Positions 1-64,000 of a DNA stretch of 64,000 bases are shown here, piece by piece (the first letter of the stretch is position 1; each line of letters starts with the position of its first letter). A program made the translations under genes and the position numbers. The notes below the pieces were generated by a model. The model had not been told where the DNA came from. It saw only the letters and a list, made by a program, of their open reading frames with translations, and made no database searches. The DNA is from Fimbriimonadaceae bacterium (GTDB taxonomy: Bacteria > Armatimonadota > Fimbriimonadia > Fimbriimonadales > Fimbriimonadaceae), in NCBI GenBank assembly GCA_019638675.1, contig JAHBTE010000001.1, positions 776,605 to 840,604 on the forward strand, written 5' to 3'.

Positions 1-175
1 CAAGCCCTTGATCATCAAGATAACCGTATCGTTTGAGAGCAGAAATCCCTTCATCAGTTTCAGACTGCGAATACTCTTTGTGGGCAAGAAATAAACGAAT
101 CTCGGCCTCCGACCGCTCACTCCGCTTGAGATATCTCAATGCGGCGTCGAGGGCAGAAGGCCGAGGCTTATTCAC
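1..175 (-). CDS. recX: RecX regulatory protein, N-terminal part (cut by window edge)
   Basis: RecX binds RecA filaments and modulates recombinase activity in the cytoplasm. The first 58 codons are visible, from a GTG at 175; an in-frame stop lies just upstream of that codon. The translation has the RecX three-helix signature: ALRYLKRSERSEAEIRLFL, followed by a helix ending in LKRYGYLDDQGL, which matches the usual ALxxLxxRxRSExELRxxL...GYLDD pattern. It lies 11 bases downstream of recA on the same strand, the common recA-recX arrangement, and is probably co-transcribed. No clear ribosome site precedes it, so translational coupling to recA is likely. The rest lies outside the window. Confidence 0.85.
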   Translation of the reverse strand, partial: MNKPRPSALDAALRYLKRSERSEAEIRLFLAHKEYSQSETDEGISALKRYGYLDDQGL

Positions 176-186
176 GAGAACTCAGG

Positions 187-1245
187 TTATTCTTCAACTG
201 AGACAAGTGCGCCGTATGATTCGACTGGAACCGTTGAGGTGGGCAAACCGAGTTGTGTACGAATCTTGAAATCAATTTCGTTCATGATCTCAGGATTTTC
301 CTCAAGGAAAATGCGGACATTATCACGCCCTTGCCCCAAGCGGGTTTCGCCGTAGTTGTAGTACGTGCCAGCACGAGAAACCAGTTCGTGTAGTACCGCG
401 AGATCAAGAATGTCGCCAGCGGTGCTGATTCCTTTGCCAAAAATCATATCGAATTCAGCTTGTCGGAACGGTGGAGCTACCTTGTTTTTTACAACCTTTA
501 CCTTGGTGCGGCATCCGTAAGCTTCAGTTCCGCTTTTCAGCATTTCACCTCGGCGAACCTCTAATCGGCAGCTTGCCCAGAACTTGAGTGCGCGGCCACC
601 GGGAGTTGTTTCCGGGTTGCCAAACATCACACCGATTTTTTCGCGTATTTGGTTGATGAAAATGACTGCGGTTTTGGTTTTGTTAACCGATCCACCCAGT
701 TTTCGCAAAGCTTGCGACATCATACGGGCTTGAATTCCAACGTGGGCGTCACCCATATCACCTTCAATTTCCGCTTTTGGTACAAGTGCGGCAACCGAGT
801 CGAGGACGACAATGTCCATCGCTCCTGATTTGATCATGGAATCCATGATTTCAAGTGCTTCCTCACCAGTTGTCGGCTGAGAAACATAAAGGCGATCTAC
901 GTCTACGCCGAGGGTGCGAGCGTATTCCAAGTCGAGTGCGTGCTCGGCGTCGACAAACAAAGCGATTCCTCCCGCTTTTTGCGCCTCAGCAATTGTTTGT
1001 AGAGCTACGGTTGTTTTTCCACTCGATTCCGCACCGTAAATTTCGGTTATCCGGGATCGGGGCAATCCGCCCACGCCAAGTGCATAGTCAAGAGCAAGTG
1101 ACCCAGTCGAAATAGCGGCAACCTTTGTGGCTTCCTGTCCGCCTAATTTCATGACGGAGCCTTTGCCGAAGGATTTTTCTAATTGCTGAAGAGCTAGCTC
1201 TAAAGCCTTGTCGCGGTCATTTGAGTTCGTTTTTTCTGGGGGCAC
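187..1245 (-). CDS. recA: RecA recombinase
   Basis: Cytoplasmic ATP-dependent strand-exchange protein for homologous recombination and SOS induction. I place the start at the GTG at 1245, giving 352 residues: it is preceded by AAAGGAGAATCATC, a good ribosome site, and the N-terminus then matches the family; a longer reading to 1272 would add nine unlikely residues. The Walker A motif GAESSGKT is at about residues 71-78, followed by the canonical [33 protein letters not shown] and [14 protein letters not shown] segments (loops and C-terminal domain intact). recX follows directly. A TATACT box about 30 bases upstream may be the -10 element. Normal length and all key residues present. Confidence 0.98.
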
Positions 1246-1273
1246 GATGATTCTCCTTTTTTGAGTAAACACC

Positions 1274-1279
1274 AGTATA
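1274..1279 (-). promoter_or_regulatory. Putative -10 box of recA
   Basis: TATACT on the minus strand, about 30 bases before the recA GTG, leaving room for a short leader with a Shine-Dalgarno site. No convincing -35 and no recognisable LexA box were seen. The rest of 1246-1457 is the divergent intergenic region between recA and the PEP-CTERM gene, with nothing else identifiable. Confidence 0.35.
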
Positions 1280-1457
1280 CATAAATTGCAACAAAAATGG
1301 TAGACGGTGAAAATTATTAGTATAAATGACAGTTTTGTCCATAAAGTTACGGGATTTTACCGTTTGGCTCGTTAGATGCGTTGATTATCTGTCACAGTAA
1401 GGTTGTTTCCGCAAGGATACAAATTTACTTGCCCTCTTTGGGAGGTTGGATTAAAAA

Positions 1458-2033
1458 ATGATCAATCGTGCTCTTATTTCAGCAATGGTTGTTTGTGCGG
1501 CAGTAGCTTCACAAGCTGTGACCATTGCAACCCATGATGATCCGGCATTGAGTGGTGCAACACCTCTCTTCACCACTACCGCATCCAGTGTGACTGGTTC
1601 GTGGACTGGCACCGGACTCACCCTCGACATTCCCCTCACATCCATGTCGTTCAACGACGTGAAGATGGATATGCAATCCGTTACCCGCGCTGGTGGAAGC
1701 ATCGGTGCAGGTGTTGTGAATTTCTACACTTCCGACATCAACAATCCTATTTTCCAGGTGACATTTGATGGCGGTTCTATCTTTGAGCCATTCGGAACAG
1801 GTGCAAGTTTTATTTCCGGAAACAACGTGAACTTTGGTGGAAGCGCAGTCGCTGGCTACACATTCTCCAATGCACAGTTTTCATTCAGCTTTGCAAACCC
1901 ACAAAGTTCGCAAAACGGAAATAGCTACACCGCTTCTTTCACTTCCTCGGCAGATGCAGTGCCTGAACCAGCAACTATGGTTGTTCTCGGTGCAGGTTTA
2001 GCGGCAGCAGCTGCTCGACGCAAGCGAAAATAA
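1458..2033 (+). CDS. PEP-CTERM sorting domain protein
   Basis: Exported, probably surface-associated or extracellular protein of unknown function, 191 residues. It has an N-terminal signal peptide (about residues 1-20, MINRALISAMVVCAAVASQA), a Ser/Thr/Gly/Asn-rich middle that looks beta-rich, and a C-terminal PEP-CTERM tripartite tail at residues 168-191: VPEPAT, then a short hydrophobic helix, then the basic RRKRK end. Family knowledge: such tails are processed by an exosortase, typically in diderm biofilm formers. No exosortase gene is in this window. The start is supported by GGGAGG 9 bases upstream. It is a single-gene unit followed by a strong terminator. Confidence 0.88.
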   Translation: MINRALISAMVVCAAVASQAVTIATHDDPALSGATPLFTTTASSVTGSWTGTGLTLDIPLTSMSFNDVKMDMQSVTRAGGSIGAGVVNFYTSDINNPIFQVTFDGGSIFEPFGTGASFISGNNVNFGGSAVAGYTFSNAQFSFSFANPQSSQNGNSYTASFTSSADAVPEPATMVVLGAGLAAAAARRKRK

Positions 2034-2063
2034 TCTTCAAGCCGGTACACCCGATTTGAAACC

Positions 2064-2096
2064 AAACCCTCAATCTATGCGGATTGAGGGTTTTTT
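2064..2096 (+). terminator. Rho-independent terminator after the PEP-CTERM gene
   Basis: Perfect 9-bp stem CCCTCAATC / GATTGAGGG (2067-2075 with 2082-2090), six-base loop, then TTTTTT. The preceding AAA can extend pairing into the T run. Confidence 0.9.
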
Positions 2097-2123
2097 GGTT
2101 AACGACTCGCTTGCTCTCTGCCG

Positions 2124-2129
2124 TATACT
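2124..2129 (+). promoter_or_regulatory. -10 box TATACT of a leaderless transcript
   Basis: TATACT ends 6 bases before the GTG at 2136; there is no Shine-Dalgarno sequence. Transcription is expected to start at or next to the start codon. Confidence 0.65.
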
Positions 2130-2135
2130 TTCAGC

Positions 2136-4547
2136 GTGATGAGGCGATTCCTGGCAGCGATCTTAATACTCTGCTCTGCCTTATCCTTTGCCGCCGAGGA
2201 ACCAGTGACCATTCGCATGATGGCGGCGACTCTCGGATTGCCCTCACCTAGTGCCACTGATCCTCGTAGCCTTGCCCGTCGAGCAGTTTTTGAAGAATTC
2301 CACCGCCAGAATCCCGGCATTAAGGTGGTTAATGCGGGAGGGTTAGAACTTCCAGGTGAAAAAGCCGAAAGCAACTTTCTCATGTCTATGGCGGGGGATA
2401 CCGCGCCGGATGTTTTCTATGTGAACTTCCGGCAGTATTACAACTACATTGACCAAGGTTTTTGCCGCCCGCTTGATGACTTAATCGCCCAGCAGCCCAA
2501 TGTGATGGAGCTAGTGAACCCGACGATTCTTGATATTCTCAAAAGCTACGATGGCAAAATCTATGCGCTTCCGTTCTTTCAGGTAGCCCAAGGGTTGTAT
2601 TACCGGAAAGATCACTTTGTACAAGCCGGGCTTGATCCAAGGAAACCGCCCAAAACGTGGGATGAATTCTATGAGTATTCCAAAAAACTGACAGCTTCGG
2701 CCCCTGGTCGAATGGGGTTTGCCTTTAGTGGCGGCCCGCAGGGTCAGGCTTATCACTGGATCAACCTTTTGTGGCAAGCGGGAGGGGAAGTCGTCCAACC
2801 CGCCGAAAACGGCATTTGGAGAGCATCTATCGCGACGCCGGAAGGCGTTAATGCCCTTGAATTCTATCGCAAGCTCACTACGGAAAAGTGGACGGACGCA
2901 CAAGGGAAGCCGCAAGGGCCAGCCGCAGGTGTTTCCACTACTTGGAGCCAGGACATCAACGCTGGCAAAGTGAGTATGTGGTTCAGCTACTCGCAAGACG
3001 TTATCCTGAGCGTTTCCAGTATCCCTCCAAGCCTAATCGGAATTGCGCCGATGCCAGCCGGGCCAGCGGGGAGCTACAACGAAATCAATGCGGGAATGTG
3101 GGGCATCAACGCTTCCGTGAAAGATCCAAAAAAGATCGCCGCTTGCTGGAAGTTCATCGACTTTTTTGTCAGCCAGAAAGCCGCTAAGATTTCGACCGAT
3201 AAATTCGTTGATTTTGGGATGTCGAATCTCGTCAACCCTCAGCTTTTGAAAAAATTCGGCTATGAGCGACTGGCTAACACAGTTGACCCTGGCTATGTGG
3301 AAGCCAACGAAAAATTATTCGCCTCAGGCAAACCCGAACCTTACGGAAGAAACTGCGCTCAGGTTTACACGGTTTTGGATTCCGCGATGGAGCAGTCGCG
3401 GCTTAACCCTGAAAAGCCAGCGATGGAAATCCTAAAGCAGGTGCAAGGCGACATGGATCAAGTGTTGCTGGGTTACACGCCGAAGGAGATCATGCAAGTG
3501 CGTCGCACTTGGGCGGTCGGAATCCTGATCGTTGTCACCTTAGTTGGCGGATTTTTGGTTTACCGCGGGTTCAAACGGGCGGCTAAGGAGTTTGAGTTAG
3601 TTGAAGATCGATTGCCTCGCGGAGCGGATCGAAAACGAGCTCTCAAATTCATTTCTATTTGTTTGGCGCCAGCCGTATTGAGCCTGCTCGTTTGGGCGTA
3701 TTATCCGCTTTTGCGCGGACTCGTGATCGCATTCCAGGATTACCGGATCACTCAGGGCGCGAAGTGGGTGGGGCTAGATAACTTTATTGATGTTTTTACT
3801 CAGCCGATTTTCTGGAAGTCGCTGATGAACAGCTTCATCTACGTTGGTCTGACCATCGGAATCGGCTTCTTTTTGCCAATTATCCTAGCGATTGCCCTCA
3901 ACGAAATACCAAGGTTCAAGTTATTCTTCCGTACGATTTTCTACCTTCCCGCGATGACCAGCCCCATCGTGATTGCCTTTTTGTGGCGGCAGATTTACGA
4001 TAAATCCGAAGTCGGCGTTCTGAACTCTTTGCTGGATATGCCACTGGCTTTGTGGGATCAGTTCATGAATAAGCCCCACATTCCGCTTGCGCTCGATTGG
4101 CTGGGGTCGCCAGAACTAGCCATGCTCGCAGTGGTCATTCCAGGAATCTGGGCCGGAGCCGGGCCAGGTTCAATTTTGTATCTCGCGGCCCTCAAAAATA
4201 TTCCCGATGAGCGATATGAAGCGGCAGACCTGGACGGTGCGAGCTGGTGGCAAAAAATCGTCCGCATCACAGTGCCCGGGCTCAAACCGCTCATGCTCAT
4301 CAACCTGCTTGGCGTGTTCATTGCCGGGTTCAAAGCAATGGAAAATATCTTTGTTCTCACGGGCGGTGGGCCAGATCGGGCAACCAGGGTCATAGGGCTG
4401 GAAGTGTGGGAGAACGCTTTTATGTTCCTGAAATTTGGGTACGCAACGTCCGCGGCTTGGGTGCTGGGTGCGATCTTGATTGGCTTTACGATGGTTCAGA
4501 TTCGGCAGCTGACAAAGATGAAGTTTTCGGCTGCGGGGGCGAAGTAG
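2136..4547 (+). CDS. ABC sugar-type transporter: solute-binding protein fused to a MalF/UgpA-type permease
   Basis: 803 residues. Residues 1-19 form a signal peptide; about 20-450 are a family 1 extracellular solute-binding protein (segments such as DTAPDVFYVNFRQYY, YALPFFQVAQGLYYRKD, MWGINASVKDPKKIAACWKF). A transmembrane segment at about 454-474 then leads into a MalF-like permease from about residue 500 with several membrane helices and the EAA loop YEAADLDGASWWQKIVRITV near residue 694, which contacts the ATPase. The extra helix puts the binding protein outside and the permease N-terminus inside, so the topology is consistent. Normally binding protein and permeases are separate genes, with a MalG partner next to MalF; here the next gene is priA, so the second permease and the ATPase must be elsewhere. 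Substrate unknown, probably a carbohydrate. Start GTG chosen from the -10 spacing; ATG at 2139 is an alternative. Confidence 0.9.
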   Translation: MMRRFLAAILILCSALSFAAEEPVTIRMMAATLGLPSPSATDPRSLARRAVFEEFHRQNPGIKVVNAGGLELPGEKAESNFLMSMAGDTAPDVFYVNFRQYYNYIDQGFCRPLDDLIAQQPNVMELVNPTILDILKSYDGKIYALPFFQVAQGLYYRKDHFVQAGLDPRKPPKTWDEFYEYSKKLTASAPGRMGFAFSGGPQGQAYHWINLLWQAGGEVVQPAENGIWRASIATPEGVNALEFYRKLTTEKWTDAQGKPQGPAAGVSTTWSQDINAGKVSMWFSYSQDVILSVSSIPPSLIGIAPMPAGPAGSYNEINAGMWGINASVKDPKKIAACWKFIDFFVSQKAAKISTDKFVDFGMSNLVNPQLLKKFGYERLANTVDPGYVEANEKLFASGKPEPYGRNCAQVYTVLDSAMEQSRLNPEKPAMEILKQVQGDMDQVLLGYTPKEIMQVRRTWAVGILIVVTLVGGFLVYRGFKRAAKEFELVEDRLPRGADRKRALKFISICLAPAVLSLLVWAYYPLLRGLVIAFQDYRITQGAKWVGLDNFIDVFTQPIFWKSLMNSFIYVGLTIGIGFFLPIILAIALNEIPRFKLFFRTIFYLPAMTSPIVIAFLWRQIYDKSEVGVLNSLLDMPLALWDQFMNKPHIPLALDWLGSPELAMLAVVIPGIWAGAGPGSILYLAALKNIPDERYEAADLDGASWWQKIVRITVPGLKPLMLINLLGVFIAGFKAMENIFVLTGGGPDRATRVIGLEVWENAFMFLKFGYATSAAWVLGAILIGFTMVQIRQLTKMKFSAAGAK

Positions 4548-4556
4548 TTCCGTAAG

Positions 4557-6959
4557 ATGGCAGAGAGAATCCTCGTAGCGGAAGTGGGCCTCGACTCTCG
4601 CTTAGCGGGATCGGAGGCGGTTTACACCTACGCCGCGCCGATGGATGCCAAAGTCGGGGAAGCCTGGATGGTGCCCCTTGGCCCACGACGAACCGTGGGA
4701 TACGTGCTCAGCATTAAAAGCATCTTTCCCCAAGAACTTGGATTTCCGTCTGAGCAACTTAAGTCTCTTGAATCGCGAGTTGATGGACTCTCGCTCCCGG
4801 CGGCAACTATCGAATTAGTTCACGAAACCGCTAAGCAAACCCTGACGCCGATTCCAATTTGCCTGAGCCTAGCAACTCCACCAGGAATCAAAGATCGGCT
4901 CGTCAAAGTGTGGCGGCCAACGGTTCAAGAAATCCCCGCCGGACTCAGCACCGCCCAAGATGAAGCTCTGTGTGGCCTGATCGCTAAACCGCTCACCGAA
5001 TCAAAAGGGAAGTCCATTCCCCAAGGATTGATGAACGCCCTGAAAGCCCTGAAAAAGCGGGGTCTGGTGGAGACGGCGACGACTTTACAGGCCAGATCGC
5101 AAAGGGCAGAAAGTGGAACCAAATATCAGATCACGACCGACGGCAAATTGGTGGATTCGCACATCACCAAACACGCCAAAAAACGCCCTGCCCAAGTTGT
5201 CACTTTGATGAGGTTGCAAGGTTCTGAAGCCGTGAGTTTCAGTATTGATGAGCTCAAAGCTCTCGGGCATGTGAGCGATGCCACGATCAAGAGTCTCATC
5301 GCCGAAAAGCTCCTCGTTGAACCAGATGAAGGGCATGCAGTTCGCAAAACACCCCCGACTCCCAATAATCATCAGGCGATGGCAATTCAAGCCATTAGCC
5401 AGGCGATCGGCACTCATACTGCCGAAAGGTTCTTGTTATTCGGGGTTACTGGCTCGGGGAAAACGGAAGTGTTTTTACGATGCGCGGAAGAAGCACTCCA
5501 GGCAGGGCGTCAGGTGCTTTATCTTGTGCCGGAAATCGCCCTGACCGCTCAAGTCATCGCCCAACTTCGTGAGCGATTTGGCGAAAGGGTTGCGGTGTTG
5601 CACAGCAATCTCTCGCCGGGCGAACGAATGGAGAACTGGCTTCGAGTGGCATCAGGTGATGCCCCCGTGGTGCTTGGCCCACGTTCGGCACTGTTTGCGC
5701 CGTTATCTAATTTGGGGCTGATCGTGATGGATGAGGAGCACGAAGCCAGCTACAAGCAAGAAAACGCGCCGCGTTACCAAACCAAACGCTTAGCAGGGTT
5801 CCTAGCCGAGAAATTTGGCTGTCCTCTTGTTTTAGGCTCGGCAACCCCGAGCATCGAGTCCTTTTACCAGGCCCAAGCGGGAGAGATCAGCTTGCTCCGG
5901 TTGCCGACTCGGGCCGCAACCGCACAGCTCCCAGATGTATTCATCGAAGACCTCCGCGAAGCCTACAAAGACCGCACGGCCAGCGTATTTTCGCCAACCT
6001 TGGCTAAAGCTCTCACTGAAACTTTGGAGCGAGGCGAGCAGGCGATTCTGTTCCTGAATCGGCGGGCGTTTGCTCCGTTTGTGACCTGCCGCGACTGCGG
6101 TCATAAGTTCGAATGTCCTCACTGCGCGGTTTCGCTTTCGCTCCATCGCAAAGATAAAAAACTGCGTTGCCATCACTGCGATTTCCAAATGCCAGTTCCC
6201 GAAATCTGCCCAACTTGCGAAGGAGAGCGGGTGAGCGCATTTGGCATCGGTGCGGAACGAGTCGAGCAAGCGGTGACAGATCAATTTCCACTGGCTAAAG
6301 TAACAAGGCTCGACCGTGACGTCGCCCGCAAAAAAGGTGCGCTAGAAGACACGATTGCCCGATTCCGAACCGGAGATCTCAACGTGCTGGTCGGCACCCA
6401 GATGGTTGCAAAAGGGTTCGATTTTCCCAACGTCACGCTCGTAGGTGTGATAGCCGCCGACATTAGTTTGAACATTCCCGACTTCCGAGCGAGCGAGCGC
6501 ACCTTCCAGCTTCTCAGTCAAGTTGCGGGTCGAGCTGGTCGCGGAGAGCGACCCGGCAAGGTCATCATCCAAACACTCTCACCAGAACATCCTGCAATCC
6601 TGATGGCGCAATTGCACGACTACGAATCGTTTTACGCAAAACTCATCCAAGAACGGCGCGAAGCGAAATATCCGCCGTTTTATCGACTGGTGAATGTGCT
6701 CTTTACCGGAGCCGATAGAAAAGCGGTCTACGAAGTTTCGGCGGTTGGCGGTCAGCGTCTGCGTCAAGGATTGCCTGAAGCAGAAATCCTTGGCCCGGTG
6801 GATTGCCCTTTACCCAAGCTTTCCAATCTTTACCGCCGCCATGTGCTTGTCAAGCTTGCCATCGGGTCGGAGTCGGCTCCTGTCGCCAAAGCTCTGGAAG
6901 GATTGAGCACGGGCCAGGTTCGCGTGATTACCGATGTTGATCCGTTTAACCTGAGCTAA
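4557..6959 (+). CDS. priA: Primosomal protein N', replication restart helicase
   Basis: Superfamily 2 3'-5' DNA helicase that recognises stalled forks and reloads the replisome. 800 residues, a normal length. The N-terminal DNA-binding part is followed by Walker A GVTGSGKTEV (about residue 295), the DEEH box (about 391), a zinc-binding region with eight cysteines at about 511-557 (CRDCGHKFECPHC ... CHHC ... CPTC), and the helicase C domain with GTQMVAKGFDFPNV and QVAGRAGRGERPG. The gene starts 9 bases after the transporter fusion, probably as a read-through unit; no Shine-Dalgarno sequence is evident. Its stop codon overlaps the promoter of the next gene. Confidence 0.97.
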   Translation: MAERILVAEVGLDSRLAGSEAVYTYAAPMDAKVGEAWMVPLGPRRTVGYVLSIKSIFPQELGFPSEQLKSLESRVDGLSLPAATIELVHETAKQTLTPIPICLSLATPPGIKDRLVKVWRPTVQEIPAGLSTAQDEALCGLIAKPLTESKGKSIPQGLMNALKALKKRGLVETATTLQARSQRAESGTKYQITTDGKLVDSHITKHAKKRPAQVVTLMRLQGSEAVSFSIDELKALGHVSDATIKSLIAEKLLVEPDEGHAVRKTPPTPNNHQAMAIQAISQAIGTHTAERFLLFGVTGSGKTEVFLRCAEEALQAGRQVLYLVPEIALTAQVIAQLRERFGERVAVLHSNLSPGERMENWLRVASGDAPVVLGPRSALFAPLSNLGLIVMDEEHEASYKQENAPRYQTKRLAGFLAEKFGCPLVLGSATPSIESFYQAQAGEISLLRLPTRAATAQLPDVFIEDLREAYKDRTASVFSPTLAKALTETLERGEQAILFLNRRAFAPFVTCRDCGHKFECPHCAVSLSLHRKDKKLRCHHCDFQMPVPEICPTCEGERVSAFGIGAERVEQAVTDQFPLAKVTRLDRDVARKKGALEDTIARFRTGDLNVLVGTQMVAKGFDFPNVTLVGVIAADISLNIPDFRASERTFQLLSQVAGRAGRGERPGKVIIQTLSPEHPAILMAQLHDYESFYAKLIQERREAKYPPFYRLVNVLFTGADRKAVYEVSAVGGQRLRQGLPEAEILGPVDCPLPKLSNLYRRHVLVKLAIGSESAPVAKALEGLSTGQVRVITDVDPFNLS

Positions 6960-6962
6960 AAT
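6957..6962 (+). promoter_or_regulatory. -10 box TAAAAT of a leaderless transcript
   Basis: TAAAAT overlaps the priA stop codon and ends 6 bases before the GTG at 6969. Confidence 0.65.
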
Positions 6963-6968
6963 TGTCGT

Positions 6969-8075
6969 GTGGATCCAATCAAAGTATTTTACGAAAGTAT
7001 AGATGTAGCCCAAATCGAATCGTGGCTCGAATCGAAAGAAACAGAGGGCTTTACGCTTGAGTTTAAACGAGTTCCCGATGAGAAAAACCTCAAAAAGAGT
7101 CAGGAGCATTTTTCAAAGGTGGTAACCGCTTTTGGCAATGCAGGTGGCGGCGTCATAGTTTGGGGCGTCTATTGCGGCGATCCTCGTGAGTACGAAAAAT
7201 CGGCGAAACCAAGTGATAATGAAAAGACATCACGAGACCATGTGCTTGAATTACCTGGACTAAAAAATCCGGGAGCTTTTATTGAGAATATGCTTTCGTG
7301 GGAAAGTCGGTTTATTGATCCACCTTTTGGTGGTCTTGAGCATCGTGCTGTAGGGAAGTTTGTGGCGACTTATGTGCCAAGTCATCCCCGCAAACCATTT
7401 CAATCCTCTGCTGGAAGGGGTACGTATTACATGCGATCAGGCTCAGATTGTGTCCCTATGAGTCATGGCGTGGTTCAATCAATGATCTTAGGGAAGAGTC
7501 GCCCAATAATTAAAGTCCATTTGATTACCAAATATATCAACGGGTTAGGTGTTTCGAAAAATAAAACTGGCTATAGGTTTGAAATTAGAAACTTGGGGCC
7601 AAAGTCGCTTGAAAATTGGCGGATTCAAATTAATGCTGACTCTTCACTTTCCGTTGCTCTACAACCCGAATATCCATTTCGTTTGGGTGTGCATCACGAC
7701 GAAAATTCTTTAAGGCACAGATATCATATTACTGATCTGGGATCAAAAGGATTTGCCCCAGGCGACAAGGTCGGTGTACTATTTTTTCCACATGGTGACG
7801 AAGCTATGTGGGATGTTCACAGGGCAATCTGGATCAAAGTAACAGGAACCGACTTTTTTCAAGTACACCCTATACTTATTCACCAGTACACAAATGGATT
7901 ACTTAAGAATATGTCAGATGCAACTTTGCTGATTCCAGCATTTGAGCCTGAAGGTGAATTAGACTTTTTGGAAACTGAAGAGCTTCCCCACTTTGATACT
8001 TTCAAACACGTATGGCACGACCGAGGTAATTTTGTGGGTCAGTATGTCAATGGAGATAAGTACCTTCAACGCTAG
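6969..8075 (+). CDS. AlbA_2/Schlafen-like putative DNA-binding protein
   Basis: 368 residues. The N-terminal half (about 15-170) resembles the AlbA_2 / divergent AAA-4 (Schlafen-like) domain: SWLESKETEGFTLEFKRV, then KVVTAFGNAGGGVIVWGV, then the YYMRSGSDCVPMS strand. The C-terminal half is beta-rich and not recognised. Proteins of this class occur as regulators and in some antiviral systems; nothing here shows which. No helix-turn-helix or nuclease motif was seen. It is a single-gene unit between priA and the thioesterase, clearly more A+T-rich than its housekeeping neighbours, which suggests later acquisition. The GTG start is fixed by a TAAAAT box 6 bases upstream. Confidence 0.75.
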   Translation: MDPIKVFYESIDVAQIESWLESKETEGFTLEFKRVPDEKNLKKSQEHFSKVVTAFGNAGGGVIVWGVYCGDPREYEKSAKPSDNEKTSRDHVLELPGLKNPGAFIENMLSWESRFIDPPFGGLEHRAVGKFVATYVPSHPRKPFQSSAGRGTYYMRSGSDCVPMSHGVVQSMILGKSRPIIKVHLITKYINGLGVSKNKTGYRFEIRNLGPKSLENWRIQINADSSLSVALQPEYPFRLGVHHDENSLRHRYHITDLGSKGFAPGDKVGVLFFPHGDEAMWDVHRAIWIKVTGTDFFQVHPILIHQYTNGLLKNMSDATLLIPAFEPEGELDFLETEELPHFDTFKHVWHDRGNFVGQYVNGDKYLQR

Positions 8076-8098
8076 TTGAATGCAGAATCATGATCTAG

Positions 8099-8662
8099 CT
8101 AATTTGCCCGTAAATGATCGCAGATGCGTTCTTTACTACCGAGCAGATTATCAAGTTCGTTTTCAGCGAGGCTTTCTATTTGCTTAGTTAGAGCCGTCAT
8201 ATCTGCTGTACGCTCTACCCTGAGTTCACGACGTAACTTCCCAGCCAAAAACCGGAGTTTTTCTTCGCGCGTTTCGCAAATCAAGCGGGGAACCTCGACT
8301 GGTTTGCCATCTTCCACTGCAACCATCGTTACTCGGGCGGTGTTGACATGGCGTCTGGCTCCGGTGACGAGCCGAGTCGCATGAACCGTAATCGTCACCT
8401 CAACACTGGTGCGACCCACATAACTTACAAAACCATCAAGTTCGACAAGCTCGCCAATCTCAACTGGTTCAAGGAAGTCCACGCGGTCGAAAGCGGCTGT
8501 GACGCAGATTCTCCCCGCGAATTTGCTACTGATCGCGCTAGCTGTAAGGTCAATCAAGGCAAGAATAGAGCCGCCGAACACCTTTCCGAGCACGTTAGCG
8601 TCGTTCGGCGTCATCACTTGCGCCATTCGGACTTCAGTTTCGGCAACTCGTTTTGCTTGCAT
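8099..8662 (-). CDS. Acyl-CoA thioesterase, hotdog fold
   Basis: Hydrolyses acyl-CoA to free acid and CoA in the cytoplasm. 187 residues from ATG 8662, which lies 5 bases after the stop of the upstream HEAT-like gene; a longer reading to 8773 would overlap that gene heavily and is rejected. The signature NDANVLGKVFGGSILALIDLTAS matches the hotdog YciA/ACOT family (N at the active-site Asp/Asn position, then the D on the central helix), followed by the RVDFLEPVEIGELVELDGFV strand pair. A charged C-terminal helix of about 55 residues extends beyond the usual single hotdog domain. Last gene of a tpiA-HEAT-thioesterase operon. Confidence 0.88.
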   Translation of the reverse strand: MQAKRVAETEVRMAQVMTPNDANVLGKVFGGSILALIDLTASAISSKFAGRICVTAAFDRVDFLEPVEIGELVELDGFVSYVGRTSVEVTITVHATRLVTGARRHVNTARVTMVAVEDGKPVEVPRLICETREEKLRFLAGKLRRELRVERTADMTALTKQIESLAENELDNLLGSKERICDHLRAN

Positions 8663-8667
8663 CCACT

Positions 8668-9189
8668 CTATTGTGACTCGGCTTTCGTGAGTTCCTTGGC
8701 CAACTTGCGACAGCGAGCGGCGATGCTGGGTATTCCAGAATCTAGCCCCGATTGGATTGCTTTGGCCGCCCAATCACGTAATTCAGGCTCCGAAATGGCT
8801 AATCTTGTGGCGGTATCTATCGCCCACGCTTGAACGAACTTCGCTTCATCACTAAGTAACGGCTCAACTGATTTTGCAGCTGTTTTCGGGTCATTCCATT
8901 GCACTAAGCCCACTCCGCGAACTGCTTGCAAACGCACTTCCCAGATTGATTCAGCCAGCCCTAAAAGAAACGTATCTCCCGCTTGCCGGGCGAGAGAGCG
9001 ATTTGCTCTCACAGCTTTTTCAAGGGCGTCGAATGCCCTCATTCGCGTCAGGTCGTCGGTGGATTTACAGACCTCAAGGAGTTCCGAAATCAGCAAAGGC
9101 TCACTCGCGACTTCTTGAGCAACCGCATCAGCCTCCCCGATTTCTTTGCGGGTGCCTCGCGAAAGGCGCGATTCAAACGATTCAGGCAC
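8668..9189 (-). CDS. HEAT-repeat-like (DNA alkylation repair fold) protein
   Basis: About 173 residues, all helical, with short repeats typical of HEAT/ARM or AlkD-like solenoids: TRMRAFDALEKAVRANRSLA, SIWEVRLQAVRGVGLV, KFVQAWAIDTATRLA, SGIPSIAARCRKLAKEL. No catalytic motif is seen; the WEVR and QAWA elements are consistent with a protein- or DNA-binding scaffold. The start is uncertain: GTG 9189 (8-base overlap with tpiA) is preferred over TTG 9204. Position in the tpiA operon says little about its job. Function unknown. Confidence 0.65.
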   Translation of the reverse strand: MPESFESRLSRGTRKEIGEADAVAQEVASEPLLISELLEVCKSTDDLTRMRAFDALEKAVRANRSLARQAGDTFLLGLAESIWEVRLQAVRGVGLVQWNDPKTAAKSVEPLLSDEAKFVQAWAIDTATRLAISEPELRDWAAKAIQSGLDSGIPSIAARCRKLAKELTKAESQ

Positions 9190-9973
9190 CTTTGATGATC
9201 GCAAAAAACTCCGCTGCGTTCAGGCTTGCACCGCCGACCAGCCCGCCATCGATGTTGGGTTGTGCGAACAGTTCCTTGGCGTTGCCCGCTTTTACCGAAC
9301 CGCCGTACAAAATACGGATATTGTCCGCGATTTCTGGCTCGCCGATTTCACCCAAGACCCTGCGAATTTCCGCACAAACTCGCTCCGCTTCTGCAGCGTC
9401 GCAGGTTTCACCGGTTCCAATCGCCCACACTGGCTCGTAGGCAACCACAAGCCCAAAAAGCTCGGATGGATCAACGCCTTTGAGGGCACCTTCTAATTGC
9501 GCTCGAATGACTTGATCAGTGATTCCGCCGCCTCGTTCGGCGAGGGTTTCGCCAACACACAGAATCGGCGTGACCCCGTGGTAAAGCAAGGTCTTGATCT
9601 TGAGGTTGATCGTTTCTTCGGATTCAGCAAAGAATCCGGTCGTTCCTTCAGGAACTTCTAAAGTGCCAAATCGGCCTCTAGTCTCCGAGTGGCCAACGAT
9701 GCAGTAGTCCACGCGGAATTCAATGAGCTGACGAACGCTCACTTGTCCTGTGAATGCGCCCGATTCTTTCCAAAAACAGTTTTGCGCGCCTAGCTTCACT
9801 CGAGAGCGGCGACAGACATCGGCAATCTTCGGAATGCTCAAAAATGGCGGACAAACCACAACATCAATATCAAAGAGTTCATTCGCAATATGAAGAAGCT
9901 CTTCGACCAGTGCCTCACCTTCAGCCGCAGTGAGGTTCATTTTCCAGTTTCCGGCCACAAGTGGGCAACGCAT
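9182..9973 (-). CDS. tpiA: Triosephosphate isomerase
   Basis: Interconverts dihydroxyacetone phosphate and glyceraldehyde 3-phosphate in glycolysis/gluconeogenesis. 263 residues, slightly long. Catalytic residues are in place: K11 in AGNWKMN, H95 in GHSE, E180 in YEPVWAIGTG, and the phosphate-gripping loop is intact. Oddity: after GHSETRGRFG there are about 13 extra residues (TLEVPEGTTGFFA) before the usual acidic ESEET helix, and the common GHSERR is GHSETR. First gene of an operon with the HEAT protein and thioesterase. The ATG is preceded by a leaderless-type -10 box embedded in a perfect inverted repeat. Confidence 0.96.
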   Translation of the reverse strand: MRCPLVAGNWKMNLTAAEGEALVEELLHIANELFDIDVVVCPPFLSIPKIADVCRRSRVKLGAQNCFWKESGAFTGQVSVRQLIEFRVDYCIVGHSETRGRFGTLEVPEGTTGFFAESEETINLKIKTLLYHGVTPILCVGETLAERGGGITDQVIRAQLEGALKGVDPSELFGLVVAYEPVWAIGTGETCDAAEAERVCAEIRRVLGEIGEPEIADNIRILYGGSVKAGNAKELFAQPNIDGGLVGGASLNAAEFFAIIKGA

Positions 9974-10001
9974 GAGCGGATTTTACGCTACTCCGCTCAT
10001 G
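9971..10001. repeat. Perfect 10-bp inverted repeat across the tpiA promoter and start
   Basis: CATGAGCGGA (9971-9980) and TCCGCTCATG (9992-10001) are exact reverse complements around an 11-base spacer. The tpiA -10 box (TAAAAT, minus strand, 9980-9985) sits at the inner edge and the tpiA ATG is in one arm. It could be an operator or the transcription end of the upstream osmC; there is no T run. Confidence 0.75.
9980..9985 (-). promoter_or_regulatory. -10 box TAAAAT of a leaderless transcript (tpiA)
   Basis: TAAAAT on the minus strand ends exactly 6 bases before the tpiA ATG; no Shine-Dalgarno sequence. Confidence 0.65.
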
Positions 10002-10015
10002 CCACCAACTAAAAT

Positions 10016-10471
10016 CTACGCGCGGACGATGGTTGGCTCAACGTTAATCGAAACTTTGTCGCGAATCGCGTTGGTGATGATGCAGTAAAGGTCAGCCTTG
10101 TGCGCCATTTCGTCGGCCAGCTTGACTTGATCATCGGTTGCATCTGCCGCTAAGGTGATCGTTGGCTTAAGGATCACGCTTTTGTAAGTGAACGATGGCC
10201 CGTTTTCTTCCACTTCGCCAGTTGCGTGAGTTTCGATATTCACAAACGGCAATCTGCGCGCTTCTGCGACGATTCCAAAAGTAATGGAGTAGCATCCAGC
10301 CACCGCTTTCGCGAGAAGTTCTTCGGGATTAGTGCCAGAACCAGGGCCGCCGAACTCTTCGGGGACACTCAGTGGAGATTGAACACCGCTTCGGTCGCCA
10401 GCTAGGGTTCCGTTGCCCGTTCGTCCACCCGACCAGTTCACGGTCACCGGATATTCATGTAATTTCGCCAT
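10016..10471 (-). CDS. OsmC/Ohr-family peroxiredoxin-like protein
   Basis: 151 residues, the normal OsmC length. Family members are dimeric thiol peroxidases acting on organic hydroperoxides. The two redox cysteines are present, in AVAGCYS and in ADLYCIITNAI, together with the GTNPEELLAKAVAGC helix typical of the OsmC subgroup. The N-terminus (VNWSGGRTGNGTLAGDRSGVQSPLSVPEEFGGPGSGTNPE split over the first 50 residues) matches OsmC more than Ohr. Monocistronic. A TAGAAT box ends 8 bases before the ATG (10480-10485, minus strand), near the leaderless spacing seen elsewhere. Confidence 0.92.
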   Translation of the reverse strand: MAKLHEYPVTVNWSGGRTGNGTLAGDRSGVQSPLSVPEEFGGPGSGTNPEELLAKAVAGCYSITFGIVAEARRLPFVNIETHATGEVEENGPSFTYKSVILKPTITLAADATDDQVKLADEMAHKADLYCIITNAIRDKVSINVEPTIVRA

Positions 10472-10479
10472 ACTCGCCT

Positions 10480-10485
10480 ATTCTA
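10480..10485 (-). promoter_or_regulatory. Putative -10 box TAGAAT of the osmC-like gene
   Basis: TAGAAT on the minus strand, 8 bases before the ATG; spacing slightly longer than the 6-7 seen elsewhere. Confidence 0.45.
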
Positions 10486-10528
10486 CGCAAATGCCAATCA
10501 GCCGATGGCGGCATTGCAGGCCAATAGG

Positions 10529-11242
10529 CTATCGCTCTATTGGGACATTAAAAATCCCTGAATCAATGGACTTCTGCATCTTCTTGGCGGGCACCAATCC
10601 GACTTGCCCGTAAACATTAGCGACAGCCGCGTATTCGCCTGTCCCTTCCTGCGGCATCACGTAGAACATCACAGTTTGACCAGGATCAATTACACTCGAC
10701 ATTCTCAGATTGTCGAGGTTCTTATTAGCCTCAACCATATCGCCGTTAGGAAACTCAAGGGAAACATCTGCAGGCAAATAAGGGCTGAGTTGCTGAGTCC
10801 ATTCGTCGCGATTGCCCATACCGCTCGGGAAGAAGCCATCGTAATCGTTGCAGTAGGCTTCGGTTGCTCGGCGAACTTGATTCAGCACATCGCGGGCTTC
10901 CAGCATATCCGTGCTTTGAATCAGGATTTTGCTCGCGGTCGGAATCATCAGCAGTAGCGGCAGAATACAGAGTGAAGCAACGATTATTAACCCAATAATC
11001 GCGCCTTGAGCCGGCGTAACCTTGTGAGTCGCTTTTGGAGGGGTTGCGGTTGGTGGTGCTTGATTAGGCTGGGCAGAAGTCGGAACATCAATCAGTTGAG
11101 AAACGGTCAATTCCTCATTGGTTTCTGCGTTCAGCAGATTATCACTGCCGTCCAACTTGCCATCTTTCGCCATCTGGCGCAGATAATCAATACTATAAGG
11201 GCCTTCAATATCTTGGCTGTTGATGCGACGAAGGTAGTACAC
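10529..11242 (-). CDS. GYF-like domain protein with pilin-like C-terminal part
   Basis: 237 residues. The N-terminal 55 residues (YYLRRINSQDIEGPYSIDYL, then a helix) resemble a GYF_2-type domain, usually a short protein-interaction module at the cytoplasmic side of membrane proteins. A Pro/Thr linker leads to a membrane helix at about 79-101, then a long helix with EARDVLNQVRRATEAYCNDYDGFFP and a DEWTQQLSPYL strand, like type II secretion pseudopilins. Unlike a true pilin there is no prepilin peptidase site at the N-terminus. The GTG start has a TACAAC box 7 bases upstream, so a leaderless start is possible. Function unknown; membrane-anchored. Confidence 0.6.
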   Translation of the reverse strand: MYYLRRINSQDIEGPYSIDYLRQMAKDGKLDGSDNLLNAETNEELTVSQLIDVPTSAQPNQAPPTATPPKATHKVTPAQGAIIGLIIVASLCILPLLLMIPTASKILIQSTDMLEARDVLNQVRRATEAYCNDYDGFFPSGMGNRDEWTQQLSPYLPADVSLEFPNGDMVEANKNLDNLRMSSVIDPGQTVMFYVMPQEGTGEYAAVANVYGQVGLVPAKKMQKSIDSGIFNVPIER

Positions 11243-11259
11243 GGCGAGAGTTGTAGTGA

Positions 11260-11289
11260 GTGTATCCCGATGTTAAGCTCGGGACACAC
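11260..11289. repeat. Inverted repeat between htrA and the pilin-like gene
   Basis: GTGTATCCCGA (11260-11270) pairs at 10 of 11 positions with TCGGGACACAC (11279-11289). It follows the htrA stop (minus strand) by about 26 bases, but no T run follows on that side. Possible weak terminator or operator. Confidence 0.4.
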
Positions 11290-11315
11290 TTTTGAGAATC
11301 AATTGGGAAGAACGC

Positions 11316-12473
11316 TTATCCTTGACCGTCGTCAAGGGTGATAGTGAGCGATTTGGTTTCCCCTCGGCTCCAAACCTTGACATTCAGTTTGTCACCTGGT
11401 TTTTTGTCCGCCATCAGCACCTGATAGTCTTCGGTGGCGTTCATTTTTTTGCCATTGATTTCGGTCATGATGTCGAGCGTTCGCAGACCAGCTTTTGTGG
11501 CTGGGCCATCGTAGACTTCGGTAACAATCACACCCTTTGAAGGAGGTTCGGTGGTTGCGCCAACTTCCTCCATCAGTTTTTTGCGGATGCCGTCAATTCC
11601 GAGAATGCTTGAATCATTGCGAACGGAAATACCAATTCGCCCATACCGAGCATGACCGTACTTGATGAGTTCAGCGACAACGTCTTTCACCCGATTGATC
11701 GGAATCGCAAACCCAATACCAACCGAACCTTGGTCAGTGGATGCGATCATGGTGTTGATGCCCACCAAACGGCCTTGCGAATCGCACAGTGCGCCACCGG
11801 AGTTGCCTTTATTGATTGCCGCATCAGTTTGCAGACCGTCAACAAAAATTGCGTAATCCTGTGACTTGAGCGGTCGGCCCTTGCTGGAAATAATCCCAAC
11901 CGAAACAGTTTGTTCAAATCCAAGCGGGTTACCCGCCGCGATCACCCATTCTCCGACTTCTATGGCTTCCGAGTCTCCAACTCCGATGGGCTGTAAATTT
12001 TGGTAATCCACTTTTAGAACAGCGAGATCAGCGCGTGGATCGGCCCCTATCAGCTTCCCCGGAACAGTGTCGCCGTTGCTGAACTTCACGATGATCTGGT
12101 CGGCGATTCTCCTACCGCCCGAAGTCACAACGTGGTAATTGGTGACGATATGACCTTCTTTACTGAGGATGACCCCAGAACCGGAACCGGATGGCTCGAT
12201 GTATTTTTCACCGAACCAGTTTTCGCCTTCCATCAAAGTAGTAATGCTCACAATGCTGGGCAAAATGTGTTTGGCGGCGGCTCTGAAATCAGGTAGTGAC
12301 TTTGCGGCATCCTGAACTTCGATCGGCGTGGTTGGAGCCGAGTTCATCACAATCGGCGATGACTCCTTGTTAGCAAAGGGAGACATAGGGAACAAGCTCA
12401 TTGCCGCAAACGATGCGGCGAACGCCGTTACAAAAATTCCCACCCCAACCAGCAATACATTTTTTGCCTTCAT
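11316..12473 (-). CDS. HtrA/DegS-like trypsin-type serine protease with one PDZ domain
   Basis: Envelope quality-control protease, 385 residues. An N-terminal membrane anchor or signal (about 5-30) is followed by a trypsin-like domain with the catalytic triad H114 (TNYHVV), D149 (RADLAVLKV) and S225 (GNSGGAL), then a single PDZ domain (GVIVTEVYDGPATKAGLRTLDIMTEIN spread over about 312-370). One PDZ resembles DegS or the HhoA/HtrA type rather than DegP. It lies 72 bases downstream of the selW-like gene on the same strand and could share its transcript; TATTAAAT about 50 bases upstream is another possible promoter. GGATAGGG upstream of the ATG may serve as ribosome site. Confidence 0.93.
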   Translation of the reverse strand: MKAKNVLLVGVGIFVTAFAASFAAMSLFPMSPFANKESSPIVMNSAPTTPIEVQDAAKSLPDFRAAAKHILPSIVSITTLMEGENWFGEKYIEPSGSGSGVILSKEGHIVTNYHVVTSGGRRIADQIIVKFSNGDTVPGKLIGADPRADLAVLKVDYQNLQPIGVGDSEAIEVGEWVIAAGNPLGFEQTVSVGIISSKGRPLKSQDYAIFVDGLQTDAAINKGNSGGALCDSQGRLVGINTMIASTDQGSVGIGFAIPINRVKDVVAELIKYGHARYGRIGISVRNDSSILGIDGIRKKLMEEVGATTEPPSKGVIVTEVYDGPATKAGLRTLDIMTEINGKKMNATEDYQVLMADKKPGDKLNVKVWSRGETKSLTITLDDGQG

Positions 12474-12545
12474 ACGATTTCCCTATCCCTTCTTACGAAT
12501 GGGAGGTGATTCCGTGTCACCCAATTTAATAGGGTAGGGCCAAGG

Positions 12546-12782
12546 CTACTTTGAGTTGAATTTTTGGTAAGCGGAAATGATCTCTTCGTTGGTCGGTTTT
12601 TCGCCACGATTTTCGCGATTAGTCCAAATGATTTGGTCGCCTGATCGGACTTCCAATATCCCGCCATCACCTTTGACGAATTCGGAATCAACGTTGAATT
12701 GAGCCTTTAGCAAATCAGCCACCCGGGCTGCATGTGGCATATAGTTTCAACGGACGCAGTATTCAATTTGAATAGTTGCCAT
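12546..12782 (-). CDS. SelW/Rdx-family selenoprotein with in-frame UGA (Sec) codon
   Basis: Small cytoplasmic thioredoxin-like redox protein of the SelT/SelW/SelH (Rdx) family, 78 residues if UGA is read as selenocysteine. The ATG at 12782 opens MATIQIEYCVR, then comes UGA (12749-12747), then NYMPHAARVADLLKAQF and a strand-rich C-terminus (GGILEVRSGDQIIWTNRENRG). The UGA is exactly codon 12, the U position of the family's CxxU motif (C9-V-R-U12), and the whole domain is only complete when both sides are joined. A reading starting at the downstream Met loses the catalytic motif. A TACAAT box ends exactly 6 bases before this ATG, independently supporting the upstream start. A hairpin with a G-rich loop follows the UGA. 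No selA/B/C/D genes are in this window. Confidence 0.88.
12716..12749 (-). promoter_or_regulatory. Candidate bacterial SECIS element with its UGA codon
   Basis: From the UGA (12749-12747), 16 bases lead to a stem CAGCC (12730-12726), loop CGGGT, and GGCTG (12720-12716), a perfect 5-bp hairpin with a G-rich loop at the distance seen in known bacterial SECIS elements. An alternative stem GCCAC/GTGGC overlaps it. Short stem, so moderate confidence. Confidence 0.55.
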
Positions 12783-12788
12783 ACAACT

Positions 12789-12794
12789 ATTGTA
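12789..12794 (-). promoter_or_regulatory. -10 box TACAAT of a leaderless transcript (selW-like gene)
   Basis: TACAAT on the minus strand ends 6 bases before ATG 12782. Confidence 0.65.
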
Positions 12795-12835
12795 TTCGCT
12801 CTATTGCTTTTTGCTTGGGCAACATCAGGGTTTGG

Positions 12836-12841
12836 TATCGT
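12836..12841 (+). promoter_or_regulatory. -10 box TATCGT of a leaderless transcript
   Basis: TATCGT ends 6 bases before the ATG at 12848, divergent from the selW-like promoter. Confidence 0.5.
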
Positions 12842-12847
12842 TGAAAG

Positions 12848-13867
12848 ATGATCGCTTCACTTGCCGCCTTACTCCTCGTCCAAGGAGCGCAGTCGCATGA
12901 TTCGGAAGTCAATGAGCTTGTTCAGAAGTTTATGACTGAGCATCAGGTGGTTGGATTGTCGCTATCAGTAACAAGGGATGGCAAAACGATTTTTTCAAGA
13001 GGATTTGGCTACAAAGACTTGGAGAATAAGCTTTCGGTTGATCGCAATACGCGATTTCGCTTGGCATCAATCAGCAAGTCAGTCGCGGCGACAGGCTTGA
13101 TGCAGATGGTTGATGCTGGCAAAGTAGACCTTGATAAAGATGTGCGAACCTATATTCCAGAGTGGCCAGATAAAGGCAAGTTGATCAATCTGCGGATGAT
13201 TCTCGGACACCGCTCGGGAATTCGCCACTATCAGTCGGGCAAGTTCGGCATCAGCTACAAAGAAATGTCTAGCGGGGAATCCATCGCGATGTTCAAAGAT
13301 GATCCGTTGCTGTTTGATCCAGATACGAAATACAGCTATTCCACCCATGCATACACACTTGTGGCAGCGGCTATCGAAAAAGCAAGTGGTCTAACCTACC
13401 CCGAGTATGTTAGTCAGCGGATTTCTCAAAAAATTGGGGCTCCGAGCTTGCAGTGTGAAACTCCAACCACCTCTTGGCCAAAAGATCGCTCCAAACATTA
13501 CGCTGTCCTCAATGGCAAGCTGATCGCTGATTCCAAAACGGAGAACATCAGCTGGAAGTACGGCGGCGGTGGATTGGAATCCACGGCTGACGACCTGGGG
13601 AAGTTCGGACAAGCTGTAATGGACGCAAAGTTAGTCAGCGCTAAAAGTCGCGACGCCATGTGGACTGACCCAGAAAAAGATGGCTATGGATTAGGTTGGG
13701 TCGTTGAGAAAAATCGATTTTCACACAGCGGGTCACAACAAGGTGCGCGAAGTTACTTGATCGTTCAACCTCAAAAGAAGCTTGTACTTGTGGTGCTGAC
13801 AAACACAGGCAGTAATCCGATTGGCACAATCGCTAACTCGGTCTTCGACGTGTTCGATAAAGATTAA
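12848..13867 (+). CDS. Serine hydrolase, beta-lactamase/penicillin-binding protein class C fold
   Basis: 339 residues. A short hydrophobic N-terminus (MIASLAALLLVQGAQS) looks like a signal peptide, so it is probably periplasmic. The SxxK catalytic motif is S74-I-S-K77, the second motif is Tyr-containing (KYSYSTHAY, about 156-164), and the third is HSG (FSHSGSQQG), as in class C beta-lactamase-related D-aminopeptidases and esterases. The family spans peptidases, esterases and lactamases; the substrate cannot be told from sequence. Monocistronic or followed by the redoxin 40 bases later, which has its own promoter box. Confidence 0.88.
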   Translation: MIASLAALLLVQGAQSHDSEVNELVQKFMTEHQVVGLSLSVTRDGKTIFSRGFGYKDLENKLSVDRNTRFRLASISKSVAATGLMQMVDAGKVDLDKDVRTYIPEWPDKGKLINLRMILGHRSGIRHYQSGKFGISYKEMSSGESIAMFKDDPLLFDPDTKYSYSTHAYTLVAAAIEKASGLTYPEYVSQRISQKIGAPSLQCETPTTSWPKDRSKHYAVLNGKLIADSKTENISWKYGGGGLESTADDLGKFGQAVMDAKLVSAKSRDAMWTDPEKDGYGLGWVVEKNRFSHSGSQQGARSYLIVQPQKKLVLVVLTNTGSNPIGTIANSVFDVFDKD

Positions 13868-13895
13868 CATCCCTGGGGACAAGTTGATTTCTCGC

Positions 13896-13901
13896 TAGAA
13901 T
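13896..13901 (+). promoter_or_regulatory. -10 box TAGAAT of a leaderless transcript
   Basis: TAGAAT ends 6 bases before the GTG at 13908. The purine stretch between abuts the start codon, too close for a Shine-Dalgarno role. Confidence 0.65.
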
Positions 13902-13907
13902 AGGAGA

Positions 13908-14600
13908 GTGGCACGTCCCCTCCAACTCATGACCGTTGGGCTTTGCGTACTCCTGATCGGTGGCGCAATTTATCTGCAGGCTTCAAAACCAAGGTTTGAA
14001 AATGTCCGCAGCAACACGACGAATATCCAACAAACGCCGCGCCATCCGGTCACTCAGCAAATGGAAGTGGATGCTCAATCGTTTGTTGGGAATCAAGTGC
14101 CTGATTTTGAATTAAAAGATTCCGAAAGCAAGCTGGAGAAGCATTCGGATTTAATCGGAAACGGAAAACCATCTGTGCTGGTCATGACCAAAGATGGTTG
14201 CCCGTGCAGTATTGAATCTCAGCGCAACTGGACAGAACTATCAAAGTACTACGGAGATGCAGTTCAGTTTTTAGCAATCATGGATGCCGAGCCAGTCGCG
14301 ACAAAAAAATTTAAAACCGACTTTTCTGTACCTTATCCCATCCTTTCCAGCCCGGATGACAAAGTTTTTCGCGCGTTTGGAGCCAAGCAATCGGTTTATG
14401 TTTATCTGATGGATGGAACAGGGAAAGTTACCGCAGTCTGGCCGGGATACAACAAAGAAATGGTGACCGCCCTCAACATGCAACTGAGTGCAAGTACGGG
14501 CAAAGAGCCATGGCGAGACGAAATGATGATGGTGCCTGATGAAATGACAAGCGGTTGTTATTTCTTCCAGCCGGTTGGTACGGAAAAGCCAGCTTGGTAA
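13908..14600 (+). CDS. Membrane-anchored or exported thioredoxin-fold redoxin (AhpC/TSA-like)
   Basis: 230 residues. An N-terminal hydrophobic helix (about 6-25) anchors or exports it; the thioredoxin fold starts near residue 60 (GNQVPDFELKDSES). The active-site region is TKDGCPCSIESQ with C98 and C100, a CxC-type variant rather than the usual CxxC, followed by FLAIMDAEP and a cis-Pro-like VPYPILSSPDD strand. This matches AhpC/TSA-type redoxins; peroxidase or thiol-transfer function is not decided. The GTG start is set by the -10 spacing. Neighbours do not suggest a partner. Confidence 0.8.
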   Translation: MARPLQLMTVGLCVLLIGGAIYLQASKPRFENVRSNTTNIQQTPRHPVTQQMEVDAQSFVGNQVPDFELKDSESKLEKHSDLIGNGKPSVLVMTKDGCPCSIESQRNWTELSKYYGDAVQFLAIMDAEPVATKKFKTDFSVPYPILSSPDDKVFRAFGAKQSVYVYLMDGTGKVTAVWPGYNKEMVTALNMQLSASTGKEPWRDEMMMVPDEMTSGCYFFQPVGTEKPAW

Positions 14601-14658
14601 TCCGGTTGCTGTGCGTTTGTTGCGCTAAAGATGCCTGCGTTTCAGGATACTCCTTGCA

Positions 14659-15816
14659 ATGAAGCGTAGCCAGATCCCCTTAGTGATTGCGGTTGCGCTT
14701 GACCTCACCGGGTTTGGGATGATCATTCCCGACATCCAGTTGAGGGCCGAAGCAATGGGCGCCCCCGGTTGGCTTATTGGGTTAATCCTCGCCTGTACTT
14801 TTATGATTCAGTTTTTAGTCAGCCCAGTTTGGGGGGCTAAGAGCGATGTGCTCGGGCGAAAGAACGTGTTTTTGTTCTGCACAATTCTCAGTGTTGCCAG
14901 TATGGTGGTCTATGCATTGGCGCATAACATTGCTTGGCTCTTTATCAGCCGATTGCTCGCCGGATTTGGCGCGGCGAATGTTGCAGTTGCTCAGGCTAGT
15001 GTTGCCGATACTTCCGACGAATCCGGTCGCACGGTAGCTCTTGGAAGATTAAGCGCGGCTCAAACCGGCGGATTGATTCTTGGCCCAGCACTCGGAGGAT
15101 TTGTGGCTCACCAACTTGGCTCATCTTGGGTTGGGTGGATAGGTGCTGGCCTCTCAGCTTTGGGGGTGCTTGCCGTGTGGCTGTTTGGTGAATTTGTCGT
15201 AGCGGAGAAAGTCAGCACCCGACGTAAGTTCGGCTTCAGGCCGCTGATTCGGGAATTTCCTCGGTTGCTGCCGTTGATCGTTTTAGCTTCTATAGCTTGG
15301 TTCTCGCTTTCCACCTTGGAAGGCACATTTGGGAGGCTTCTAAAAGCAAACTGGGGCTACGATCAGCTTGAATTTGGCATTCTGTTTAGCTTTGAATCCG
15401 TAATCGGTCTGGTAGTTCAAGCGGTTGGGCTTGCTTATTTAGCGAAGTATTTTAAGGAAAATCAAATGCTGATAGGCGGGTACTTGCTTCAAGGTATTGG
15501 TTTAGCTATTACTCCATTTGTTCCTAATTTGCTGGGCTTGTTTGTTGCAAGTTTGTTTTTTGCATTTGGAATTAGTGTCGCAAACCCTACCGTGAACGGT
15601 ATGTGCAGCAAAGCAGTATCCGATGATCGTCAAGGTGAGGTTTTTGGTGTGATCCAGTCGGCAAGGAGCATCGGATTTATGGTCGGCCCTTTGCTGGGTG
15701 GATTCTTGTTCGATTTCCACGCGTGGCTTCCTTATGCAGTAGCGGGTGGAATTTGTGCTGCGGTTGCGTTAATCGTTCAATTTGTACTCCCTCGGCACGT
15801 TGAACAGCCGGGTTAA
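14659..15816 (+). CDS. Major facilitator superfamily transporter, TetA-like
   Basis: Inner-membrane antiporter-type protein, 385 residues, with about 12 hydrophobic segments. The motif between helices 2 and 3 is PVWGAKSDVLGRKNVFLF, matching the MFS motif A G(x)LaDrxGrk; helix 5 has the LILGPALGG motif C of drug:proton antiporters (TetA/Bcr type). The second half has LGLFVASLFFAFGISVANPT. Substrate unknown, probably efflux of a small molecule. No regulator adjacent. A TACTCC sequence about 5 bases before the ATG is an imperfect leaderless-type box. Confidence 0.88.
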   Translation: MKRSQIPLVIAVALDLTGFGMIIPDIQLRAEAMGAPGWLIGLILACTFMIQFLVSPVWGAKSDVLGRKNVFLFCTILSVASMVVYALAHNIAWLFISRLLAGFGAANVAVAQASVADTSDESGRTVALGRLSAAQTGGLILGPALGGFVAHQLGSSWVGWIGAGLSALGVLAVWLFGEFVVAEKVSTRRKFGFRPLIREFPRLLPLIVLASIAWFSLSTLEGTFGRLLKANWGYDQLEFGILFSFESVIGLVVQAVGLAYLAKYFKENQMLIGGYLLQGIGLAITPFVPNLLGLFVASLFFAFGISVANPTVNGMCSKAVSDDRQGEVFGVIQSARSIGFMVGPLLGGFLFDFHAWLPYAVAGGICAAVALIVQFVLPRHVEQPG

Positions 15817-15824
15817 ATGTACTT

Positions 15825-16280
15825 GTGAACAATCCATATCTGGTTCCTGGTTTGCGGCTTGGCCCGCTTACGGTTGAACGCCTTGTTTCTGTGATTCCGG
15901 CTGAGAAATGGGATACGGTAACTGAAGAGGATCGATTCACACTTCGAGAAGCGATTGCTCATTTAGCCGACTGGGAGCCGATCATGCGCGAGAGAATCCA
16001 AACAGCACTTACTCTCCCAGGAACGACGATCAAAGCTATGGATGAAGGCGACCGTGCGGTAGAGATGAACTACACCGAGACCGACCCGTTTGAGCAAGCG
16101 CAGTGGTTTGTTGAAGAGCGTGAGAAAACGATTGATCTCATTCAGTCAACCGCTAGCGGTTGGCAGAACACTGTGATTCACCCGGAAAGAGGTGAAATGT
16201 CCGCTCAAGACCTCGCGAACTTGCTTTTGGGACATGACTGTTATCATATAGAACATCTCACACAGTTCTTGACCGCCTAA
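15825..16280 (+). CDS. DinB-family putative metal-dependent protein
   Basis: 151 residues forming a four-helix bundle of the DinB/YfiT type. The expected metal-binding histidines are visible: one in the second helix (AIAHLADWEPIM) and two in the last (GHDCYHIEHLTQFL). Family members act as thiol-dependent transferases in some Gram-positives, but most, including this one, have no assigned reaction. The GTG start lies 9 bases after the MFS stop, so either read-through or a TTAAAT box 6 bases before the GTG could drive it. Confidence 0.85.
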   Translation: MNNPYLVPGLRLGPLTVERLVSVIPAEKWDTVTEEDRFTLREAIAHLADWEPIMRERIQTALTLPGTTIKAMDEGDRAVEMNYTETDPFEQAQWFVEEREKTIDLIQSTASGWQNTVIHPERGEMSAQDLANLLLGHDCYHIEHLTQFLTA

Positions 16281-16358
16281 AATCAAGATTCGCTGGAATA
16301 AGTAAGAATCGACCTTTCAGGCGTCAATAATTAAGAGAGCAGTTATTTCTACTGGCGT

Positions 16359-19300
16359 ATGAGAAAGTTCGGGGCTCAGGTTTGGCGAGGGTTCTTGGCA
16401 ATTAGCCGAGGGCTTGTCGCTTGGATACCTGCCTTGCTCATTCTGTTTTTAGGCGGCTTGTATATATTTGATTGTCTCGAAGTCCTTGCCGCGCCGGGGA
16501 CTGGATTCCGGTTCGCTTATATGTCTAAAACCGGCCCGGTGGTGATCACATCCGGAAGTTACGCTATTGATCCGTTCACGCTACGCATTGATGCAACGGA
16601 TATTGAGGTTCACGATGCCAAAAATGAATTGATTGGCTCCGCCGCTAGAATCCACGTAGCTAAGAAAGGTGATTCGGTGGACGTGGATGTCCGCAAAGCG
16701 AATGTGACATTGATCCGGCGCACCGATGGCTCGTTTAGCGCGCTTGACCTGCTGCCGCCCGATGACCCCAATGCAAAACCGAATCCGTTTCACATTGCAA
16801 TCGATGAGCTTGATCTGCAGTATGAAGACCTGGCCACGGCAAACCCGGTGAAGCAAAGGATTTTTCTGAAGGACACGGAGGTTTCATCAGACGGCCCGAA
16901 CTACGTAGTTTCCAGTGGGGTGAATTTGGATGGCAACTTTGTCAGTGACTTGATTGTTAAGGTTGATCCTAAAGAGAACTTTGCGGTTGATCTCAAGAAT
17001 GCAAAGGGTGACGTCACAAAACTTCGACCTCTGATTGAACAATTCTTGCCCCCCGATCTCAAAAAGCAACTAGATCCGTGGGCGGCAAGCCGATTTGATA
17101 TTGAAGGCAATATCTTCCTGAGTGGATCACCAAAAGCACTCGAAGTTCTGCGCGGTGCAATCATTTGGGATGCGGCTGGCTTGCGTAATAAGGATTTCTT
17201 TACCGGGGCACTTTCAACTGGGAAAGCGACACTCTATACGAAATCTGCGACGATAGTTGCCGAAGTCTCTGAACCAGGTCGGACAGCAACTTGGGATGGG
17301 GCAATCAGTTGGGCCGACCAGTTCGCTGGTCAAGGCAAAACGGTAATCACGCTCGCCAGCGGAGCCAGAGCTTGGCCGATTGTTGCCAAGCAACTTCCTA
17401 AGGATATTGCGATCAACTCGCCTCGGTTCGATGGCACTGTGTCTTTTCAGGGCGAAAAGTTTTCGGCAAGCGGAAACGTAACAGCATCTAACTTGGCGGT
17501 GGGTGGGGAGAAGATTTCCAGCATCGTCGCGAACGTTGTTGCTGATTCCGAACGTGTGAGCGTTTTAGTTAAGCAAGCGAATTGGCGTGGCTCAGGCGTT
17601 GACGGTTGGCTTACCGCGGACTATAAGAAGCCGTTTTTGACGGGAATCGTTGGCACTTCCGGTGATCGGTTGGTGAAATTAGAGTTTCCCTCTGAGATGG
17701 GAACCGTCACTCTCGCCGCAAAAAGCCGCGCCTTGATCAGTGGCACCCCCAATAAGCCGGAAATTGTCGCAAGCCTGGATGGTTTCGGCCAAATAAATAT
17801 GGAAGCCCGCACTGTTCTGCTGGGACAGTTAGATGGGCGAATGCGATGGGTAGATGGCGTCGCCAATATTGAGCGGGCGGTGATTTCTGGCCCGAATGGA
17901 GTTGTAACGGCGAGCGGCACGGCTAACACGGCGACTCAGCAACTGAATATCGAAATCGAAGCGGGCGGAGTGAATATAGCCGCTTGGTCGGATGCAGTTG
18001 CGGGCGTTGGATACGGAACCGCGCGAGTGGTTGGCAACTGGAATGATCCTCAAGTGACCGGTGACCTCACTTTGCTTAACTTGACCGCCGGTGAAATCGT
18101 GCTACCAAAAAGCACCGCCCAAGTCAGGTTTACGGCTGGCGACCTGGTGCTCAGCAATATTGATATGACTTATGGGGTTGGCACGATTGGCGGAGAAGCC
18201 ACGATCAATATCTCCGAAGGAACGGTGCAAGGAATTCTTTCCGCGAACGACATCTTTCTTGCCGACCTAGCACCTGGGGCACCTGTAGTTGGTCGGCTTA
18301 ATGCCGACAGAATTTTAATCAGCGGCGCATTGGATCAACCAGAAGTGTCAGTTTCAGGCGGTGCAGAAGACGTGCTGGTCAGCGGTATTCCAATAGACCA
18401 AATTCAATATCGAGCGCACGGGAATCTTCAGCGGCTGATCATTGATTCCATAGATGCAAAGATTGAAAACGGAACTCTCTCTGCAAATGGGGCGGTGGAT
18501 GTCGACGGCACGAATGGACTCCTGACCGTTGTCGGAACAGATTTACCGCTGAGTGCGATTCCACTTGACCAAGAGTTTGTTGATCTTACGGGCAAGACTT
18601 CAATCAGGGCGGCGGTTGCAAGTGACGGTAACGGAAAATGGAAGGGTGACGCATCTGTTCGGGTTGTGGGGATGCTTGCCAACGGATTTGAAGTCGGCTC
18701 GGGATCGTTCGCTATATCGCTTGCCGACCAAATCGTCATGGTAGAAGGTGGTCTTAGCTCGCTTTCTGGTTTGTTTGAAATTCCTGGATTGACTTATTCG
18801 ATTGACGACCAGCTGATTGACGGGGAAATTCTTGCCACGAACATTGGGATTAGCGAAATTATCCGAGGTGTTTCGCGCCAAATCAAGTTGCCGGATATAC
18901 AAACTGAAAGAATCGTCCGCGACTTAAATGGTTTGCTGACCGCTGAGATCGGGTTCGCAGGCACACCTGAGAAATGGGATGTCAACGTCCGCAAACTCAC
19001 GGCAACCGAACTCACATCCCTAGGTCGTGTATTGGGCGAAGTGTCGCTAGCTGGAATTGGCAATGCGAATCATATTGAGCTCGATAACTTACGCTGGCGT
19101 ATGCCATTGGAAACGGAAAAGCCTGAAGATGAGCCACGCGAATCGTTAGCTTTCGTATCTGGTTCTTGGACAAAAGGAACGGAAGGCGAGAAGGACACCA
19201 TTGATGCGCGCGGTCGTTTAGTGCAGTTTGATCCATATATTCTTAACCTAATCTCAGAAGAAGTGCCAGAGATTCATGCGGCGGTAGACGCAGACTTTGC

Positions 19301-20951
19301 AGTTGCCGGGCCAACAGATAACCTCACTGGTCAGGCCAGCCTGAGCGCAGAAAAACTTCAAATGCGAAACAGTGACGGCAAACTGGTCAATATTCCGGTT
19401 ACTTTCAACACTGGCGCGATAGATTTCGTCGACAACGTTTTGAGCACTCAAGGCAAGTTGCTTTATCAAGGGCTGGAAAGCGATTTCACAGCAAACATTC
19501 CAATGTCGGCACTCGCCGAATCTCCTGAAGGCGAACTGCAGTTTGATCTCAACATGGCACCTCGACCTCTGTCGTCCCTTCAAAACTACGTGCAGGGTTT
19601 GGATTTCGAAAAGAGTGTCGGTGAAATCTCCGCCGCACTTTCTGTCCGAGGCCAAAGAGGCAATTTTGCTTTGCTTGGTTCGGCAAACCTTAGCGGCTCA
19701 AAGATCGCCTTCCAAAATGCGTCGACAGAATTGAATGATGTGATTGCGACCCTCTCAACACAAGGGGAAGATCTTAAGGTCGTGGCATCCGCGAACGGCT
19801 CGCTCGGCGGTTCATTAGCAGTTGATGTTGGAGTTGATTTGAGGAGGTTTTTGCAGGGGAACTTCTCTGAAGCCGGACTGGAGGAAGCCATATTGACGGG
19901 ACGAATCGACATTGTTGACTTGGTAGCCCGCGAAACGATCAAGTTGGCAAATCCTGATCCCGCTCCGGGCGAACCAGCCTTCTTTGCCGCCGATAGTCCG
20001 ACAACTGGCGTCGTTTCAGGAACAGTTAATTTGAGCGGATCGCTTGCAAAGCCAGAGATATCCGGGGAAGTTGTCGGGGACGGAATCAACGCATTTGTGC
20101 CGCTGGCATTCCCAGAGGGCCAAGAATCAGAGCCACCTATTGTAGAACCGATATTCCGAGATTTCCGACTCACAATCGGCAAGGGTTCAAAGCTCAATGT
20201 ACCAACCGGAAACATCCTTTTGAACGGAACCGCAGTATTAGATGGCCCTCTGAGTTCGGTCACGGTTAGGGCACCGTTTACAGTGGAATCGGGAACTCTT
20301 CTTCTTCCAGCTAGCCGGGTGACTCTCAATGAAGGAACCGTTAATGTGACAGCGGGTATTGGTAGTGATCCTCGCGCGGAAGTTGACCTTCGCGGCTCTA
20401 CGATTGTAACTGTTCGCCAAACGAGCGAAAGGTATCAGACTTACCGATTAAACTTACAAATAAGAGGAAACCTCCTCGATCCAGAAGGCGTGCGAATTGA
20501 CGGAACCAGTGAGCCGCCTGATCTAAGTTTAGAAGAGATTCGTTCAATCGTGGGACAACGTGATTTCCTTGAATCGTTGGTCACGTCCGCCCTCGGCGAA
20601 GGAAATCGATCAGGGCTAAGAGACAGCTTCTTCACGCTGGCGATTCCGAATATCACTCAGGGAATCACAAGCGAAATTGCCAAAACGCTCCAGCTCGACT
20701 ATTTGGTACTGGATTACAACCCATTTGATGGTCCGGTTGTCAGAGCTGGTCGTGAGATCTCTCGTGGGCTCACCATTGAAGCAAGCCGGCAAGTGTATCG
20801 GCAGAATCCAACTCAGCCGCTTAAATTCGAATTCCAACTCAGTTATCGACCGCCGCTCAAAGATGATTTCTTGAGCAGATTCCGCGTAATTGCAGGATTT
20901 AATGAGCGCGTGCCTTGGAAGATCGGCATCGAATGGTCAACCCGTTTTTAG
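16359..20951 (+). CDS. tamB: TamB-like translocation/lipid-transport protein
   Basis: Very long (1530 residues) envelope protein of the TamB/DUF490 family, AsmA-like superfamily. An N-terminal membrane anchor (about 22-42) is followed by some 1200 residues of repetitive beta-strand blocks of the pattern GxLxxxGxVxL (for example ANGAVDVDGTNGLLTVVGTD), and a C-terminal TamB domain (about 1200-1530) ending in IEWSTRF with a terminal Phe. Family knowledge: TamB spans the periplasm and works with a BamA/TamA-type barrel in outer membrane assembly or phospholipid transport. It is directly followed by bamA, which fits that pairing. No obvious Shine-Dalgarno sequence. Confidence 0.93.
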   Translation: MRKFGAQVWRGFLAISRGLVAWIPALLILFLGGLYIFDCLEVLAAPGTGFRFAYMSKTGPVVITSGSYAIDPFTLRIDATDIEVHDAKNELIGSAARIHVAKKGDSVDVDVRKANVTLIRRTDGSFSALDLLPPDDPNAKPNPFHIAIDELDLQYEDLATANPVKQRIFLKDTEVSSDGPNYVVSSGVNLDGNFVSDLIVKVDPKENFAVDLKNAKGDVTKLRPLIEQFLPPDLKKQLDPWAASRFDIEGNIFLSGSPKALEVLRGAIIWDAAGLRNKDFFTGALSTGKATLYTKSATIVAEVSEPGRTATWDGAISWADQFAGQGKTVITLASGARAWPIVAKQLPKDIAINSPRFDGTVSFQGEKFSASGNVTASNLAVGGEKISSIVANVVADSERVSVLVKQANWRGSGVDGWLTADYKKPFLTGIVGTSGDRLVKLEFPSEMGTVTLAAKSRALISGTPNKPEIVASLDGFGQINMEARTVLLGQLDGRMRWVDGVANIERAVISGPNGVVTASGTANTATQQLNIEIEAGGVNIAAWSDAVAGVGYGTARVVGNWNDPQVTGDLTLLNLTAGEIVLPKSTAQVRFTAGDLVLSNIDMTYGVGTIGGEATINISEGTVQGILSANDIFLADLAPGAPVVGRLNADRILISGALDQPEVSVSGGAEDVLVSGIPIDQIQYRAHGNLQRLIIDSIDAKIENGTLSANGAVDVDGTNGLLTVVGTDLPLSAIPLDQEFVDLTGKTSIRAAVASDGNGKWKGDASVRVVGMLANGFEVGSGSFAISLADQIVMVEGGLSSLSGLFEIPGLTYSIDDQLIDGEILATNIGISEIIRGVSRQIKLPDIQTERIVRDLNGLLTAEIGFAGTPEKWDVNVRKLTATELTSLGRVLGEVSLAGIGNANHIELDNLRWRMPLETEKPEDEPRESLAFVSGSWTKGTEGEKDTIDARGRLVQFDPYILNLISEEVPEIHAAVDADFAVAGPTDNLTGQASLSAEKLQMRNSDGKLVNIPVTFNTGAIDFVDNVLSTQGKLLYQGLESDFTANIPMSALAESPEGELQFDLNMAPRPLSSLQNYVQGLDFEKSVGEISAALSVRGQRGNFALLGSANLSGSKIAFQNASTELNDVIATLSTQGEDLKVVASANGSLGGSLAVDVGVDLRRFLQGNFSEAGLEEAILTGRIDIVDLVARETIKLANPDPAPGEPAFFAADSPTTGVVSGTVNLSGSLAKPEISGEVVGDGINAFVPLAFPEGQESEPPIVEPIFRDFRLTIGKGSKLNVPTGNILLNGTAVLDGPLSSVTVRAPFTVESGTLLLPASRVTLNEGTVNVTAGIGSDPRAEVDLRGSTIVTVRQTSERYQTYRLNLQIRGNLLDPEGVRIDGTSEPPDLSLEEIRSIVGQRDFLESLVTSALGEGNRSGLRDSFFTLAIPNITQGITSEIAKTLQLDYLVLDYNPFDGPVVRAGREISRGLTIEASRQVYRQNPTQPLKFEFQLSYRPPLKDDFLSRFRVIAGFNERVPWKIGIEWSTRF

Positions 20952-21051
20952 GTACTTTTTTCACTTTTTTTGCCGGGTCCCATCCTGGAATATAACGGTT
21001 CAGACGCATGACCGTCTAAACTAGCAACCTAACCAGGCATGAGGGCAAATT

Positions 21052-22860
21052 TTGATTAGACAACTTACTACCGTGTTGGCTTGTTTCGCACTAGCGGGAA
21101 TGGCTTTAGCACAAGGAACCCGAACCGTACGTGATATCACGGTTGAGGGCCTTAAAAATGTCAATGAAGTCGGGATCAAAACCGTCATGCGGCTCAAACC
21201 TGGTCAGCCAGTCGATCAAGTCGCCATTGAGCGCGATGAAGATCAAATTTACGGCCTAGGGTTTTTTAGCGCGGTCAAAATTCTGCGCCGCGATTTTTCA
21301 GAGACAGAAACCGACCTCGTTGTCCAAGTCACGGAATATCCGATCATCAAGGAAATCCGTATTGAAGGGAACACGATTTTTACAGATGAGCAAATCCTTC
21401 CTCTAATTTTGGCTCAGCAAGAAATCGGTCAGATTTGGAATAACAACAAGGCTCTGCCGATCACTAACGAAATTCGTAAGTTGTACACAGACAAGGGATT
21501 TCTCATCAACTTCGAGCAGTTCGGGCCACTCCAAGAATCAGAAGGCACCCTCAACGTCAAGATTCTTGAAACAGTTATCGGCAATATCCGCTTAGAGGGT
21601 TTATCGCGAACCAAGGCAAGCACAATCGCGCGGATGATGAAGTCAAAAGCTGGTCAGCCAATCAACTACCAACTTCTCCAAAGAGATATTGAAGAGCTTT
21701 ACTACACCTACTGGTTTGAAGATATTAAAGGCGACCAAAACGTTGGTGACCGCCCAGAGGTTGTAGACATCACTCTCAAATTCGTGGAAGCAAGAACCGC
21801 TCAAATCAACGCCGGTATTGCCCTCGACCCACAAAGCCGTTTGGTCGGTACCGTCAGCCTTTCTGATAGCAACTTCCGCGGACGAGGCCAAAACGTTGGT
21901 CTGGAAATTGAGCAGGCAACCGTAGGTGGCGGCCCAAGCGCCCGGATCGCCTTCGCGGACAGATTTATTGATAGCAAGGACACTTCGTTCTCTGCGAGCA
22001 TCTTCTCTCGGGTTGTTTACAACTTTACTGGCAACGGTTTGGTTGGTTCATCCTCGTCGGATACTGAAGATCGATTCAACGAGCGGCAAACTGGTTTCAG
22101 CCTCAACTTAAGCCGGCCTTACGGCTTGTATTATCGAGGCTTCCTCGGATTGACTGCCAAGAACACCAGAACTCTGGATTTGGTTGTCAACAACGCAGAA
22201 AACTACGTCCAGCAAGATGGTGACCTTGTGACGCTCCAAATTGGCGCTGAGTACAACACGTCTCTTCCAACAGTTGAGCCAGTCCAAGGCGAATCAGTTC
22301 GCTTTCTCTTAGAACCAGGCTACAGCAACATCACCAAAATCGGTGGAAACGTCGCAACCTATTCCAACACGCTCGGTTCATCCACATTCTTGAAGTCGAC
22401 GTTACTTTTCAAGAAGTATTGGTCGAAGGCACCTAAGGCAACAGAAGAACAACCAGAAATCAAGTTGAGCGATCCTCGCCCCGTGCTTGCCTTCAAAATG
22501 GAACTCACTCATATCAGTGGCACAGTTCCGTTCTTCGAGCAAACATTCTTGGGTGGTACGAACTCGCTTCGCGGTTATCCCAACCAACGTTTCTGGGGAA
22601 GCAACTCAGCGGTTGCAACCCTGGAATACCGTTATCCGATCCAAAAATCATTCAGCTTGGTCGCATTTGCCGACTACGGCTCGGCGTGGGGCGGATACGG
22701 TGAACTCTCAGATTTCGCTCAAACAAATTCACCCAGCTTCCACCTCGGATACGGGCTTGGATTAGCGTTCCGAACCCCACTCGGGCCCATCCGAATCGAA
22801 TTTGCATTTGACGATCAAGGTAAAGGTCGAACCCACTTCACAGTCGGAACGAGCTTCTAA
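21052..22860 (+). CDS. bamA: Outer membrane protein assembly factor BamA
   Basis: Omp85-family barrel that inserts beta-barrel proteins into the outer membrane; 602 residues. TTG start supported by GAGGG upstream; signal peptide 1-20 ending in ALAQ. POTRA repeats fill about 22-265 (VRDITVEGLKNVNEVGIKT, IIKEIRIEGNTIFTDEQILP, VIGNIRLEGLSRTKASTIAR), then a 16-strand-type barrel with the conserved FLGGTNSLRGYPNQRFWG segment (lid loop) and a C-terminal Phe. Only about three POTRAs, fewer than the five of E. coli BamA, so it could alternatively be the TamA partner of the adjacent tamB; the linkage to skp, lpxD and lpxC favours BamA. Confidence 0.92.
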   Translation: MIRQLTTVLACFALAGMALAQGTRTVRDITVEGLKNVNEVGIKTVMRLKPGQPVDQVAIERDEDQIYGLGFFSAVKILRRDFSETETDLVVQVTEYPIIKEIRIEGNTIFTDEQILPLILAQQEIGQIWNNNKALPITNEIRKLYTDKGFLINFEQFGPLQESEGTLNVKILETVIGNIRLEGLSRTKASTIARMMKSKAGQPINYQLLQRDIEELYYTYWFEDIKGDQNVGDRPEVVDITLKFVEARTAQINAGIALDPQSRLVGTVSLSDSNFRGRGQNVGLEIEQATVGGGPSARIAFADRFIDSKDTSFSASIFSRVVYNFTGNGLVGSSSSDTEDRFNERQTGFSLNLSRPYGLYYRGFLGLTAKNTRTLDLVVNNAENYVQQDGDLVTLQIGAEYNTSLPTVEPVQGESVRFLLEPGYSNITKIGGNVATYSNTLGSSTFLKSTLLFKKYWSKAPKATEEQPEIKLSDPRPVLAFKMELTHISGTVPFFEQTFLGGTNSLRGYPNQRFWGSNSAVATLEYRYPIQKSFSLVAFADYGSAWGGYGELSDFAQTNSPSFHLGYGLGLAFRTPLGPIRIEFAFDDQGKGRTHFTVGTSF

Positions 22861-22884
22861 CGGATTAGAAAAATAGGAAACAGT

Positions 22885-23520
22885 ATGAACAAAAGAATCT
22901 CGGCTCTCGGTTGGATCATTGCTGGTGCGCTTGGCATCACGATGGTTGCAAGTGGCTTTCAGCAAACTGGAACAAAGATCGGCATCGTTGACATGCAGCG
23001 AATCCTCGCGGATTCCGCGGCTGGCAAAAAAATGCGCGACGACATGACGACCCAGGTCAATTTGAGACAAGGATTGCTCGAATTCGTGAACACCAACAAG
23101 GTTCTCACTGCCGATCAAGCCGCACGGCTCAAGGATTTGACCCTCAAGACTGGTGCAACCCAAGCAGATAAAGATGCGCTCGACAAGTTGAAGTCGGATA
23201 TCCGAGCGGAAGCTAAGAAGTTCAACGACCTTATGGTCAAGCCAACCCTCACTGACACAGAGCGAACAACGTTTAATGAGCTAAACAGCCGACGTCAGGC
23301 GTCTGATAATTTATTAAATCAGTGGAATCAAGAATTCAGTAATGACCTTACGAACATTCAAGATGAAATGATTGGCAACGTGCTGAAAAAGGCGCGAGAA
23401 GCAGTGCAGGCGATGGGTAAGAAAGATGGATATTCAGTTATCTTCCCGAACACAGTAGCCATTTATGGAGCAAACGACCTTACAGACCAGGCCATTAAGG
23501 CCGTTGATGACGCGAAGTAG
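22885..23520 (+). CDS. Skp/OmpH-type periplasmic chaperone
   Basis: 211 residues with an N-terminal signal (about 8-27). The start of the mature part, KIGIVDMQRILADSAAGKKMRDDM, is the Skp/OmpH hallmark, followed by a long coiled coil of charged helices and a C-terminal strand (YSVIFPNTVAIYGANDLTDQ). Family members hold unfolded outer membrane proteins in the periplasm and deliver them to BamA. AGGAAA precedes the ATG. It sits 24 bases after bamA, the classic bamA-skp-lpxD order, with one extra lipoprotein gene inserted before lpxD. Confidence 0.92.
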   Translation: MNKRISALGWIIAGALGITMVASGFQQTGTKIGIVDMQRILADSAAGKKMRDDMTTQVNLRQGLLEFVNTNKVLTADQAARLKDLTLKTGATQADKDALDKLKSDIRAEAKKFNDLMVKPTLTDTERTTFNELNSRRQASDNLLNQWNQEFSNDLTNIQDEMIGNVLKKAREAVQAMGKKDGYSVIFPNTVAIYGANDLTDQAIKAVDDAK

Positions 23521-24493
23521 TTTCGCGCTTGTCTGTTTATGGCTGGCGGGGTGTGTTCCACCCCCGCCAGTTGTTCATATTGATTGGTCGCAAGTTTCGA
23601 CTCAGCAAGCTCTGCAGGTTGTGCCCCAGCCACCTCCAATCTCTTCATCGGTTCCCAATTCATTGCAAGGATCAGTTGGCGCAAAGAGTGTTCGCCTTCT
23701 ACAAGAAAAAGAGGGAATTGAGCTTTGGGAAGACGCCAAGCAGACTCTCACCGAAAACCGTAACCGCAGTTTGGAACGATTGCGCGAAGACTTGGAGCGT
23801 CGTTACCTTGGAGATGAGCGCTCGGCCGCTATCGAAGCAGAAGCAAAAGATCGGGTGCTAGACGATGCGGATTGGGAGCAAACCATGGCTCAATTCCGAG
23901 CTGTTTTGGAGCGATACGCAGATCAAAAAGCCCCCCTCCTTGCTGAGCTCGCCGGATTTATCGGATTTCCTGATCAGGACAAAAAGCTCCCCCGGAGAAC
24001 GGGTGAGGAAGTCTACAGAAAGTTTCGGGAAAAGCAGGTTGCAGACCTGAAGGCGCAGATCAAAGCATTGGACGAAGCATTTGAACAGGAATCTAAGGGG
24101 ATTCTGGTTGCCTACGAACAAAGAAAACGTGATCGGCTGGAAGTTAGGCTAGAACGTGACCTTGCGGGCGACCAGGCGGCAATCGCCCGGGCCGAGGCGG
24201 ACGCGGCTAAGTTTGTTCGTGGTGTCATCGGATCTGTGAACAGCGCAATCCCCGACCTCGCTAAACGTCTTGAAGCTTTGCCTGCAAAAACCGTCACGGC
24301 TCAATCTGCCAAGCCGCTCCAACCTGATTGGGGAAATCCATCGCAAATAGTGGGCATGGGTGAAAAAGAGTTGTCGGAATATGCCAACGTATTTGTGAAG
24401 TCTCGCGGTTGGAAACTAGATGAAGGAACACGCGGGAAAGACGTGACGAAGGAATTTTTGGAGTGGCTGGAAAAGAACGCACCTGGACGTTAA
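23507..24493 (+). CDS. Lipoprotein with charged coiled-coil body, OmpH-neighbourhood
   Basis: 328 residues from ATG 23507, overlapping the skp end by 14 bases; a longer reading from 23465 would lie entirely inside skp before the signal. The N-terminus MTRSSFALVCLWLAGC is a lipoprotein signal with a clear lipobox (LAGC), then a Pro-rich tether and a long Glu/Lys/Arg/Ala-rich helical region (for example ERLREDLERRYL, DLKAQIKALDEAFEQESKG) that probably forms a coiled coil. No enzymatic motif. By position and shape it may be a second, lipid-anchored, Skp-like periplasmic factor; this is inference. Confidence 0.8.
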   Translation: MTRSSFALVCLWLAGCVPPPPVVHIDWSQVSTQQALQVVPQPPPISSSVPNSLQGSVGAKSVRLLQEKEGIELWEDAKQTLTENRNRSLERLREDLERRYLGDERSAAIEAEAKDRVLDDADWEQTMAQFRAVLERYADQKAPLLAELAGFIGFPDQDKKLPRRTGEEVYRKFREKQVADLKAQIKALDEAFEQESKGILVAYEQRKRDRLEVRLERDLAGDQAAIARAEADAAKFVRGVIGSVNSAIPDLAKRLEALPAKTVTAQSAKPLQPDWGNPSQIVGMGEKELSEYANVFVKSRGWKLDEGTRGKDVTKEFLEWLEKNAPGR

Positions 24494-25503
24494 ATGATCT
24501 CGCGCAACTGGTAGGCGGAGAATGCGACGGAGATGGCTCGTATGAACTTTCTCGGCCTGTTCCAGCCGGAACCAACGATCCTCTAGGAATTACTTTTGCA
24601 ACCAATGAAAAGTATTTGAAAGCTGCGCTCGAAACAGAAATCGGTGCCGTATTGGTTCCGATCGAAACTCCAAAAGTCAATCGCAACGTCATCAGGGTTG
24701 CCGACCCACGACTTGCTTTTGGCATGGTCTTAGGGGCTTTTTCGAAGCCAGTTCCGGCCCAGCCGGGAATCCATCCAACAGCAATAGTCAGCACGTCTGC
24801 GAAAGTTTCAGATTCAGCCTCGATTGGTGCTTTTGTAATAATTGAAGAAAATGCTTTTGTGGCGGATAACGCTAAGATTTTGCCTCATTGTTACATAGGT
24901 GAAAATTGTCAGGTTGGTGAAAACACCATTCTCTACCCTAACGTAGTGTTGGTTCAAGATATCCGGGTTGGTAAAAAATGCACGCTTCATAGCGGTGTTG
25001 TAGTTGGTACGGACGGGTTCGGATTTAACTGGAACGGAGAGTATCAACAGAAGGTGCCTCAGGTTGGTGGGGTGATCATTGGTGACAATGTTGAGATCGG
25101 TGCTTATACCTGCATTGACCGAGCAACCTGCGGCGACACAGTGATTGCCGACGGTGTGAAGTTTGACAACATGGTTCAGATCGCGCACAACGTGAAAATC
25201 GGTGCCCACACGGTTATGGCGGCGCAAGTCGGCATTAGCGGCAGTGCCACTATCGGCGAGCGCAACGTATACGGCGGTCAAGCGGCAGTTTCGCACCATG
25301 TTTCCATTGGGGATGATATGGTGTTTGGTGGTCGCTCTGGCATTTTTGGCAACATGGATCAAGCAGGCGAATACTTTGGGTTGCCCGCAGTGCCTCTCTC
25401 GCAAGCTATGCGGGTTATGGCTTTGCAGAATCGCCTTCCCGAGCTATTTAAACGATTGAGGAGCCTGGAACAAGAAATTGCGGAGCTAAAGAATGGAACG
25501 TAG
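24463..25503 (+). CDS. lpxD: UDP-3-O-(3-hydroxyacyl)glucosamine N-acyltransferase
   Basis: Third enzyme of lipid A synthesis; adds the second 3-hydroxyacyl chain to UDP-3-O-acylglucosamine in the cytoplasm. 346 residues. Uridine-binding N-terminal domain (WTLNDLAQLVGGECDGDG; VIRVADPRLAFGMVLGAF), then a left-handed beta helix of hexapeptide repeats (IGDNVEIGAYTCIDRATCGD) containing the catalytic His in QIAHNVKIGAHTVMAAQVG, and a C-terminal helix (LPELFKRLRSLEQEIAELKN). GTG start, overlapping the lipoprotein gene by 31 bases; GGAATTTTTGGA upstream may help ribosome binding. Confidence 0.96.
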   Translation: MAGKERTWTLNDLAQLVGGECDGDGSYELSRPVPAGTNDPLGITFATNEKYLKAALETEIGAVLVPIETPKVNRNVIRVADPRLAFGMVLGAFSKPVPAQPGIHPTAIVSTSAKVSDSASIGAFVIIEENAFVADNAKILPHCYIGENCQVGENTILYPNVVLVQDIRVGKKCTLHSGVVVGTDGFGFNWNGEYQQKVPQVGGVIIGDNVEIGAYTCIDRATCGDTVIADGVKFDNMVQIAHNVKIGAHTVMAAQVGISGSATIGERNVYGGQAAVSHHVSIGDDMVFGGRSGIFGNMDQAGEYFGLPAVPLSQAMRVMALQNRLPELFKRLRSLEQEIAELKNGT

Positions 25504-26308
25504 TTATCCGCGCCGTACTCTTTCCGGGGAGTTCACGATTGAGGCTCCTGGGCTTCATTCCGGAGAACCAACTTCCGTTAGGGTTGTTGGCGCAGATCAA
25601 GGGATCCGCTTTTCTGATGGCTTGACCTGGGTGACTGCTTCGCCCCACGCGGTGACTGACACCTCTCGCTGTACCAAACTGGGAACGATATCAACCGTTG
25701 AACACTTAATGAGTGCTTTTGCGGCGCTCGGCGTGACCGATGCTGACGTTATTGTCACTGGCGGAGAGCTTCCGGTAGCCGGAGGTTGCTCTTTGCCGTA
25801 TGTAGAAGCGATTCTCTCGGCTGGAATTGCAGAATGCGGAAGCCTGACGGTGAAGGGGCCGTTCGCGCGTGTTTATCTGCACGAAAAGCCAAGCAAATTT
25901 GCAATCGGGCTAGGCGAAGGATGGTGGCGAGCTGTTTACGTTCGCGAAAATGAGTTTGTCGGGCACCAGGAGTTTGAGATTGCCTTGACCCCAGAATCGT
26001 ATGTCGCTCAGGTAGCTCCTGCGAGAACATTTGTTTTAGAAGATGAAATTGAAATGGCGAAAAAATACGGTCTTGGCAAGGGGTTGGATGAATCTAGTTG
26101 TCTTGGGGTCGGGCCCACCAAGTATTTGAATGACGCACGATTCCCGGATGAGCCAGTTCGCCACAAATTGCTGGATGTGATTGGTGATCTCTACTTAACT
26201 GGAGTGCCGATTCAGCACTTGGATGTCGTTGCGGAGTTCACCGGGCACGCACTCAACGTAGCCGCCGCACAAAAACTAGCCGATTCGGTCGAAATAATCA
26301 GGTCTTGA
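25493..26308 (+). CDS. lpxC: UDP-3-O-acyl-N-acetylglucosamine deacetylase
   Basis: Zinc deacetylase, the committed step of lipid A synthesis. 271 residues. Zinc ligands and catalytic residues are visible: E70-H71 in TVEHLMSAFAALG, H224 and D228 in RHKLLDVIGDLYL, and H252 in TGHALN. The N-terminal GxHSG motif (PGLHSGEP) is present. In the usual IPxxDGSxxPF segment this protein reads LPVAGGCSLPYV, lacking the Asp-Gly pair; whether that matters is unclear. Overlaps lpxD by 11 bases and overlaps tail to tail with the RuvC-like gene. Together with lpxD it shows the organism makes lipid A. Confidence 0.95.
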   Translation: MERSYPRRTLSGEFTIEAPGLHSGEPTSVRVVGADQGIRFSDGLTWVTASPHAVTDTSRCTKLGTISTVEHLMSAFAALGVTDADVIVTGGELPVAGGCSLPYVEAILSAGIAECGSLTVKGPFARVYLHEKPSKFAIGLGEGWWRAVYVRENEFVGHQEFEIALTPESYVAQVAPARTFVLEDEIEMAKKYGLGKGLDESSCLGVGPTKYLNDARFPDEPVRHKLLDVIGDLYLTGVPIQHLDVVAEFTGHALNVAAAQKLADSVEIIRS

Positions 26309-26714
26309 GAACCCGTTCCGCTAGTACAAAAGCTGCGTAATCATCAATAGCTACTGGGGGCACTTGCATTGTTGCAGGGAGGATTCTTCGCCAGCCTTTG
26401 CGGGGATTGAGTTCCCAAAATCGTTCTCGAGCTTCCATGGTTGTGTCGGTTTCATCTACAACCAAAATTCCGATGCTTGGCATGATTTCTCTAAGCGAAT
26501 CAACCACGTTCTTCGAGCGGGTTCCGTTGCCGACAATGATTAGGGTGAATATTTGTTCCTCGTGACGAGCGGCGGCGGCCTCGGCCACTTTCTCTGTTGG
26601 CACAATATCGTGCCAAAGCATCTCCACAATATCTGCATCGTTACGATGAACCAAAGCTAAGCCACACTTAGAACTCCCTGGATCTATCGCGAGAACGGTT
26701 TTTTCACCTAACAT
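26298..26714 (-). CDS. RNase H-fold RuvC/YqgF-like putative nuclease
   Basis: 138 residues. The N-terminal strand VLAIDPGSSKCGLAL carries the first catalytic Asp of the RNase H-like resolvase superfamily; the second strand region LIIVGNGTRSK and VVDETDTTMEARERFW resemble the YqgF/Yqg-type (pre-16S rRNA processing) and RuvC-like group, and VPPVAIDDYAAFVLAERVL gives the C-terminal Asp pair. Holliday junction or rRNA processing is possible; most YqgF proteins are this length. Last gene of the rlmN-lpt operon, 49 bases after the DUF3084 gene, converging with lpxC with an 11-base overlap. Confidence 0.8.
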   Translation of the reverse strand: MLGEKTVLAIDPGSSKCGLALVHRNDADIVEMLWHDIVPTEKVAEAAAARHEEQIFTLIIVGNGTRSKNVVDSLREIMPSIGILVVDETDTTMEARERFWELNPRKGWRRILPATMQVPPVAIDDYAAFVLAERVLKT

Positions 26715-26763
26715 ATTTGAACGCCCTTGGCATTGTGGCGGAACTGGCGGGCAAGCGGCAACC

Positions 26764-28269
26764 TTATGGCCTCAATCGGTGCGAAAAACGGACTCTATCG
26801 CCGGCCTCAGTCACATCATTGGCAAGAAATTGGAGTCTTATAGGTCGCCCAACTTCCTTGATCTCAAGTGCAATAGCGATAATGCGTTCATTTGTAAACT
26901 CGCCCAACGGTTGTGCAGAACCAACGATTGGAACCATGCCATCGCGCAACAGCTTGTCAGCAAAATTGGTCGTTACGGCATCAATAATTCCCATCGCGAT
27001 TGCCGGAACTTCCTTTCGCCCGTCAACTTGCAAAGTGAAAATCACCTCGTCTTTTTCATATATCACCTGGTTTCGTCTCACATCAATCGAAACGGGCAGG
27101 AATTCCGATTTGAATGAGTTCGCAATTGATCGCGTGATCAGCAGGATGTCGTAATCTTTTGCGGCGAGCACGCTTAAAGCAAGTTGATCAATTTGCTGAT
27201 CCTCATCTAGCTTGCCGGCGGGAAGCATTCCTGCGTAGCTTCCTTCGGGAGTTTGCGCGGCCCCTTTGATCTTTGCATATGCTCTGGTTTCTCGCATCAA
27301 GTTGATGAGGGCGGTGCGAGCGGCGCTATAACTAGACCCTTTCGGCAAGACGATACGGGAAAGCTCATCGCCTGCGGCAAAGATCATCGGATTTGTTCTT
27401 GCGGCCGCTGCTTTGTTTGCGAAAAAGTCTGCGCTACGTTGCAGTTGCTCTAAGGCCTGACGTTGCGTTTCCAGTGCGCGATTTGTGGCCGTCAGTTTGT
27501 CTTCCGCGGCCCGGATTTCTCTAGAATACTGCTGGCTTTGCTGGTCAAACTTTGAGTTGAGTTGGTTGAGAGCTTCCTGAATTTGCGCTCGATCAATTTC
27601 TAACTGCTTGTACTGTTTTTCAAGTTTGATGGCGTCTGCTTCCAGAGTAAGGTTGCGTTGTTGTAGCTCTACGTTTTTAATGGTGAGCCTGTTGTAATTC
27701 GTTTTCGCAGAGTTAAATTCTTTATCAAGCTTCTCTCGTTCAGCTTGGTACTCGGCGATTTCCTGGCTGAGCGTTTTCACTTCGCCGCCGAATTTGGTGA
27801 CTTTGGCGGAAAGCTGGTTCGATTCTTTGACAAGGTTTTTATTTCTTTCTTCGGTCGAAAGGCGGACTTTGTTGGTTTCAGCAAGCTTGGCGATCATTTT
27901 GTCGAGCTCGCCTTCTTTTAGCCCCAACTTTTTCTCAAGCTCCTTCGCCATCTCGCTCGCACTTTGGAGTTTTTCGGTTTCAGACGCAAGGTTCTTTTTG
28001 ACCTTGCCTAGTTCAGTGCGAGCCTTTTCCCCTTCAAACAGCGCAACTCTTACTGGTTCGGAGAACGAAATAAGGACGACAATAACTGCCAGCGTTCCAA
28101 GGCCACCGGCGATGGATGTGCTGATGGCAGCGAAATCTTTGGGCCGCAGATTTTTAATCTTGATTCGCTTTTTACCGATCTTGCGGCCTATAAAGTCGCC
28201 AGCCCAGGCGACAAAGCCGCCTACGATGACGAGCAAAGGAATGAACCACCAACCCACAGGAATTATCAC
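26764..28269 (-). CDS. DUF3084-family membrane coiled-coil protein
   Basis: 501 residues. Two N-terminal membrane helices (about 5-25 and 52-72) flank a basic loop (GRKIGKKRIKIKNLRPKDF). A long coiled coil follows (about 78-290, ELEKKLGLKEGELDKMIAKL and similar heptads), then a globular C-terminal domain (about 290-500). This matches DUF3084, a family best known from Cyanobacteria, of unknown function. GTG start overlapping the lptF stop as GTGA. Being locked in an operon with all lpt genes suggests a role in envelope assembly; that is inference. Confidence 0.82.
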   Translation of the reverse strand: MIIPVGWWFIPLLVIVGGFVAWAGDFIGRKIGKKRIKIKNLRPKDFAAISTSIAGGLGTLAVIVVLISFSEPVRVALFEGEKARTELGKVKKNLASETEKLQSASEMAKELEKKLGLKEGELDKMIAKLAETNKVRLSTEERNKNLVKESNQLSAKVTKFGGEVKTLSQEIAEYQAEREKLDKEFNSAKTNYNRLTIKNVELQQRNLTLEADAIKLEKQYKQLEIDRAQIQEALNQLNSKFDQQSQQYSREIRAAEDKLTATNRALETQRQALEQLQRSADFFANKAAAARTNPMIFAAGDELSRIVLPKGSSYSAARTALINLMRETRAYAKIKGAAQTPEGSYAGMLPAGKLDEDQQIDQLALSVLAAKDYDILLITRSIANSFKSEFLPVSIDVRRNQVIYEKDEVIFTLQVDGRKEVPAIAMGIIDAVTTNFADKLLRDGMVPIVGSAQPLGEFTNERIIAIALEIKEVGRPIRLQFLANDVTEAGDRVRFSHRLRP

Positions 28270-29381
28270 TGAGTGTTTTTCCTCCTGATGAGTTCAATGG
28301 CCAACCCTGTTCCGATGACAATTGGGCCGAAGCTGGCAACCACAGCGGGAATTACTCCGTTCTGCGCCATCATCGCCAAGGTGTTAGTCATCAACATATA
28401 ACAAAAGATAATGAGCACGCTCAGCGCGAACCCGGTTGCGGTTCCCGCACGATGGCTTCTGATTCCTAATGGCGCCCCCACTAATCCAAAGACGAGTGCG
28501 GCGAGTGGAAGGGCGAATTTATTCCAAAATCCGAACTCAAGGTTAATCACCTGACCCCGAGGAACGCTTTTATCGCGGCTGAGCTTAGTGATTTGCTCTT
28601 GTAACTCACGAGAACTAAATGAATCCAGATCACGCAGATTTCTCGCGATCATATCTTCCGGCGTGGAAGTTGGTTTCGCAGAATCATCTGGCCAGACTCC
28701 ATCCTGAAACGTGATCTTCACGTTGTCTTTGAGGATGTATAGAGTGCTTTCACCTTGGGCACTCCATTTATCAATATCATCAAACGTTAGTTTAGGAACA
28801 CTGAACAAGGTTTCGACAAGGCCATCCTTATTGTATGTAACAACATCCACCCCGGTAAGAGTTCGGTCTGCAAGGCTGAAATCTTTCGCGACAAGCTGAC
28901 CGATGAGTTTCCCCTCGTCGTAAATCGGCTGAGCAGTTGGTCGCAGGCTTTTGCTATCCAAACTTTTCGTGAATTCGCTCTGCATCCCGGTTGCTTGAAT
29001 GCTGGCGGCGGGAACAACGTAATCCGTGAAAATATAAGTGATCAACGAAACGACGAGACCAAAAATCGCAATTGGTCGCATAATGCGCACGATGCTGACT
29101 CCGCCCGCCCGCAAGGCGACAATTTCACTATCCCCACTGAGCCTGCCGAACGCCAAAAGCGTGCCTAACAGCATTGCCATGCTAAAAGTTTTGGCAAGAA
29201 TTCCTGGCAGTAAAAGCACCGTCAGCTTAAGAACTAGATGAACTGGAACCCCTTGGCTCAAAAGTTCGGTGAATTTAAACAAAAACGATCCGGCCATGAT
29301 CAGCACGGTAAAAATAGCGACACCAAACGCCCAAGGGCCGAAAACTTCGCCAAGAATTAATCGGTCAACTTTCTTCATCAT
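28266..29381 (-). CDS. LPS export ABC transporter permease, LptF/LptG family (YjgP/YjgQ)
   Basis: Inner-membrane subunit that extracts LPS for transport to the outer membrane. 371 residues with three N-terminal membrane helices, a periplasmic domain (about 120-270), then three C-terminal helices: the LptF/G architecture. The N-terminus VDRLILGEVFGPWAFGVAIF is typical (the first helix region that lines the LPS cavity), and LPGILAKTFSMAMLLGTLLAFGRLSGDSE carries the coupling-helix region. Only one LptF/G gene is present here; most species have two, so it may homodimerise or its partner is elsewhere. Overlaps lptB by 17 bases. Confidence 0.93.
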   Translation of the reverse strand: MMKKVDRLILGEVFGPWAFGVAIFTVLIMAGSFLFKFTELLSQGVPVHLVLKLTVLLLPGILAKTFSMAMLLGTLLAFGRLSGDSEIVALRAGGVSIVRIMRPIAIFGLVVSLITYIFTDYVVPAASIQATGMQSEFTKSLDSKSLRPTAQPIYDEGKLIGQLVAKDFSLADRTLTGVDVVTYNKDGLVETLFSVPKLTFDDIDKWSAQGESTLYILKDNVKITFQDGVWPDDSAKPTSTPEDMIARNLRDLDSFSSRELQEQITKLSRDKSVPRGQVINLEFGFWNKFALPLAALVFGLVGAPLGIRSHRAGTATGFALSVLIIFCYMLMTNTLAMMAQNGVIPAVVASFGPIVIGTGLAIELIRRKNTQ

Positions 29382-30153
29382 CCTTGTTGTTTTCCGAAGG
29401 AAGTTCCGCGATTTGTTGGTCCCTGCCTTTAGAAATCTGGTCGTATCCTTGACCTAAGTAATGTTTGCGCACCATGTCGTCGTTGCGAATAGTTTGCGCA
29501 TCGCCGCTGGCGATGATTTTCCCGTCCACCAAAATGTAATTGCGATCTGTGATGTTGAGGGTTGCTTCAACGTTGTGATCTGTGATCAGGATTCCAATCC
29601 CTTTGTCTCGCAGTTCGCTGATGATGTGCTGAAGCTCTTCGATGGTCACCGGATCAATTCCGGTGAATGGCTCATCGAGCAAAATGAAGTGGGGTTCAAC
29701 CGCCATAGCACGGGCGATCTCAACGCGTCGCCGTTCACCTCCAGAAAGCACGCCGCCCAGGCTGTGCAAAATTTTCTCAATTCGGAGTTCTTCCGCTAAC
29801 CGAGCGATAACTTCATCTTGGTGTTTGCGGTTAAAGTTCCGGGCTTGCAGAACAAGCCGGATATTGTCTTCTACCGTCAAGCGGCGGAAAACGCTAGATT
29901 CTTGGGCGAGGTAACCCAGCCCTGCCCGCGCACGTGTGTGCATCGGCCATCGAGTAATAGATTGCCCATCAAGCTGAATATGCCCTCCATTAGGGCGGAC
30001 AAGTCCAACAATCATGTAAAAAGTTGTTGTTTTTCCGGCGCCGTTCGGGCCGAGTAAGCCCACGATTTCGCCGGACTCAAACTCCACGGAAACATCGTTA
30101 ACGACCTTTCGCTTTTTGTATTGCTTAACTAGGTTATCCGCTGTGACCTTCAT
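29365..30153 (-). CDS. lptB: LPS export ABC transporter ATP-binding protein LptB
   Basis: Cytoplasmic ATPase driving LPS extraction and transport. 262 residues. Walker A GPNGAGKTT (about 36-44), Q-loop in GLGYLAQESSVFRRLTVEDN (the LptB-specific AQE-S-FRRL sequence), signature LSGGERRR, Walker B FILLDEPFTGID, and switch His in LITDHNVEATL. A charged C-terminal tail of about 20 residues (ending ENNKDDEES) is extra. Overlaps lptA-like by 4 bases and lptF by 17, so translation is coupled. Confidence 0.97.
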   Translation of the reverse strand: MKVTADNLVKQYKKRKVVNDVSVEFESGEIVGLLGPNGAGKTTTFYMIVGLVRPNGGHIQLDGQSITRWPMHTRARAGLGYLAQESSVFRRLTVEDNIRLVLQARNFNRKHQDEVIARLAEELRIEKILHSLGGVLSGGERRRVEIARAMAVEPHFILLDEPFTGIDPVTIEELQHIISELRDKGIGILITDHNVEATLNITDRNYILVDGKIIASGDAQTIRNDDMVRKHYLGQGYDQISKGRDQQIAELPSENNKDDEES

Positions 30154-31232
30154 TTGTCGCCGTCGCCATCCTTGGTTGGTTTGATGTTTACCTTTGCTGG
30201 GTTGCCTCGAGCTCCATACCGAATCGGCTTCATATCGTCGTTAACCACAACGAAAATCGTCTGCGCCGAACCCTCGCTTTGATAATCTAGCCCACTACCC
30301 ACAATAGAGACGTTTCCAGTCAGCAAAATCTGTCCAGAAGCATCCATCGTGGCTTTGTCACCCTTAGCCGTAATCGTTACATCTTCGCCTTCGGAGTTCT
30401 TGCCCTCAAAAGTCATCACCACTGGCCCGCTGATATTTGCCGAAGTGACTGGTCGTCCTTTGCTCGCTTTTGTGATATCCGGAGTTACGATGTTCCCACC
30501 CAGACCGGAAAATGTCGCTTTGGTAGGGTTACCTTTTTCATCAACCCCTGTGCGGGTGTAAGTGAATTTGCTTCCGAACTGAAAAAGCGTGGTGGCCCCT
30601 TGCTGATCCATGGTCAAACCAGTGGTCTGGATATTGCTTTTGGACGACTTTTTGTTCGCATCAGTCTGCGTGAAATTGGCATTAACTGCACCATTTAAAG
30701 TGGCTTTATCTAAAGTTCTGTTTTTGTCGGATGGGCCGCTCAGCAGTACGGTTCCGCTCCCCGCTGTGATGGTGCCAGGGAATCCGCCTCCACTTGCAGT
30801 AATGGTCAGGCTGGAAGGAATTTTTACCGTTGCCGAACTGCGGTTTGCCGCCTCTGTTATCGTCAGCGACTGGCTTTTCAGACTTACCGATTCATCGTTC
30901 GCAGGGTTTTGATTCAATGTCACTCCGCCAGAAAGCGTAGCGGTGAGCAGATACATTTTTCCGTTCTTTTCGCTTCGGATTTTGCCTTCTGCTTTAGCAG
31001 AAGTGAAGGTGAGGTTTTGACTCGCCGACCGACCGTGAAGTGGGTTGCCTGAAAACTCAAAATCTACGGAGTTTGTGCTCGGATCACCTTCAAATAGCTG
31101 TTCGGAAATATTTTCAATGGCAAAGTCGCCAGATTTGCTTTTGAAGCTGATATTGGTTTTGTTTTGGGCAACAACAAGCCCCACGCTACTGACGATCAGG
31201 CACGATATGAGGAGAGGAAATTTAAGTTTCAT
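30150..31232 (-). CDS. LptA/OstA-like periplasmic LPS-bridge protein
   Basis: 360 residues, about twice the length of E. coli LptA. Signal peptide about 1-22 (ending VVAQ). The rest is beta-strand-rich OstA-type sequence with repeated patterns such as SFKSKSGDFAIENISEQLFEG, QILLTGNVSIVGSGLDYQSE and TITAKGDKATMDAS, as expected of the beta-jellyroll that forms the trans-envelope LPS slide. The gene order lptC-lptA-lptB-lptF supports LptA. It may contain two jellyroll units. Overlaps lptC by 4 bases and lptB by 4. Confidence 0.85.
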   Translation of the reverse strand: MKLKFPLLISCLIVSSVGLVVAQNKTNISFKSKSGDFAIENISEQLFEGDPSTNSVDFEFSGNPLHGRSASQNLTFTSAKAEGKIRSEKNGKMYLLTATLSGGVTLNQNPANDESVSLKSQSLTITEAANRSSATVKIPSSLTITASGGGFPGTITAGSGTVLLSGPSDKNRTLDKATLNGAVNANFTQTDANKKSSKSNIQTTGLTMDQQGATTLFQFGSKFTYTRTGVDEKGNPTKATFSGLGGNIVTPDITKASKGRPVTSANISGPVVMTFEGKNSEGEDVTITAKGDKATMDASGQILLTGNVSIVGSGLDYQSEGSAQTIFVVVNDDMKPIRYGARGNPAKVNIKPTKDGDGDK

Positions 31233-31777
31233 TTGAATTTGTTAGGAGTGCCGATTTTCGTCAGGTCTGGGGTCGCCCAAACTTCTTCCATTTTGCCTAA
31301 TAGCCAGTTGGGAGAATCCACTTCCACGTTGCCGGTAGCGGCAAAAAGCTTTCGATCTTCCATCCAGTTCACTTTGTCAGCGCGTAAAGTGATGTTCTCG
31401 GCAATCGATTGAATCTCGACCCGATCATTCAGCAACAAAGTCCGAGATTCACGCGCCGCTTTAGCTTTCATAGCTTTGAACGTGCTAGCAACCTTTCCGT
31501 TTTCAAAAATCTCGCCAGAAACTTTGTTCGCAAAAATTTGGGTCTCACCTTCTGTTTCTAACCCAACTCGCGAAGATTCTCCATGCAGAGTCCACACGAC
31601 TTGGCCTTCAGGATCAGCCGCTTGCATATCCACCGGGCCAGAAGCAATCACGCGACGGTCTTTAGGTTCTTCTACTCCGTTTGAGCTAGGGTCAGCATCA
31701 GGCTTTGGGTCTGGCTTTTTAGAAGAACATCCGCCCAAAGCTACACAGAGAATTGCCAAAGGGAGTAAAGACTTCAC
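31229..31777 (-). CDS. lptC: LptC-like LPS export lipoprotein
   Basis: 182 residues with a lipoprotein signal MKSLLPLAILCVALGGC; E. coli LptC uses a membrane helix instead, but lipoprotein versions exist. After an Asp/Pro/Lys-rich tether the LptC/OstA strand pattern appears (LHGESSRVGLETEGETQIFA, NITLRADKVNWMEDRKLFAA, TGNVEVDSPNWLL). The protein would bind LPS from LptB-LptF and hand it to LptA. It begins 2 bases after rlmN and overlaps lptA by 4. Confidence 0.88.
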   Translation of the reverse strand: MKSLLPLAILCVALGGCSSKKPDPKPDADPSSNGVEEPKDRRVIASGPVDMQAADPEGQVVWTLHGESSRVGLETEGETQIFANKVSGEIFENGKVASTFKAMKAKAARESRTLLLNDRVEIQSIAENITLRADKVNWMEDRKLFAATGNVEVDSPNWLLGKMEEVWATPDLTKIGTPNKFK

Positions 31778-31779
31778 TG

Positions 31780-32853
31780 CTAAGGAATAACCGTGAGTTG
31801 AGATGATGGGTTCCTCCTTGCAAATCTTCCTTGATGTTGGCCCGCCAATTGACCGCAGGCGGCGGCGATGTCATGACCACGCTCGACTCGCTCTGTCACG
31901 TTCACTCCATGTGATTCTAACTGCGCGCGGAACGCCCGGACTCGTTCGCGGGATGGGCGTTGAAAACCGTTGCCTGTATCCACCCAGTTGAATGGAATCA
32001 GGTTCACCACGCACGGCGTTCCTTGGATTAACTTCGCCAAAGACTGGGCTTGATCGGCTGTATCGTTGAGTTCGTTGATCAGCAGGTATTCAATGGTCAC
32101 CTTGCGACCAGTAGCCTTGTGATAATCCTTCATTGCCGCCCAGGTTTCGGCGACATCCCACTTGTTGTTCACCGGCATCAACCGCGAACGCACATTGTCG
32201 TGCGGAGAGTGGAGCGAGAGCGCAAGGTGGATCGGCAGTTGGTGAGTGGCAAGCTCGCGAATTTGGGGAACGAGCCCAACCGTTGAAACCGTGAGGTGAC
32301 GATAACTCAGCCCAACTTCCTCATGCAGGATTTTGAGCGCAGTCACGACTTCGTTCAGGTTCAAGAGTGGTTCACCCATGCCCATAAAAACGACGTGGGA
32401 GATGCGCCGAGGTGTTAAACCCTGGAGCCAAAGGTATTGGGCCACAATTTCGCCCGCGGTGAGGTTTCGGTCGAAACCACCCATTCCAGTCGCGCAGAAC
32501 GTGCATCCCATTGGGCAACCGACTTGACTGCTGATGCAGCAGCTCACGCGGTCTTTGTAAGGAAGCAATACGCACTCGTAAACTTGCTCGTCGCCGTTGT
32601 GAACCAACAGCTTTTCAACTTGGTCGCTGGACGTTTTGTGCTGAGATAAATACAGTGGAGAAACAACGTATTTTTCGGCTAGTTGATCGCGCAACACTTT
32701 GGGGAGATCAGGCATCTCGTCAAAGCTCTTAGCGGCTTTTTCGTAGATCCATTTGGCAAGTTGCCGTCCGCGAAATGGCTTGTGCCCCAGCTCGACCACG
32801 ATTTGTTCAAGTTCTGGGGTGAATCGTCCAATCAGGGAAGGGCGATCTGCCAC
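31780..32853 (-). CDS. rlmN: Dual-specificity 23S rRNA/tRNA (adenine C2) methyltransferase, radical SAM
   Basis: Methylates A2503 of 23S rRNA and A37 of some tRNAs. 357 residues. Radical-SAM cluster cysteines C113, C117, C120 (CPMGCTFC), the GMGEPLLN motif for SAM binding, and the C-terminal catalytic Cys in RGHDIAAACGQL, with the other in the VSCCISSQVGCP neighbourhood. N-terminal accessory domain (FRGRQLAKWIYEKAAKSFDEM) intact. First gene of the lpt operon; its GTG start has a TACACT box 6 bases upstream and no Shine-Dalgarno sequence, so the operon transcript is probably leaderless. Confidence 0.97.
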   Translation of the reverse strand: MADRPSLIGRFTPELEQIVVELGHKPFRGRQLAKWIYEKAAKSFDEMPDLPKVLRDQLAEKYVVSPLYLSQHKTSSDQVEKLLVHNGDEQVYECVLLPYKDRVSCCISSQVGCPMGCTFCATGMGGFDRNLTAGEIVAQYLWLQGLTPRRISHVVFMGMGEPLLNLNEVVTALKILHEEVGLSYRHLTVSTVGLVPQIRELATHQLPIHLALSLHSPHDNVRSRLMPVNNKWDVAETWAAMKDYHKATGRKVTIEYLLINELNDTADQAQSLAKLIQGTPCVVNLIPFNWVDTGNGFQRPSRERVRAFRAQLESHGVNVTERVERGHDIAAACGQLAGQHQGRFARRNPSSQLTVIP

Positions 32854-32859
32854 TCCGCA

Positions 32860-32865
32860 AGTGTA
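32860..32865 (-). promoter_or_regulatory. -10 box TACACT of a leaderless transcript (rlmN-lpt operon)
   Basis: TACACT on the minus strand ends 6 bases before the rlmN GTG. Confidence 0.65.
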
Positions 32866-32886
32866 CCGGGTTAGGTTCGTTTGAGC

Positions 32887-33237
32887 TTAGACCTGCCGTG
32901 GTGGCTTGCCAAGAACATCATCGGGGTAATCGCGGTAGAGCGCACTGGAATAATTGGTGATGCGACGGTAAACCTCAGCGTGCAGAGCTTCGATATCCCC
33001 GAACCGGCTAGCGGCGGTCATAAACGCTTGGTCTAATTGGTCGAGGGTTTTGGTTTCCACCGTCACATGGAACTCACCCATTCCCGCCGGGCCGAACCCG
33101 AATTTGCGCCGGGTGAGGCGATACGATTCGATTTCGCCGCGTTCTTGCAGAAACGTGAGCCAATTGTGGATTGCGGTTACGAGTTCCGCATCGGTTGTGC
33201 CGGGGCCACGGTCGAACCACATTTCGTAGAGATTCAT
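32887..33237 (-). CDS. Small conserved protein, DUF6614-like
   Basis: 116 residues, soluble, mixed alpha/beta, resembling a ferredoxin-like small domain: MNLYEMWFDRGPGTTDAELV, then a helix (IHNWLTFLQERGEIESYRLT), a strand (EFHVTVETKTLDQLDQAF) and a helix. The opening and the ESYRLTRRKFGFGP stretch resemble proteins of the DUF6614 family as I recall them, but I cannot verify that. Function unknown. The ATG has a TAACCT box 6 bases upstream. It is divergent from alaS, whose promoter region it abuts. Confidence 0.6.
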   Translation of the reverse strand: MNLYEMWFDRGPGTTDAELVTAIHNWLTFLQERGEIESYRLTRRKFGFGPAGMGEFHVTVETKTLDQLDQAFMTAASRFGDIEALHAEVYRRITNYSSALYRDYPDDVLGKPPRQV

Positions 33238-33243
33238 GCCGCA

Positions 33244-33249
33244 AGGTTA
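33244..33249 (-). promoter_or_regulatory. -10 box TAACCT of a leaderless transcript
   Basis: TAACCT on the minus strand ends 6 bases before the ATG at 33237. Confidence 0.5.
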
Positions 33250-33302
33250 CCGTTTGTTGGTTGGGTCTGCGCTTGCCTTGGCAGGTACCATTTGAACCGC
33301 AC

Positions 33303-36300
33303 ATGACCCCCCATGAACTGCGCCGAAAATACTTGGATTTCTTTATCTCCAAGGGCCATGCCGAACACGCAAGCGGATCGCTGATCCCTTACGATGTCAC
33401 CGGTCGCCTGGATGAATCCTTGCTTTTCAACGGTGCGGGCATGGTGCAGTTCAAGCCGTATTTCCGAGGCGTTGCCGAACCTCCAACCAAGCGGCTAGCG
33501 ACTTCGCAGAAGTGTTTCCGAACGGGCGATATTGAAGAAGTTGGCGACCAAAGCCATCTCACGTTTTTTGAAATGCTCGGCAACTTTAGTTTTGGCGACT
33601 ACTTCAAAACCGTGGCAATCGCTTACTCATGGGAATTCCTAACGAGTAAAGAATGGCTCGGCCTTGATCCAAAGCGGCTTTCTTTTACTGTGTTTAGCGA
33701 AGATGATGAGGCTTACGAAGCTTGGTCGAAGCACCTGAGCGAAGCAGGAATCGACCCGGCAACCCGCATTTTCCGGCTCGGCGAAGACACCAACTACTGG
33801 CCCGCCGGAGCGTTTAGCAAAGGCCCGCCCGGCCCGTGTGGCCCGAACAGCGAGATGTTCTACTGGAGTTCGGATGAGCCACTCCCAACCGGGGCGTACA
33901 CGGCAGAAGATTTCCTGCGCGATGACAAGGCCGGCAACTGGCTGGAAATCTGGAACGACGTTTTTATCCAATACGAATGGCAAGGCGAGCTTAAAGATGC
34001 CAGCCGCCCGGATAAGGGCTTCAACAAAACGGGAATGCCGAATTTGCCGTTTCAAAGTGTTGATACAGGCATGGGGATTGAGCGCACGATCGCTGTGCTC
34101 GGCGGGTTCAAATCGGTTTACGATACCGCAGCGTTCACGCCTATCCTTCGCAAACTGGAATCCATCGGCAATGGGTTCAAATACGGAGATTCTGAAGCGA
34201 TTACTCGCGCGATGCGGATTATCGCCGACCACGTTCGAGGGGCCTGTTTCTGCATCGGTGATGGCGTTTTGCCTTCCAATACTGGGCGGGGCTACGTTCT
34301 GCGCCGGTTGATTCGACGCGCGGTTCTCAAAGGTGCACGCACGCTGGGGTTCAACGATCTGTTTTTGTGGCAGATGGCGGAGGTCGTCATTGGCGACTAC
34401 ATGAGCCACTACACCGAACTCGGCGATCGCCGGGACACGATTTTGGAAACTCTGCGGAATGAGGAGGCTTTGTTCCGGCGGACGCTTTCTAATGGCACGC
34501 AGTTTTTGATTGAGTTGATTACACAGCTTGATGATGCGACAAAAAGGGTTGAGCGTCGCATTGTGGAAGCTATCAATTTGCGTTCACAAAGCCCGACTCT
34601 CACTCCCCAAGCGTTGAATCAGCAAATTGTAGGAGATTTCCTAGGAACCAGTTACTCTGAGACCTCAACTTTTGTAGATGATTTGAAATCAAAAATAGAA
34701 GAACTGGCTTTCGCAATTTATAGAGCGGAAGATGTGACTGATTTAACAAAGGAAGTCCTTGATAAGCAAAACTCCTTACCTGGTGATTTGGCTTTCATGC
34801 TCTACGACACCTACGGATTCCCGCTCGAAGTCACTCAAGAAATCTGCGCCGAAGCCGGAGTCACCGTAGACACTGAAGGCTACCGAACCGCCATGCTCGA
34901 AGCTCAAGAGCGATCACGCGCATCGGCAGGAATGGATACCGTGTACGGTGGGGTTGGTGTCGTCACGATTTTTGCCACTCAAGATGAAAAACCTAGCCAA
35001 ACTGAATTCACTGGCTACACTCAAACCTCCGGTGAATCCATTATTACGGGCGCACATCCGGTGCTAGAAGAAGGCAAGGCGACCAACGAATTCGTCATCG
35101 CGCTGGAATCTACTCCGTTTTATGCAGAATCCGGCGGGCAAGTTGCCGATACTGGCGTGATTTACGGCAACGGGTTCACGCTCAACGTTAAAGATGTCAC
35201 AAAAAGCGACGGTATTTTCGTCCATTTGGTTGAATTATCGAACGGCTCGCTAGTCGAAGGACTCGGCGAAGAAGAAGCGATTGCCAAGCTTAACGGGGAG
35301 CTGTTTAAGCAGGTTGTTCAATGCGAAGTTGACCGCACTCGGCGACTTGCGATCACCCGAAACCACACGGCAACCCACCTCATGCACGCGGCTCTGCGGC
35401 AGGTACTGGGATCTCACGTCACGCAAGCTGGTTCGCTGGTTAACGACGAAATTTTGCGGTTCGATTTCACGCATGGCGCGGCAATGAGCGATGCTGATAT
35501 CAAGCAAGTGGAGGAGATAGTTTACGATCAAATCCTCGCTTCTCAGGGCGTTGTGACCTACACCGATGTGCCGATTGACGAAGCCCGCGCGATGGGTGCT
35601 ATGGCTTTGTTCGGTGAAAAATACGCCGACTTTGTGCGGGTTGTTCAGATCGGCGAGATGCCTCCTTCCGTGCCGAGTTTCAGCCGCGAACTCTGCGGCG
35701 GCGTCCATGTACGAACCACGGGCGAGATCGGTTTGTTCAAGATCGCCCATGAAAGTTCTGCGGCGAGCGGGGTTCGACGGATCACAGCTGTCACGGGAAC
35801 AAACGCATTCGACTGGGTGAGCGATCAACAAAACTTGATTCAAGAAGCGGCGAATAAACTCAAAACCCAGCCGAGAGAACTTGCCCACGCTATCGAAAAA
35901 ACGCTTGAAACCTTACGCGAAGAACGCAAAAAGCGCGAAAAACTGGCGCAGTCGGGAGTCGGCGCGGCAAACGTCGAAGAGCATGTGATTGGCGCAATCA
36001 AGCTGAAAGTTCAAACCATGAACGACGCAGAAGCCGCCGATGCAAAGCTGGTGGCTGACCGTTTGGTTGATGGTGCTCCTGATGCCGTCGCGTTGATCGC
36101 TAACATCGCGGATGGCAAAGTCACGTTTGTTTGCAAAGTCGGTGAATTTGCTCAAAAATCTGGCGCAAAAGCTGGTGATATCGTCCGCGAAGTTGCAAAG
36201 ATCGCAGGTGGTGGCGGCGGCGGTCGGCCGGACTTCGCTACAGCAGGCGGTCGCGATGTTTCGCAGGTTCCGGCGGCGTTGGCAAAAGCTCAAGAAGTGT

Positions 36301-36314
36301 TGGCTTCGCTATAG
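33303..36314 (+). CDS. alaS: Alanyl-tRNA synthetase with an internal insertion
   Basis: Charges tRNA-Ala and edits Ser/Gly mischarging. The start is placed at ATG 33303 (MTPHELRRKYLDFFISKGHA, the usual AlaRS opening); 44 further upstream residues would overlap the divergent gene. 1003 residues, against about 875 in most bacteria. Catalytic motifs are present (GDYFKTVAIAYSWEFLT; NDVFIQYEW; DTGMGIERTIAVLGG), as are the editing HxxxH (NHTATHLMH) and CGGVH zinc site, and the C-Ala end with GGGGGGRPDFATAGGRD. About 85-90 extra residues sit at roughly 402-490, between RTLSNGTQFLIELI and NSLPGDLAFMLYDTYG. That stretch is A+T-richer and uses different codons from the rest of the gene. Confidence 0.97.
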   Translation: MTPHELRRKYLDFFISKGHAEHASGSLIPYDVTGRLDESLLFNGAGMVQFKPYFRGVAEPPTKRLATSQKCFRTGDIEEVGDQSHLTFFEMLGNFSFGDYFKTVAIAYSWEFLTSKEWLGLDPKRLSFTVFSEDDEAYEAWSKHLSEAGIDPATRIFRLGEDTNYWPAGAFSKGPPGPCGPNSEMFYWSSDEPLPTGAYTAEDFLRDDKAGNWLEIWNDVFIQYEWQGELKDASRPDKGFNKTGMPNLPFQSVDTGMGIERTIAVLGGFKSVYDTAAFTPILRKLESIGNGFKYGDSEAITRAMRIIADHVRGACFCIGDGVLPSNTGRGYVLRRLIRRAVLKGARTLGFNDLFLWQMAEVVIGDYMSHYTELGDRRDTILETLRNEEALFRRTLSNGTQFLIELITQLDDATKRVERRIVEAINLRSQSPTLTPQALNQQIVGDFLGTSYSETSTFVDDLKSKIEELAFAIYRAEDVTDLTKEVLDKQNSLPGDLAFMLYDTYGFPLEVTQEICAEAGVTVDTEGYRTAMLEAQERSRASAGMDTVYGGVGVVTIFATQDEKPSQTEFTGYTQTSGESIITGAHPVLEEGKATNEFVIALESTPFYAESGGQVADTGVIYGNGFTLNVKDVTKSDGIFVHLVELSNGSLVEGLGEEEAIAKLNGELFKQVVQCEVDRTRRLAITRNHTATHLMHAALRQVLGSHVTQAGSLVNDEILRFDFTHGAAMSDADIKQVEEIVYDQILASQGVVTYTDVPIDEARAMGAMALFGEKYADFVRVVQIGEMPPSVPSFSRELCGGVHVRTTGEIGLFKIAHESSAASGVRRITAVTGTNAFDWVSDQQNLIQEAANKLKTQPRELAHAIEKTLETLREERKKREKLAQSGVGAANVEEHVIGAIKLKVQTMNDAEAADAKLVADRLVDGAPDAVALIANIADGKVTFVCKVGEFAQKSGAKAGDIVREVAKIAGGGGGGRPDFATAGGRDVSQVPAALAKAQEVLASL

Positions 36315-36323
36315 TTTTCTGGG

Positions 36324-36364
36324 CCAACCCCGCCCTGCCCTCCCCAGGCCCGGGGAGGGAAAAT
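36324..36364. repeat. REP-like repeat, copy 1
   Basis: CCAACCCCGCCCTGCCCTCC followed by a hairpin CCCTCCCC/GGGGAGGG (36338-36345 with 36352-36359). Nearly identical to copy 2 at 36433-36474 in the same orientation. Confidence 0.75.
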
Positions 36365-36393
36365 ATGAGACGTAAACGAGAGTATTCGGGTGG

Positions 36394-36411
36394 CACTGGC
36401 GCTAGCCAGTG
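36394..36411. repeat. Palindromic hairpin between the two REP-like copies
   Basis: CACTGGC-GCTA-GCCAGTG, a perfect 7-bp stem with a 4-base loop. Confidence 0.7.
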
Positions 36412-36432
36412 ATAAGTTCTATCTCGCTACAA

Positions 36433-36474
36433 TCAACCCCACCCTAACCCTCCCCAGGCTTGGGGAGGGAAATT
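36433..36474. repeat. REP-like repeat, copy 2
   Basis: TCAACCCCACCCTAACCCTC then hairpin CCCTCCCC/GGGGAGGG (36448-36455 with 36462-36469). Same orientation as copy 1, offset 109-110 bases. May double as a terminator-like structure between convergent alaS and the ankyrin gene. Confidence 0.75.
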
Positions 36475-36505
36475 GAAGAAGTCATAACTTTCGCAGTGAA
36501 CGGTT

Positions 36506-37963
36506 CTAATCTATAGGCTCGGTCATGGCTTCATAGATCTCATCGGGCCAATTAGAGGAATCGCCTTCCTCAACTTTAGCCCCGGCTTTTCGGAGCGACC
36601 GAATACAGCCGACCAAATCTCCGCCATAGTTGCCGAACATCGAACTGTGCACCGCCCATCCCAGCGGAGTGGCGTTGTAGCCTGGCTCAACGTAGTTAAC
36701 ATCTCCACCGAGCGCGATGATGAAGTCAACCAGCTCTAAGTTGCCGACATAGACCGCGGTATGCAGTGGGCTCGCGCCTCGACTTCCCGTGGCTGATCCA
36801 TCATCTGGAGATTGCACGGGCCAGCCAGAAGTGAGCATCATCTTTGCTGACTCGGTTTCACCTGACATGATCGCTTGGCAGGGAAGCGCAAGGTGAATTG
36901 GAGCAAATTTGCTCGGTAGGTTTGGATGCTGGGCAAGGATTTCTTGCGCCTTCTCTTGATTTCCGGATCTCACCGCGTGAACGTAGTTTTGCAACGGATC
37001 ATCCACCGATTCTCCAGTGACCTGCACCGCCCACTCGTAAACCCCTGGTGCTCCGCGCAACGAAGCATGAGTCAATAATGTGAGCCGTTCTTTTGAAAAT
37101 GCTTTTAGGTTCGCCCCCGCATCGACCAAAATTTGAAGAATTTCCGGGCTCCGTCCTCGCCGAATCGCGTGGTGGAGAGCCCCTTCACCCATCGTTCCAT
37201 TTGGGTCAGCTCCGTTATCGAGCACCATTTTGATTTGAAGTGGCCGCTCAAAGTCTAAGGAACGGAGCAAGCCATTTGAGCCCTTTTCTTCTACACCGTA
37301 ATCGATAAGTAGCTGTAAGATGTCCGGTCGATCAATTTCTACTGTGTGATACAAGGATTCGTGGTCGTTGGGGGTCATGCCGACTTCTAACAGAATCCTC
37401 ACAGTTTCGATATCTTGTTTGATGCGGCAAGCTCCCCAAAGTGCGCTCATGGGTTCGTTCGGATAGTCGGGATGGATGTATTGCGTGTTTGGGTCTGCTC
37501 CAGCATCGAGCAAAATCTTCACCGTGTTTGAAGGATCAAATGAGTTAACGTACAAGTTGCAAACGTAGTTAATTGGATACCAATTAAGCGGACCACCTGG
37601 TTCATCTGCCTTATGGTTGCCTAGTAATTTGCGAACAGTGTCAGCATCCCCGGCGGCAAGAGCCAGCCACCAGTTAGATTGATAATGGGGATGGGGGTCG
37701 CGGTGTGGCGAATTTACTACTCGATTCAACCATGTTGCGGAATCCAGGCGATCCATGGTCAGCTTCTCAACATGAGCATGAAGCTTGGGCCAACTTTCAA
37801 ACCCGTATTCCTGAGCAAGTACATATTGGGCCAGAGTGAGCTTAGGTTCGCCAGGAGGTTGAGATTCACCGCTCTGCCAAGATTTGAGCAAAGATTTCGC
37901 TTCGGCGCGAAGGTGGTCGAGATGCGGATGACGCGGGAGTGTGCGTTTCGGTTGGTTATTCAT
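36506..37963 (-). CDS. Ankyrin-repeat protein
   Basis: 485 residues from ATG 37963 (MNNQPKRTLPRHPHLDHLR); an ATG ten codons upstream is less likely. The N-terminal 80 residues carry the LDHLRAEAKSLLKSWQSGES ... LAQEYGFESWPKLHAHVEKL module that often precedes ankyrin or related repeats in bacteria. Ankyrin repeats follow with typical LLDAGADPN, LLIDYGVEEKG, VLDNGADPNGTMGEGALHHA, LVDAGANLKAFS and GASPLHTAVYVGNLELVDFI units. Likely cytoplasmic protein-interaction scaffold; partner unknown. Converges with alaS across the REP-like region. Confidence 0.88.
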   Translation of the reverse strand: MNNQPKRTLPRHPHLDHLRAEAKSLLKSWQSGESQPPGEPKLTLAQYVLAQEYGFESWPKLHAHVEKLTMDRLDSATWLNRVVNSPHRDPHPHYQSNWWLALAAGDADTVRKLLGNHKADEPGGPLNWYPINYVCNLYVNSFDPSNTVKILLDAGADPNTQYIHPDYPNEPMSALWGACRIKQDIETVRILLEVGMTPNDHESLYHTVEIDRPDILQLLIDYGVEEKGSNGLLRSLDFERPLQIKMVLDNGADPNGTMGEGALHHAIRRGRSPEILQILVDAGANLKAFSKERLTLLTHASLRGAPGVYEWAVQVTGESVDDPLQNYVHAVRSGNQEKAQEILAQHPNLPSKFAPIHLALPCQAIMSGETESAKMMLTSGWPVQSPDDGSATGSRGASPLHTAVYVGNLELVDFIIALGGDVNYVEPGYNATPLGWAVHSSMFGNYGGDLVGCIRSLRKAGAKVEEGDSSNWPDEIYEAMTEPID

Positions 37964-38065
37964 AGCCTTTATGCAGTTGCCCGTCGTCTGCATTCGGGCT
38001 GCACAAAGTGCTATCGTGTTTCGTAATTTGTTTGGGGTGGGTTAAACCCTTTCCGCAGACGTGGA

Positions 38066-38121
38066 GGCACCCTTTAGCGCCGTTGCAAAAGGGTACCAGA
38101 GGTTGCGGTTAAGCCGCAACG
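38066..38121. repeat. Two adjacent inverted repeats after cheW
   Basis: GGCACCCTTT (38066-38075) pairs with AAAGGGTACC (38088-38097), one mismatch; GTTGCGG (38102-38108) pairs with CCGCAAC (38114-38120) and includes the cheW stop codon. They lie in the 145-base gap between cheW and the ankyrin gene (both minus strand). No T run, so a terminator role is uncertain. Confidence 0.45.
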
Positions 38122-38567
38122 GTTCGCAATTGGGAAATTGCTTCCGCCACGGGCTCGGTGATAATGTGGTCGGCGGACAGGATGACGATTTTTTGATCGC
38201 CTTTTTTCCCAATTCGAGAAAAAACTGCCTGAGTAATTGGTTTGAGCGATTCGGGGCACTCATCGACTTCTTCTTCGCTGAAGGTTTCGATTCCGTCAAC
38301 CCCATCTACGCGGAGAGCGGCACGACCAAACTCTCCGGCAAGAATAAGATAGTTCGCCGGAAGGGAGCTTGGTTCAAAGTTGAGTCGGACACGCAAATCA
38401 ATGGCGGCAATAAGTTCACCACGATGTTCAAATCCCCCCATCACCATCGGCGGCATGCAGGGAAGTTGTGTCATTGGTTGGTCGTCAAGAACTCGGTCAA
38501 TTCGGTTAATGGGTAAGCCATATTTTTGTTTGTTCAGGCGAAAAATCAGATATTTGGTTTCAGACAT
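38109..38567 (-). CDS. CheW-like scaffold protein
   Basis: 152 residues from ATG 38567 (MSETKYLIFRLNKQKYGLPI), preceded by GGATGGG; a 34-residue longer reading is not supported. This is a single CheW domain: YGLPINRIDRVL, PMVMGGFEHRGELIAAIDLRVRL (the conserved NxRGxxxPvxDLr block), and RAALRVDGVDGIETF. CheW couples chemoreceptors to CheA. No receptor, CheA or CheY gene is nearby, so its pathway cannot be stated; single CheW proteins also serve non-chemotaxis signalling. Confidence 0.88.
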   Translation of the reverse strand: MSETKYLIFRLNKQKYGLPINRIDRVLDDQPMTQLPCMPPMVMGGFEHRGELIAAIDLRVRLNFEPSSLPANYLILAGEFGRAALRVDGVDGIETFSEEEVDECPESLKPITQAVFSRIGKKGDQKIVILSADHIITEPVAEAISQLRTVAA

Positions 38568-38650
38568 AAGCCCATCCAACTGGGATATTCCGTTAAATTG
38601 ATTTCCGAATCCTGATAAATCTCCGAGAGATTGGGTTATGATCGTTAATA

Positions 38651-39718
38651 GTGATGCTGACCGCGACACTCGTTTTATTAACCGCTGGCCAGGGCAGTCC
38701 GGTGGAGCGATTTACATCGTTTTTAAAGAATGCAGATCAGCTCACAATGTCTGCAAACGTTAAGTTCGAAAACGTAAGTTATGAGACTCGACTAATATGG
38801 GATAGTGGCCCGTATCAGTACTTTGAAATTGTCTCATCGAACGGCAAAGAAAAGTATTGGCAGATTCCCAAACGCATTTTAGGGGTGAGCGAAGCTGAAG
38901 GCCAGTACTGGGAATACAAAGGTCCAGAACATAAGTCTCCCCCGCCCCCAAATCTTGGTGCAGCTTTTACGCTTTATCCCATTTTTCTGCTGCAATTAGC
39001 TGCGTCTAACGGATTAAAAGATTTGAAAGTCGGAGAAAAAGTTAAGATCCGGCAACGCGAATATGAAAGCGTTTTTATCTCACGTAAGGGTGAATCTTCG
39101 TCTGAAACGATCACAGTTGCAATTGATGAATTCGGGATTCCTCAACAGTTTCAATTTATTGAAAATTCCCAGAGTGGTCAACTAAATTTGAAATATGAAG
39201 TTACATCTCTAAACACCAACCCTACAAAACTCAAACAATGGAAGTACCAGCCTCCTACCGGATTAATGCCAGGTGAAATCCCTTACACAGGCAATCCACT
39301 AGGCTCGGGTTATCAGGCGAAGCTCGGAACATGGAAAAAGGGCCAGGGCGGATCGGTGAATGTCCGTGACATGAATAAGAAAGGGATTGTTGTGTTATTT
39401 ACGGCGGATGATTGTGAGCCAAGCAAAAAAGCATCTGGAGCATTTGAAAAGCTTAAGAAAGCTCTCGATCAGATCGGCGTTAACCTTGTAGAAGTTCGCC
39501 TCGGGCGGGATGCTAGTAGTCTTCAGAGAAACTGGGCCATTGTTTCAGATGCGGACGGGAAGTTAGAGGATCAGTTTCAACCGCCAGTAACCCCATATTT
39601 GTATGCGATTGACTCAAAGTCCATCGTTCTAGGCGGATGGGCTGGTTATGCAAAAGATCAGGATCAAGCGCTGGTGAACAGTATCGTTGGACGATTTCAA
39701 TCTGATGATGAAGAGTAG
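38651..39718 (+). CDS. LolA/DUF2092-like domain fused to a thioredoxin-fold domain
   Basis: 355 residues, N-terminal signal peptide of about 15. Residues 20-200 resemble the outer-membrane-lipoprotein-carrier/DUF2092 type of beta sheet (FTSFLKNADQLTMSANVKFE, IDEFGIPQQFQFIENSQSGQ). Residues 225-355 look like a thioredoxin fold with strand GIVVLFTADDCEPSKKASGA, where the active site is CxxS (single Cys), and VTPYLYAIDSKS with the cis-Pro. Probably periplasmic; a Cys-based role is possible but the lone Cys weakens a disulfide reductase idea. Start GTG 38651 (TATGAT box 8 bases before) or ATG 38654. Confidence 0.65.
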   Translation: MMLTATLVLLTAGQGSPVERFTSFLKNADQLTMSANVKFENVSYETRLIWDSGPYQYFEIVSSNGKEKYWQIPKRILGVSEAEGQYWEYKGPEHKSPPPPNLGAAFTLYPIFLLQLAASNGLKDLKVGEKVKIRQREYESVFISRKGESSSETITVAIDEFGIPQQFQFIENSQSGQLNLKYEVTSLNTNPTKLKQWKYQPPTGLMPGEIPYTGNPLGSGYQAKLGTWKKGQGGSVNVRDMNKKGIVVLFTADDCEPSKKASGAFEKLKKALDQIGVNLVEVRLGRDASSLQRNWAIVSDADGKLEDQFQPPVTPYLYAIDSKSIVLGGWAGYAKDQDQALVNSIVGRFQSDDEE

Positions 39719-39719
39719 T

Positions 39720-41261
39720 TCAGAGAGGCCTTAGCCGAGGCCAGTCGGTTTGGATACCGTTGCTCCAGCAGAGGTTTTGGAAGTCCACAAATAGATCGCT
39801 GTTATCAAGAACGTCTGAAGGTGAACACTTTTTCTGTATAGAAAATGCCGCCAAGACCGCGGCGACTTCGCCGATATTCCATTCAATAGGATGCAATCGG
39901 TAGCAACCGTTTGTGATGTGAGTTACTCCAAGGTTTTTACAGGCGGGAAGCAAATTCTTAACTCGGAGGGGAATGAGTGTTCCTAAGGGGATTTGAAAAG
40001 GAAGCGTGCTTGTGTCAATTGTTTTCCTTCCGTTTGCGCTTGGGTGAAGATCAATCCGATAGGCTCCAACGCCGACACTGTTTGGCATTTCCGGTGCCAC
40101 GTCCAAGCCGGGATTCGTGTACGCCGCAACATCTTGCTCGCAAACCGTATGCCTCGCTTGAATTCTCCGTGATTCGCGGATGTAGGCAGACTTAGCCAAA
40201 CCATCGGGCGTGCCAGTCAAATCTGGACGGAGCTTTAAGCCTTTGTAGCCATGTTCAGTTTGTAGCCAGTAAAGCATGCTGAGCGTGAGCTGCTTTGCCG
40301 ACTGATAGTGAGTGTTTGCCTGCTCCGTCGGAACATCAATCACTGTTCCACGCTCGTAATCGTTCATCGGCCAGTTCATGATCGAGGCTGGCTCAACCGG
40401 ATTAGCGTGGTGTTCCGGATTAATAATCTGACGATAAGAAAAGAGGTTGAACCAGTTCTCACTGAATAAAGGGAAATGCACTGGCTCACCCGTTTTGACA
40501 TTGAGCATCGTGAAACTTAAAAGCTTGTCGGGCCAATTGGGTGGTTGATAATTCGCCCAGAAATCGTATTCGGCAGGTTTTTCGATTGTATGGTCACAGC
40601 TGTCATCGTAGCCAATGGCGGCGCACCAGGTGAACGACTGCACGTTAGTCGGTTCTGGCGAACCATCCAACGCGTTTGGTTCTTGGGTTTGTGACTTGGA
40701 TTCTGCGCCCAGGTTGTATTCAGTGCGAGTGAGCGGAAGCAAGTCTCCAAGTTCGGTTGCATCTAAAAAGAACTTTGCCGTGATTTCGCTCTGTTCTCCC
40801 GTTACTAGGGACTGAACCGTGACGGAATGAACCATGTCATCCGAAACGTTGGCGGAGACAGGAACTGTTTCGTAGAGAATCGTGAACTCAGGATGAACCA
40901 CCTCGCTGAGCATGTTTTGCAGAACTTGGTGACCAAGCGCGGGGTTAAAACACAAATGGCTGACCCAACCGCCACCAGGGTTAAGTCGAGGAATAAGCAA
41001 CTCTTGGTTCGTGAGATTCCCATTAGCACGATAAGCGGTTCGGATTTGATTGCGGAAATCGCGATAAGAAGCGGTGCACCCAGTCGTTTCGATCCAAGGG
41101 TGCTCATCGGGCGGAACTGCCTGGCTCGTAAGCTGACCGCCAAGCCAATCGGTTTCTTCGGTGAGCACAACCCGCAATCCGGTTTTTGCCAGGGCCAGGG
41201 CGGCGGCCGTGCCCCCGGTTCCACCGCCAACGATGCAGACATCGCACTCCAGTTGCGTCAC
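39720..41261 (-). CDS. FAD-dependent oxidoreductase (FAD_oxidored type)
   Basis: 513 residues. N-terminal Rossmann motif CDVCIVGGGTGGTAAALALAKTG with the GxGxxG, then EETDWLGGQLTSQAVPPDEHPW, which is the characteristic start of this family (GGQ/T following the second strand). The rest, with KFFLDATELGDLLPL and ACKNLGVTHITNGCYRLHPI, matches FAD-dependent oxidoreductases related to xanthan lyase-type and FAD_oxidored proteins. Substrate unknown. Cytoplasmic, no signal peptide. GTG start with a TACGCT box 7 bases upstream. Confidence 0.85.
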   Translation of the reverse strand: MTQLECDVCIVGGGTGGTAAALALAKTGLRVVLTEETDWLGGQLTSQAVPPDEHPWIETTGCTASYRDFRNQIRTAYRANGNLTNQELLIPRLNPGGGWVSHLCFNPALGHQVLQNMLSEVVHPEFTILYETVPVSANVSDDMVHSVTVQSLVTGEQSEITAKFFLDATELGDLLPLTRTEYNLGAESKSQTQEPNALDGSPEPTNVQSFTWCAAIGYDDSCDHTIEKPAEYDFWANYQPPNWPDKLLSFTMLNVKTGEPVHFPLFSENWFNLFSYRQIINPEHHANPVEPASIMNWPMNDYERGTVIDVPTEQANTHYQSAKQLTLSMLYWLQTEHGYKGLKLRPDLTGTPDGLAKSAYIRESRRIQARHTVCEQDVAAYTNPGLDVAPEMPNSVGVGAYRIDLHPSANGRKTIDTSTLPFQIPLGTLIPLRVKNLLPACKNLGVTHITNGCYRLHPIEWNIGEVAAVLAAFSIQKKCSPSDVLDNSDLFVDFQNLCWSNGIQTDWPRLRPL

Positions 41262-41268
41262 GCTCTCC

Positions 41269-41274
41269 AGCGTA
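41269..41274 (-). promoter_or_regulatory. -10 box TACGCT of a leaderless transcript
   Basis: TACGCT on the minus strand ends 7 bases before the GTG at 41261. Confidence 0.5.
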
Positions 41275-41297
41275 CCTATTGGAGCCTGGCCTTGGCT

Positions 41298-41681
41298 TTA
41301 GCCTAACGGAGCAAAAAGGTCAACTTTGTTGCCATCCGGATCGCATACTTGAGCGTATCTCTGTCCCCAAAAGGCATCCCAAGGTTCCAGCGAACTCTCA
41401 AAGCCTGCATCCAACACTTTATGGTAAGTCGTATCAACATCTGCGGGGGAATCGCACAAGAACGCCATTCCGGTGCGGTGACCGACTGGTGATTGCCACG
41501 ATGGATCAATCTGTTTGACCAGTTCGAGCGTGTCCCACATCAAACGCAAACCATTGGGCAAGGTGGCTTCAGCGTGGTCATCGGTCGGTTGCGGAACGGG
41601 TACGCCCAGAATTGCGTAAAATTCCAGCGAACGAGACATGTTGGCGGTGACGATGCCTATGGCATCCAGGCGAGCGGACAT
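41298..41681 (-). CDS. VOC-superfamily (glyoxalase/bleomycin-resistance-like) protein
   Basis: 127 residues, one VOC domain with two beta-alpha-beta-beta-beta units: LDAIGIVTANMSRSLEFYAI then GMAFLCDSPADVDTTYHKVL and AQVCDPDGNKVDLFAP, the standard C-terminal DPDGNxxDLF. The metal-binding pattern is incomplete, so enzymatic type cannot be assigned. Promoter: a perfect TATAAT ends 6 bases before the ATG. Divergent from the gene at 41732, with an inverted repeat between. Confidence 0.88.
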   Translation of the reverse strand: MSARLDAIGIVTANMSRSLEFYAILGVPVPQPTDDHAEATLPNGLRLMWDTLELVKQIDPSWQSPVGHRTGMAFLCDSPADVDTTYHKVLDAGFESSLEPWDAFWGQRYAQVCDPDGNKVDLFAPLG

Positions 41682-41687
41682 GATTTC

Positions 41688-41693
41688 ATTATA
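41688..41693 (-). promoter_or_regulatory. -10 box TATAAT of a leaderless transcript (VOC gene)
   Basis: TATAAT on the minus strand, 6 bases before ATG 41681; no -35-like hexamer at the usual distance. Confidence 0.7.
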
Positions 41694-41695
41694 TC

Positions 41696-41723
41696 AAAAA
41701 AGATAGACTTACGTCTACTTTTT
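41696..41723. promoter_or_regulatory. Inverted repeat in the divergent promoter region
   Basis: AAAAAAG-A-TAGAC, TTAC, GTCTA-CTTTTT: arms at 41696-41708 and 41713-41723 pair over 11 bp with one bulged base. It lies just upstream of the VOC -10 box and of the plus-strand gene, suggesting an operator. Confidence 0.45.
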
Positions 41724-41731
41724 CAAAAAAA

Positions 41732-43009
41732 ATGAACGCAAGACTCAAAAAAGTTTTAATCGTAGGGGCAATTCTCTTTGGAGCGGTGCTTCTGCTTTGC
41801 GCCATCGGTGGAACGTGGATTTATCAAGGGCTGATGAAATCAGCAAACGATCTAACCAACCAAGAGCAACTTGCGATCAAAAACGGCATCTTAGCGGGAG
41901 ACGAGTCGGAAAGATCACTTGCTCCAACGGAAAACGCGGCAGTGATGTTAAAGCACGCGTTTGATGAATGGCAAGCCCTTCGCCCTCAAATCACCGATGA
42001 GCGCTGGGAATCTTTTTTAAATGGCACAGCCGGGGAAGACGCTGACCAAATTGTGGTCTATATGAAGCCGGTTACCGATTTGGTGATAGAAGCAGGAAAA
42101 ACACCAAAGGTTCAATGGAATATCGATTACTCTTCTGGAGCATTTTCTTCCTATCCGGTTTGGCCAGCGGTGGTAGATAGCGTAAAGATCAGCGCGAGCC
42201 TTCTGGGGACTCCTGCATTAATTACGTCCTCAAATGGGAGTACAACTATTGCCTCTCCGCTACAAGTTTCAAATCATATTCTCGCTAGCCATGACCCAGG
42301 TTCGCTTAGGGCCACCGCGGAAATTCGTCGGTCAGTTCTAACTCAATTGGGCAAGGTTTTAGAGGCGAATTGGATGAACGGTCGGGTTTCCTCCGAAGAC
42401 TGCAAATTGCTTATAACTGAGCTAGAAAAGGCTAAGCCCATTGATCCGCTCCCCATATGGCGGACAACTGCTTACCTGCAATACAGCACGTGGGAGAATT
42501 ACGACAAGCTCACCGACGATCAGAAGAAACTATTCAAGGACATTCCACGCGATCACCCCACTATGATTGATGCTGGTAGTTCGGAAATATTAAAGTTCTG
42601 GAACGATGCGTTAGCGGAAGCTCAAGGAAAATGGCAATTGGAACAGCTTTTATTGCTGGCAAGAAAAGTTGATGCGCTGAGAACTAAAACAGAGCAACCT
42701 CAAATGCCTTTACAACGATTGTGGGAACTGGATTCGGCAAAAAGCGGGGCTGGCTCGGTGGATTGGCTTTTGACTGAAGAATTGCTTCAGCTGACTATCC
42801 AGGCATTGGAAGTGTTAACGGTAAGCCAGAACGGCTTTCCTGAAAAGTTTGATTGTAAGCGAACCAGCGTTATTGGAATGAAGGAATTTACCTACCAGCG
42901 CACTGCAAACGGTTTTAAGATTTTTGCAGAACCCAGCAATCTGATTCCCGCTAATTCGACTCTGACCGATGTGAAAATGGTCTATGAATTTAATCCAACC
43001 AAGAAATAA
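41732..43009 (+). CDS. Membrane-anchored hypothetical protein
   Basis: 425 residues. A single N-terminal membrane helix (about 8-30, VLIVGAILFGAVLLLCAIGG) is followed by a large periplasmic or extracytoplasmic domain that is mostly helical with several Trp-rich stretches (LPIWRTTAYLQYSTWENYDK) and no cysteine pattern or enzymatic motif I recognise. Not assigned to a family. It overlaps tail to tail by 20 bases with the HAD phosphatase gene. Divergent from the VOC gene; an operator-like inverted repeat lies 9 bases before its start. Confidence 0.7.
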   Translation: MNARLKKVLIVGAILFGAVLLLCAIGGTWIYQGLMKSANDLTNQEQLAIKNGILAGDESERSLAPTENAAVMLKHAFDEWQALRPQITDERWESFLNGTAGEDADQIVVYMKPVTDLVIEAGKTPKVQWNIDYSSGAFSSYPVWPAVVDSVKISASLLGTPALITSSNGSTTIASPLQVSNHILASHDPGSLRATAEIRRSVLTQLGKVLEANWMNGRVSSEDCKLLITELEKAKPIDPLPIWRTTAYLQYSTWENYDKLTDDQKKLFKDIPRDHPTMIDAGSSEILKFWNDALAEAQGKWQLEQLLLLARKVDALRTKTEQPQMPLQRLWELDSAKSGAGSVDWLLTEELLQLTIQALEVLTVSQNGFPEKFDCKRTSVIGMKEFTYQRTANGFKIFAEPSNLIPANSTLTDVKMVYEFNPTKK

Positions 43010-43766
43010 GCTCTTGAAGAGTTTTGCTTCCCAATTGACCTGGCGGAACCTCATCGGTTACGCCCGTCAAAACCAGCCAAGTCGTTGCCCCAGCCGCGAC
43101 CCCGCAAGCGATATCTGTGTCTAAACGGTCACCAACCACAATTGCTTGCCCTGGTGCTATGCCAAGAGATGAACACGCCTGCAAAACCATTTGAGGTTGA
43201 GGTTTGCCAACAACGAGCGGATTCACACCTGAAGCGGTTGCTACCGCCGCGACGATGCTCCCCGCTCCCGGGATCAAAGCCCCTCCTTCAAAGGGGTAAG
43301 TGGGGTCAAGGTTCGTAGCGATAAATTGTGCGCCGCCGCGAATAGAATTCGATGCTAACCTGAGCTTTTCGTAGTCGAACGAGCGGCAAATTCCTACAAC
43401 CACGGCGTCTGCGGGTTCTCCGAGGGGAACTTCGCTTAACTCCGATTCTGCAAGAGACTCACCAAGTCCAACTTCGCCAATATAAGAATACGTTTGATGC
43501 AGAGAATCTTTGAGAAATTGAGCAGCAGTCATGCCCGAGCTGAGAACCCAGCTCGGTTCGCATGGAATACCCAGATTCAATAATTTTTGTGTGATCTGTT
43601 CCGGGCGGGCTGCAGAATTATTTGTCAGGTACCGGATTGCAAAACCACGCCCGATGAACTCATGGATTGATTCGACGGCATCGGGGCAGGCTTCCGAACC
43701 TCGGTAAACCGTTCCATCCAAATCGAGCAGAACAGCTTTGATACTTTCGGGATTAAAGTGACTCAC
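42990..43766 (-). CDS. HAD-IIA family phosphatase (NagD/PNPase-like)
   Basis: 258 residues. Motif I AVLLDLDGTVYRG (nucleophile Asp), motif II YLTNNSA, motif III Lys in VVGKPQPQM, motif IV VVGDRLDTDIACG. This is the HAD subfamily IIA (NagD, phosphoglycolate/p-nitrophenyl phosphatase group) with its C2A-type cap between motifs II and III. Substrate unknown; nucleotides and sugar phosphates are usual. GTG start overlapping the polyprenyl synthase stop (GTGA), so translation is coupled to the isoprenoid gene. Confidence 0.9.
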   Translation of the reverse strand: MSHFNPESIKAVLLDLDGTVYRGSEACPDAVESIHEFIGRGFAIRYLTNNSAARPEQITQKLLNLGIPCEPSWVLSSGMTAAQFLKDSLHQTYSYIGEVGLGESLAESELSEVPLGEPADAVVVGICRSFDYEKLRLASNSIRGGAQFIATNLDPTYPFEGGALIPGAGSIVAAVATASGVNPLVVGKPQPQMVLQACSSLGIAPGQAIVVGDRLDTDIACGVAAGATTWLVLTGVTDEVPPGQLGSKTLQELISWLD

Positions 43767-44791
43767 GATTGTCGAGCCAAGACGAATTTAGTCACGCTGA
43801 GGAGCAGGTTTTTCTCGGGTGAATCAGGCAAACTTTCTAAGCTTAAGTTAGCCAAACTGCCATGTTCCCGAGCATCTTGATCTGCTTGTCCGAGTGAACC
43901 GCACGAGTTCATCCAACCGATAATTTGATCGATTTCAGCATCGGTTGATCCGTTACCAAACTTCTTGCCGACAAAGGCAGATTCTTCATCGCTCAGCTCT
44001 GGAATCAGATACAGAAGCGGCAGTGTCGCTTGGCCCTCTCGGAAATCTGTAGCCAGCGGCTTACCGGTCTTTTTCGTGTCGCCACGGAAGTCCAGCAGAT
44101 CGTCAACAATCTGGAATGCCATGCCTAAGTGGTGACCGTAGGCTCCAAGTGAATTCTGAACTTGCTCATTTGGAGTAGCGATCATTGCCCCGATTCGGCA
44201 ACAGCATTCTATAAAGCTTGCGGTTTTCATCCGAAGAACCTGCAAATGATCCTCTCGAGAAACCATTAGTTCGCCACGAAGTTCAAGTTCTCTGACTTCA
44301 CCTTCGGCGAGTTCAACAACCGCCTGGCTGACCGTGCGAATGATCGGTAAGTCACCGTCCTCCGCCAGAATTTTCATGGCCTTGGCGAGCAGAACGTCTC
44401 CACCCAAAATGCTGGCCGTGTTGCCGTACTGTGAGAATGCGGTCGGTTTGCCCCGACGAGTCGCCGCATCATCAATCACATCGTCGTGAATGAGGGTCGC
44501 CATGTGGATCATCTCCATGGCGGTGCCTAGTCTGATGACTCGCTGAGCATCGTAAGGTTGACCGGTCGCGGCGGCGGATAAACGAACTAAAGCAGGTCGA
44601 AGTCGCTTTCCACCGGCATCTAAAGTGAGCGCACTCACATCTTCCACTAGCTTGATCGGTGAGCCAATTTGACGGTGAAGTTCTGCTTCCACTTCTTCCG
44701 TCCACCGTGACATTTCATCAACGAGTTTCGGAGTGATATTTAGCCCGGTGACGTTTTCGGCGATTTTTGAAAAAAAGCTGGCGACCTTCAC
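43763..44791 (-). CDS. Trans-polyprenyl diphosphate synthase (menaquinone side chain type)
   Basis: 342 residues from GTG 44791, overlapping the menG stop as GTGA; longer readings run inside menG. Condenses isopentenyl diphosphate units into a long-chain polyprenyl diphosphate. Motifs: GGKRLRPALVRL, first Asp-rich LIHDDVIDD, second Asp-rich QIVDDLLDF, with KTASFIECCCRIGA and GDVLLAKAM between. Adjacent to menG, so the product is probably the menaquinone tail; chain length cannot be read from sequence alone. It resembles HepT/octaprenyl synthases. Confidence 0.93.
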   Translation of the reverse strand: MKVASFFSKIAENVTGLNITPKLVDEMSRWTEEVEAELHRQIGSPIKLVEDVSALTLDAGGKRLRPALVRLSAAATGQPYDAQRVIRLGTAMEMIHMATLIHDDVIDDAATRRGKPTAFSQYGNTASILGGDVLLAKAMKILAEDGDLPIIRTVSQAVVELAEGEVRELELRGELMVSREDHLQVLRMKTASFIECCCRIGAMIATPNEQVQNSLGAYGHHLGMAFQIVDDLLDFRGDTKKTGKPLATDFREGQATLPLLYLIPELSDEESAFVGKKFGNGSTDAEIDQIIGWMNSCGSLGQADQDAREHGSLANLSLESLPDSPEKNLLLSVTKFVLARQS

Positions 44792-45510
44792 GCTTTCACG
44801 CCCCAGTGCATGCAAATGTTGCCGAAGTAAAGGCTCTTCATTTGCACATCTTTGAATCCAGCTGATTCCATTGCGGCTTTCAGTTCTTCCCGTGAAACAA
44901 AGTTTTCTGTGCTTTTGGGAAGGTAGGCGTATGCATCGGCTTGGCCCAGAATGCGGCCAAGAAGGGGAACTGTAACGTGGTACATCCAACGGCTGATCGG
45001 GCCGAGAGGGCCGCTCGGTTGAGCCATATCAACCGTGATAAATCGTCCACCGGGCTTAAGAACTCTTGCTGATTCCGCTAACGCGGCGGCAAGATCGGGC
45101 ACGTTGCGCAATCCCCAGCCGACGGTAATTGCATCGAACTGTGCATCTGCGAAAGGCAATTCGGTTGCATCTCCCAGAGTCAATAGGGTTGCCGAATCGA
45201 CTTTCTTCGCGGCGACATCCAGCATCGGTTGACAAAAATCTAAGCCGATCAGTTGTCCGGTTGAGCCAGTCCGTTCGCGAGCGGCGATTAAAAAGTCGCC
45301 CGTGCCACAGCAGAGATCAAGAACGGATTCTCCCGGCTGGAGATTGATGAGAGATACAGCCATTCTGCGCCATCGCAAGTGGCCCTTAGCCGACATGATG
45401 GAATTCGCGAGATCATAAGTGGGGGCAATGCCCGCGAACATTTCGCGAACTGCCTCTCGTTTTTCTTCGCCTTCTGTTTGCCAAGGCTTCATCTTAGTGG
45501 CCTGATCCAT
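44788..45510 (-). CDS. menG: Demethylmenaquinone/ubiquinone biosynthesis C-methyltransferase
   Basis: SAM-dependent methyltransferase, last ring-modifying step of menaquinone (MenG/UbiE) synthesis. 240 residues. UbiE signatures: VREMFAGIAPTYDLANSIMS near the N-terminus, the SAM motif VLDLCCGTGDFLIAA, and the conserved GWGLRNVPDLAAALAESARV and RVLKPGGRF segments. First gene of the menG-polyprenyl synthase-HAD unit; AAGG lies 4 bases before the ATG. Because the pathway partner is menaquinone-type (low-potential quinone) in related bacteria, MenG is preferred over UbiE. Confidence 0.94.
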   Translation of the reverse strand: MDQATKMKPWQTEGEEKREAVREMFAGIAPTYDLANSIMSAKGHLRWRRMAVSLINLQPGESVLDLCCGTGDFLIAARERTGSTGQLIGLDFCQPMLDVAAKKVDSATLLTLGDATELPFADAQFDAITVGWGLRNVPDLAAALAESARVLKPGGRFITVDMAQPSGPLGPISRWMYHVTVPLLGRILGQADAYAYLPKSTENFVSREELKAAMESAGFKDVQMKSLYFGNICMHWGVKA

Positions 45511-45545
45511 CGCGCCTTAGTTCAATACTACCGCCGAACCTGGCA

Positions 45546-45567
45546 GTTTTCAATATTTTTTGAAAAC
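45546..45567. repeat. Inverted repeat in the menG / R3H-ATPase divergent region
   Basis: GTTTTCAA (45546-45553) and TTGAAAAC (45560-45567), a perfect 8-bp pair with a 6-base spacer, about 36 bases upstream of menG. Likely an operator or terminator-like hairpin; nothing else identifiable in 45511-45704. Confidence 0.5.
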
Positions 45568-45704
45568 TTGTGACAAAACACCCGATTGAGCAAGTGAAAA
45601 TACTGGGTTTGGAATCACACTTAACAAGATTTGATGCCGAAACATTAATTGTTCCTAGGATTTCGCAGACATTCCACCATTTTGATCGTCAGAATTGATG
45701 ACTC

Positions 45705-47324
45705 ATGGCGAAACTTCCTGACGGTCTGCTCCAGTTATTGGACGTCCTCCCGCCGGTTATACGTGAGAAACTCGACAACCATCCTGATGTCAACGGTCTC
45801 GTTGAAGTTGTGATGGACTATGGTCGGCCCGCCGAAGCTCGATTCCTCCGCAGTGTAGAACGATGGCCGGGCAATGTAATCACCGAGCATGACATTGAAT
45901 TCACCGTTAAAGAAATCGGTGATTTTGGTGGCGATAACCGGGCAGGAATTGAACGCACTCTCCACCGAATTTCGGCCATCCGAAATCGGCAAGGGCGTGT
46001 GATCGGTTTAACCTGCCGGGTTGGTCGCGCCTTGGAAGGCACGATTGACATCATTGACGACATTGTTCGCAGTGGTCAATCTATCCTCATCCTTGGTCGC
46101 CCTGGCGTCGGGAAAACCACAAAACTCCGTGAAGTCGCCCGTGTTCTCGCCGATGAAGTGAATAAACGAGTTGTCATCGTTGATACCAGCAACGAAATCG
46201 GCGGCGATGGCGATGTTCCTCACCCGGCGGTTGGCAGCGCTCGGCGAATGCAGGTGCCTTCGCCCGCGATGCAACACACCGTCATGATTGAAGCGGTTGA
46301 GAACCACATGCCGGAAGTCATCGTGATTGATGAAATCGGCAATGAAAGTGAAGCTCAAGCCGCGCGCACCATTGCCGAACGAGGCGTACAACTCATCGCA
46401 ACCGCGCACGGACAATCGCTCGAAAACCTCATGCTCAACCCGGCTTTGTGTGACCTAATTGGTGGAATCCAAGCAGTTACTTTGAGCGATGATGAAGCCA
46501 AACGACGAGGTTCACAAAAAACGGTTCTTGAACGCAAAGCTCCGCCTACATTCGATGTCGTGATCGAACTCTTGGACTTCGACAGGCTGGCGGTTCACCA
46601 CAACGTAATGAAGACGGTTGACGTGATGCTTCGCGGTATCGCGCCACGACCAGAACTCCGAGTACGCACTGATCTTGGCGAAGTCGAAGTGGTTCAGAAG
46701 GAGTTCTCTCCAGAACTGGAAGAGCCTGGTTTCAACGAACGCTTCCCAAGTCTGAGCAAAAAGCAAAACACCGAAGTTCCGAATGAATCGTTTTCCCGCC
46801 GTTCCAAAGATGGTCAGCGTGAAAAACCAAAATCGCAAGACGGCCCGAAACTCGACAAGAAAACCGTTCGGATTTATCCGTACGGAATTGCTCGAACGAG
46901 ATTAGAACGTGCGATTCGTGAGAAGCGAGTTCCGGCTCTCATCACAAACGACATTCATCAAGCCGATGCGGTGATTTCGATTCGAAGTGTTCAGCAAGAA
47001 CGTCCGGGCAAGCTCCGCGACATCAGTAAAGACGTGAAGATCGTGACCGTGAAATCCAATACGTTCAGCCAGATTTCTGGCGCGTTGGAAGAAGTGATGC
47101 GGCATTCAACTGGTCAAGATTCCGGCATGGATGCCGCGATCACGGAAGCAGAGGAAGCGGTTAAGATTGTTTTGCAATCGAACAAACCGTATGAACTTCC
47201 ACCTCGCGATGCTCGATTGCGCAAGCAACAGCACCAATACGTCGAGTCGCAGAAGTTAGCGAGTGAATCAGTTGGTCAAGATCCCGAGCGACGCATTCGG
47301 GTGCTTCCGATCAAGCTGAAGTAA
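45705..47324 (+). CDS. SpoIIIAA/Ycf45-like AAA ATPase with C-terminal R3H domain
   Basis: 539 residues. N-terminal region (about 1-110) of the Ycf45/SpoIIIAA type (AEARFLRSVERWPGNVITEHDI), Walker A GRPGVGKTT (131-139), Walker B VIVIDEIGNES, then an arginine-finger-like region. The C-terminal end has a jag-less R3H-like domain at about 490-535 (LPPRDARLRKQQHQYVESQK ... DPERRIRVLPIKLK), a single-stranded nucleic acid-binding module. Common in Cyanobacteria, Armatimonadota and Firmicutes; exact function unknown, probably RNA- or secretion-linked ATPase. Followed by a bidirectional terminator. Confidence 0.88.
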   Translation: MAKLPDGLLQLLDVLPPVIREKLDNHPDVNGLVEVVMDYGRPAEARFLRSVERWPGNVITEHDIEFTVKEIGDFGGDNRAGIERTLHRISAIRNRQGRVIGLTCRVGRALEGTIDIIDDIVRSGQSILILGRPGVGKTTKLREVARVLADEVNKRVVIVDTSNEIGGDGDVPHPAVGSARRMQVPSPAMQHTVMIEAVENHMPEVIVIDEIGNESEAQAARTIAERGVQLIATAHGQSLENLMLNPALCDLIGGIQAVTLSDDEAKRRGSQKTVLERKAPPTFDVVIELLDFDRLAVHHNVMKTVDVMLRGIAPRPELRVRTDLGEVEVVQKEFSPELEEPGFNERFPSLSKKQNTEVPNESFSRRSKDGQREKPKSQDGPKLDKKTVRIYPYGIARTRLERAIREKRVPALITNDIHQADAVISIRSVQQERPGKLRDISKDVKIVTVKSNTFSQISGALEEVMRHSTGQDSGMDAAITEAEEAVKIVLQSNKPYELPPRDARLRKQQHQYVESQKLASESVGQDPERRIRVLPIKLK

Positions 47325-47330
47325 ATAATA

Positions 47331-47366
47331 AATCCCCGCTCAACTCAGTAAGCGGGGATTTTTCTT
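47331..47366. terminator. Bidirectional Rho-independent terminator
   Basis: AATCCCCGCT (47331-47340) and AGCGGGGATT (47351-47360) form a perfect 10-bp stem with a 10-base loop; TTTCTT follows on the plus strand, A-rich sequence precedes it. Placed between convergent R3H-ATPase and LON genes. Confidence 0.9.
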
Positions 47367-47367
47367 A

Positions 47368-48042
47368 TTAATTTGGCGTTATCCATTCGCTCATTTCTTC
47401 AAGCGAAATGTTGGAATAATGCGGCTCTGTGTTGGCGTCCAAGTGGCTGGTAATGATTGGGATCAGCTCAACAAGTCGCTCGGCAGTGTCGGTGTATTCG
47501 AGCAATCGCTGTCGTTCGATATTTTCCAAGGTCAGGAACTCGGCCACAACAAATGAAAGGGCATACGCATCTTCTGGCAAACGAATCTGCGAAATCTGCA
47601 TATTCGCATGTTCAAGCGCATGGGAAATCAAGCTCGTTGTGAGCTCTCGGGTTTTTGCCGCTAAAGCATGAAGTCGGTTTTCGTCATCAACTTCTTCTTC
47701 TTGGATGGATTCAACGTGTCCGACCAAGTAGGGAAAGGAATCTTCATCTAACTTGCGTACTCGAAAACGGCGTTTGCCTTCAATCTGGACATCCATTGTG
47801 TTATCGGCATGGGTTTGAACGCTGATGATTCGACAAGCGGTACCGACCAGATAAGGTTCTGCGTTGCCACCTACTTCGTCGCCAGATTTGATTAAACAGA
47901 CTCCGAATCCGGTTTCACTTCGTAAACAGTTACGGATGAGTTCTTGGTAACGCGGTTCAAATACATGGATCGGCATGCGGGCGAAGGGAAGGAGCACCGC
48001 ATTCAGCGGGAACAAAGGAAGTTCCTCTAACTGATCCATCAT
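47368..48042 (-). CDS. LON N-terminal (substrate-binding) domain protein
   Basis: 224 residues from ATG 48042, a start supported by a TATAAT box 7 bases upstream; a longer reading to 48129 adds 29 unrelated residues. The protein has only the LON substrate-recognition domain: LPLFPLNAVLLPFARMPIHVFEPRYQELIR, then GTACRIISVQTHADNTMDVQIEGKRRFRV and helical C-terminus. No ATPase or protease domain follows, so it is not the Lon protease but a PUA-like adaptor, as in many bacteria. Role unknown. Confidence 0.9.
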   Translation of the reverse strand: MMDQLEELPLFPLNAVLLPFARMPIHVFEPRYQELIRNCLRSETGFGVCLIKSGDEVGGNAEPYLVGTACRIISVQTHADNTMDVQIEGKRRFRVRKLDEDSFPYLVGHVESIQEEEVDDENRLHALAAKTRELTTSLISHALEHANMQISQIRLPEDAYALSFVVAEFLTLENIERQRLLEYTDTAERLVELIPIITSHLDANTEPHYSNISLEEMSEWITPN

Positions 48043-48049
48043 GAGCTTT

Positions 48050-48055
48050 ATTATA
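48050..48055 (-). promoter_or_regulatory. -10 box TATAAT of a leaderless transcript (LON-domain gene)
   Basis: TATAAT on the minus strand ends 7 bases before ATG 48042. Confidence 0.65.
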
Positions 48056-48159
48056 TCCAGCGAGTTGCCTTGATGTTTTGTTAACAAAACCGGGGCAAAT
48101 GAACTAAATTGTGAAATTGACGGGCACAAAGTCCGGCTAGGTTACGTCGAACTGGAACG

Positions 48160-48237
48160 ATGAATTTGGAGCCTGCCCAACATGGGTATTCTGGTGACTG
48201 CGCCAGTGCGGCTTCGTACTTGAAATTTGGGGCGTAG
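48160..48237 (+). CDS. Possible 25-residue leader peptide before the sensor kinase
   Basis: ATG at 48160 opens 25 codons ending in a TAG that directly abuts the kinase ATG (48235-48237 / 48238), an arrangement compatible with translational coupling. Translation begins MNLEPAQHGYSGDC. No Shine-Dalgarno sequence or conserved motif is visible, so it may be chance. Confidence 0.3.
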   Translation: MNLEPAQHGYSGDCASAASYLKFGA

Positions 48238-49992
48238 ATGAGTATTAACACGATGGGAACATTTGAATCAGAAGATCTGAAGCGGCAGGTTGAGCAACTG
48301 ACGCAACAGCTCGAAGCTTTACGACAAGAAAATAGTTCCTTAAAATCTCAATCTCAAGGTTCCACCGAATCCACTTCAGCACCAGAAGTCCGTTCAACTC
48401 CCGCCGAAAGCGGCGTCGAAGTCGGCAATATTCAAGAAGGCGACATCACTCTCCGACGGTTAGTTCAGCGCATTGCAATGATTCTGCAAGCGGAAAAAAT
48501 CGTCATCATGTTTTACGAAACTGAAACGAGTGAACTCGTTGCGATTCCACCTGCATACGGTGTTGATGACGAAAAGCTGGCTCATTTCCGAGTGAGAGCC
48601 ACGCAAGGAATCACGGGAGAAGTCTTCCGCGAAGCAGTTCCCGCAATTTTCCATAACGCGGCTAACGACGACCGCACCAAGAAAGATTTGGTGAGCTTGT
48701 TCCATGTGAATAATGGAATCACCGTTCCTCTGATCATCGAAAAGCGCGACGATGAAAACCGTATTGTCGACCGAACCACAATCGGGGTTCTTCACGCATT
48801 CAACAAGCGGCACGGCGAAGATTTCAATGACGAAGACGTTCGATTGCTAGAACGAATGGCAAAGAACGTTGGCTCAATCATCGCCAACCTCCAGCTCTAC
48901 AAAGCGGTTATGAAGGAGCGCGAAGAGCTTCTTCAAACCTTTGAATCCCTAACCAGTGGCTTGGTGCTCATCACTCCAGAAGGAAAGATCAGCCAGATGA
49001 ACGCTTCCGCCCGAGCGGTGTTCCGCATGGAAGGAGAAGTGATCGGCGAACACTACACTAAGGTCACCGAAAATCCGCATCTCATCGAATTTCTTGAATC
49101 TGGACTTGCAGGTGGCGAACCAACCCCGATCGAAATTGAAATCGACCTGAAAGCAACGCTTCGCGATTACAGTGTCCAAGGTGCGCAAGTTCGCAATGAA
49201 GATGGAAAGCAACTGGGATTTGTTACCATCATTCAAGACATCACCGAGCAAAAGAATCTGGACAAGATGAAGAGCTCGTTTGTTGCGATGGCATCGCACG
49301 AACTCCGCACGCCATTGACCGCGATTAAAGGCTTCTCCAGCACGTTGCTTGATGGCGTTGATCACAACCTGTACGACGCCAACGACCAAAAAGAATTCCT
49401 TGGCATCATCGTTGGTGAATGCGACCGACTTCGCCGCTTGATTGACGACTTGTTGAACACTGCGCGAATCGAATCTGGTCAAAGTTTAACGCCAAACTAT
49501 ACACAATTCGAGCTTTCGAACATCCTCGAAAAGGTTGTTCGAGTGCAGAACCAAGCATCTGCGCGGCACGAAGTCAAGTTGGAAATCCACGGCGATATTC
49601 CTGCCAAGATCATCGGCGACGAAGACAAGTTCGATCAAATTCTCACAAACTTGCTCAACAACGCAATCAAGTATTCGCCGGAAGGCGGCGACGTTATCGT
49701 TCATGCTTGGTGTGAAGGCGACGACAAGATAAAAATCGGCGTGCAAGACCATGGAATCGGTATTCCTAAAGAACACTTGGGCAAAGTTTTCGAACGATTC
49801 CATCGTGTTAATAACGAAGACAACCGAAAGATTTACGGAACCGGACTTGGTCTTTTCCTAGTGCGACACCTTGTGGAAGAGGTTCACCTCGGAGAAATTT
49901 GGGTTGAATCTGAAGTTGGTAAGGGTTCCATGTTCCTCTTCACCATGCCGAAGGAAATCGACATCGAAAAAGCGAAGGAACTCAACAGCTAA
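48238..49992 (+). CDS. Soluble sensor histidine kinase with GAF and PAS domains
   Basis: 584 residues, no membrane helix, so an intracellular sensor. Coiled coil at about 10-40, low-complexity linker, GAF domain at about 65-220 (LRRLVQRIAMILQAEKIVIM to GSIIANLQLY), PAS at about 230-340 (TFESLTSGLVLITPEGKISQ), then HisKA with the phospho-acceptor H354 in MASHELRTPLTAI, and an HATPase domain with N box NLLNNAIKYSPEGG, G1 DHGIGI, F box FERFHR and G2 GTGLGLFLVR. No response regulator is adjacent; the downstream gene is a HAD phosphatase 2 bases later, so it is an orphan here. Confidence 0.94.
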   Translation: MSINTMGTFESEDLKRQVEQLTQQLEALRQENSSLKSQSQGSTESTSAPEVRSTPAESGVEVGNIQEGDITLRRLVQRIAMILQAEKIVIMFYETETSELVAIPPAYGVDDEKLAHFRVRATQGITGEVFREAVPAIFHNAANDDRTKKDLVSLFHVNNGITVPLIIEKRDDENRIVDRTTIGVLHAFNKRHGEDFNDEDVRLLERMAKNVGSIIANLQLYKAVMKEREELLQTFESLTSGLVLITPEGKISQMNASARAVFRMEGEVIGEHYTKVTENPHLIEFLESGLAGGEPTPIEIEIDLKATLRDYSVQGAQVRNEDGKQLGFVTIIQDITEQKNLDKMKSSFVAMASHELRTPLTAIKGFSSTLLDGVDHNLYDANDQKEFLGIIVGECDRLRRLIDDLLNTARIESGQSLTPNYTQFELSNILEKVVRVQNQASARHEVKLEIHGDIPAKIIGDEDKFDQILTNLLNNAIKYSPEGGDVIVHAWCEGDDKIKIGVQDHGIGIPKEHLGKVFERFHRVNNEDNRKIYGTGLGLFLVRHLVEEVHLGEIWVESEVGKGSMFLFTMPKEIDIEKAKELNS

Positions 49993-49994
49993 AT

Positions 49995-50648
49995 ATGTTG
50001 GGAGGAGTCGTCTTTGATTTTGACGGCTTAATACTAGATACCGAGACACCAGAATTTCATGCCTGGGGCTCGGTATTTTCGCATTACGGGGTCACGCTTG
50101 AAATACACGAATGGGCGAAGTGCGTGGGCGGCGGGAATCCGCCTTGGCGGGTAGATCAGCATCTCTTAGAATTAGTGCCGGCAGTTGACCTCAAGTTGGT
50201 TCACAAGCAGGTTCATGAAATTCGCGACGCGATCCTGATTGATTTAGAACTCCAGCCGGGCGCACTTGCCGTTTTTGACCTCTTAGAACAACTCAACATC
50301 CCTTTCGGAATTGCATCCAGCTCTCGGAGTTTGTGGGTCGAAGGTTTCCTTGCCAACCACGGTCTACGGCATAAGTTTTCGGTGATCAAAACCTGGGATA
50401 TGGTTGGAGCGAAAAAACCTGACCCTAGGCTTTATTTGACCGCCTGTGAGGCTCTACATATAGCCCCGGAAAAGTCAATCGCGTTTGAAGATTCACCCAA
50501 CGGGATTCTTGCCGCAAAACGAGCCGGGATGACTGCGGTAGCTGTACCGAATTCAGTCACAAAGAACTTTGACTTAAGCGGGGCTGACATCCAACTAACG
50601 ACTTTAGAAGAAGTCAACGAAGAATTATTGAAATCTTGGCTCAAATAA
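49995..50648 (+). CDS. HAD hydrolase, beta-phosphoglucomutase-like
   Basis: 217 residues. Motif I FDFDGLILDTETPEFHAW (DxDG-type with the DTE that marks the beta-phosphoglucomutase/phosphatase group), helical cap, motif II IASSSR, motif III KPDPRLY, motif IV FEDSPNGILAAKRAG. This is subfamily IA; substrate not identifiable. The start is 2 bases after the histidine kinase, so they are probably co-transcribed. Confidence 0.9.
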   Translation: MLGGVVFDFDGLILDTETPEFHAWGSVFSHYGVTLEIHEWAKCVGGGNPPWRVDQHLLELVPAVDLKLVHKQVHEIRDAILIDLELQPGALAVFDLLEQLNIPFGIASSSRSLWVEGFLANHGLRHKFSVIKTWDMVGAKKPDPRLYLTACEALHIAPEKSIAFEDSPNGILAAKRAGMTAVAVPNSVTKNFDLSGADIQLTTLEEVNEELLKSWLK

Positions 50649-50678
50649 AAAACCGGGCCGGATGATTCATCCAGCCCG
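50645..50678 (-). terminator. Terminator downstream of the STN-domain gene
   Basis: Stem CGGGCCGGATG (50654-50664) with CATCC-A-GCCCG (50668-50678), about 10 bp with one bulge; on the minus strand it is followed by TTTTTTATTT. It can also end the plus-strand HAD transcript. Confidence 0.75.
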
Positions 50679-50702
50679 ATTGATTCTTGTTCCCTGGTTT
50701 GC

Positions 50703-51401
50703 CTAAGCTTTTTCTACTTTGATGGTGCCGTGGTCGGTAAAGCTCCACTTGAGCTTAGCCGCATCGCAGATCACGTCGAGCGCATATTTCAGGCTCGTAT
50801 CAATCAGGAATGCATCCAGTTTGTAATCCGGAACCGCCGCATCGATCTCAATTTTTACGTTGGTTTGGCGAGTGAACTCGGTGAACACTTTTCGGATCGG
50901 CGTGATGCTGTACCGCGTAGTCAAGCGATTCTGCAAAACTGATTCATTCAGCTTTTTGGTGACCGGAGGCTTTTCCGTAACAGGATTTTCATCCGGCAAC
51001 GGTGGCGGAATCACTGGCTTGTTCGCAGGTTTTTGTTCCGGTTGATTTGTTGGCTTAGCCTCTGGAGACTTCACCGTTTTGCGGTTCTTGCCGATGTAAT
51101 AAACGTCGTTTTTGACTTCGTAGCCGATTTCGGCGTTGGTGACAACGATGTCAAGTGCTTCTTGGAAGCTCACTTTTTCTAAATTGAGATACAGCACGAA
51201 ACGAACGCCAGCATCAAGAACAAAGTTCTTGCCTGATTGCTGGAACATATCGTACAGAACCGAGCGCACGTCGTCACCTTTGGAACTCACACTGACGTAA
51301 GTGCCTTCGGTGGTGACGGGGCTCTGGGTTTCTGCATCTTGGGGGTTTGCCCAAGCCATGCTGGTAAGGAGAATTGCGAGGAGAGGGGTGACAAGTTTCA
51401 T
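50703..51401 (-). CDS. Exported protein with two STN-like (secretin/TonB short N-terminal) domains
   Basis: 232 residues, signal peptide about 1-18. Two similar domains, about 35-105 (VSVSSKGDDVRSVLYDMFQQ ... VSFQEALDIVVTNAEIGYEVK) and about 160-232 (KVFTEFTRQTNVKIEIDAAV ... LKYALDVICDAAKLKWSFTD), each of the STN type found at the N-terminus of secretins, are joined by a Pro-rich linker. A shortened stand-alone STN protein without barrel or plug is unusual. AAAGGA precedes the ATG. Downstream of the anti-sigma-like gene, likely the same operon. Role unknown. Confidence 0.72.
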   Translation of the reverse strand: MKLVTPLLAILLTSMAWANPQDAETQSPVTTEGTYVSVSSKGDDVRSVLYDMFQQSGKNFVLDAGVRFVLYLNLEKVSFQEALDIVVTNAEIGYEVKNDVYYIGKNRKTVKSPEAKPTNQPEQKPANKPVIPPPLPDENPVTEKPPVTKKLNESVLQNRLTTRYSITPIRKVFTEFTRQTNVKIEIDAAVPDYKLDAFLIDTSLKYALDVICDAAKLKWSFTDHGTIKVEKA

Positions 51402-51425
51402 TGGTTTGATCCTTTGGTCATGAGG

Positions 51426-52355
51426 TTAGCCGATGGGCTTCCCGGAGGGGTCGTAAACTTTTATTCCGCTGCCAGATCCGCCACTGCTTGATGGTTTTTT
51501 TGCGGTCGAACCAGATGGTTTGCGCTTCGTTGAACCACTACTCTTTTTGGGGGCCTGAGTTTTCGGCGCAGGTTTGTGTGCGGTTGTCGTTTTCGGTGGT
51601 TCTTTGTGCTCTGTCTCAGAGTTCTTTCCGCCCGCTACGATTAAATCCGATGTGTCAACCGTCGGTTTGCCGGGAACTCTTGGGTCGTTCACAAAAATGC
51701 GACCGCTTTCATCGGTGGTTGTGGGATGTGAATCAGTCTCATGTGAATCTTGAGCGTGCGTATCTTCTGGGGGCTTGGTTTCTTCTGTCCCGTGTTCAGT
51801 CGTTTCGGCATGGGGATCAGCAGTTTCATGGCTATCGCCTGAAGTCTCGTCTTTCGCTTCGCCGTGTTCATCTGTCTTAGGAGCCGTCTTTTCTTCGCTG
51901 GTCTGACCATAAACGGCCGCCGCTTTAGGGCCGAGCAAGTTTGATGGATTCTTCAAGATCGTGCTCATCGCGATGAGAACCAACGCAAGCGCGCCGCTGA
52001 GGAATAAAACTTTCGGGTTTTTGAACGCCGCCATACCGGGAGCCGCAGGGGCGTAGGTTCGGCTAGAAGCATGGAGAAGAGCTTCGGCCGGGCCAGCAGT
52101 GACGAATCCGCCGGGAGTTGCCGCTTTCCCAGTGATCTTGCCCATCATTGCCGCGATTCCGCTTGGCGCGTTGGCGGGGCCGTCAAGAACCTCTTCCAAC
52201 GAGACCTTTTCGTTGTCAATCACGTTTTGGCAAGTCGGGCAAACACGAAGATGCTTTTCAAGGTCATCCAGCACTTCTTGAGGGAGATTGTCTCCATCTA
52301 AGAAACGCTTCATCAGCACGGTTGATAGCTGACACTCAATGTTTTGAACGACCAT
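51426..52355 (-). CDS. Zinc-finger anti-sigma-factor-like membrane protein
   Basis: 309 residues. N-terminal anti-sigma zinc motif H35-x3-C39-x2-C42 (KHLRVCPTC), a membrane helix at about 113-133, then a long extracytoplasmic tail rich in His/Glu/Thr/Asp (for example HAETTEHGTEETKPPEDTHA) and Pro/Lys/Ser, low complexity. Architecture fits an anti-sigma factor that holds an ECF sigma factor at the membrane, but no sigma gene is in the neighbourhood. AAAGGA is a good ribosome site. The His/Glu-rich tail may bind metal; that is only inference. Confidence 0.75.
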   Translation of the reverse strand: MVVQNIECQLSTVLMKRFLDGDNLPQEVLDDLEKHLRVCPTCQNVIDNEKVSLEEVLDGPANAPSGIAAMMGKITGKAATPGGFVTAGPAEALLHASSRTYAPAAPGMAAFKNPKVLFLSGALALVLIAMSTILKNPSNLLGPKAAAVYGQTSEEKTAPKTDEHGEAKDETSGDSHETADPHAETTEHGTEETKPPEDTHAQDSHETDSHPTTTDESGRIFVNDPRVPGKPTVDTSDLIVAGGKNSETEHKEPPKTTTAHKPAPKTQAPKKSSGSTKRKPSGSTAKKPSSSGGSGSGIKVYDPSGKPIG

Positions 52356-52455
52356 TCCTAATGTCCTTTGTGAGGTTTTGAACGAGAATTTCTAGTTCTC
52401 CCGGTAGGATTGTCGGTATTAGAAAAGGAATTATTTAGGGTAGTTGCTAAAAAAA

Positions 52456-53610
52456 TTACTGGGCCGCACTTAGCCGCCAAACGCGAAGGATTTTATCGAG
52501 ACCGCCCGCAACGAGGTGGCGACCATTTGGCGAAAAGGCAACGCAGCTGATCGGCTGGTGACTCGCTTCAATTTGGCCGTGTCCAATTCCTTGGCGGACG
52601 TTCCAGAGGCCAACACTACCATCGCGTGATGCGGTGCTCAGAAGCCAACTTCTAGGATGAAAAGCCATTGCTTCAATCGGTCTTGTGTGACCAAAGAACG
52701 TTTTCGTGAGCGCGTAATCCTTCATTCTGAAAATTCGAATCGAAAGATCAACTGCCGCGACCGCGAGCCAACGACCATCAGGCGAAAAAGCCAATGAGGT
52801 TACAGTTGAAAGAACCCGGTTCAGCGTGTGTAACTCTCGTCCCGACTTAGGATCCCACAGTTTGACCGTTGCATCAGCAGAACCGGTTGCCAAGATAGAT
52901 GAACTTGCGTTCCAAGCAAGGGCGGTAACCGCTTCTTCGTGCGAAAAAGTAGAAACCCGCGTAAAGCCATCGGTGGTGCGGGCGATGTGTACGGAACGGT
53001 TTACGGTTCCGTAGGCAAGACTCTTTCCATCTGGTGAGGGAGCCACACTGCAAACCCAAGATTTCGGAGTTTGCCGCCAGGAAGTTTTTTGATCGGGCGA
53101 GTGAACCCAACAGCTGAGGATTTGCTCGGTATTTCCTGCTGCTACAACTGAGTTCACGCCAGGAACAGCAATGGCATTCACAACCCCACCTTCGAACTTA
53201 TGGCGAATAAACGGGTGCTCCATCCGGTCATCCCACCAAATCACTTCGTTATCAAAAGAACTGCTCACCATTCGTCCGGTCGTGGGTTCAAATGCGATTC
53301 CGTAAACCGGGGTGTTGTGTTGCCGGAGTCGGCGGTGAATTTCTGCAACGACAGTTGCTGGTCGGCTCTCTTGCGACTGGCGGGCTTCTCGCTCATTTGC
53401 TGTGTAGCCTAAAGAAGCATCGTATTCTGAACGTCGTACTGGGTCGCCCAGCACCTCGAATGCGTTATTGATGCGCGCCATTGTTTCGTGCGCGTCTTTT
53501 TCAGAATTAACGTCCGGGTGGTATGCCCTGGCCAGTCGGTGATACGCCTCGCGCACCTCTTTGATATTAGATTTCTGTGGTATGCCGAGAACTTGGTAAT
53601 GGGTAGGCAA
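52456..53610 (-). CDS. J-domain (DnaJ-like) and WD40-repeat fusion protein
   Basis: 384 residues. N-terminal J domain (about 1-65) with the HPD motif at 31-33 (LARAYHPDVNSEKDA), needed to stimulate Hsp70 ATPase. From about 100, a WD40 beta propeller of about six to seven blades with typical endings (GTVNRSVHIARTTDG, GSADATVKLWD, AVDLSIRIF, DGSVGLWN, GLDKILRVWR). A short basic/Gln linker joins them. No Gly/Phe region or zinc finger, so it is not a type I or II DnaJ. It could recruit DnaK to a WD40-bound client. TTG start. Fusion unusual. Confidence 0.85.
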   Translation of the reverse strand: MPTHYQVLGIPQKSNIKEVREAYHRLARAYHPDVNSEKDAHETMARINNAFEVLGDPVRRSEYDASLGYTANEREARQSQESRPATVVAEIHRRLRQHNTPVYGIAFEPTTGRMVSSSFDNEVIWWDDRMEHPFIRHKFEGGVVNAIAVPGVNSVVAAGNTEQILSCWVHSPDQKTSWRQTPKSWVCSVAPSPDGKSLAYGTVNRSVHIARTTDGFTRVSTFSHEEAVTALAWNASSSILATGSADATVKLWDPKSGRELHTLNRVLSTVTSLAFSPDGRWLAVAAVDLSIRIFRMKDYALTKTFFGHTRPIEAMAFHPRSWLLSTASRDGSVGLWNVRQGIGHGQIEASHQPISCVAFSPNGRHLVAGGLDKILRVWRLSAAQ

Positions 53611-53642
53611 GGGAGGCTTAATTATGGCTTGTTAGGTTCGAT

Positions 53643-53690
53643 TTGCCCGGGCCTGACATGACTGGGCTGAGTCGGTAAACTACCGGGCAA
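53643..53690. repeat. 8-bp inverted repeat upstream of the disrupted OMP gene
   Basis: TTGCCCGG (53643-53650) and CCGGGCAA (53683-53690), exact reverse complements 32 bases apart, directly before the ATG at 53692. Confidence 0.5.
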
Positions 53691-53691
53691 G

Positions 53692-54348
53692 ATGGAGATG
53701 AAGTCCGTACTCGGAGTGCTTATATTCATGACATCTGTATCTATTTACGCCCAAGAATCTGGGCAGAGTCAAAATACACAGCGTCCGCCCGTCTCTGTCC
53801 CTACGTGAACCGGATGACCCGGTGAAGGGGGGTTCCTCAGTTCGGGGGACACAAGTAAAAAAGTGACGCTGTCATTCAGATTAGTTGATATTGATCTGGA
53901 TCGCCCACGTTATCGTTTCACCGGAATGTATCAAGTGAATCCTCGTTTAGCATTAGGGATTGAAGCGAATCCGAGTGCAAACGAGATTGGGCCGCTCTTG
54001 AATTACATGATTCAGCCTGAAACAGAATCGCTGCCGATGATGAATTTTGGAACGTCTAGCGACCGGATTGGAACACCTGCCGGGCCGAGATCATATTACG
54101 TCACCTTTGCTAAAACGGTTGGCACGCAACTCCTGCCATATATATCTTTGAACTACTCGGAGTTTGAAGATGGATTGAACTTTCCTTTCGGAGTGAGCAT
54201 TTTCCTTAATCAGAACTGGGTTCTGTTGCCAATGAACGATGGTCGCAAGTCGCACCTGATGTTGACTTACCGAGGAGGGTCATCTAGCGTCTCCTTCATC
54301 TGGGTATGGTTTAAGCATCCAGGGATCAGCTTTAGTTGGCAATTCTAG
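53692..54348 (+). pseudogene. Outer-membrane-type protein gene with in-frame stops/frameshifts
   Basis: ATG 53692 begins a convincing signal peptide (MEMKSVLGVLIFMTSVSIYA, then QESGQ) in the same reading frame as the beta-barrel-like body that runs to 54348 (RYRFTGMYQVNPRLALGIEA, ending in FSWQF with a terminal aromatic). Between them, TGA occurs in frame at 53806-53808 and 53815-53817. In the +1 frame this interval encodes REPDDPVKGGSSVRGTQVKK, better protein-like, ending at TGA 53864. An A-AAA-AAG heptamer at 53857-53863 would return reading to the body by a -1 slip. So either two compensating frameshifts (decay or sequence error), or programmed shifting. No homology to a named family is claimed. 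Confidence 0.6.
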
Positions 54349-54358
54349 AGAGAATGAA

Positions 54359-55009
54359 ATGACGTTTACTGCAATCACCTTCGCCGTCCTCCTTGGACAA
54401 GATACTCCCGTAGATATTCCCAAGGCGGAGTTACCGAGCAAAGCAGTCTGCGTTATTTGCTCGGCGGGAGGTGAAGATCACGGTGAAGAGCGTCCAGCGG
54501 GTGGGGTTCGGTACAAAGATAAAGTTTTCTACTTCTGTAATTCAAAAGAGATCGCTGAGTTTAAGAAAGATCCGGAAGCTTTCATGCCTCCTGTTCTGCC
54601 ACGCCTAGCACCTATGCTCAACTTAACTGACCTCAGCGGAAAGCTGTGGGATGAAAAAGCATTGAAGGAAAAAGTGATCCTAGTTGATTTTTGGGCAACG
54701 TGGTGCGCACCATGCAAAGAAATGAAGCCTTTGGTCGAAAAGGCGAGAGCAAAGTTCCTCGGTAAAAAATTTGAAGTACTCAGTATCAGTATTGATGAAG
54801 AGCGTGGTGTGCTTGATAAACATCTCACAAAGAACAAATTTGCTAATCCGGTTTTGCACGATGATAAGCAAGTTTGGGCTAGATGGAACGTACGATCTAT
54901 CCCGGCTTTCTTTATCGTGAAAGATGGGCAGGTCGTTGATCAGTGGTTCGGAAGACGATCAGAGAAAGAGTTATTCGCTAAAGTCGAGGCTCATTTGCCA
55001 ACCGAGTGA
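54359..55009 (+). CDS. YHS-like metal domain fused to a TlpA-type thioredoxin
   Basis: 216 residues. The N-terminal part (about 25-80) has AVCVICSAGGEDHGEERPAG ... VRYKDKVFYFCNSKEIAEFK, the YHS/TRASH pattern of Cys-x2-Cys then F-C, usually a metal (Cu/heavy metal) sensor site, though the last Cys of the classic FCSxxC is replaced. The thioredoxin fold follows with FWATWCAPCKEMKPLVEKAR (WCxPC active site) and NVRSIPAFFIVKDGQV (cis-Pro). Short hydrophobic N-terminus suggests export, so a periplasmic thiol or metal-linked reductase is likely. Immediately follows the disrupted outer membrane gene. Confidence 0.82.
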   Translation: MTFTAITFAVLLGQDTPVDIPKAELPSKAVCVICSAGGEDHGEERPAGGVRYKDKVFYFCNSKEIAEFKKDPEAFMPPVLPRLAPMLNLTDLSGKLWDEKALKEKVILVDFWATWCAPCKEMKPLVEKARAKFLGKKFEVLSISIDEERGVLDKHLTKNKFANPVLHDDKQVWARWNVRSIPAFFIVKDGQVVDQWFGRRSEKELFAKVEAHLPTE

Positions 55010-55076
55010 ACCTTGCTCCAAGTTTCCCTGGGCACCTCGTGATTGACGGTCAAAATAGGTTCCAGTAGGGGAATTG

Positions 55077-55631
55077 ATGTCAGAACCCGGAGCACCGGCA
55101 AAAGGAAAGTATCACGGCCCAGGTTGGGCAGAATGGTTACTTGGTTTTGCCGCTACCGCGCTTGCCGCAACTCAGCTCAGATCATTCCTCGAAGATGTGG
55201 CACCCCAAACCGCTCTGAGTTATTACTACCAGGAGCCAGGCATCCGAGCTTTTCATGCCGCTGCAATGGCAATAGATTTGCTGATTGTTTTGTGCGTGGC
55301 GTTTTGGATATTTATCTGGCGGAAAGCTGTGGTTTGGGGAACTGGGATCATGGTTTTTTGTGCTCTTGGAGCCGGAATCATCTGGATTGAGTTAATCCGG
55401 GCGGTTCAGCCACTTTCTGGGAGGGTGTACCAACTCGAAGGATTGCCCTTTCACCCGGTCAATAATTTGGGGATTCTCGGTGCAGGGGTTTTTGTGGGAT
55501 ACATTGCACTCAAATTGCCGATGGGTGAAATTGGCAAGTTCGCACAAACTATGACCAAGATCGCATTGTGGATTGGCATGCTGGGTGTGCAATGGATACT
55601 GTTTGAACAAGTTGCCGGAGGCAGAGCATGA
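55077..55631 (+). CDS. Small four-helix membrane protein
   Basis: 184 residues from ATG 55077; TAGGGGA four bases upstream is a good ribosome site and the TTG just before is not needed. Four predicted membrane helices (about 20-38, 65-88, 95-117, 140-160 and a possible fifth at the end). No recognised family. It overlaps the next gene by 4 bases (ATGA) and forms a three-gene unit with a single-helix protein and DppA. Confidence 0.7.
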   Translation: MSEPGAPAKGKYHGPGWAEWLLGFAATALAATQLRSFLEDVAPQTALSYYYQEPGIRAFHAAAMAIDLLIVLCVAFWIFIWRKAVVWGTGIMVFCALGAGIIWIELIRAVQPLSGRVYQLEGLPFHPVNNLGILGAGVFVGYIALKLPMGEIGKFAQTMTKIALWIGMLGVQWILFEQVAGGRA

Positions 55632-56134
55632 GCGAAGAAGTAATCGAACGAATAGAATCCAAAGACCCCAAAGCACTGAAGGTTTTCTTCTTGCTATTCT
55701 TTCTTTTGATTCCAATTTCTGGCGTTTTGCTTGTTTGGACAGACGGCCACGCAAAGATTCGTAATCAAGCTCTGCGGTTTGCCAATGTGCATGTGATTCC
55801 CGCAATGAAGGAATGGAACGAGCCAGAAATCCTCGAAATCGCCACTCCTGAATATGCTGATACCCTTCGCGAAGGAGAATACAAACGCATCGCTGACGAA
55901 TTTGGCAAACTCCAATCGGTGACCAAACTCCGGGCAAGCAGCACCCGCGCTAGGGAGGAAGATGATGTTGGAGTTGTCTACGCTGAAGTTGAGTTTATTG
56001 GTCAGTTTGAAAAAGGATCAGCCAAAGTCTGGATGACAATTAGGAGCCTTTCCACTGGCGAAATCGACCCGCGCGACAAAAACAAACGGATTGAGACTTG
56101 GTACATTCAGTCGATGAAGGTTGATAAGCGATGA
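55628..56134 (+). CDS. Single-helix membrane protein, extracytoplasmic domain
   Basis: 168 residues. A short cytoplasmic Glu/Lys-rich N-terminus, one membrane helix (about 19-40, FFLLFFLLIPISGVLLVW), then an alpha/beta domain (DEFGKLQSVTKLRASSTRAR, GVVYAEVEFIGQFEKGSAKV) resembling the small NTF2/DUF3887-like folds seen in peptidase-linked proteins, though this is weak. Translation is coupled on both sides by ATGA overlaps. Function unknown. Confidence 0.65.
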   Translation: MSEEVIERIESKDPKALKVFFLLFFLLIPISGVLLVWTDGHAKIRNQALRFANVHVIPAMKEWNEPEILEIATPEYADTLREGEYKRIADEFGKLQSVTKLRASSTRAREEDDVGVVYAEVEFIGQFEKGSAKVWMTIRSLSTGEIDPRDKNKRIETWYIQSMKVDKR

Positions 56135-56961
56135 AAATCTATATATCAGCGGATATCGAAGGCGCAACTGGAGTTGTGAGTTGGAAGCAGTGCGGCTCCC
56201 CATCCGGCGAACATTACGATTGGCAATTCGCCCGCCGTATGATGACCGGTGATGTGAACGCAGCTATCCGAGGAGCGCGTGCCGCAGGTGCCACCGAAGT
56301 TGTTGTTAAGGATTCTCACAATGTCAGTCGTAATCTGTTAATAGATGAACTTGAGCCTGGGGTCGAGCTAATCAGTGGAAGCCGGGCCAGCGACGACGGC
56401 ATGATGGAAGGAATTGATTCTTCGTTTGCCGGATGCTTTTTGGTGGGCTATCACGGAATGGCGGGGACAACTGAAGGCGTGATGGAACACACAATCAGCG
56501 GTCGTGTTCACAGAGCTTGGGTCAACGGAATTCCGGCTGGGGAAATGATCTATTCGCTTTATGCGGCGGGTCGGTACGGAGTGCCGCTTGTATTTGTTTC
56601 GAGCGATGACAAAGGGGTTGCCGAAGCTCAAGGTTTGGTTCCGGGAATAGAAACATCCACCACAAAATTCGGCATGGGCCGCTACATGGCAAGATTGCGG
56701 CATCCCTCGCTAGTTTGGCCAGAAATCGAGGAGACGGCTCGGAAAGCAGTCGCCGGACTAGAGTTTTCGACACCAGTTGTTTGCGAAGAACCAGTCGTCG
56801 CCAAGCTTGAGTTCAACCGCAGCGAAGAAACCGACGAGGCATCCCAAATCGGGGGATGGAATCGGCTTGACGCCTACGCGATGGAGCGCGAATTCGCCAC
56901 CTGGCACGAAGCACATATCGGGATTCGCCGGGCGATCGGCTTTGCTGGATTAGTCGGTTAA
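56131..56961 (+). CDS. dppA: M55-family D-aminopeptidase (DppA-like)
   Basis: 276 residues. Zinc D-aminopeptidase that releases D-Ala from peptides or muropeptides. Metal ligands of the M55 family are visible: D8 and E10 (SADIEGATGV), H in KDSHNVS, H in LVGYHGMAGT and E in VMEHTISG. Length and fold as usual. The two upstream genes form its operon (ATGA overlaps). It overlaps the CPBP gene tail to tail by 4 bases. Confidence 0.93.
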   Translation: MKIYISADIEGATGVVSWKQCGSPSGEHYDWQFARRMMTGDVNAAIRGARAAGATEVVVKDSHNVSRNLLIDELEPGVELISGSRASDDGMMEGIDSSFAGCFLVGYHGMAGTTEGVMEHTISGRVHRAWVNGIPAGEMIYSLYAAGRYGVPLVFVSSDDKGVAEAQGLVPGIETSTTKFGMGRYMARLRHPSLVWPEIEETARKAVAGLEFSTPVVCEEPVVAKLEFNRSEETDEASQIGGWNRLDAYAMEREFATWHEAHIGIRRAIGFAGLVG

Positions 56962-57563
56962 GCCCAGAAAACGAGCGCAATTACCGCGACCGTTAAAATA
57001 ATGTAGTTGTAAACCGCATGCCAAGCGGTAGAGAGTCTCGTTCCGCCCTTTGTATAAATGTAACTAAAGATCAAGCCAGGAATGATCAGCGCGGTTCCGA
57101 TCGCTAGCGGCACTCCGACCAAGCAGTGCACATAGCCGAACTTGATGCTTTTGATAATCGCTTCCTTGGGCGAGCGGATGCGGTGGCGGAAAACCTCTTC
57201 CTCTCGCTTTGCCAAACGCGGGATATTCAGCGCAAATAGAGGGATAAAGATCATCATAAACCATGGGATTCGGAACCCGGCCGTCATGAGGTTTGTTGGT
57301 TGTGGATTTGGATCACCAGGAGTCTGCAGCAACATCAGCCAACTCCAGCGAGAGGCCGGAACGGAATAATAAAGTCCAAGACCAATGAATAAAGTTACAA
57401 AAATGAGGAGGATCGAACCTCCAATTGCTCCAACCCAGCGGTAGTTTTTTAGGGTTCGGAAAGCAGAAAAATCTTTCTTGAGTTGCTTGCTTCGCAGGTA
57501 CCGCACCATGTCCACGGTGATATACGCCGTGAACAGCAGGGTAACGACATCCAGCAACCTCAT
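56958..57563 (-). CDS. CPBP-family intramembrane glutamic protease
   Basis: 201 residues with about five membrane helices. All three CPBP/ABI motifs are present: E121-E122-x3-R126 (EEEVFR), F142-x3-H146 (FGYVH) and H182-x3-N186 (HAVYN), so the catalytic Glu/His set is intact. These are intramembrane endopeptidases related to Rce1 and to proteins near bacteriocin immunity genes. Short for the family but complete. Start ATG set by a TAATCT box 6 bases upstream. Confidence 0.85.
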   Translation of the reverse strand: MRLLDVVTLLFTAYITVDMVRYLRSKQLKKDFSAFRTLKNYRWVGAIGGSILLIFVTLFIGLGLYYSVPASRWSWLMLLQTPGDPNPQPTNLMTAGFRIPWFMMIFIPLFALNIPRLAKREEEVFRHRIRSPKEAIIKSIKFGYVHCLVGVPLAIGTALIIPGLIFSYIYTKGGTRLSTAWHAVYNYIILTVAVIALVFWA

Positions 57564-57569
57564 TGAATC

Positions 57570-57575
57570 AGATTA
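57570..57575 (-). promoter_or_regulatory. -10 box TAATCT of a leaderless transcript (CPBP gene)
   Basis: TAATCT on the minus strand ends 6 bases before ATG 57563. Confidence 0.65.
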
Positions 57576-57797
57576 TTGGTCTTCGTTGGGAAACCAAGAG
57601 ATCGCGCCCGACGGGCACTTGTCAACCTGAGCTTTGATCTCTTCCGTCGTGGCTTGTTCCAGTTGAATCCAGGGCCGCTCGCGCGGTTTGAACACTTCGC
57701 TAAGTCCACGGGCGCAGATTCCGGAATGGATGCAGAGCTTCGGTTGCCAGAGAACGGTGATCTTACCGTTGGTATAAGTATGAGTTTCCTTGGACAT
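57573..57797 (-). CDS. Divergent 4Fe-4S mono-cluster ferredoxin (Fer4_19/YjdI type)
   Basis: 74 residues from ATG 57797. Three Fe-S ligand Cys are visible, C22 and C28 in LCIHSGICARGL and a C in DKCPSGAISW, with the FKPRERPWIQLEQA segment that characterises the divergent 4Fe-4S family. Electron carrier, cytoplasmic. The start is set by TACAAT exactly 6 bases before ATG 57797; an ATG five codons upstream is rejected. It lies 9 bases before the CPBP gene on the same strand, but each has its own promoter box. Confidence 0.85.
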   Translation of the reverse strand: MSKETHTYTNGKITVLWQPKLCIHSGICARGLSEVFKPRERPWIQLEQATTEEIKAQVDKCPSGAISWFPNEDQ

Positions 57798-57803
57798 ATT
57801 TGA

Positions 57804-57809
57804 ATTGTA
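57804..57809 (-). promoter_or_regulatory. -10 box TACAAT of a leaderless transcript (ferredoxin gene)
   Basis: TACAAT on the minus strand ends 6 bases before ATG 57797. Confidence 0.7.
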
Positions 57810-57819
57810 CATTGGAGCT

Positions 57820-57850
57820 CCCTACCTTCCGAAAAATTCGAAAGGTAGGG
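57820..57850. repeat. Inverted repeat after sdhA
   Basis: CCCTACCTT (57820-57828) and AAGGTAGGG (57842-57850), perfect 9-bp pair. It follows the sdhA stop by about 14 bases; no T run, so a possible but weak terminator. Confidence 0.5.
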
Positions 57851-57864
57851 GCACGGTAATTAAC

Positions 57865-59790
57865 CTATCCGGAAGTTGGTGGAGCGGTTGGCTCCTTGGA
57901 CTTCGGCAATACGTCTTCGCCCAAGATGAACCGAGCCACCTGGTTTTGGTTGATCTTGTACTTACGAGGGCGGGGAGCCAACGCGCGTACGTCCACTTTC
58001 TCGCTGAAATCTAGCGATGGGCCGGACTCATTCCAAGTTGCCTTAGTGGTGACAAGCCAAGTGTCGTCGTGGCGTTCGGGGGTATCCAGCTTGAAGTGCG
58101 CGCCGCGGCTTTCGTCGCGGGCAAGTGCGCCACCCACAATCGCTTTTGACATTTCGATCATGTGCTTAAGCGTGCGGGTGAACGGAACCGCTTGATTCGA
58201 CCAGTTTCCGTCATCTAGCAAGTTGCATTGATCCGAACGCTTGGTGAGTTCATCAAGGGTGTTACGTGCACCTTCGAGTTCGCTTTGCAGTCGCCAGATT
58301 CCACAGTAATTCCACATCGTTTCGCTGAGTTCGGCGGCAAGTTGATATGGGTTTTCGGAACCTTTGCTGACCTTGAGGTTTTGGTATTCCGACTGCCGGA
58401 AGTGGCGAGCGTCATCGGCGAGGGAGGTAGGCAAATCTTCGTGACCCATGTCGAGATTTTGCAAATATGCCTGAACACCAAGGGCGGCGAGTTCGCCACC
58501 GCTCAAACAGGAAAGCAATGCGTTTGCACCTAAGCGGTTTGCGCCATGGTACTGATATTCACATTCACCTGCGGCGAACAATCCAGGAATGTTGGTTTGC
58601 TGGTTGCGCGCGGAGTTTTCGTCCAGTGCAATGTCGTTGCCGGTGGTTTCGTAATCCACCCATAGGCCACCCATCGTATAGTGAACTGCCGGATATATCC
58701 GCATCGGTGTGTCGATGGGGTCTTCGCGCATGAACTTCTCGTAGATTTCGAGAACGCCGCCCAGTTTGTCGCGGATGAGTTCGCGCGACATTCCTTTCTT
58801 GTGATGGAGATGCGTGATATCGAGAAAAACTTGCTGACGGTTTTTGTAGCCCATGCCTTTGCGGCACACGCAGTAAATGATAAAGCTAACCAAGTCGCGG
58901 GAAAGAAGGTTGCCGTAAACCGGATCGAGTTCTTCGCAGAAGTACCAACGATCCTTATCGGGAATGTCGAATGCTTTTCGAGAATCGTTGACATCGCGTG
59001 GAACCCACAGCCTTCCGCCTTCGCCACGCACCGATTCCGACATCAGGCGGCATTTATCTTCACCCGGTACCGCAGTAGGGTGAATCTGCACCATTTCTGG
59101 GTTGCCGTAAACCGCACCTTGCTGATAGCAAATCGCAACTGGGGAGCCAGTGTTGATAATTGAGTTGGTAGAACGTCCAAAAATGACACCGTTGCCACCA
59201 GTGGCGATCACAGTTGCATCGGCTGTGAACGATTGAATCTCCATCGTTCGCAAATCTTGAGCAACGATCCCTCGGGCAACGCCCTTTTCATCTTTGATGA
59301 GGCCAATGAATTCCCAACCTTCGTATTTCTCGACTTGATTGTTCGATTCGTAGCGGCGGACTTGTTCATCCAAGGCGTAAAGTAGCTGTTGCCCGGTGGT
59401 CGCACCAGCATAAGCCGTGCGGTGTTTGAGCGTGCCGCCGAACCGGCGGAAACTCAGCAAACCTTCGGCGGTGCGGTTAAATGGCACTCCCATTCGGTCG
59501 AGCAGATAAATAATCGCCGGTGCGCGTTCCGCCATCCGCATTACCGGGGGTTGGTGGTTGAGAAAGTCGCCGCCCGTGATGGAGTCTTCAAAGTGTAAGT
59601 AAGGAGAGTCGTTTTCGCCACGGATGTTAACCGCGCCGTTGATTCCGCCCTGAGCGCAGACGCTGTGGCTTCGCTTTACCGGAACAATTGAGAATAGCTT
59701 GACCTTGTGACCAGCTTCGGCTAGTTTCATGGTGGTCATCAGGCCGGCAAGGCCTCCTCCAACAACGATAACGGTTCGCTCTGCTGCCAT
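57865..59790 (-). CDS. sdhA: Succinate dehydrogenase/fumarate reductase flavoprotein subunit
   Basis: 641 residues, B. subtilis/epsilon-type SdhA. N-terminal FAD Rossmann motif TVIVVGGGLAGLMTTMKLAE, the HSVCAQGGINGAVN block (flavin His region), HRTAYAGATTGQQLLYAL, VQIHPTAVPGEDKCRLMSES, the active-site FIIYCVCRKG and GLFAAGECEYQYHGANRLGANALL. Oxidises succinate to fumarate, electrons to menaquinone. sdhB and sdhC, normally adjacent, are not in this stretch: on one side is ferredoxin/CPBP, on the other a 385-base gap and a plus-strand gene. A TAGAAT box about 20 bases before the ATG is a possible -10. Confidence 0.95.
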   Translation of the reverse strand: MAAERTVIVVGGGLAGLMTTMKLAEAGHKVKLFSIVPVKRSHSVCAQGGINGAVNIRGENDSPYLHFEDSITGGDFLNHQPPVMRMAERAPAIIYLLDRMGVPFNRTAEGLLSFRRFGGTLKHRTAYAGATTGQQLLYALDEQVRRYESNNQVEKYEGWEFIGLIKDEKGVARGIVAQDLRTMEIQSFTADATVIATGGNGVIFGRSTNSIINTGSPVAICYQQGAVYGNPEMVQIHPTAVPGEDKCRLMSESVRGEGGRLWVPRDVNDSRKAFDIPDKDRWYFCEELDPVYGNLLSRDLVSFIIYCVCRKGMGYKNRQQVFLDITHLHHKKGMSRELIRDKLGGVLEIYEKFMREDPIDTPMRIYPAVHYTMGGLWVDYETTGNDIALDENSARNQQTNIPGLFAAGECEYQYHGANRLGANALLSCLSGGELAALGVQAYLQNLDMGHEDLPTSLADDARHFRQSEYQNLKVSKGSENPYQLAAELSETMWNYCGIWRLQSELEGARNTLDELTKRSDQCNLLDDGNWSNQAVPFTRTLKHMIEMSKAIVGGALARDESRGAHFKLDTPERHDDTWLVTTKATWNESGPSLDFSEKVDVRALAPRPRKYKINQNQVARFILGEDVLPKSKEPTAPPTSG

Positions 59791-60175
59791 GGTCTACTTC
59801 TGATTAAAGATTCTACGCGAGGGGTGATTGCCCTCGGTTTGAACTAGGTCAAAGTGTACCAGTAGCGGCAGATGTGGGCCGATGGTCGGAGCGTGGATGC
59901 TGTGTAATAGTCGGCAATAACCGCAACCAATCAAGTCGAACTAAATCGTTACAGCCAGAATTTTGGCGTCAAGCGACTCATATTTCTTAAGCGTTGAGAA
60001 ATTTCGATAAAAAAATAGTTGTAATTGCAAAAACCTGGTGAGTTTTTCGTCGTACAATAACTTACGGCTGTACCGAATCGGCTTTGGTCTCCCCTTTCCG
60101 GTCACGGGCAGCCTTAACTGTATTAATTGGACAGGGTTAGGAACCATTTATGTTCTTTGAAAAGTATTTGATTTC
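59791..60175. other. Intergenic region of 385 bases between divergent sdhA and the beta-propeller gene
   Basis: No gene recognised. Possible sdhA -10 (TAGAAT, minus strand, 59810-59815) and a small hairpin CGAGGG/CCCTCG (59818-59836). On the plus strand TTGGAC (60127-60132) and TATGTT (60149-60154), 16 bases apart, could form a sigma70-type promoter for the gene at 60176. A 68-codon minus-strand reading inside (59941-60147) looks non-coding. Confidence 0.45.
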
Positions 60176-61174
60176 ATGATCGCCCAACTCGTTCTTGCCG
60201 CCGTGCTTGGCCTCAGCGCTGAGCCAACGGAGATTCTGCTAGTGCTCAATAAAGCTGAGGATTCGGTAAGCCTTGTTGATACAGCGGGAGGCAAGACCCT
60301 GAAAACAATTCCAACTGGACATGGCCCTAACGAGGTGATGGTTTCTCCAGATGGTAAATGGGCGACGATTTCCAATATGGGAACAGCCCAAAAACGAGAC
60401 AAGACGATTACAGTTCTTGAAATGCCGGAGGGCAAAGTGGTGCGCACGGTTGACCTTGGCGAATTCCAGCGACCTCACGGCATGGCGTATCTCAGCAATA
60501 CGCGGATGGTGACAACAACCCATGAGCCAGAAGCACTGCACATTATCAATGTTGCAGAAGGCAAAGTAGAAAAGTCGATCCTAAGCCCAGCACGCGGATT
60601 GCACATGGTTGTGCTTTCACCAGATAAAAAAACAGCCTACGGCTCTTGCGTCTACGATCAAAAAATGGTGGCGTTTGATCTCGTAAAAGGGGAAGTTGCC
60701 TACCAAGTTAATTGTGGCAACCGAGCGGAGGGAATCTCGATTTCCGCTGATGGACGAACGGTTGCAATAGGGAATGTTGGTGAGGAGACTGTGACTTTAA
60801 TTGATACGGTCAAAAAAGACTCGTTTAAAACACTTGCGGCTTGCCCAGCTCCGATTCGGACATTCTTTGCCAATTCCGACAAACTCATGTTTGTCTCAGC
60901 GGCAGGAACTGGGGAAGTGGTCGTGTTTAACACATCGGATTGGTCGGAAAAGAAGCGAATTCCGATGAGCGATCTTCCCGGGGTGGAAAAGCCCCAACAA
61001 GGCGATCGTCACGTGCCAATGAATTTCGCGATTTCAAAAGATGGCAAGCGTTTGTTCGTAGTTTTGGTCACTGGCAATGCCGTAGCCGAGATTGATATCG
61101 CCTCGTTGAAGGTAACGCAAACGCATAAAAGCGGTCAGTTACCGGATGGAATCGCGATCTGGACGAAGAGTTAA
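60176..61174 (+). CDS. YVTN/YncE-type beta-propeller protein
   Basis: 332 residues, short signal peptide at the N-terminus (MIAQLVLAAVLGLSAE). Repeated blades with DGKWATISNMG, DKKTAYGSCVYDQKMVAFDL, DGRTVAIGNVGEETVTLIDT and AISKDGKRLFVVLVTGNAVA match YVTN-family beta propellers of the YncE/SMP-30 style, extracytoplasmic. No catalytic residues can be named. Overlaps the folE2 stop by 4 bases at its 3' end. A sigma70-like promoter is possible upstream. Confidence 0.85.
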   Translation: MIAQLVLAAVLGLSAEPTEILLVLNKAEDSVSLVDTAGGKTLKTIPTGHGPNEVMVSPDGKWATISNMGTAQKRDKTITVLEMPEGKVVRTVDLGEFQRPHGMAYLSNTRMVTTTHEPEALHIINVAEGKVEKSILSPARGLHMVVLSPDKKTAYGSCVYDQKMVAFDLVKGEVAYQVNCGNRAEGISISADGRTVAIGNVGEETVTLIDTVKKDSFKTLAACPAPIRTFFANSDKLMFVSAAGTGEVVVFNTSDWSEKKRIPMSDLPGVEKPQQGDRHVPMNFAISKDGKRLFVVLVTGNAVAEIDIASLKVTQTHKSGQLPDGIAIWTKS

Positions 61175-61977
61175 TCTTTAGTCCGTTCAAGAAACGCATA
61201 CGCGTTGTGAGCATGGATGGATTCCTCGTTCTCCACCTCAATGCTGTATTGCGTAATCCGTGATTCTGCATCGAATTTCAGCGCGACTTCACGAACCATG
61301 TCCTCAACAAACCTGGGGTTTTCGTAGGCTCGCTCCGTAACGGCCTTTTCATCCGGCCGTTTGAGAACCGGGAACAAGGCACAAGAAGCGGATGACTCGA
61401 TCATCTCAATCAGTTCCTCCAGCCATACATGATCGTTCGTTTTCACACGAACCGTCACCCATCCACGCTGATTGTGAGCACCGTATTTACTGATTTCTTT
61501 ACTACAGGGGCAAAGGGTAGCCACCGGAACGGTCATGAACATCGTTACCGAAAAATCGCCGTTGATTTGGGCTTCAAAACCGCAGTCGAACTGCATCATT
61601 CCGGTTTTGCCAGTGACCGGGGCCGCCTTTTCCATAAAGAATGGAAATTCAACGATCACATGGGCTTTTTCGGCTCTGAGTTTCTGCTTCATCTTGCTCA
61701 GCAGACTCGGCAGGGCTTGAATACTGATCTCCTTTCCGTGCTCATTGAGCACTTCTAAAAACCGGCTCATATGGGTGCCTTTGAACTCGCTCGGCAAATC
61801 AACTGTGAGCGTGAAGTTACCGATAGTGTGCTGGCGTTCGTCGGCGCGGTCGAGGACAACGATAGGGAATTTCACCTTGCGGACTCCGACTCGGTCAATC
61901 GCAATGTTGCGCTTGTCAGGAGTTTTTTGTATATCGGGCAGGTTCGTCTGAGAATCGAATTCCATGGAGTTGTCCAA
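61171..61977 (-). CDS. folE2: GTP cyclohydrolase IB (GCYH-IB)
   Basis: Makes 7,8-dihydroneopterin triphosphate from GTP, first step of folate/queuosine precursors; metal-flexible alternative to FolE. 268 residues from TTG 61977, chosen because a TACAAT box ends 7 bases upstream; ATG 61965 is an alternative. FolE2 markers: KTGMMQFDCGFEAQINGDFS, VATLCPCSKEISKYGAHNQRG (the CPCSKE metal/active-site Cys) and ENPRFVEDMVREVA. Converges with the beta-propeller gene, overlap 4 bases. Confidence 0.93.
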   Translation of the reverse strand: MDNSMEFDSQTNLPDIQKTPDKRNIAIDRVGVRKVKFPIVVLDRADERQHTIGNFTLTVDLPSEFKGTHMSRFLEVLNEHGKEISIQALPSLLSKMKQKLRAEKAHVIVEFPFFMEKAAPVTGKTGMMQFDCGFEAQINGDFSVTMFMTVPVATLCPCSKEISKYGAHNQRGWVTVRVKTNDHVWLEELIEMIESSASCALFPVLKRPDEKAVTERAYENPRFVEDMVREVALKFDAESRITQYSIEVENEESIHAHNAYAFLERTKD

Positions 61978-61984
61978 CTGAAAG

Positions 61985-61990
61985 ATTGTA
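61985..61990 (-). promoter_or_regulatory. -10 box TACAAT of a leaderless transcript (folE2)
   Basis: TACAAT on the minus strand ends 7 bases before TTG 61977. Confidence 0.5.
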
Positions 61991-62078
61991 GGCCATTGCA
62001 AAGGAAGGCCCAAATGAAACTACGGTTGAATCTCGACTGGTGTTTGCCTGATACCAAGAAAGAATAGAAAAGAGTTCC

Positions 62079-63284
62079 TTATTCCCGAAGTCCGCTGAAG
62101 GAAGATTCCAGTAGCTCTAGCGTGTGCAAAACGCGGATCGGATGATGGTGTTCTCGGTTCGCTTGTTCGATCCACGCGTGGCACCCGGGATTGCCAGTGG
62201 CAAGGATTTGGGCACTAGCATTTGCAACGTTCGCCCATTTTCGATCTAAGAGTTGCCGCGCCATTTTGGGTTGGAACACGTTGTAAGTACCCGCCGATCC
62301 GCAACATACGTCGGCTTCGGCAAGGGGAACCAAATTCACGCCCGGGATCGCTGAAATCAACTCTTTCGGAATCGAAGAAATCTTCTGCCCATGAACAAGG
62401 TGGCAGGCTTCGTGATACGCCACATTCGTCGGAATTACCCCTTTCGACTGCTTAAGGTGATCCACCAGGCCATGTTGATGGAGGAATTCGGTTGCATCAA
62501 ACGTGCGCTTGCCGAATTCAGTAAGTCCTTCACCAACAACACTGCCATATTCTTTGATCGTGCTTCCGCATCCAGCTGAGTTGATAATGACGGGCAGATC
62601 ATCCGGCATGGAAGCCGCTAGTGATTGAGCTTGATCTTCCGCATCCTCCAGATATCCACTATGGGCATGAAGCGCGCCGCAGCATCCGCTTTTAGTGGGG
62701 ATGACTTCGATTCCCACGCGGCGGAGCAGTCGCCTGGTTGCCTCGTTGACTCCAGGATACAAAACCCGCATCACGCATCCCTCTAATAAATAGACTTGAC
62801 CTTTAATGGGGGGAGGACTCGATTCGTCAAGCGCGGGCCAGGCGGATTCGGTAGGAAGTTGCGGCGTATCTGCTTCGGGGAGTTGTCCACTGAGCAGTTT
62901 TGATAGCAGTGCGGGTGGCTTCCGGGAAGGAAGTAATCCTCCCAGGGCAAATTGAAACCTTGCCAAAGTCGGATTTGTGATCGAATCTAATAACCCTTTT
63001 TGAAATTTACTTTTGCCTTTGATCTCATCTCGGGCAATCTCGATGATTTTGCCGTACTGCACACCCGATGGACAAGCGGTTTCACACGCACGGCATCCAA
63101 GACAAGTATCGAGTGCGGCTACTGTGCTGGGAGAATAATTCTCAGCCGCATGAGCTTCTTTTGCAAGAGTGATTCGCCCTCTCGGCGACTGGCTCTCGTC
63201 ACCTGTGATGAGAAATGTGGGGCACGATTCTAAGCAAAAGCCACAGCGGATGCATTGCGAGGCGAGATCATCAAGCTGTGGCAT
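62079..63284 (-). CDS. Fe-S subunit of glycolate-oxidase/LUD type (GlcF-like)
   Basis: 401 residues. Two 4Fe-4S ferredoxin motifs at the N-terminus (CIRCGFCLESCP and CLGCRACETACP), then two CCG domains (YHEACHLVHGQK; VCCGSAGTYN) that bind additional Fe-S clusters or act as electron relays. This matches the GlcF subunit of glycolate oxidase; GlcD/GlcE (FAD subunits) are not adjacent within the window. Cytoplasmic or membrane-peripheral. ATG preceded by TAAAAT exactly 6 bases upstream. Confidence 0.9.
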   Translation of the reverse strand: MPQLDDLASQCIRCGFCLESCPTFLITGDESQSPRGRITLAKEAHAAENYSPSTVAALDTCLGCRACETACPSGVQYGKIIEIARDEIKGKSKFQKGLLDSITNPTLARFQFALGGLLPSRKPPALLSKLLSGQLPEADTPQLPTESAWPALDESSPPPIKGQVYLLEGCVMRVLYPGVNEATRRLLRRVGIEVIPTKSGCCGALHAHSGYLEDAEDQAQSLAASMPDDLPVIINSAGCGSTIKEYGSVVGEGLTEFGKRTFDATEFLHQHGLVDHLKQSKGVIPTNVAYHEACHLVHGQKISSIPKELISAIPGVNLVPLAEADVCCGSAGTYNVFQPKMARQLLDRKWANVANASAQILATGNPGCHAWIEQANREHHHPIRVLHTLELLESSFSGLRE

Positions 63285-63290
63285 GACATG

Positions 63291-63296
63291 ATTTTA
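63291..63296 (-). promoter_or_regulatory. -10 box TAAAAT of a leaderless transcript (GlcF-like gene)
   Basis: TAAAAT on the minus strand ends 6 bases before ATG 63284. Confidence 0.7.
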
Positions 63297-63320
63297 CAAT
63301 TGAAAAGGCTTGAACTCAGA

Positions 63321-63326
63321 TATAAT
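63321..63326 (+). promoter_or_regulatory. -10 box TATAAT upstream of the SPFH gene
   Basis: Consensus TATAAT with TTGAAA 15 bases upstream (63300-63305). It implies an RNA starting near 63333 with a leader of about 190 bases before ATG 63520, unlike the leaderless genes elsewhere. Confidence 0.5.
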
Positions 63327-63339
63327 TTCTGCTCCAGGC

Positions 63340-63508
63340 GAGCTGTTTATTGACTCAGCTCATCATTTATTGGTACCCCTGGAAAACGTAGGCTGATACC
63401 TAGCGAAAAAACTGGCTGGACTGCCTGATTACAATAAAGAGATTCCAAGCTTTGCGAGCCGCTCACGAGTGGGTTCCCGCAGAAGAATTCCGTAGTCAGG
63501 TATCCGGC
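63340..63508 (+). promoter_or_regulatory. Structured 5' leader before the SPFH gene
   Basis: Hairpin GAGCTG/CAGCTC (63340-63345 with 63356-63361); hairpin TAGG/CCTA near 63389-63402; and a long nested stem in which 63415-63432 pairs with 63492-63508 over about 17 bp with one bulge, enclosing smaller stems ATTC/GAAT, GCG/CGC and CCGCTC-AC-GAGTGG (63459-63472). It ends 11 bases before the ATG. Candidate cis-regulatory RNA; not matched to a known class. Confidence 0.5.
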
Positions 63509-63519
63509 GTGATAGAAAA

Positions 63520-64000
63520 ATGGATAATTCAACGACAATCGGATTAGTTGCTGGGGGATTTTTATTAATCCTCACGGTTATCTTGAATCTGGAATACCTC
63601 TATGTTTGGCCAGGATATGTAGCCGTCAAGTTTTCCAAAAGCGGCACTAAGATTCTCCAGCCTGGAAATTGGCTCAGGTGGAAGAAGGAAGCAATTCACA
63701 CGATTTTTTTGGGAACCAACAGCATGTGGGTTCCTTCACAAGAAATTCAGACGGCCGACAAAATTGCAGCACGGTACAGCATTTCTGTAGAGTACAAAAT
63801 CTCGGATCCGATCGCGGCTTTAAACGCCGGCAACAAGGTTGGCGACTCTGTATGGCCATCGGACGAAGAGCAACAGATAGTGCCGCTTTACCGGTTCGTT
63901 CAAGCCCAAGTGAGAACCGTGATCGCCGCCAAGACTTGTGAAGAAGTTCGCGAACAATCTGAACAGATTGGCGTGGCAGTTTTAGAACTGCTTCAGCCAG
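63520..64000 (+). CDS. SPFH/Band 7-like membrane protein, N-terminal part (cut by window edge)
   Basis: Open from ATG 63520 to the window end, 160 codons visible. N-terminal membrane helix (about 8-26, GLVAGGFLLILTVILNL), then VAVKFSKSGTKILQPGNWL and a strand-rich region FLGTNSMWVPSQEIQTADKI, AARYSISVEYKISDPIAALN and FVQAQVRTVIAAKTCEEVRE, the pattern of SPFH/prohibitin/HflK-type domains. Such proteins scaffold membrane microdomains or control FtsH-like proteases; which one cannot be told. Preceded by a long structured leader. Confidence 0.75.
   Translation, partial: MDNSTTIGLVAGGFLLILTVILNLEYLYVWPGYVAVKFSKSGTKILQPGNWLRWKKEAIHTIFLGTNSMWVPSQEIQTADKIAARYSISVEYKISDPIAALNAGNKVGDSVWPSDEEQQIVPLYRFVQAQVRTVIAAKTCEEVREQSEQIGVAVLELLQP

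Follow-up and report, generated by a model that had tools for sequence, protein, structure and literature searches.

A predicted SelW-like selenoprotein gene with an in-frame UGA and a covarying downstream hairpin in Fimbriimonadaceae

Introduction

SelW-like proteins are among the commonest bacterial selenoproteins (PMC2398784, PMC13188914). Among the selenoprotein families of the GOS marine metagenomes they are the largest (PMC2398784). In organisms that use selenocysteine (Sec) they are mostly Sec-only (PMC1794560), and a 2026 review lists them among its high-confidence predictions (PMC13188914). For Campylobacter jejuni SelW, translation through UGA has been documented by Ribo-seq and proteomics (PMC11955535).

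Here we describe a gene from a member of the Armatimonadota whose predicted product shares with C. jejuni SelW the Pfam family (PF10262), the CxxU site and a length of about 80 residues, but which differs in its phylum, in its probably leaderless mRNA and in its position ahead of an HtrA protease gene. Bacterial Rdx proteins of known structure (3dex, 2fa8, 2ojl, 2p0g and 2oka) have the same fold as our model (TM 0.74–0.83) and the same active-site position, but carry CxxC, with Cys in place of Sec. Within the same genome, the closest parallel is selD, a second UGA gene with a hairpin, which encodes a different protein and places its loop 33 nt past the UGA, versus 21 nt in selW.

Literature searches for selenocysteine with Fimbriimonas or Armatimonadota found no paper; matches for selenocysteine with Armatimonadetes concern other subjects, judging by titles and abstracts, and a survey of 5200 genomes (PMC5029168) makes no mention of the phylum in its main text. 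These searches agree with a preliminary description of the locus, made from sequence alone, which regarded Sec use in this lineage as little documented. The novelty is nevertheless smaller than that description implied, because SelW-like proteins are so common among bacterial selenoproteins: the gene is, we are confident, an addition to a known family, in a lineage for which we found no report of Sec.

Results

A frame that continues through UGA

The analyzed DNA (the window) is a 64,000-nt stretch of Fimbriimonadaceae bacterium assembly GCA_019638675.1 (contig JAHBTE010000001.1, positions 776,605 to 840,604). Its relevant features are as follows.

12546–12782, reverse strand: selW, predicted 78-residue Rdx-family selenoprotein (frame, PF10262 and TIGR02174 matches, AlphaFold model)
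12747–12749, reverse strand: in-frame UGA, codon 12, predicted Sec12 of CxxU (conserved in relatives; aligned with the second Cys of CxxC homologues)
12716–12730, reverse strand: candidate bSECIS hairpin CAGCC-CGGGU-GGCUG (covariation in 32 relatives; missing in Cys homologues)
12789–12794, reverse strand: putative −10 box TACAAT of a leaderless-type promoter (sequence; ends 6 nt ahead of the ATG)
12546–12740, reverse strand: 64-aa ORF given by ordinary gene calling, without the active site (ORF list; no Pfam match at E 0.001)
11316–12473, reverse strand: HtrA/Deg-type serine protease (trypsin and PDZ domains), directly downstream of selW
10016–10471: OsmC-type gene
13908–14600: AhpC/TSA-type gene

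The joined frame runs from the ATG at 12782 through MATIQIEYCVR-UGA-NYMPHAARVADLL... to a TAG stop at 12548–12546, giving a product that begins MATIQIEYCVRU-NYMPH, where U is the UGA codon and occupies the U position of the motif C9-V-R-U12. All sequence statements of the preliminary description were reproduced, including the start, the uninterrupted frame beyond the UGA, the −10 box at 12794–12789 and the reduction of the gene by ordinary calling to a 64-residue fragment that lacks the active site. That fragment matched no Pfam family at E 0.001. The joined product, in contrast, matched Pfam Rdx (PF10262) at E 4.4e-12 (46.5 bits, cut-off 22.6) and NCBIfam TIGR02174 (CXXU_selWTH) at 36.9 bits (cut-off 34.2). 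Against the Campylobacter SelTWH equivalog NF041051 it scored 64.7 bits, under the curated cut-off of 88, placing it by profile score as a relative of that family and not as that equivalog. With the Rdx match and a UGA retained in every genus relative that has the gene, the whole frame is far beyond chance.

The AlphaFold2 model, for which the window protein and five relatives served as input, reached a mean pLDDT of 88.4. Its best PDB matches were SelW-related structures (TM about 0.8), mouse SelW (2npb) appearing further down the list. The CxxC of the solved Cys homologues 3dex, 2fa8, 2ojl and 2p0g aligns with C9-V-R-U12, bearing out the earlier assignment of the UGA to the second redox position of the CxxU/CxxC motif; the TGC copy described below (L041) aligns there as well. 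By family, the product would be a CxxU thiol-selenol oxidoreductase. Peroxiredoxin-type genes, of the OsmC and AhpC/TSA types listed above, lie within about 2.5 kb of selW, a hint at function that is suggestive only.

The UGA is conserved across the phylum

SelW was found in seven of the eight genomes of the genus, each copy with one in-frame TGA at the same site. The closest named relative is Fimbriimonadaceae bacterium ACE_ARM8, whose sequence past the UGA is 95% identical, followed by Armatimonadetes bacterium Uphvl-Ar1 and other Fimbriimonadaceae. Across the phylum, 39 of 291 genomes had an Rdx match, and 38 of these 39 carried one in-frame TGA; the single exception, L041, reads TGC (Cys). 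Sequence comparison placed the UGA in 32 of the 38 UGA copies, at the CxxU site in every case (32/32). The preliminary description had proposed examining this residue in relatives, and among those compared it is Sec (UGA) or Cys, never degenerate.

Within the genus, pairwise differences in the codons ahead of the UGA numbered 44, 33 and 90 at codon positions 1, 2 and 3, versus a flat 285, 248 and 284 in the 60 nt 5′ of the start. Judged by such substitution patterns, purifying selection acts on the codons ahead of the UGA, and on those that follow it as well.

SelB was found in 142 of the 291 phylum genomes searched and in 34 of the 39 with SelW, the five misses being assemblies 72–88% complete; this co-occurrence test treats genomes as independent. 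In another genome of the phylum (G290:C31:2536-3663, forward strand), the selB match itself contains one in-frame TGA, which may reflect a frameshift, an error or decay.

Two SelW copies outside the phylum were also noted. A 690-kb Cytobacillus spongiae plasmid (NZ_CP089998.1) carries an unannotated SelW at about 370636–370874 (L079:281-519) with the motif CMRU, an in-frame TGA and the hairpin CCGCG-AGTTT-CGCGG, adjoining selD. A Candidatus Krumholzibacteriia MAG (JAOZPE010000017.1, L067), found with a Fimbriimonadaceae query, encodes a SelW with CVQU and TGA that shares an AACUA...GCCGCCAGGUUGG hairpin region with the Fimbriimonadaceae genes, possibly through horizontal transfer.

The genome encodes selenocysteine machinery and a second UGA gene

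The source genome (2.85 Mb, 98% complete) was searched family by family for selA, selB, selC and selD, a check that the preliminary description had proposed, and all four components were present: one tRNA-Sec (C1:909337-909427; 72.9 bits with the Rfam model, anticodon UCA by ARAGORN), one SelA, one SelB over its cut-off (a 612-aa open frame) and one SelD. Other Rfam tRNA-Sec matches, at about 47 bits, were rejected as tRNA-Ser or tRNA-Leu; only the 72.9-bit match had the UCA anticodon and ARAGORN support. selA, selB and selD exceeded curated cut-offs in all eight genomes of the genus.

The selD gene (locus L072, C1:651775-652689, reverse strand) itself carries an in-frame UGA, at the catalytic position of the motif CAGU, followed by the strong hairpin GGCGGAG-GUU-CUCCGCC, and the same arrangement of UGA and hairpin was seen in three further SelD genes examined in the genus. 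In one genome (G007, locus L028) SelD has Cys (TGT) at this position and no such hairpin in its sequence, a natural control for the link between UGA and hairpin. Another genome of the genus (G006) keeps selA, selB and a selD with in-frame TGA; SelW was searched for there and not found, so selW is dispensable; SelD may be the main or only selenoprotein of that genome.

Among other candidates, formate dehydrogenase alpha, a common selenoprotein, had no in-frame stop in the source genome. Comparison of the window with the syntenic region of a genus relative (G004) for conserved in-frame TGAs gave no further defensible candidate, the top rows being mostly antisense-frame artefacts.

A hairpin supported by covariation

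The selW hairpin spans 16–30 nt downstream of the UGA, with its apical loop 21 nt past it. The published bSECIS model specifies an apical loop of 3–9 nt with G in the first two positions, a stem of 4–16 bp, a distance of 16–37 nt from the UGA, and a minimum free energy of −7.5 kcal/mol or lower (PMC13188914). The geometry of the window hairpin (loop CGGGU, 5-bp stem, 21 nt) fits this model. Its free energy is marginal: −6.0 kcal/mol for the bare stem-loop, falling to −7.4 over 38 nt and −10.5 over 50 nt, where other or extra pairings enter as the predicted fold changes. Several relatives have hairpins of −8.6 to −13.6 kcal/mol, within the limit.

Taken singly, the window hairpin is no better than chance. 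Of 1000 synonymous recodings, 135 (13.5%) matched its −6.0 kcal/mol, and fold z-scores against shuffles were 0.6, 0.15 and −0.6. Conservation carries the case. At a fixed register, 98.1% of cells in the five-pair stem were paired across 32 relatives (L032, L039, L042 and L044, in which the motif was not placed, and the SelW of G076 and G111 being omitted). Two-sided changes occurred in three pairs, in 12 such cells, and the covariation score of 0.328 (0.130 when shuffled) was reached by none of 500 shuffles; shifting the stem register destroyed the signal. Perfect five-pair stems were present in 29 of 32 sequences, whereas synonymous recoding predicts 4.7 (P about 9e-24, on the assumption, not entirely true, that the sequences are independent). 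Among six Cys copies — one from the phylum and five plasmid-borne — only one or two of the five pairs form, and none has the stem (0/6). The preliminary description of a 5-bp hairpin 16 bases past the UGA is correct in position and pairing, but significance beyond chance emerges only across relatives.

Alternative readings of the UGA

Could the UGA instead mark a broken gene? A nonsense mutation at the Rdx Cys codon, or a sequencing error, would take little, UGA being one base from UGC and UGU, and a normal start and stop exist only for the 64-aa piece. Against this stand one in-frame UGA in all seven genus copies and in 38 of 39 across the phylum, and apparent purifying selection on both flanks in the genus; we consider the pseudogene reading refuted by a UGA conserved with an intact flanking frame in many species, and give it next to no probability. 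The in-frame ATG six bases past the UGA suggests another reading, in which translation begins at M15 (12740), the upstream part is unused and the product is a genuine short protein. However, many relatives have Thr, Leu, Ala or another residue at position 15, the codons upstream, that of Cys9 among them, are conserved, the modeled fold requires the first strand (residues 4–9) and the fragment has no Pfam match, making this reading very improbable.

The UGA might also be read as Trp or Cys, by reassignment or near-cognate readthrough, and Cys would indeed yield an ordinary CxxC protein. Yet of 40 long ORFs in the window that do not overlap one another, 7 terminate with UGA, which is therefore not reassigned throughout the genome; the organism has a dedicated tRNA-Sec along with SelA, SelB and SelD; the hairpin covaries; and the Cys copies of SelW and SelD examined lack it. 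The chance of such decoding appears very small. Codon 12 most likely inserts selenocysteine, and we put the probability that this is a SelW-like selenoprotein gene (Rdx/thioredoxin-like fold) at about 96%. The two central proposals of the preliminary description are thus well supported: that of a SelW-like selenoprotein by the Rdx match, the conserved UGA, the Sec machinery and the covarying hairpin, and that of UGA decoding as Sec by the complete machinery, the same hairpin and the UGA of selD itself.

Expression and genomic context

In the window and in two genus relatives (G004 and G003), the selW start is preceded by a TAnnnT hexamer ending 6 nt from it, other genus copies have AT-rich hexamers resembling a −10 box in this position, and TAnnnT occurs 5–7 nt before the start in several other Fimbriimonadales. 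Within the window, this hexamer precedes 13 of 132 first starts of long ORFs versus 16 of 773 inner starts, about five times more commonly. No Shine-Dalgarno sequence lies ahead of the window copy; some copies in more distant families have a Shine-Dalgarno-like GGAGG instead. On these sequence grounds, the selW mRNA is likely leaderless. The fuller proposal, that Fimbriimonadaceae insert Sec from a leaderless mRNA with transcription starting at or next to the ATG and the UGA at codon 12, we hold at slightly better than even odds.

The HtrA gene adjoins selW in six of the seven genus copies; this conserved proximity of a redox selenoprotein and a protease may reflect shared transcription or a stress link.

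Discussion

We propose that selW would be transcribed from a promoter close to its ATG. SelA would convert Ser-tRNA to Sec-tRNA with selenophosphate from SelD, and as the ribosome arrives at codon 12, the UGA, SelB carrying Sec-tRNA(Sec) would recognize the hairpin 16–30 nt downstream, with Sec inserted where termination is otherwise expected. The resulting 78-residue oxidoreductase, with its active site at C9-x-x-U12, would probably cycle through a selenenylsulfide, itself probably reduced by a low-molecular-weight thiol or thioredoxin.

With the recoded reading, a gene that is truncated in ordinary annotation regains its active site. Because nearly all copies in the phylum are Sec forms, searches of normal ORFs would miss SelW there almost completely, and the hairpin, which keeps a constant distance of 21 nt from the UGA, offers a covariation-based motif for finding more such genes. 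If the mRNA is leaderless, the whole bSECIS would lie within about 70 nt of its 5′ end, and SelB-dependent recoding would take place on ribosomes initiated without a Shine-Dalgarno sequence. More broadly, selenocysteine machinery is present in the Armatimonadota, a phylum that selenium biology scarcely mentions, with SelB in nearly half of the genomes searched (142/291).
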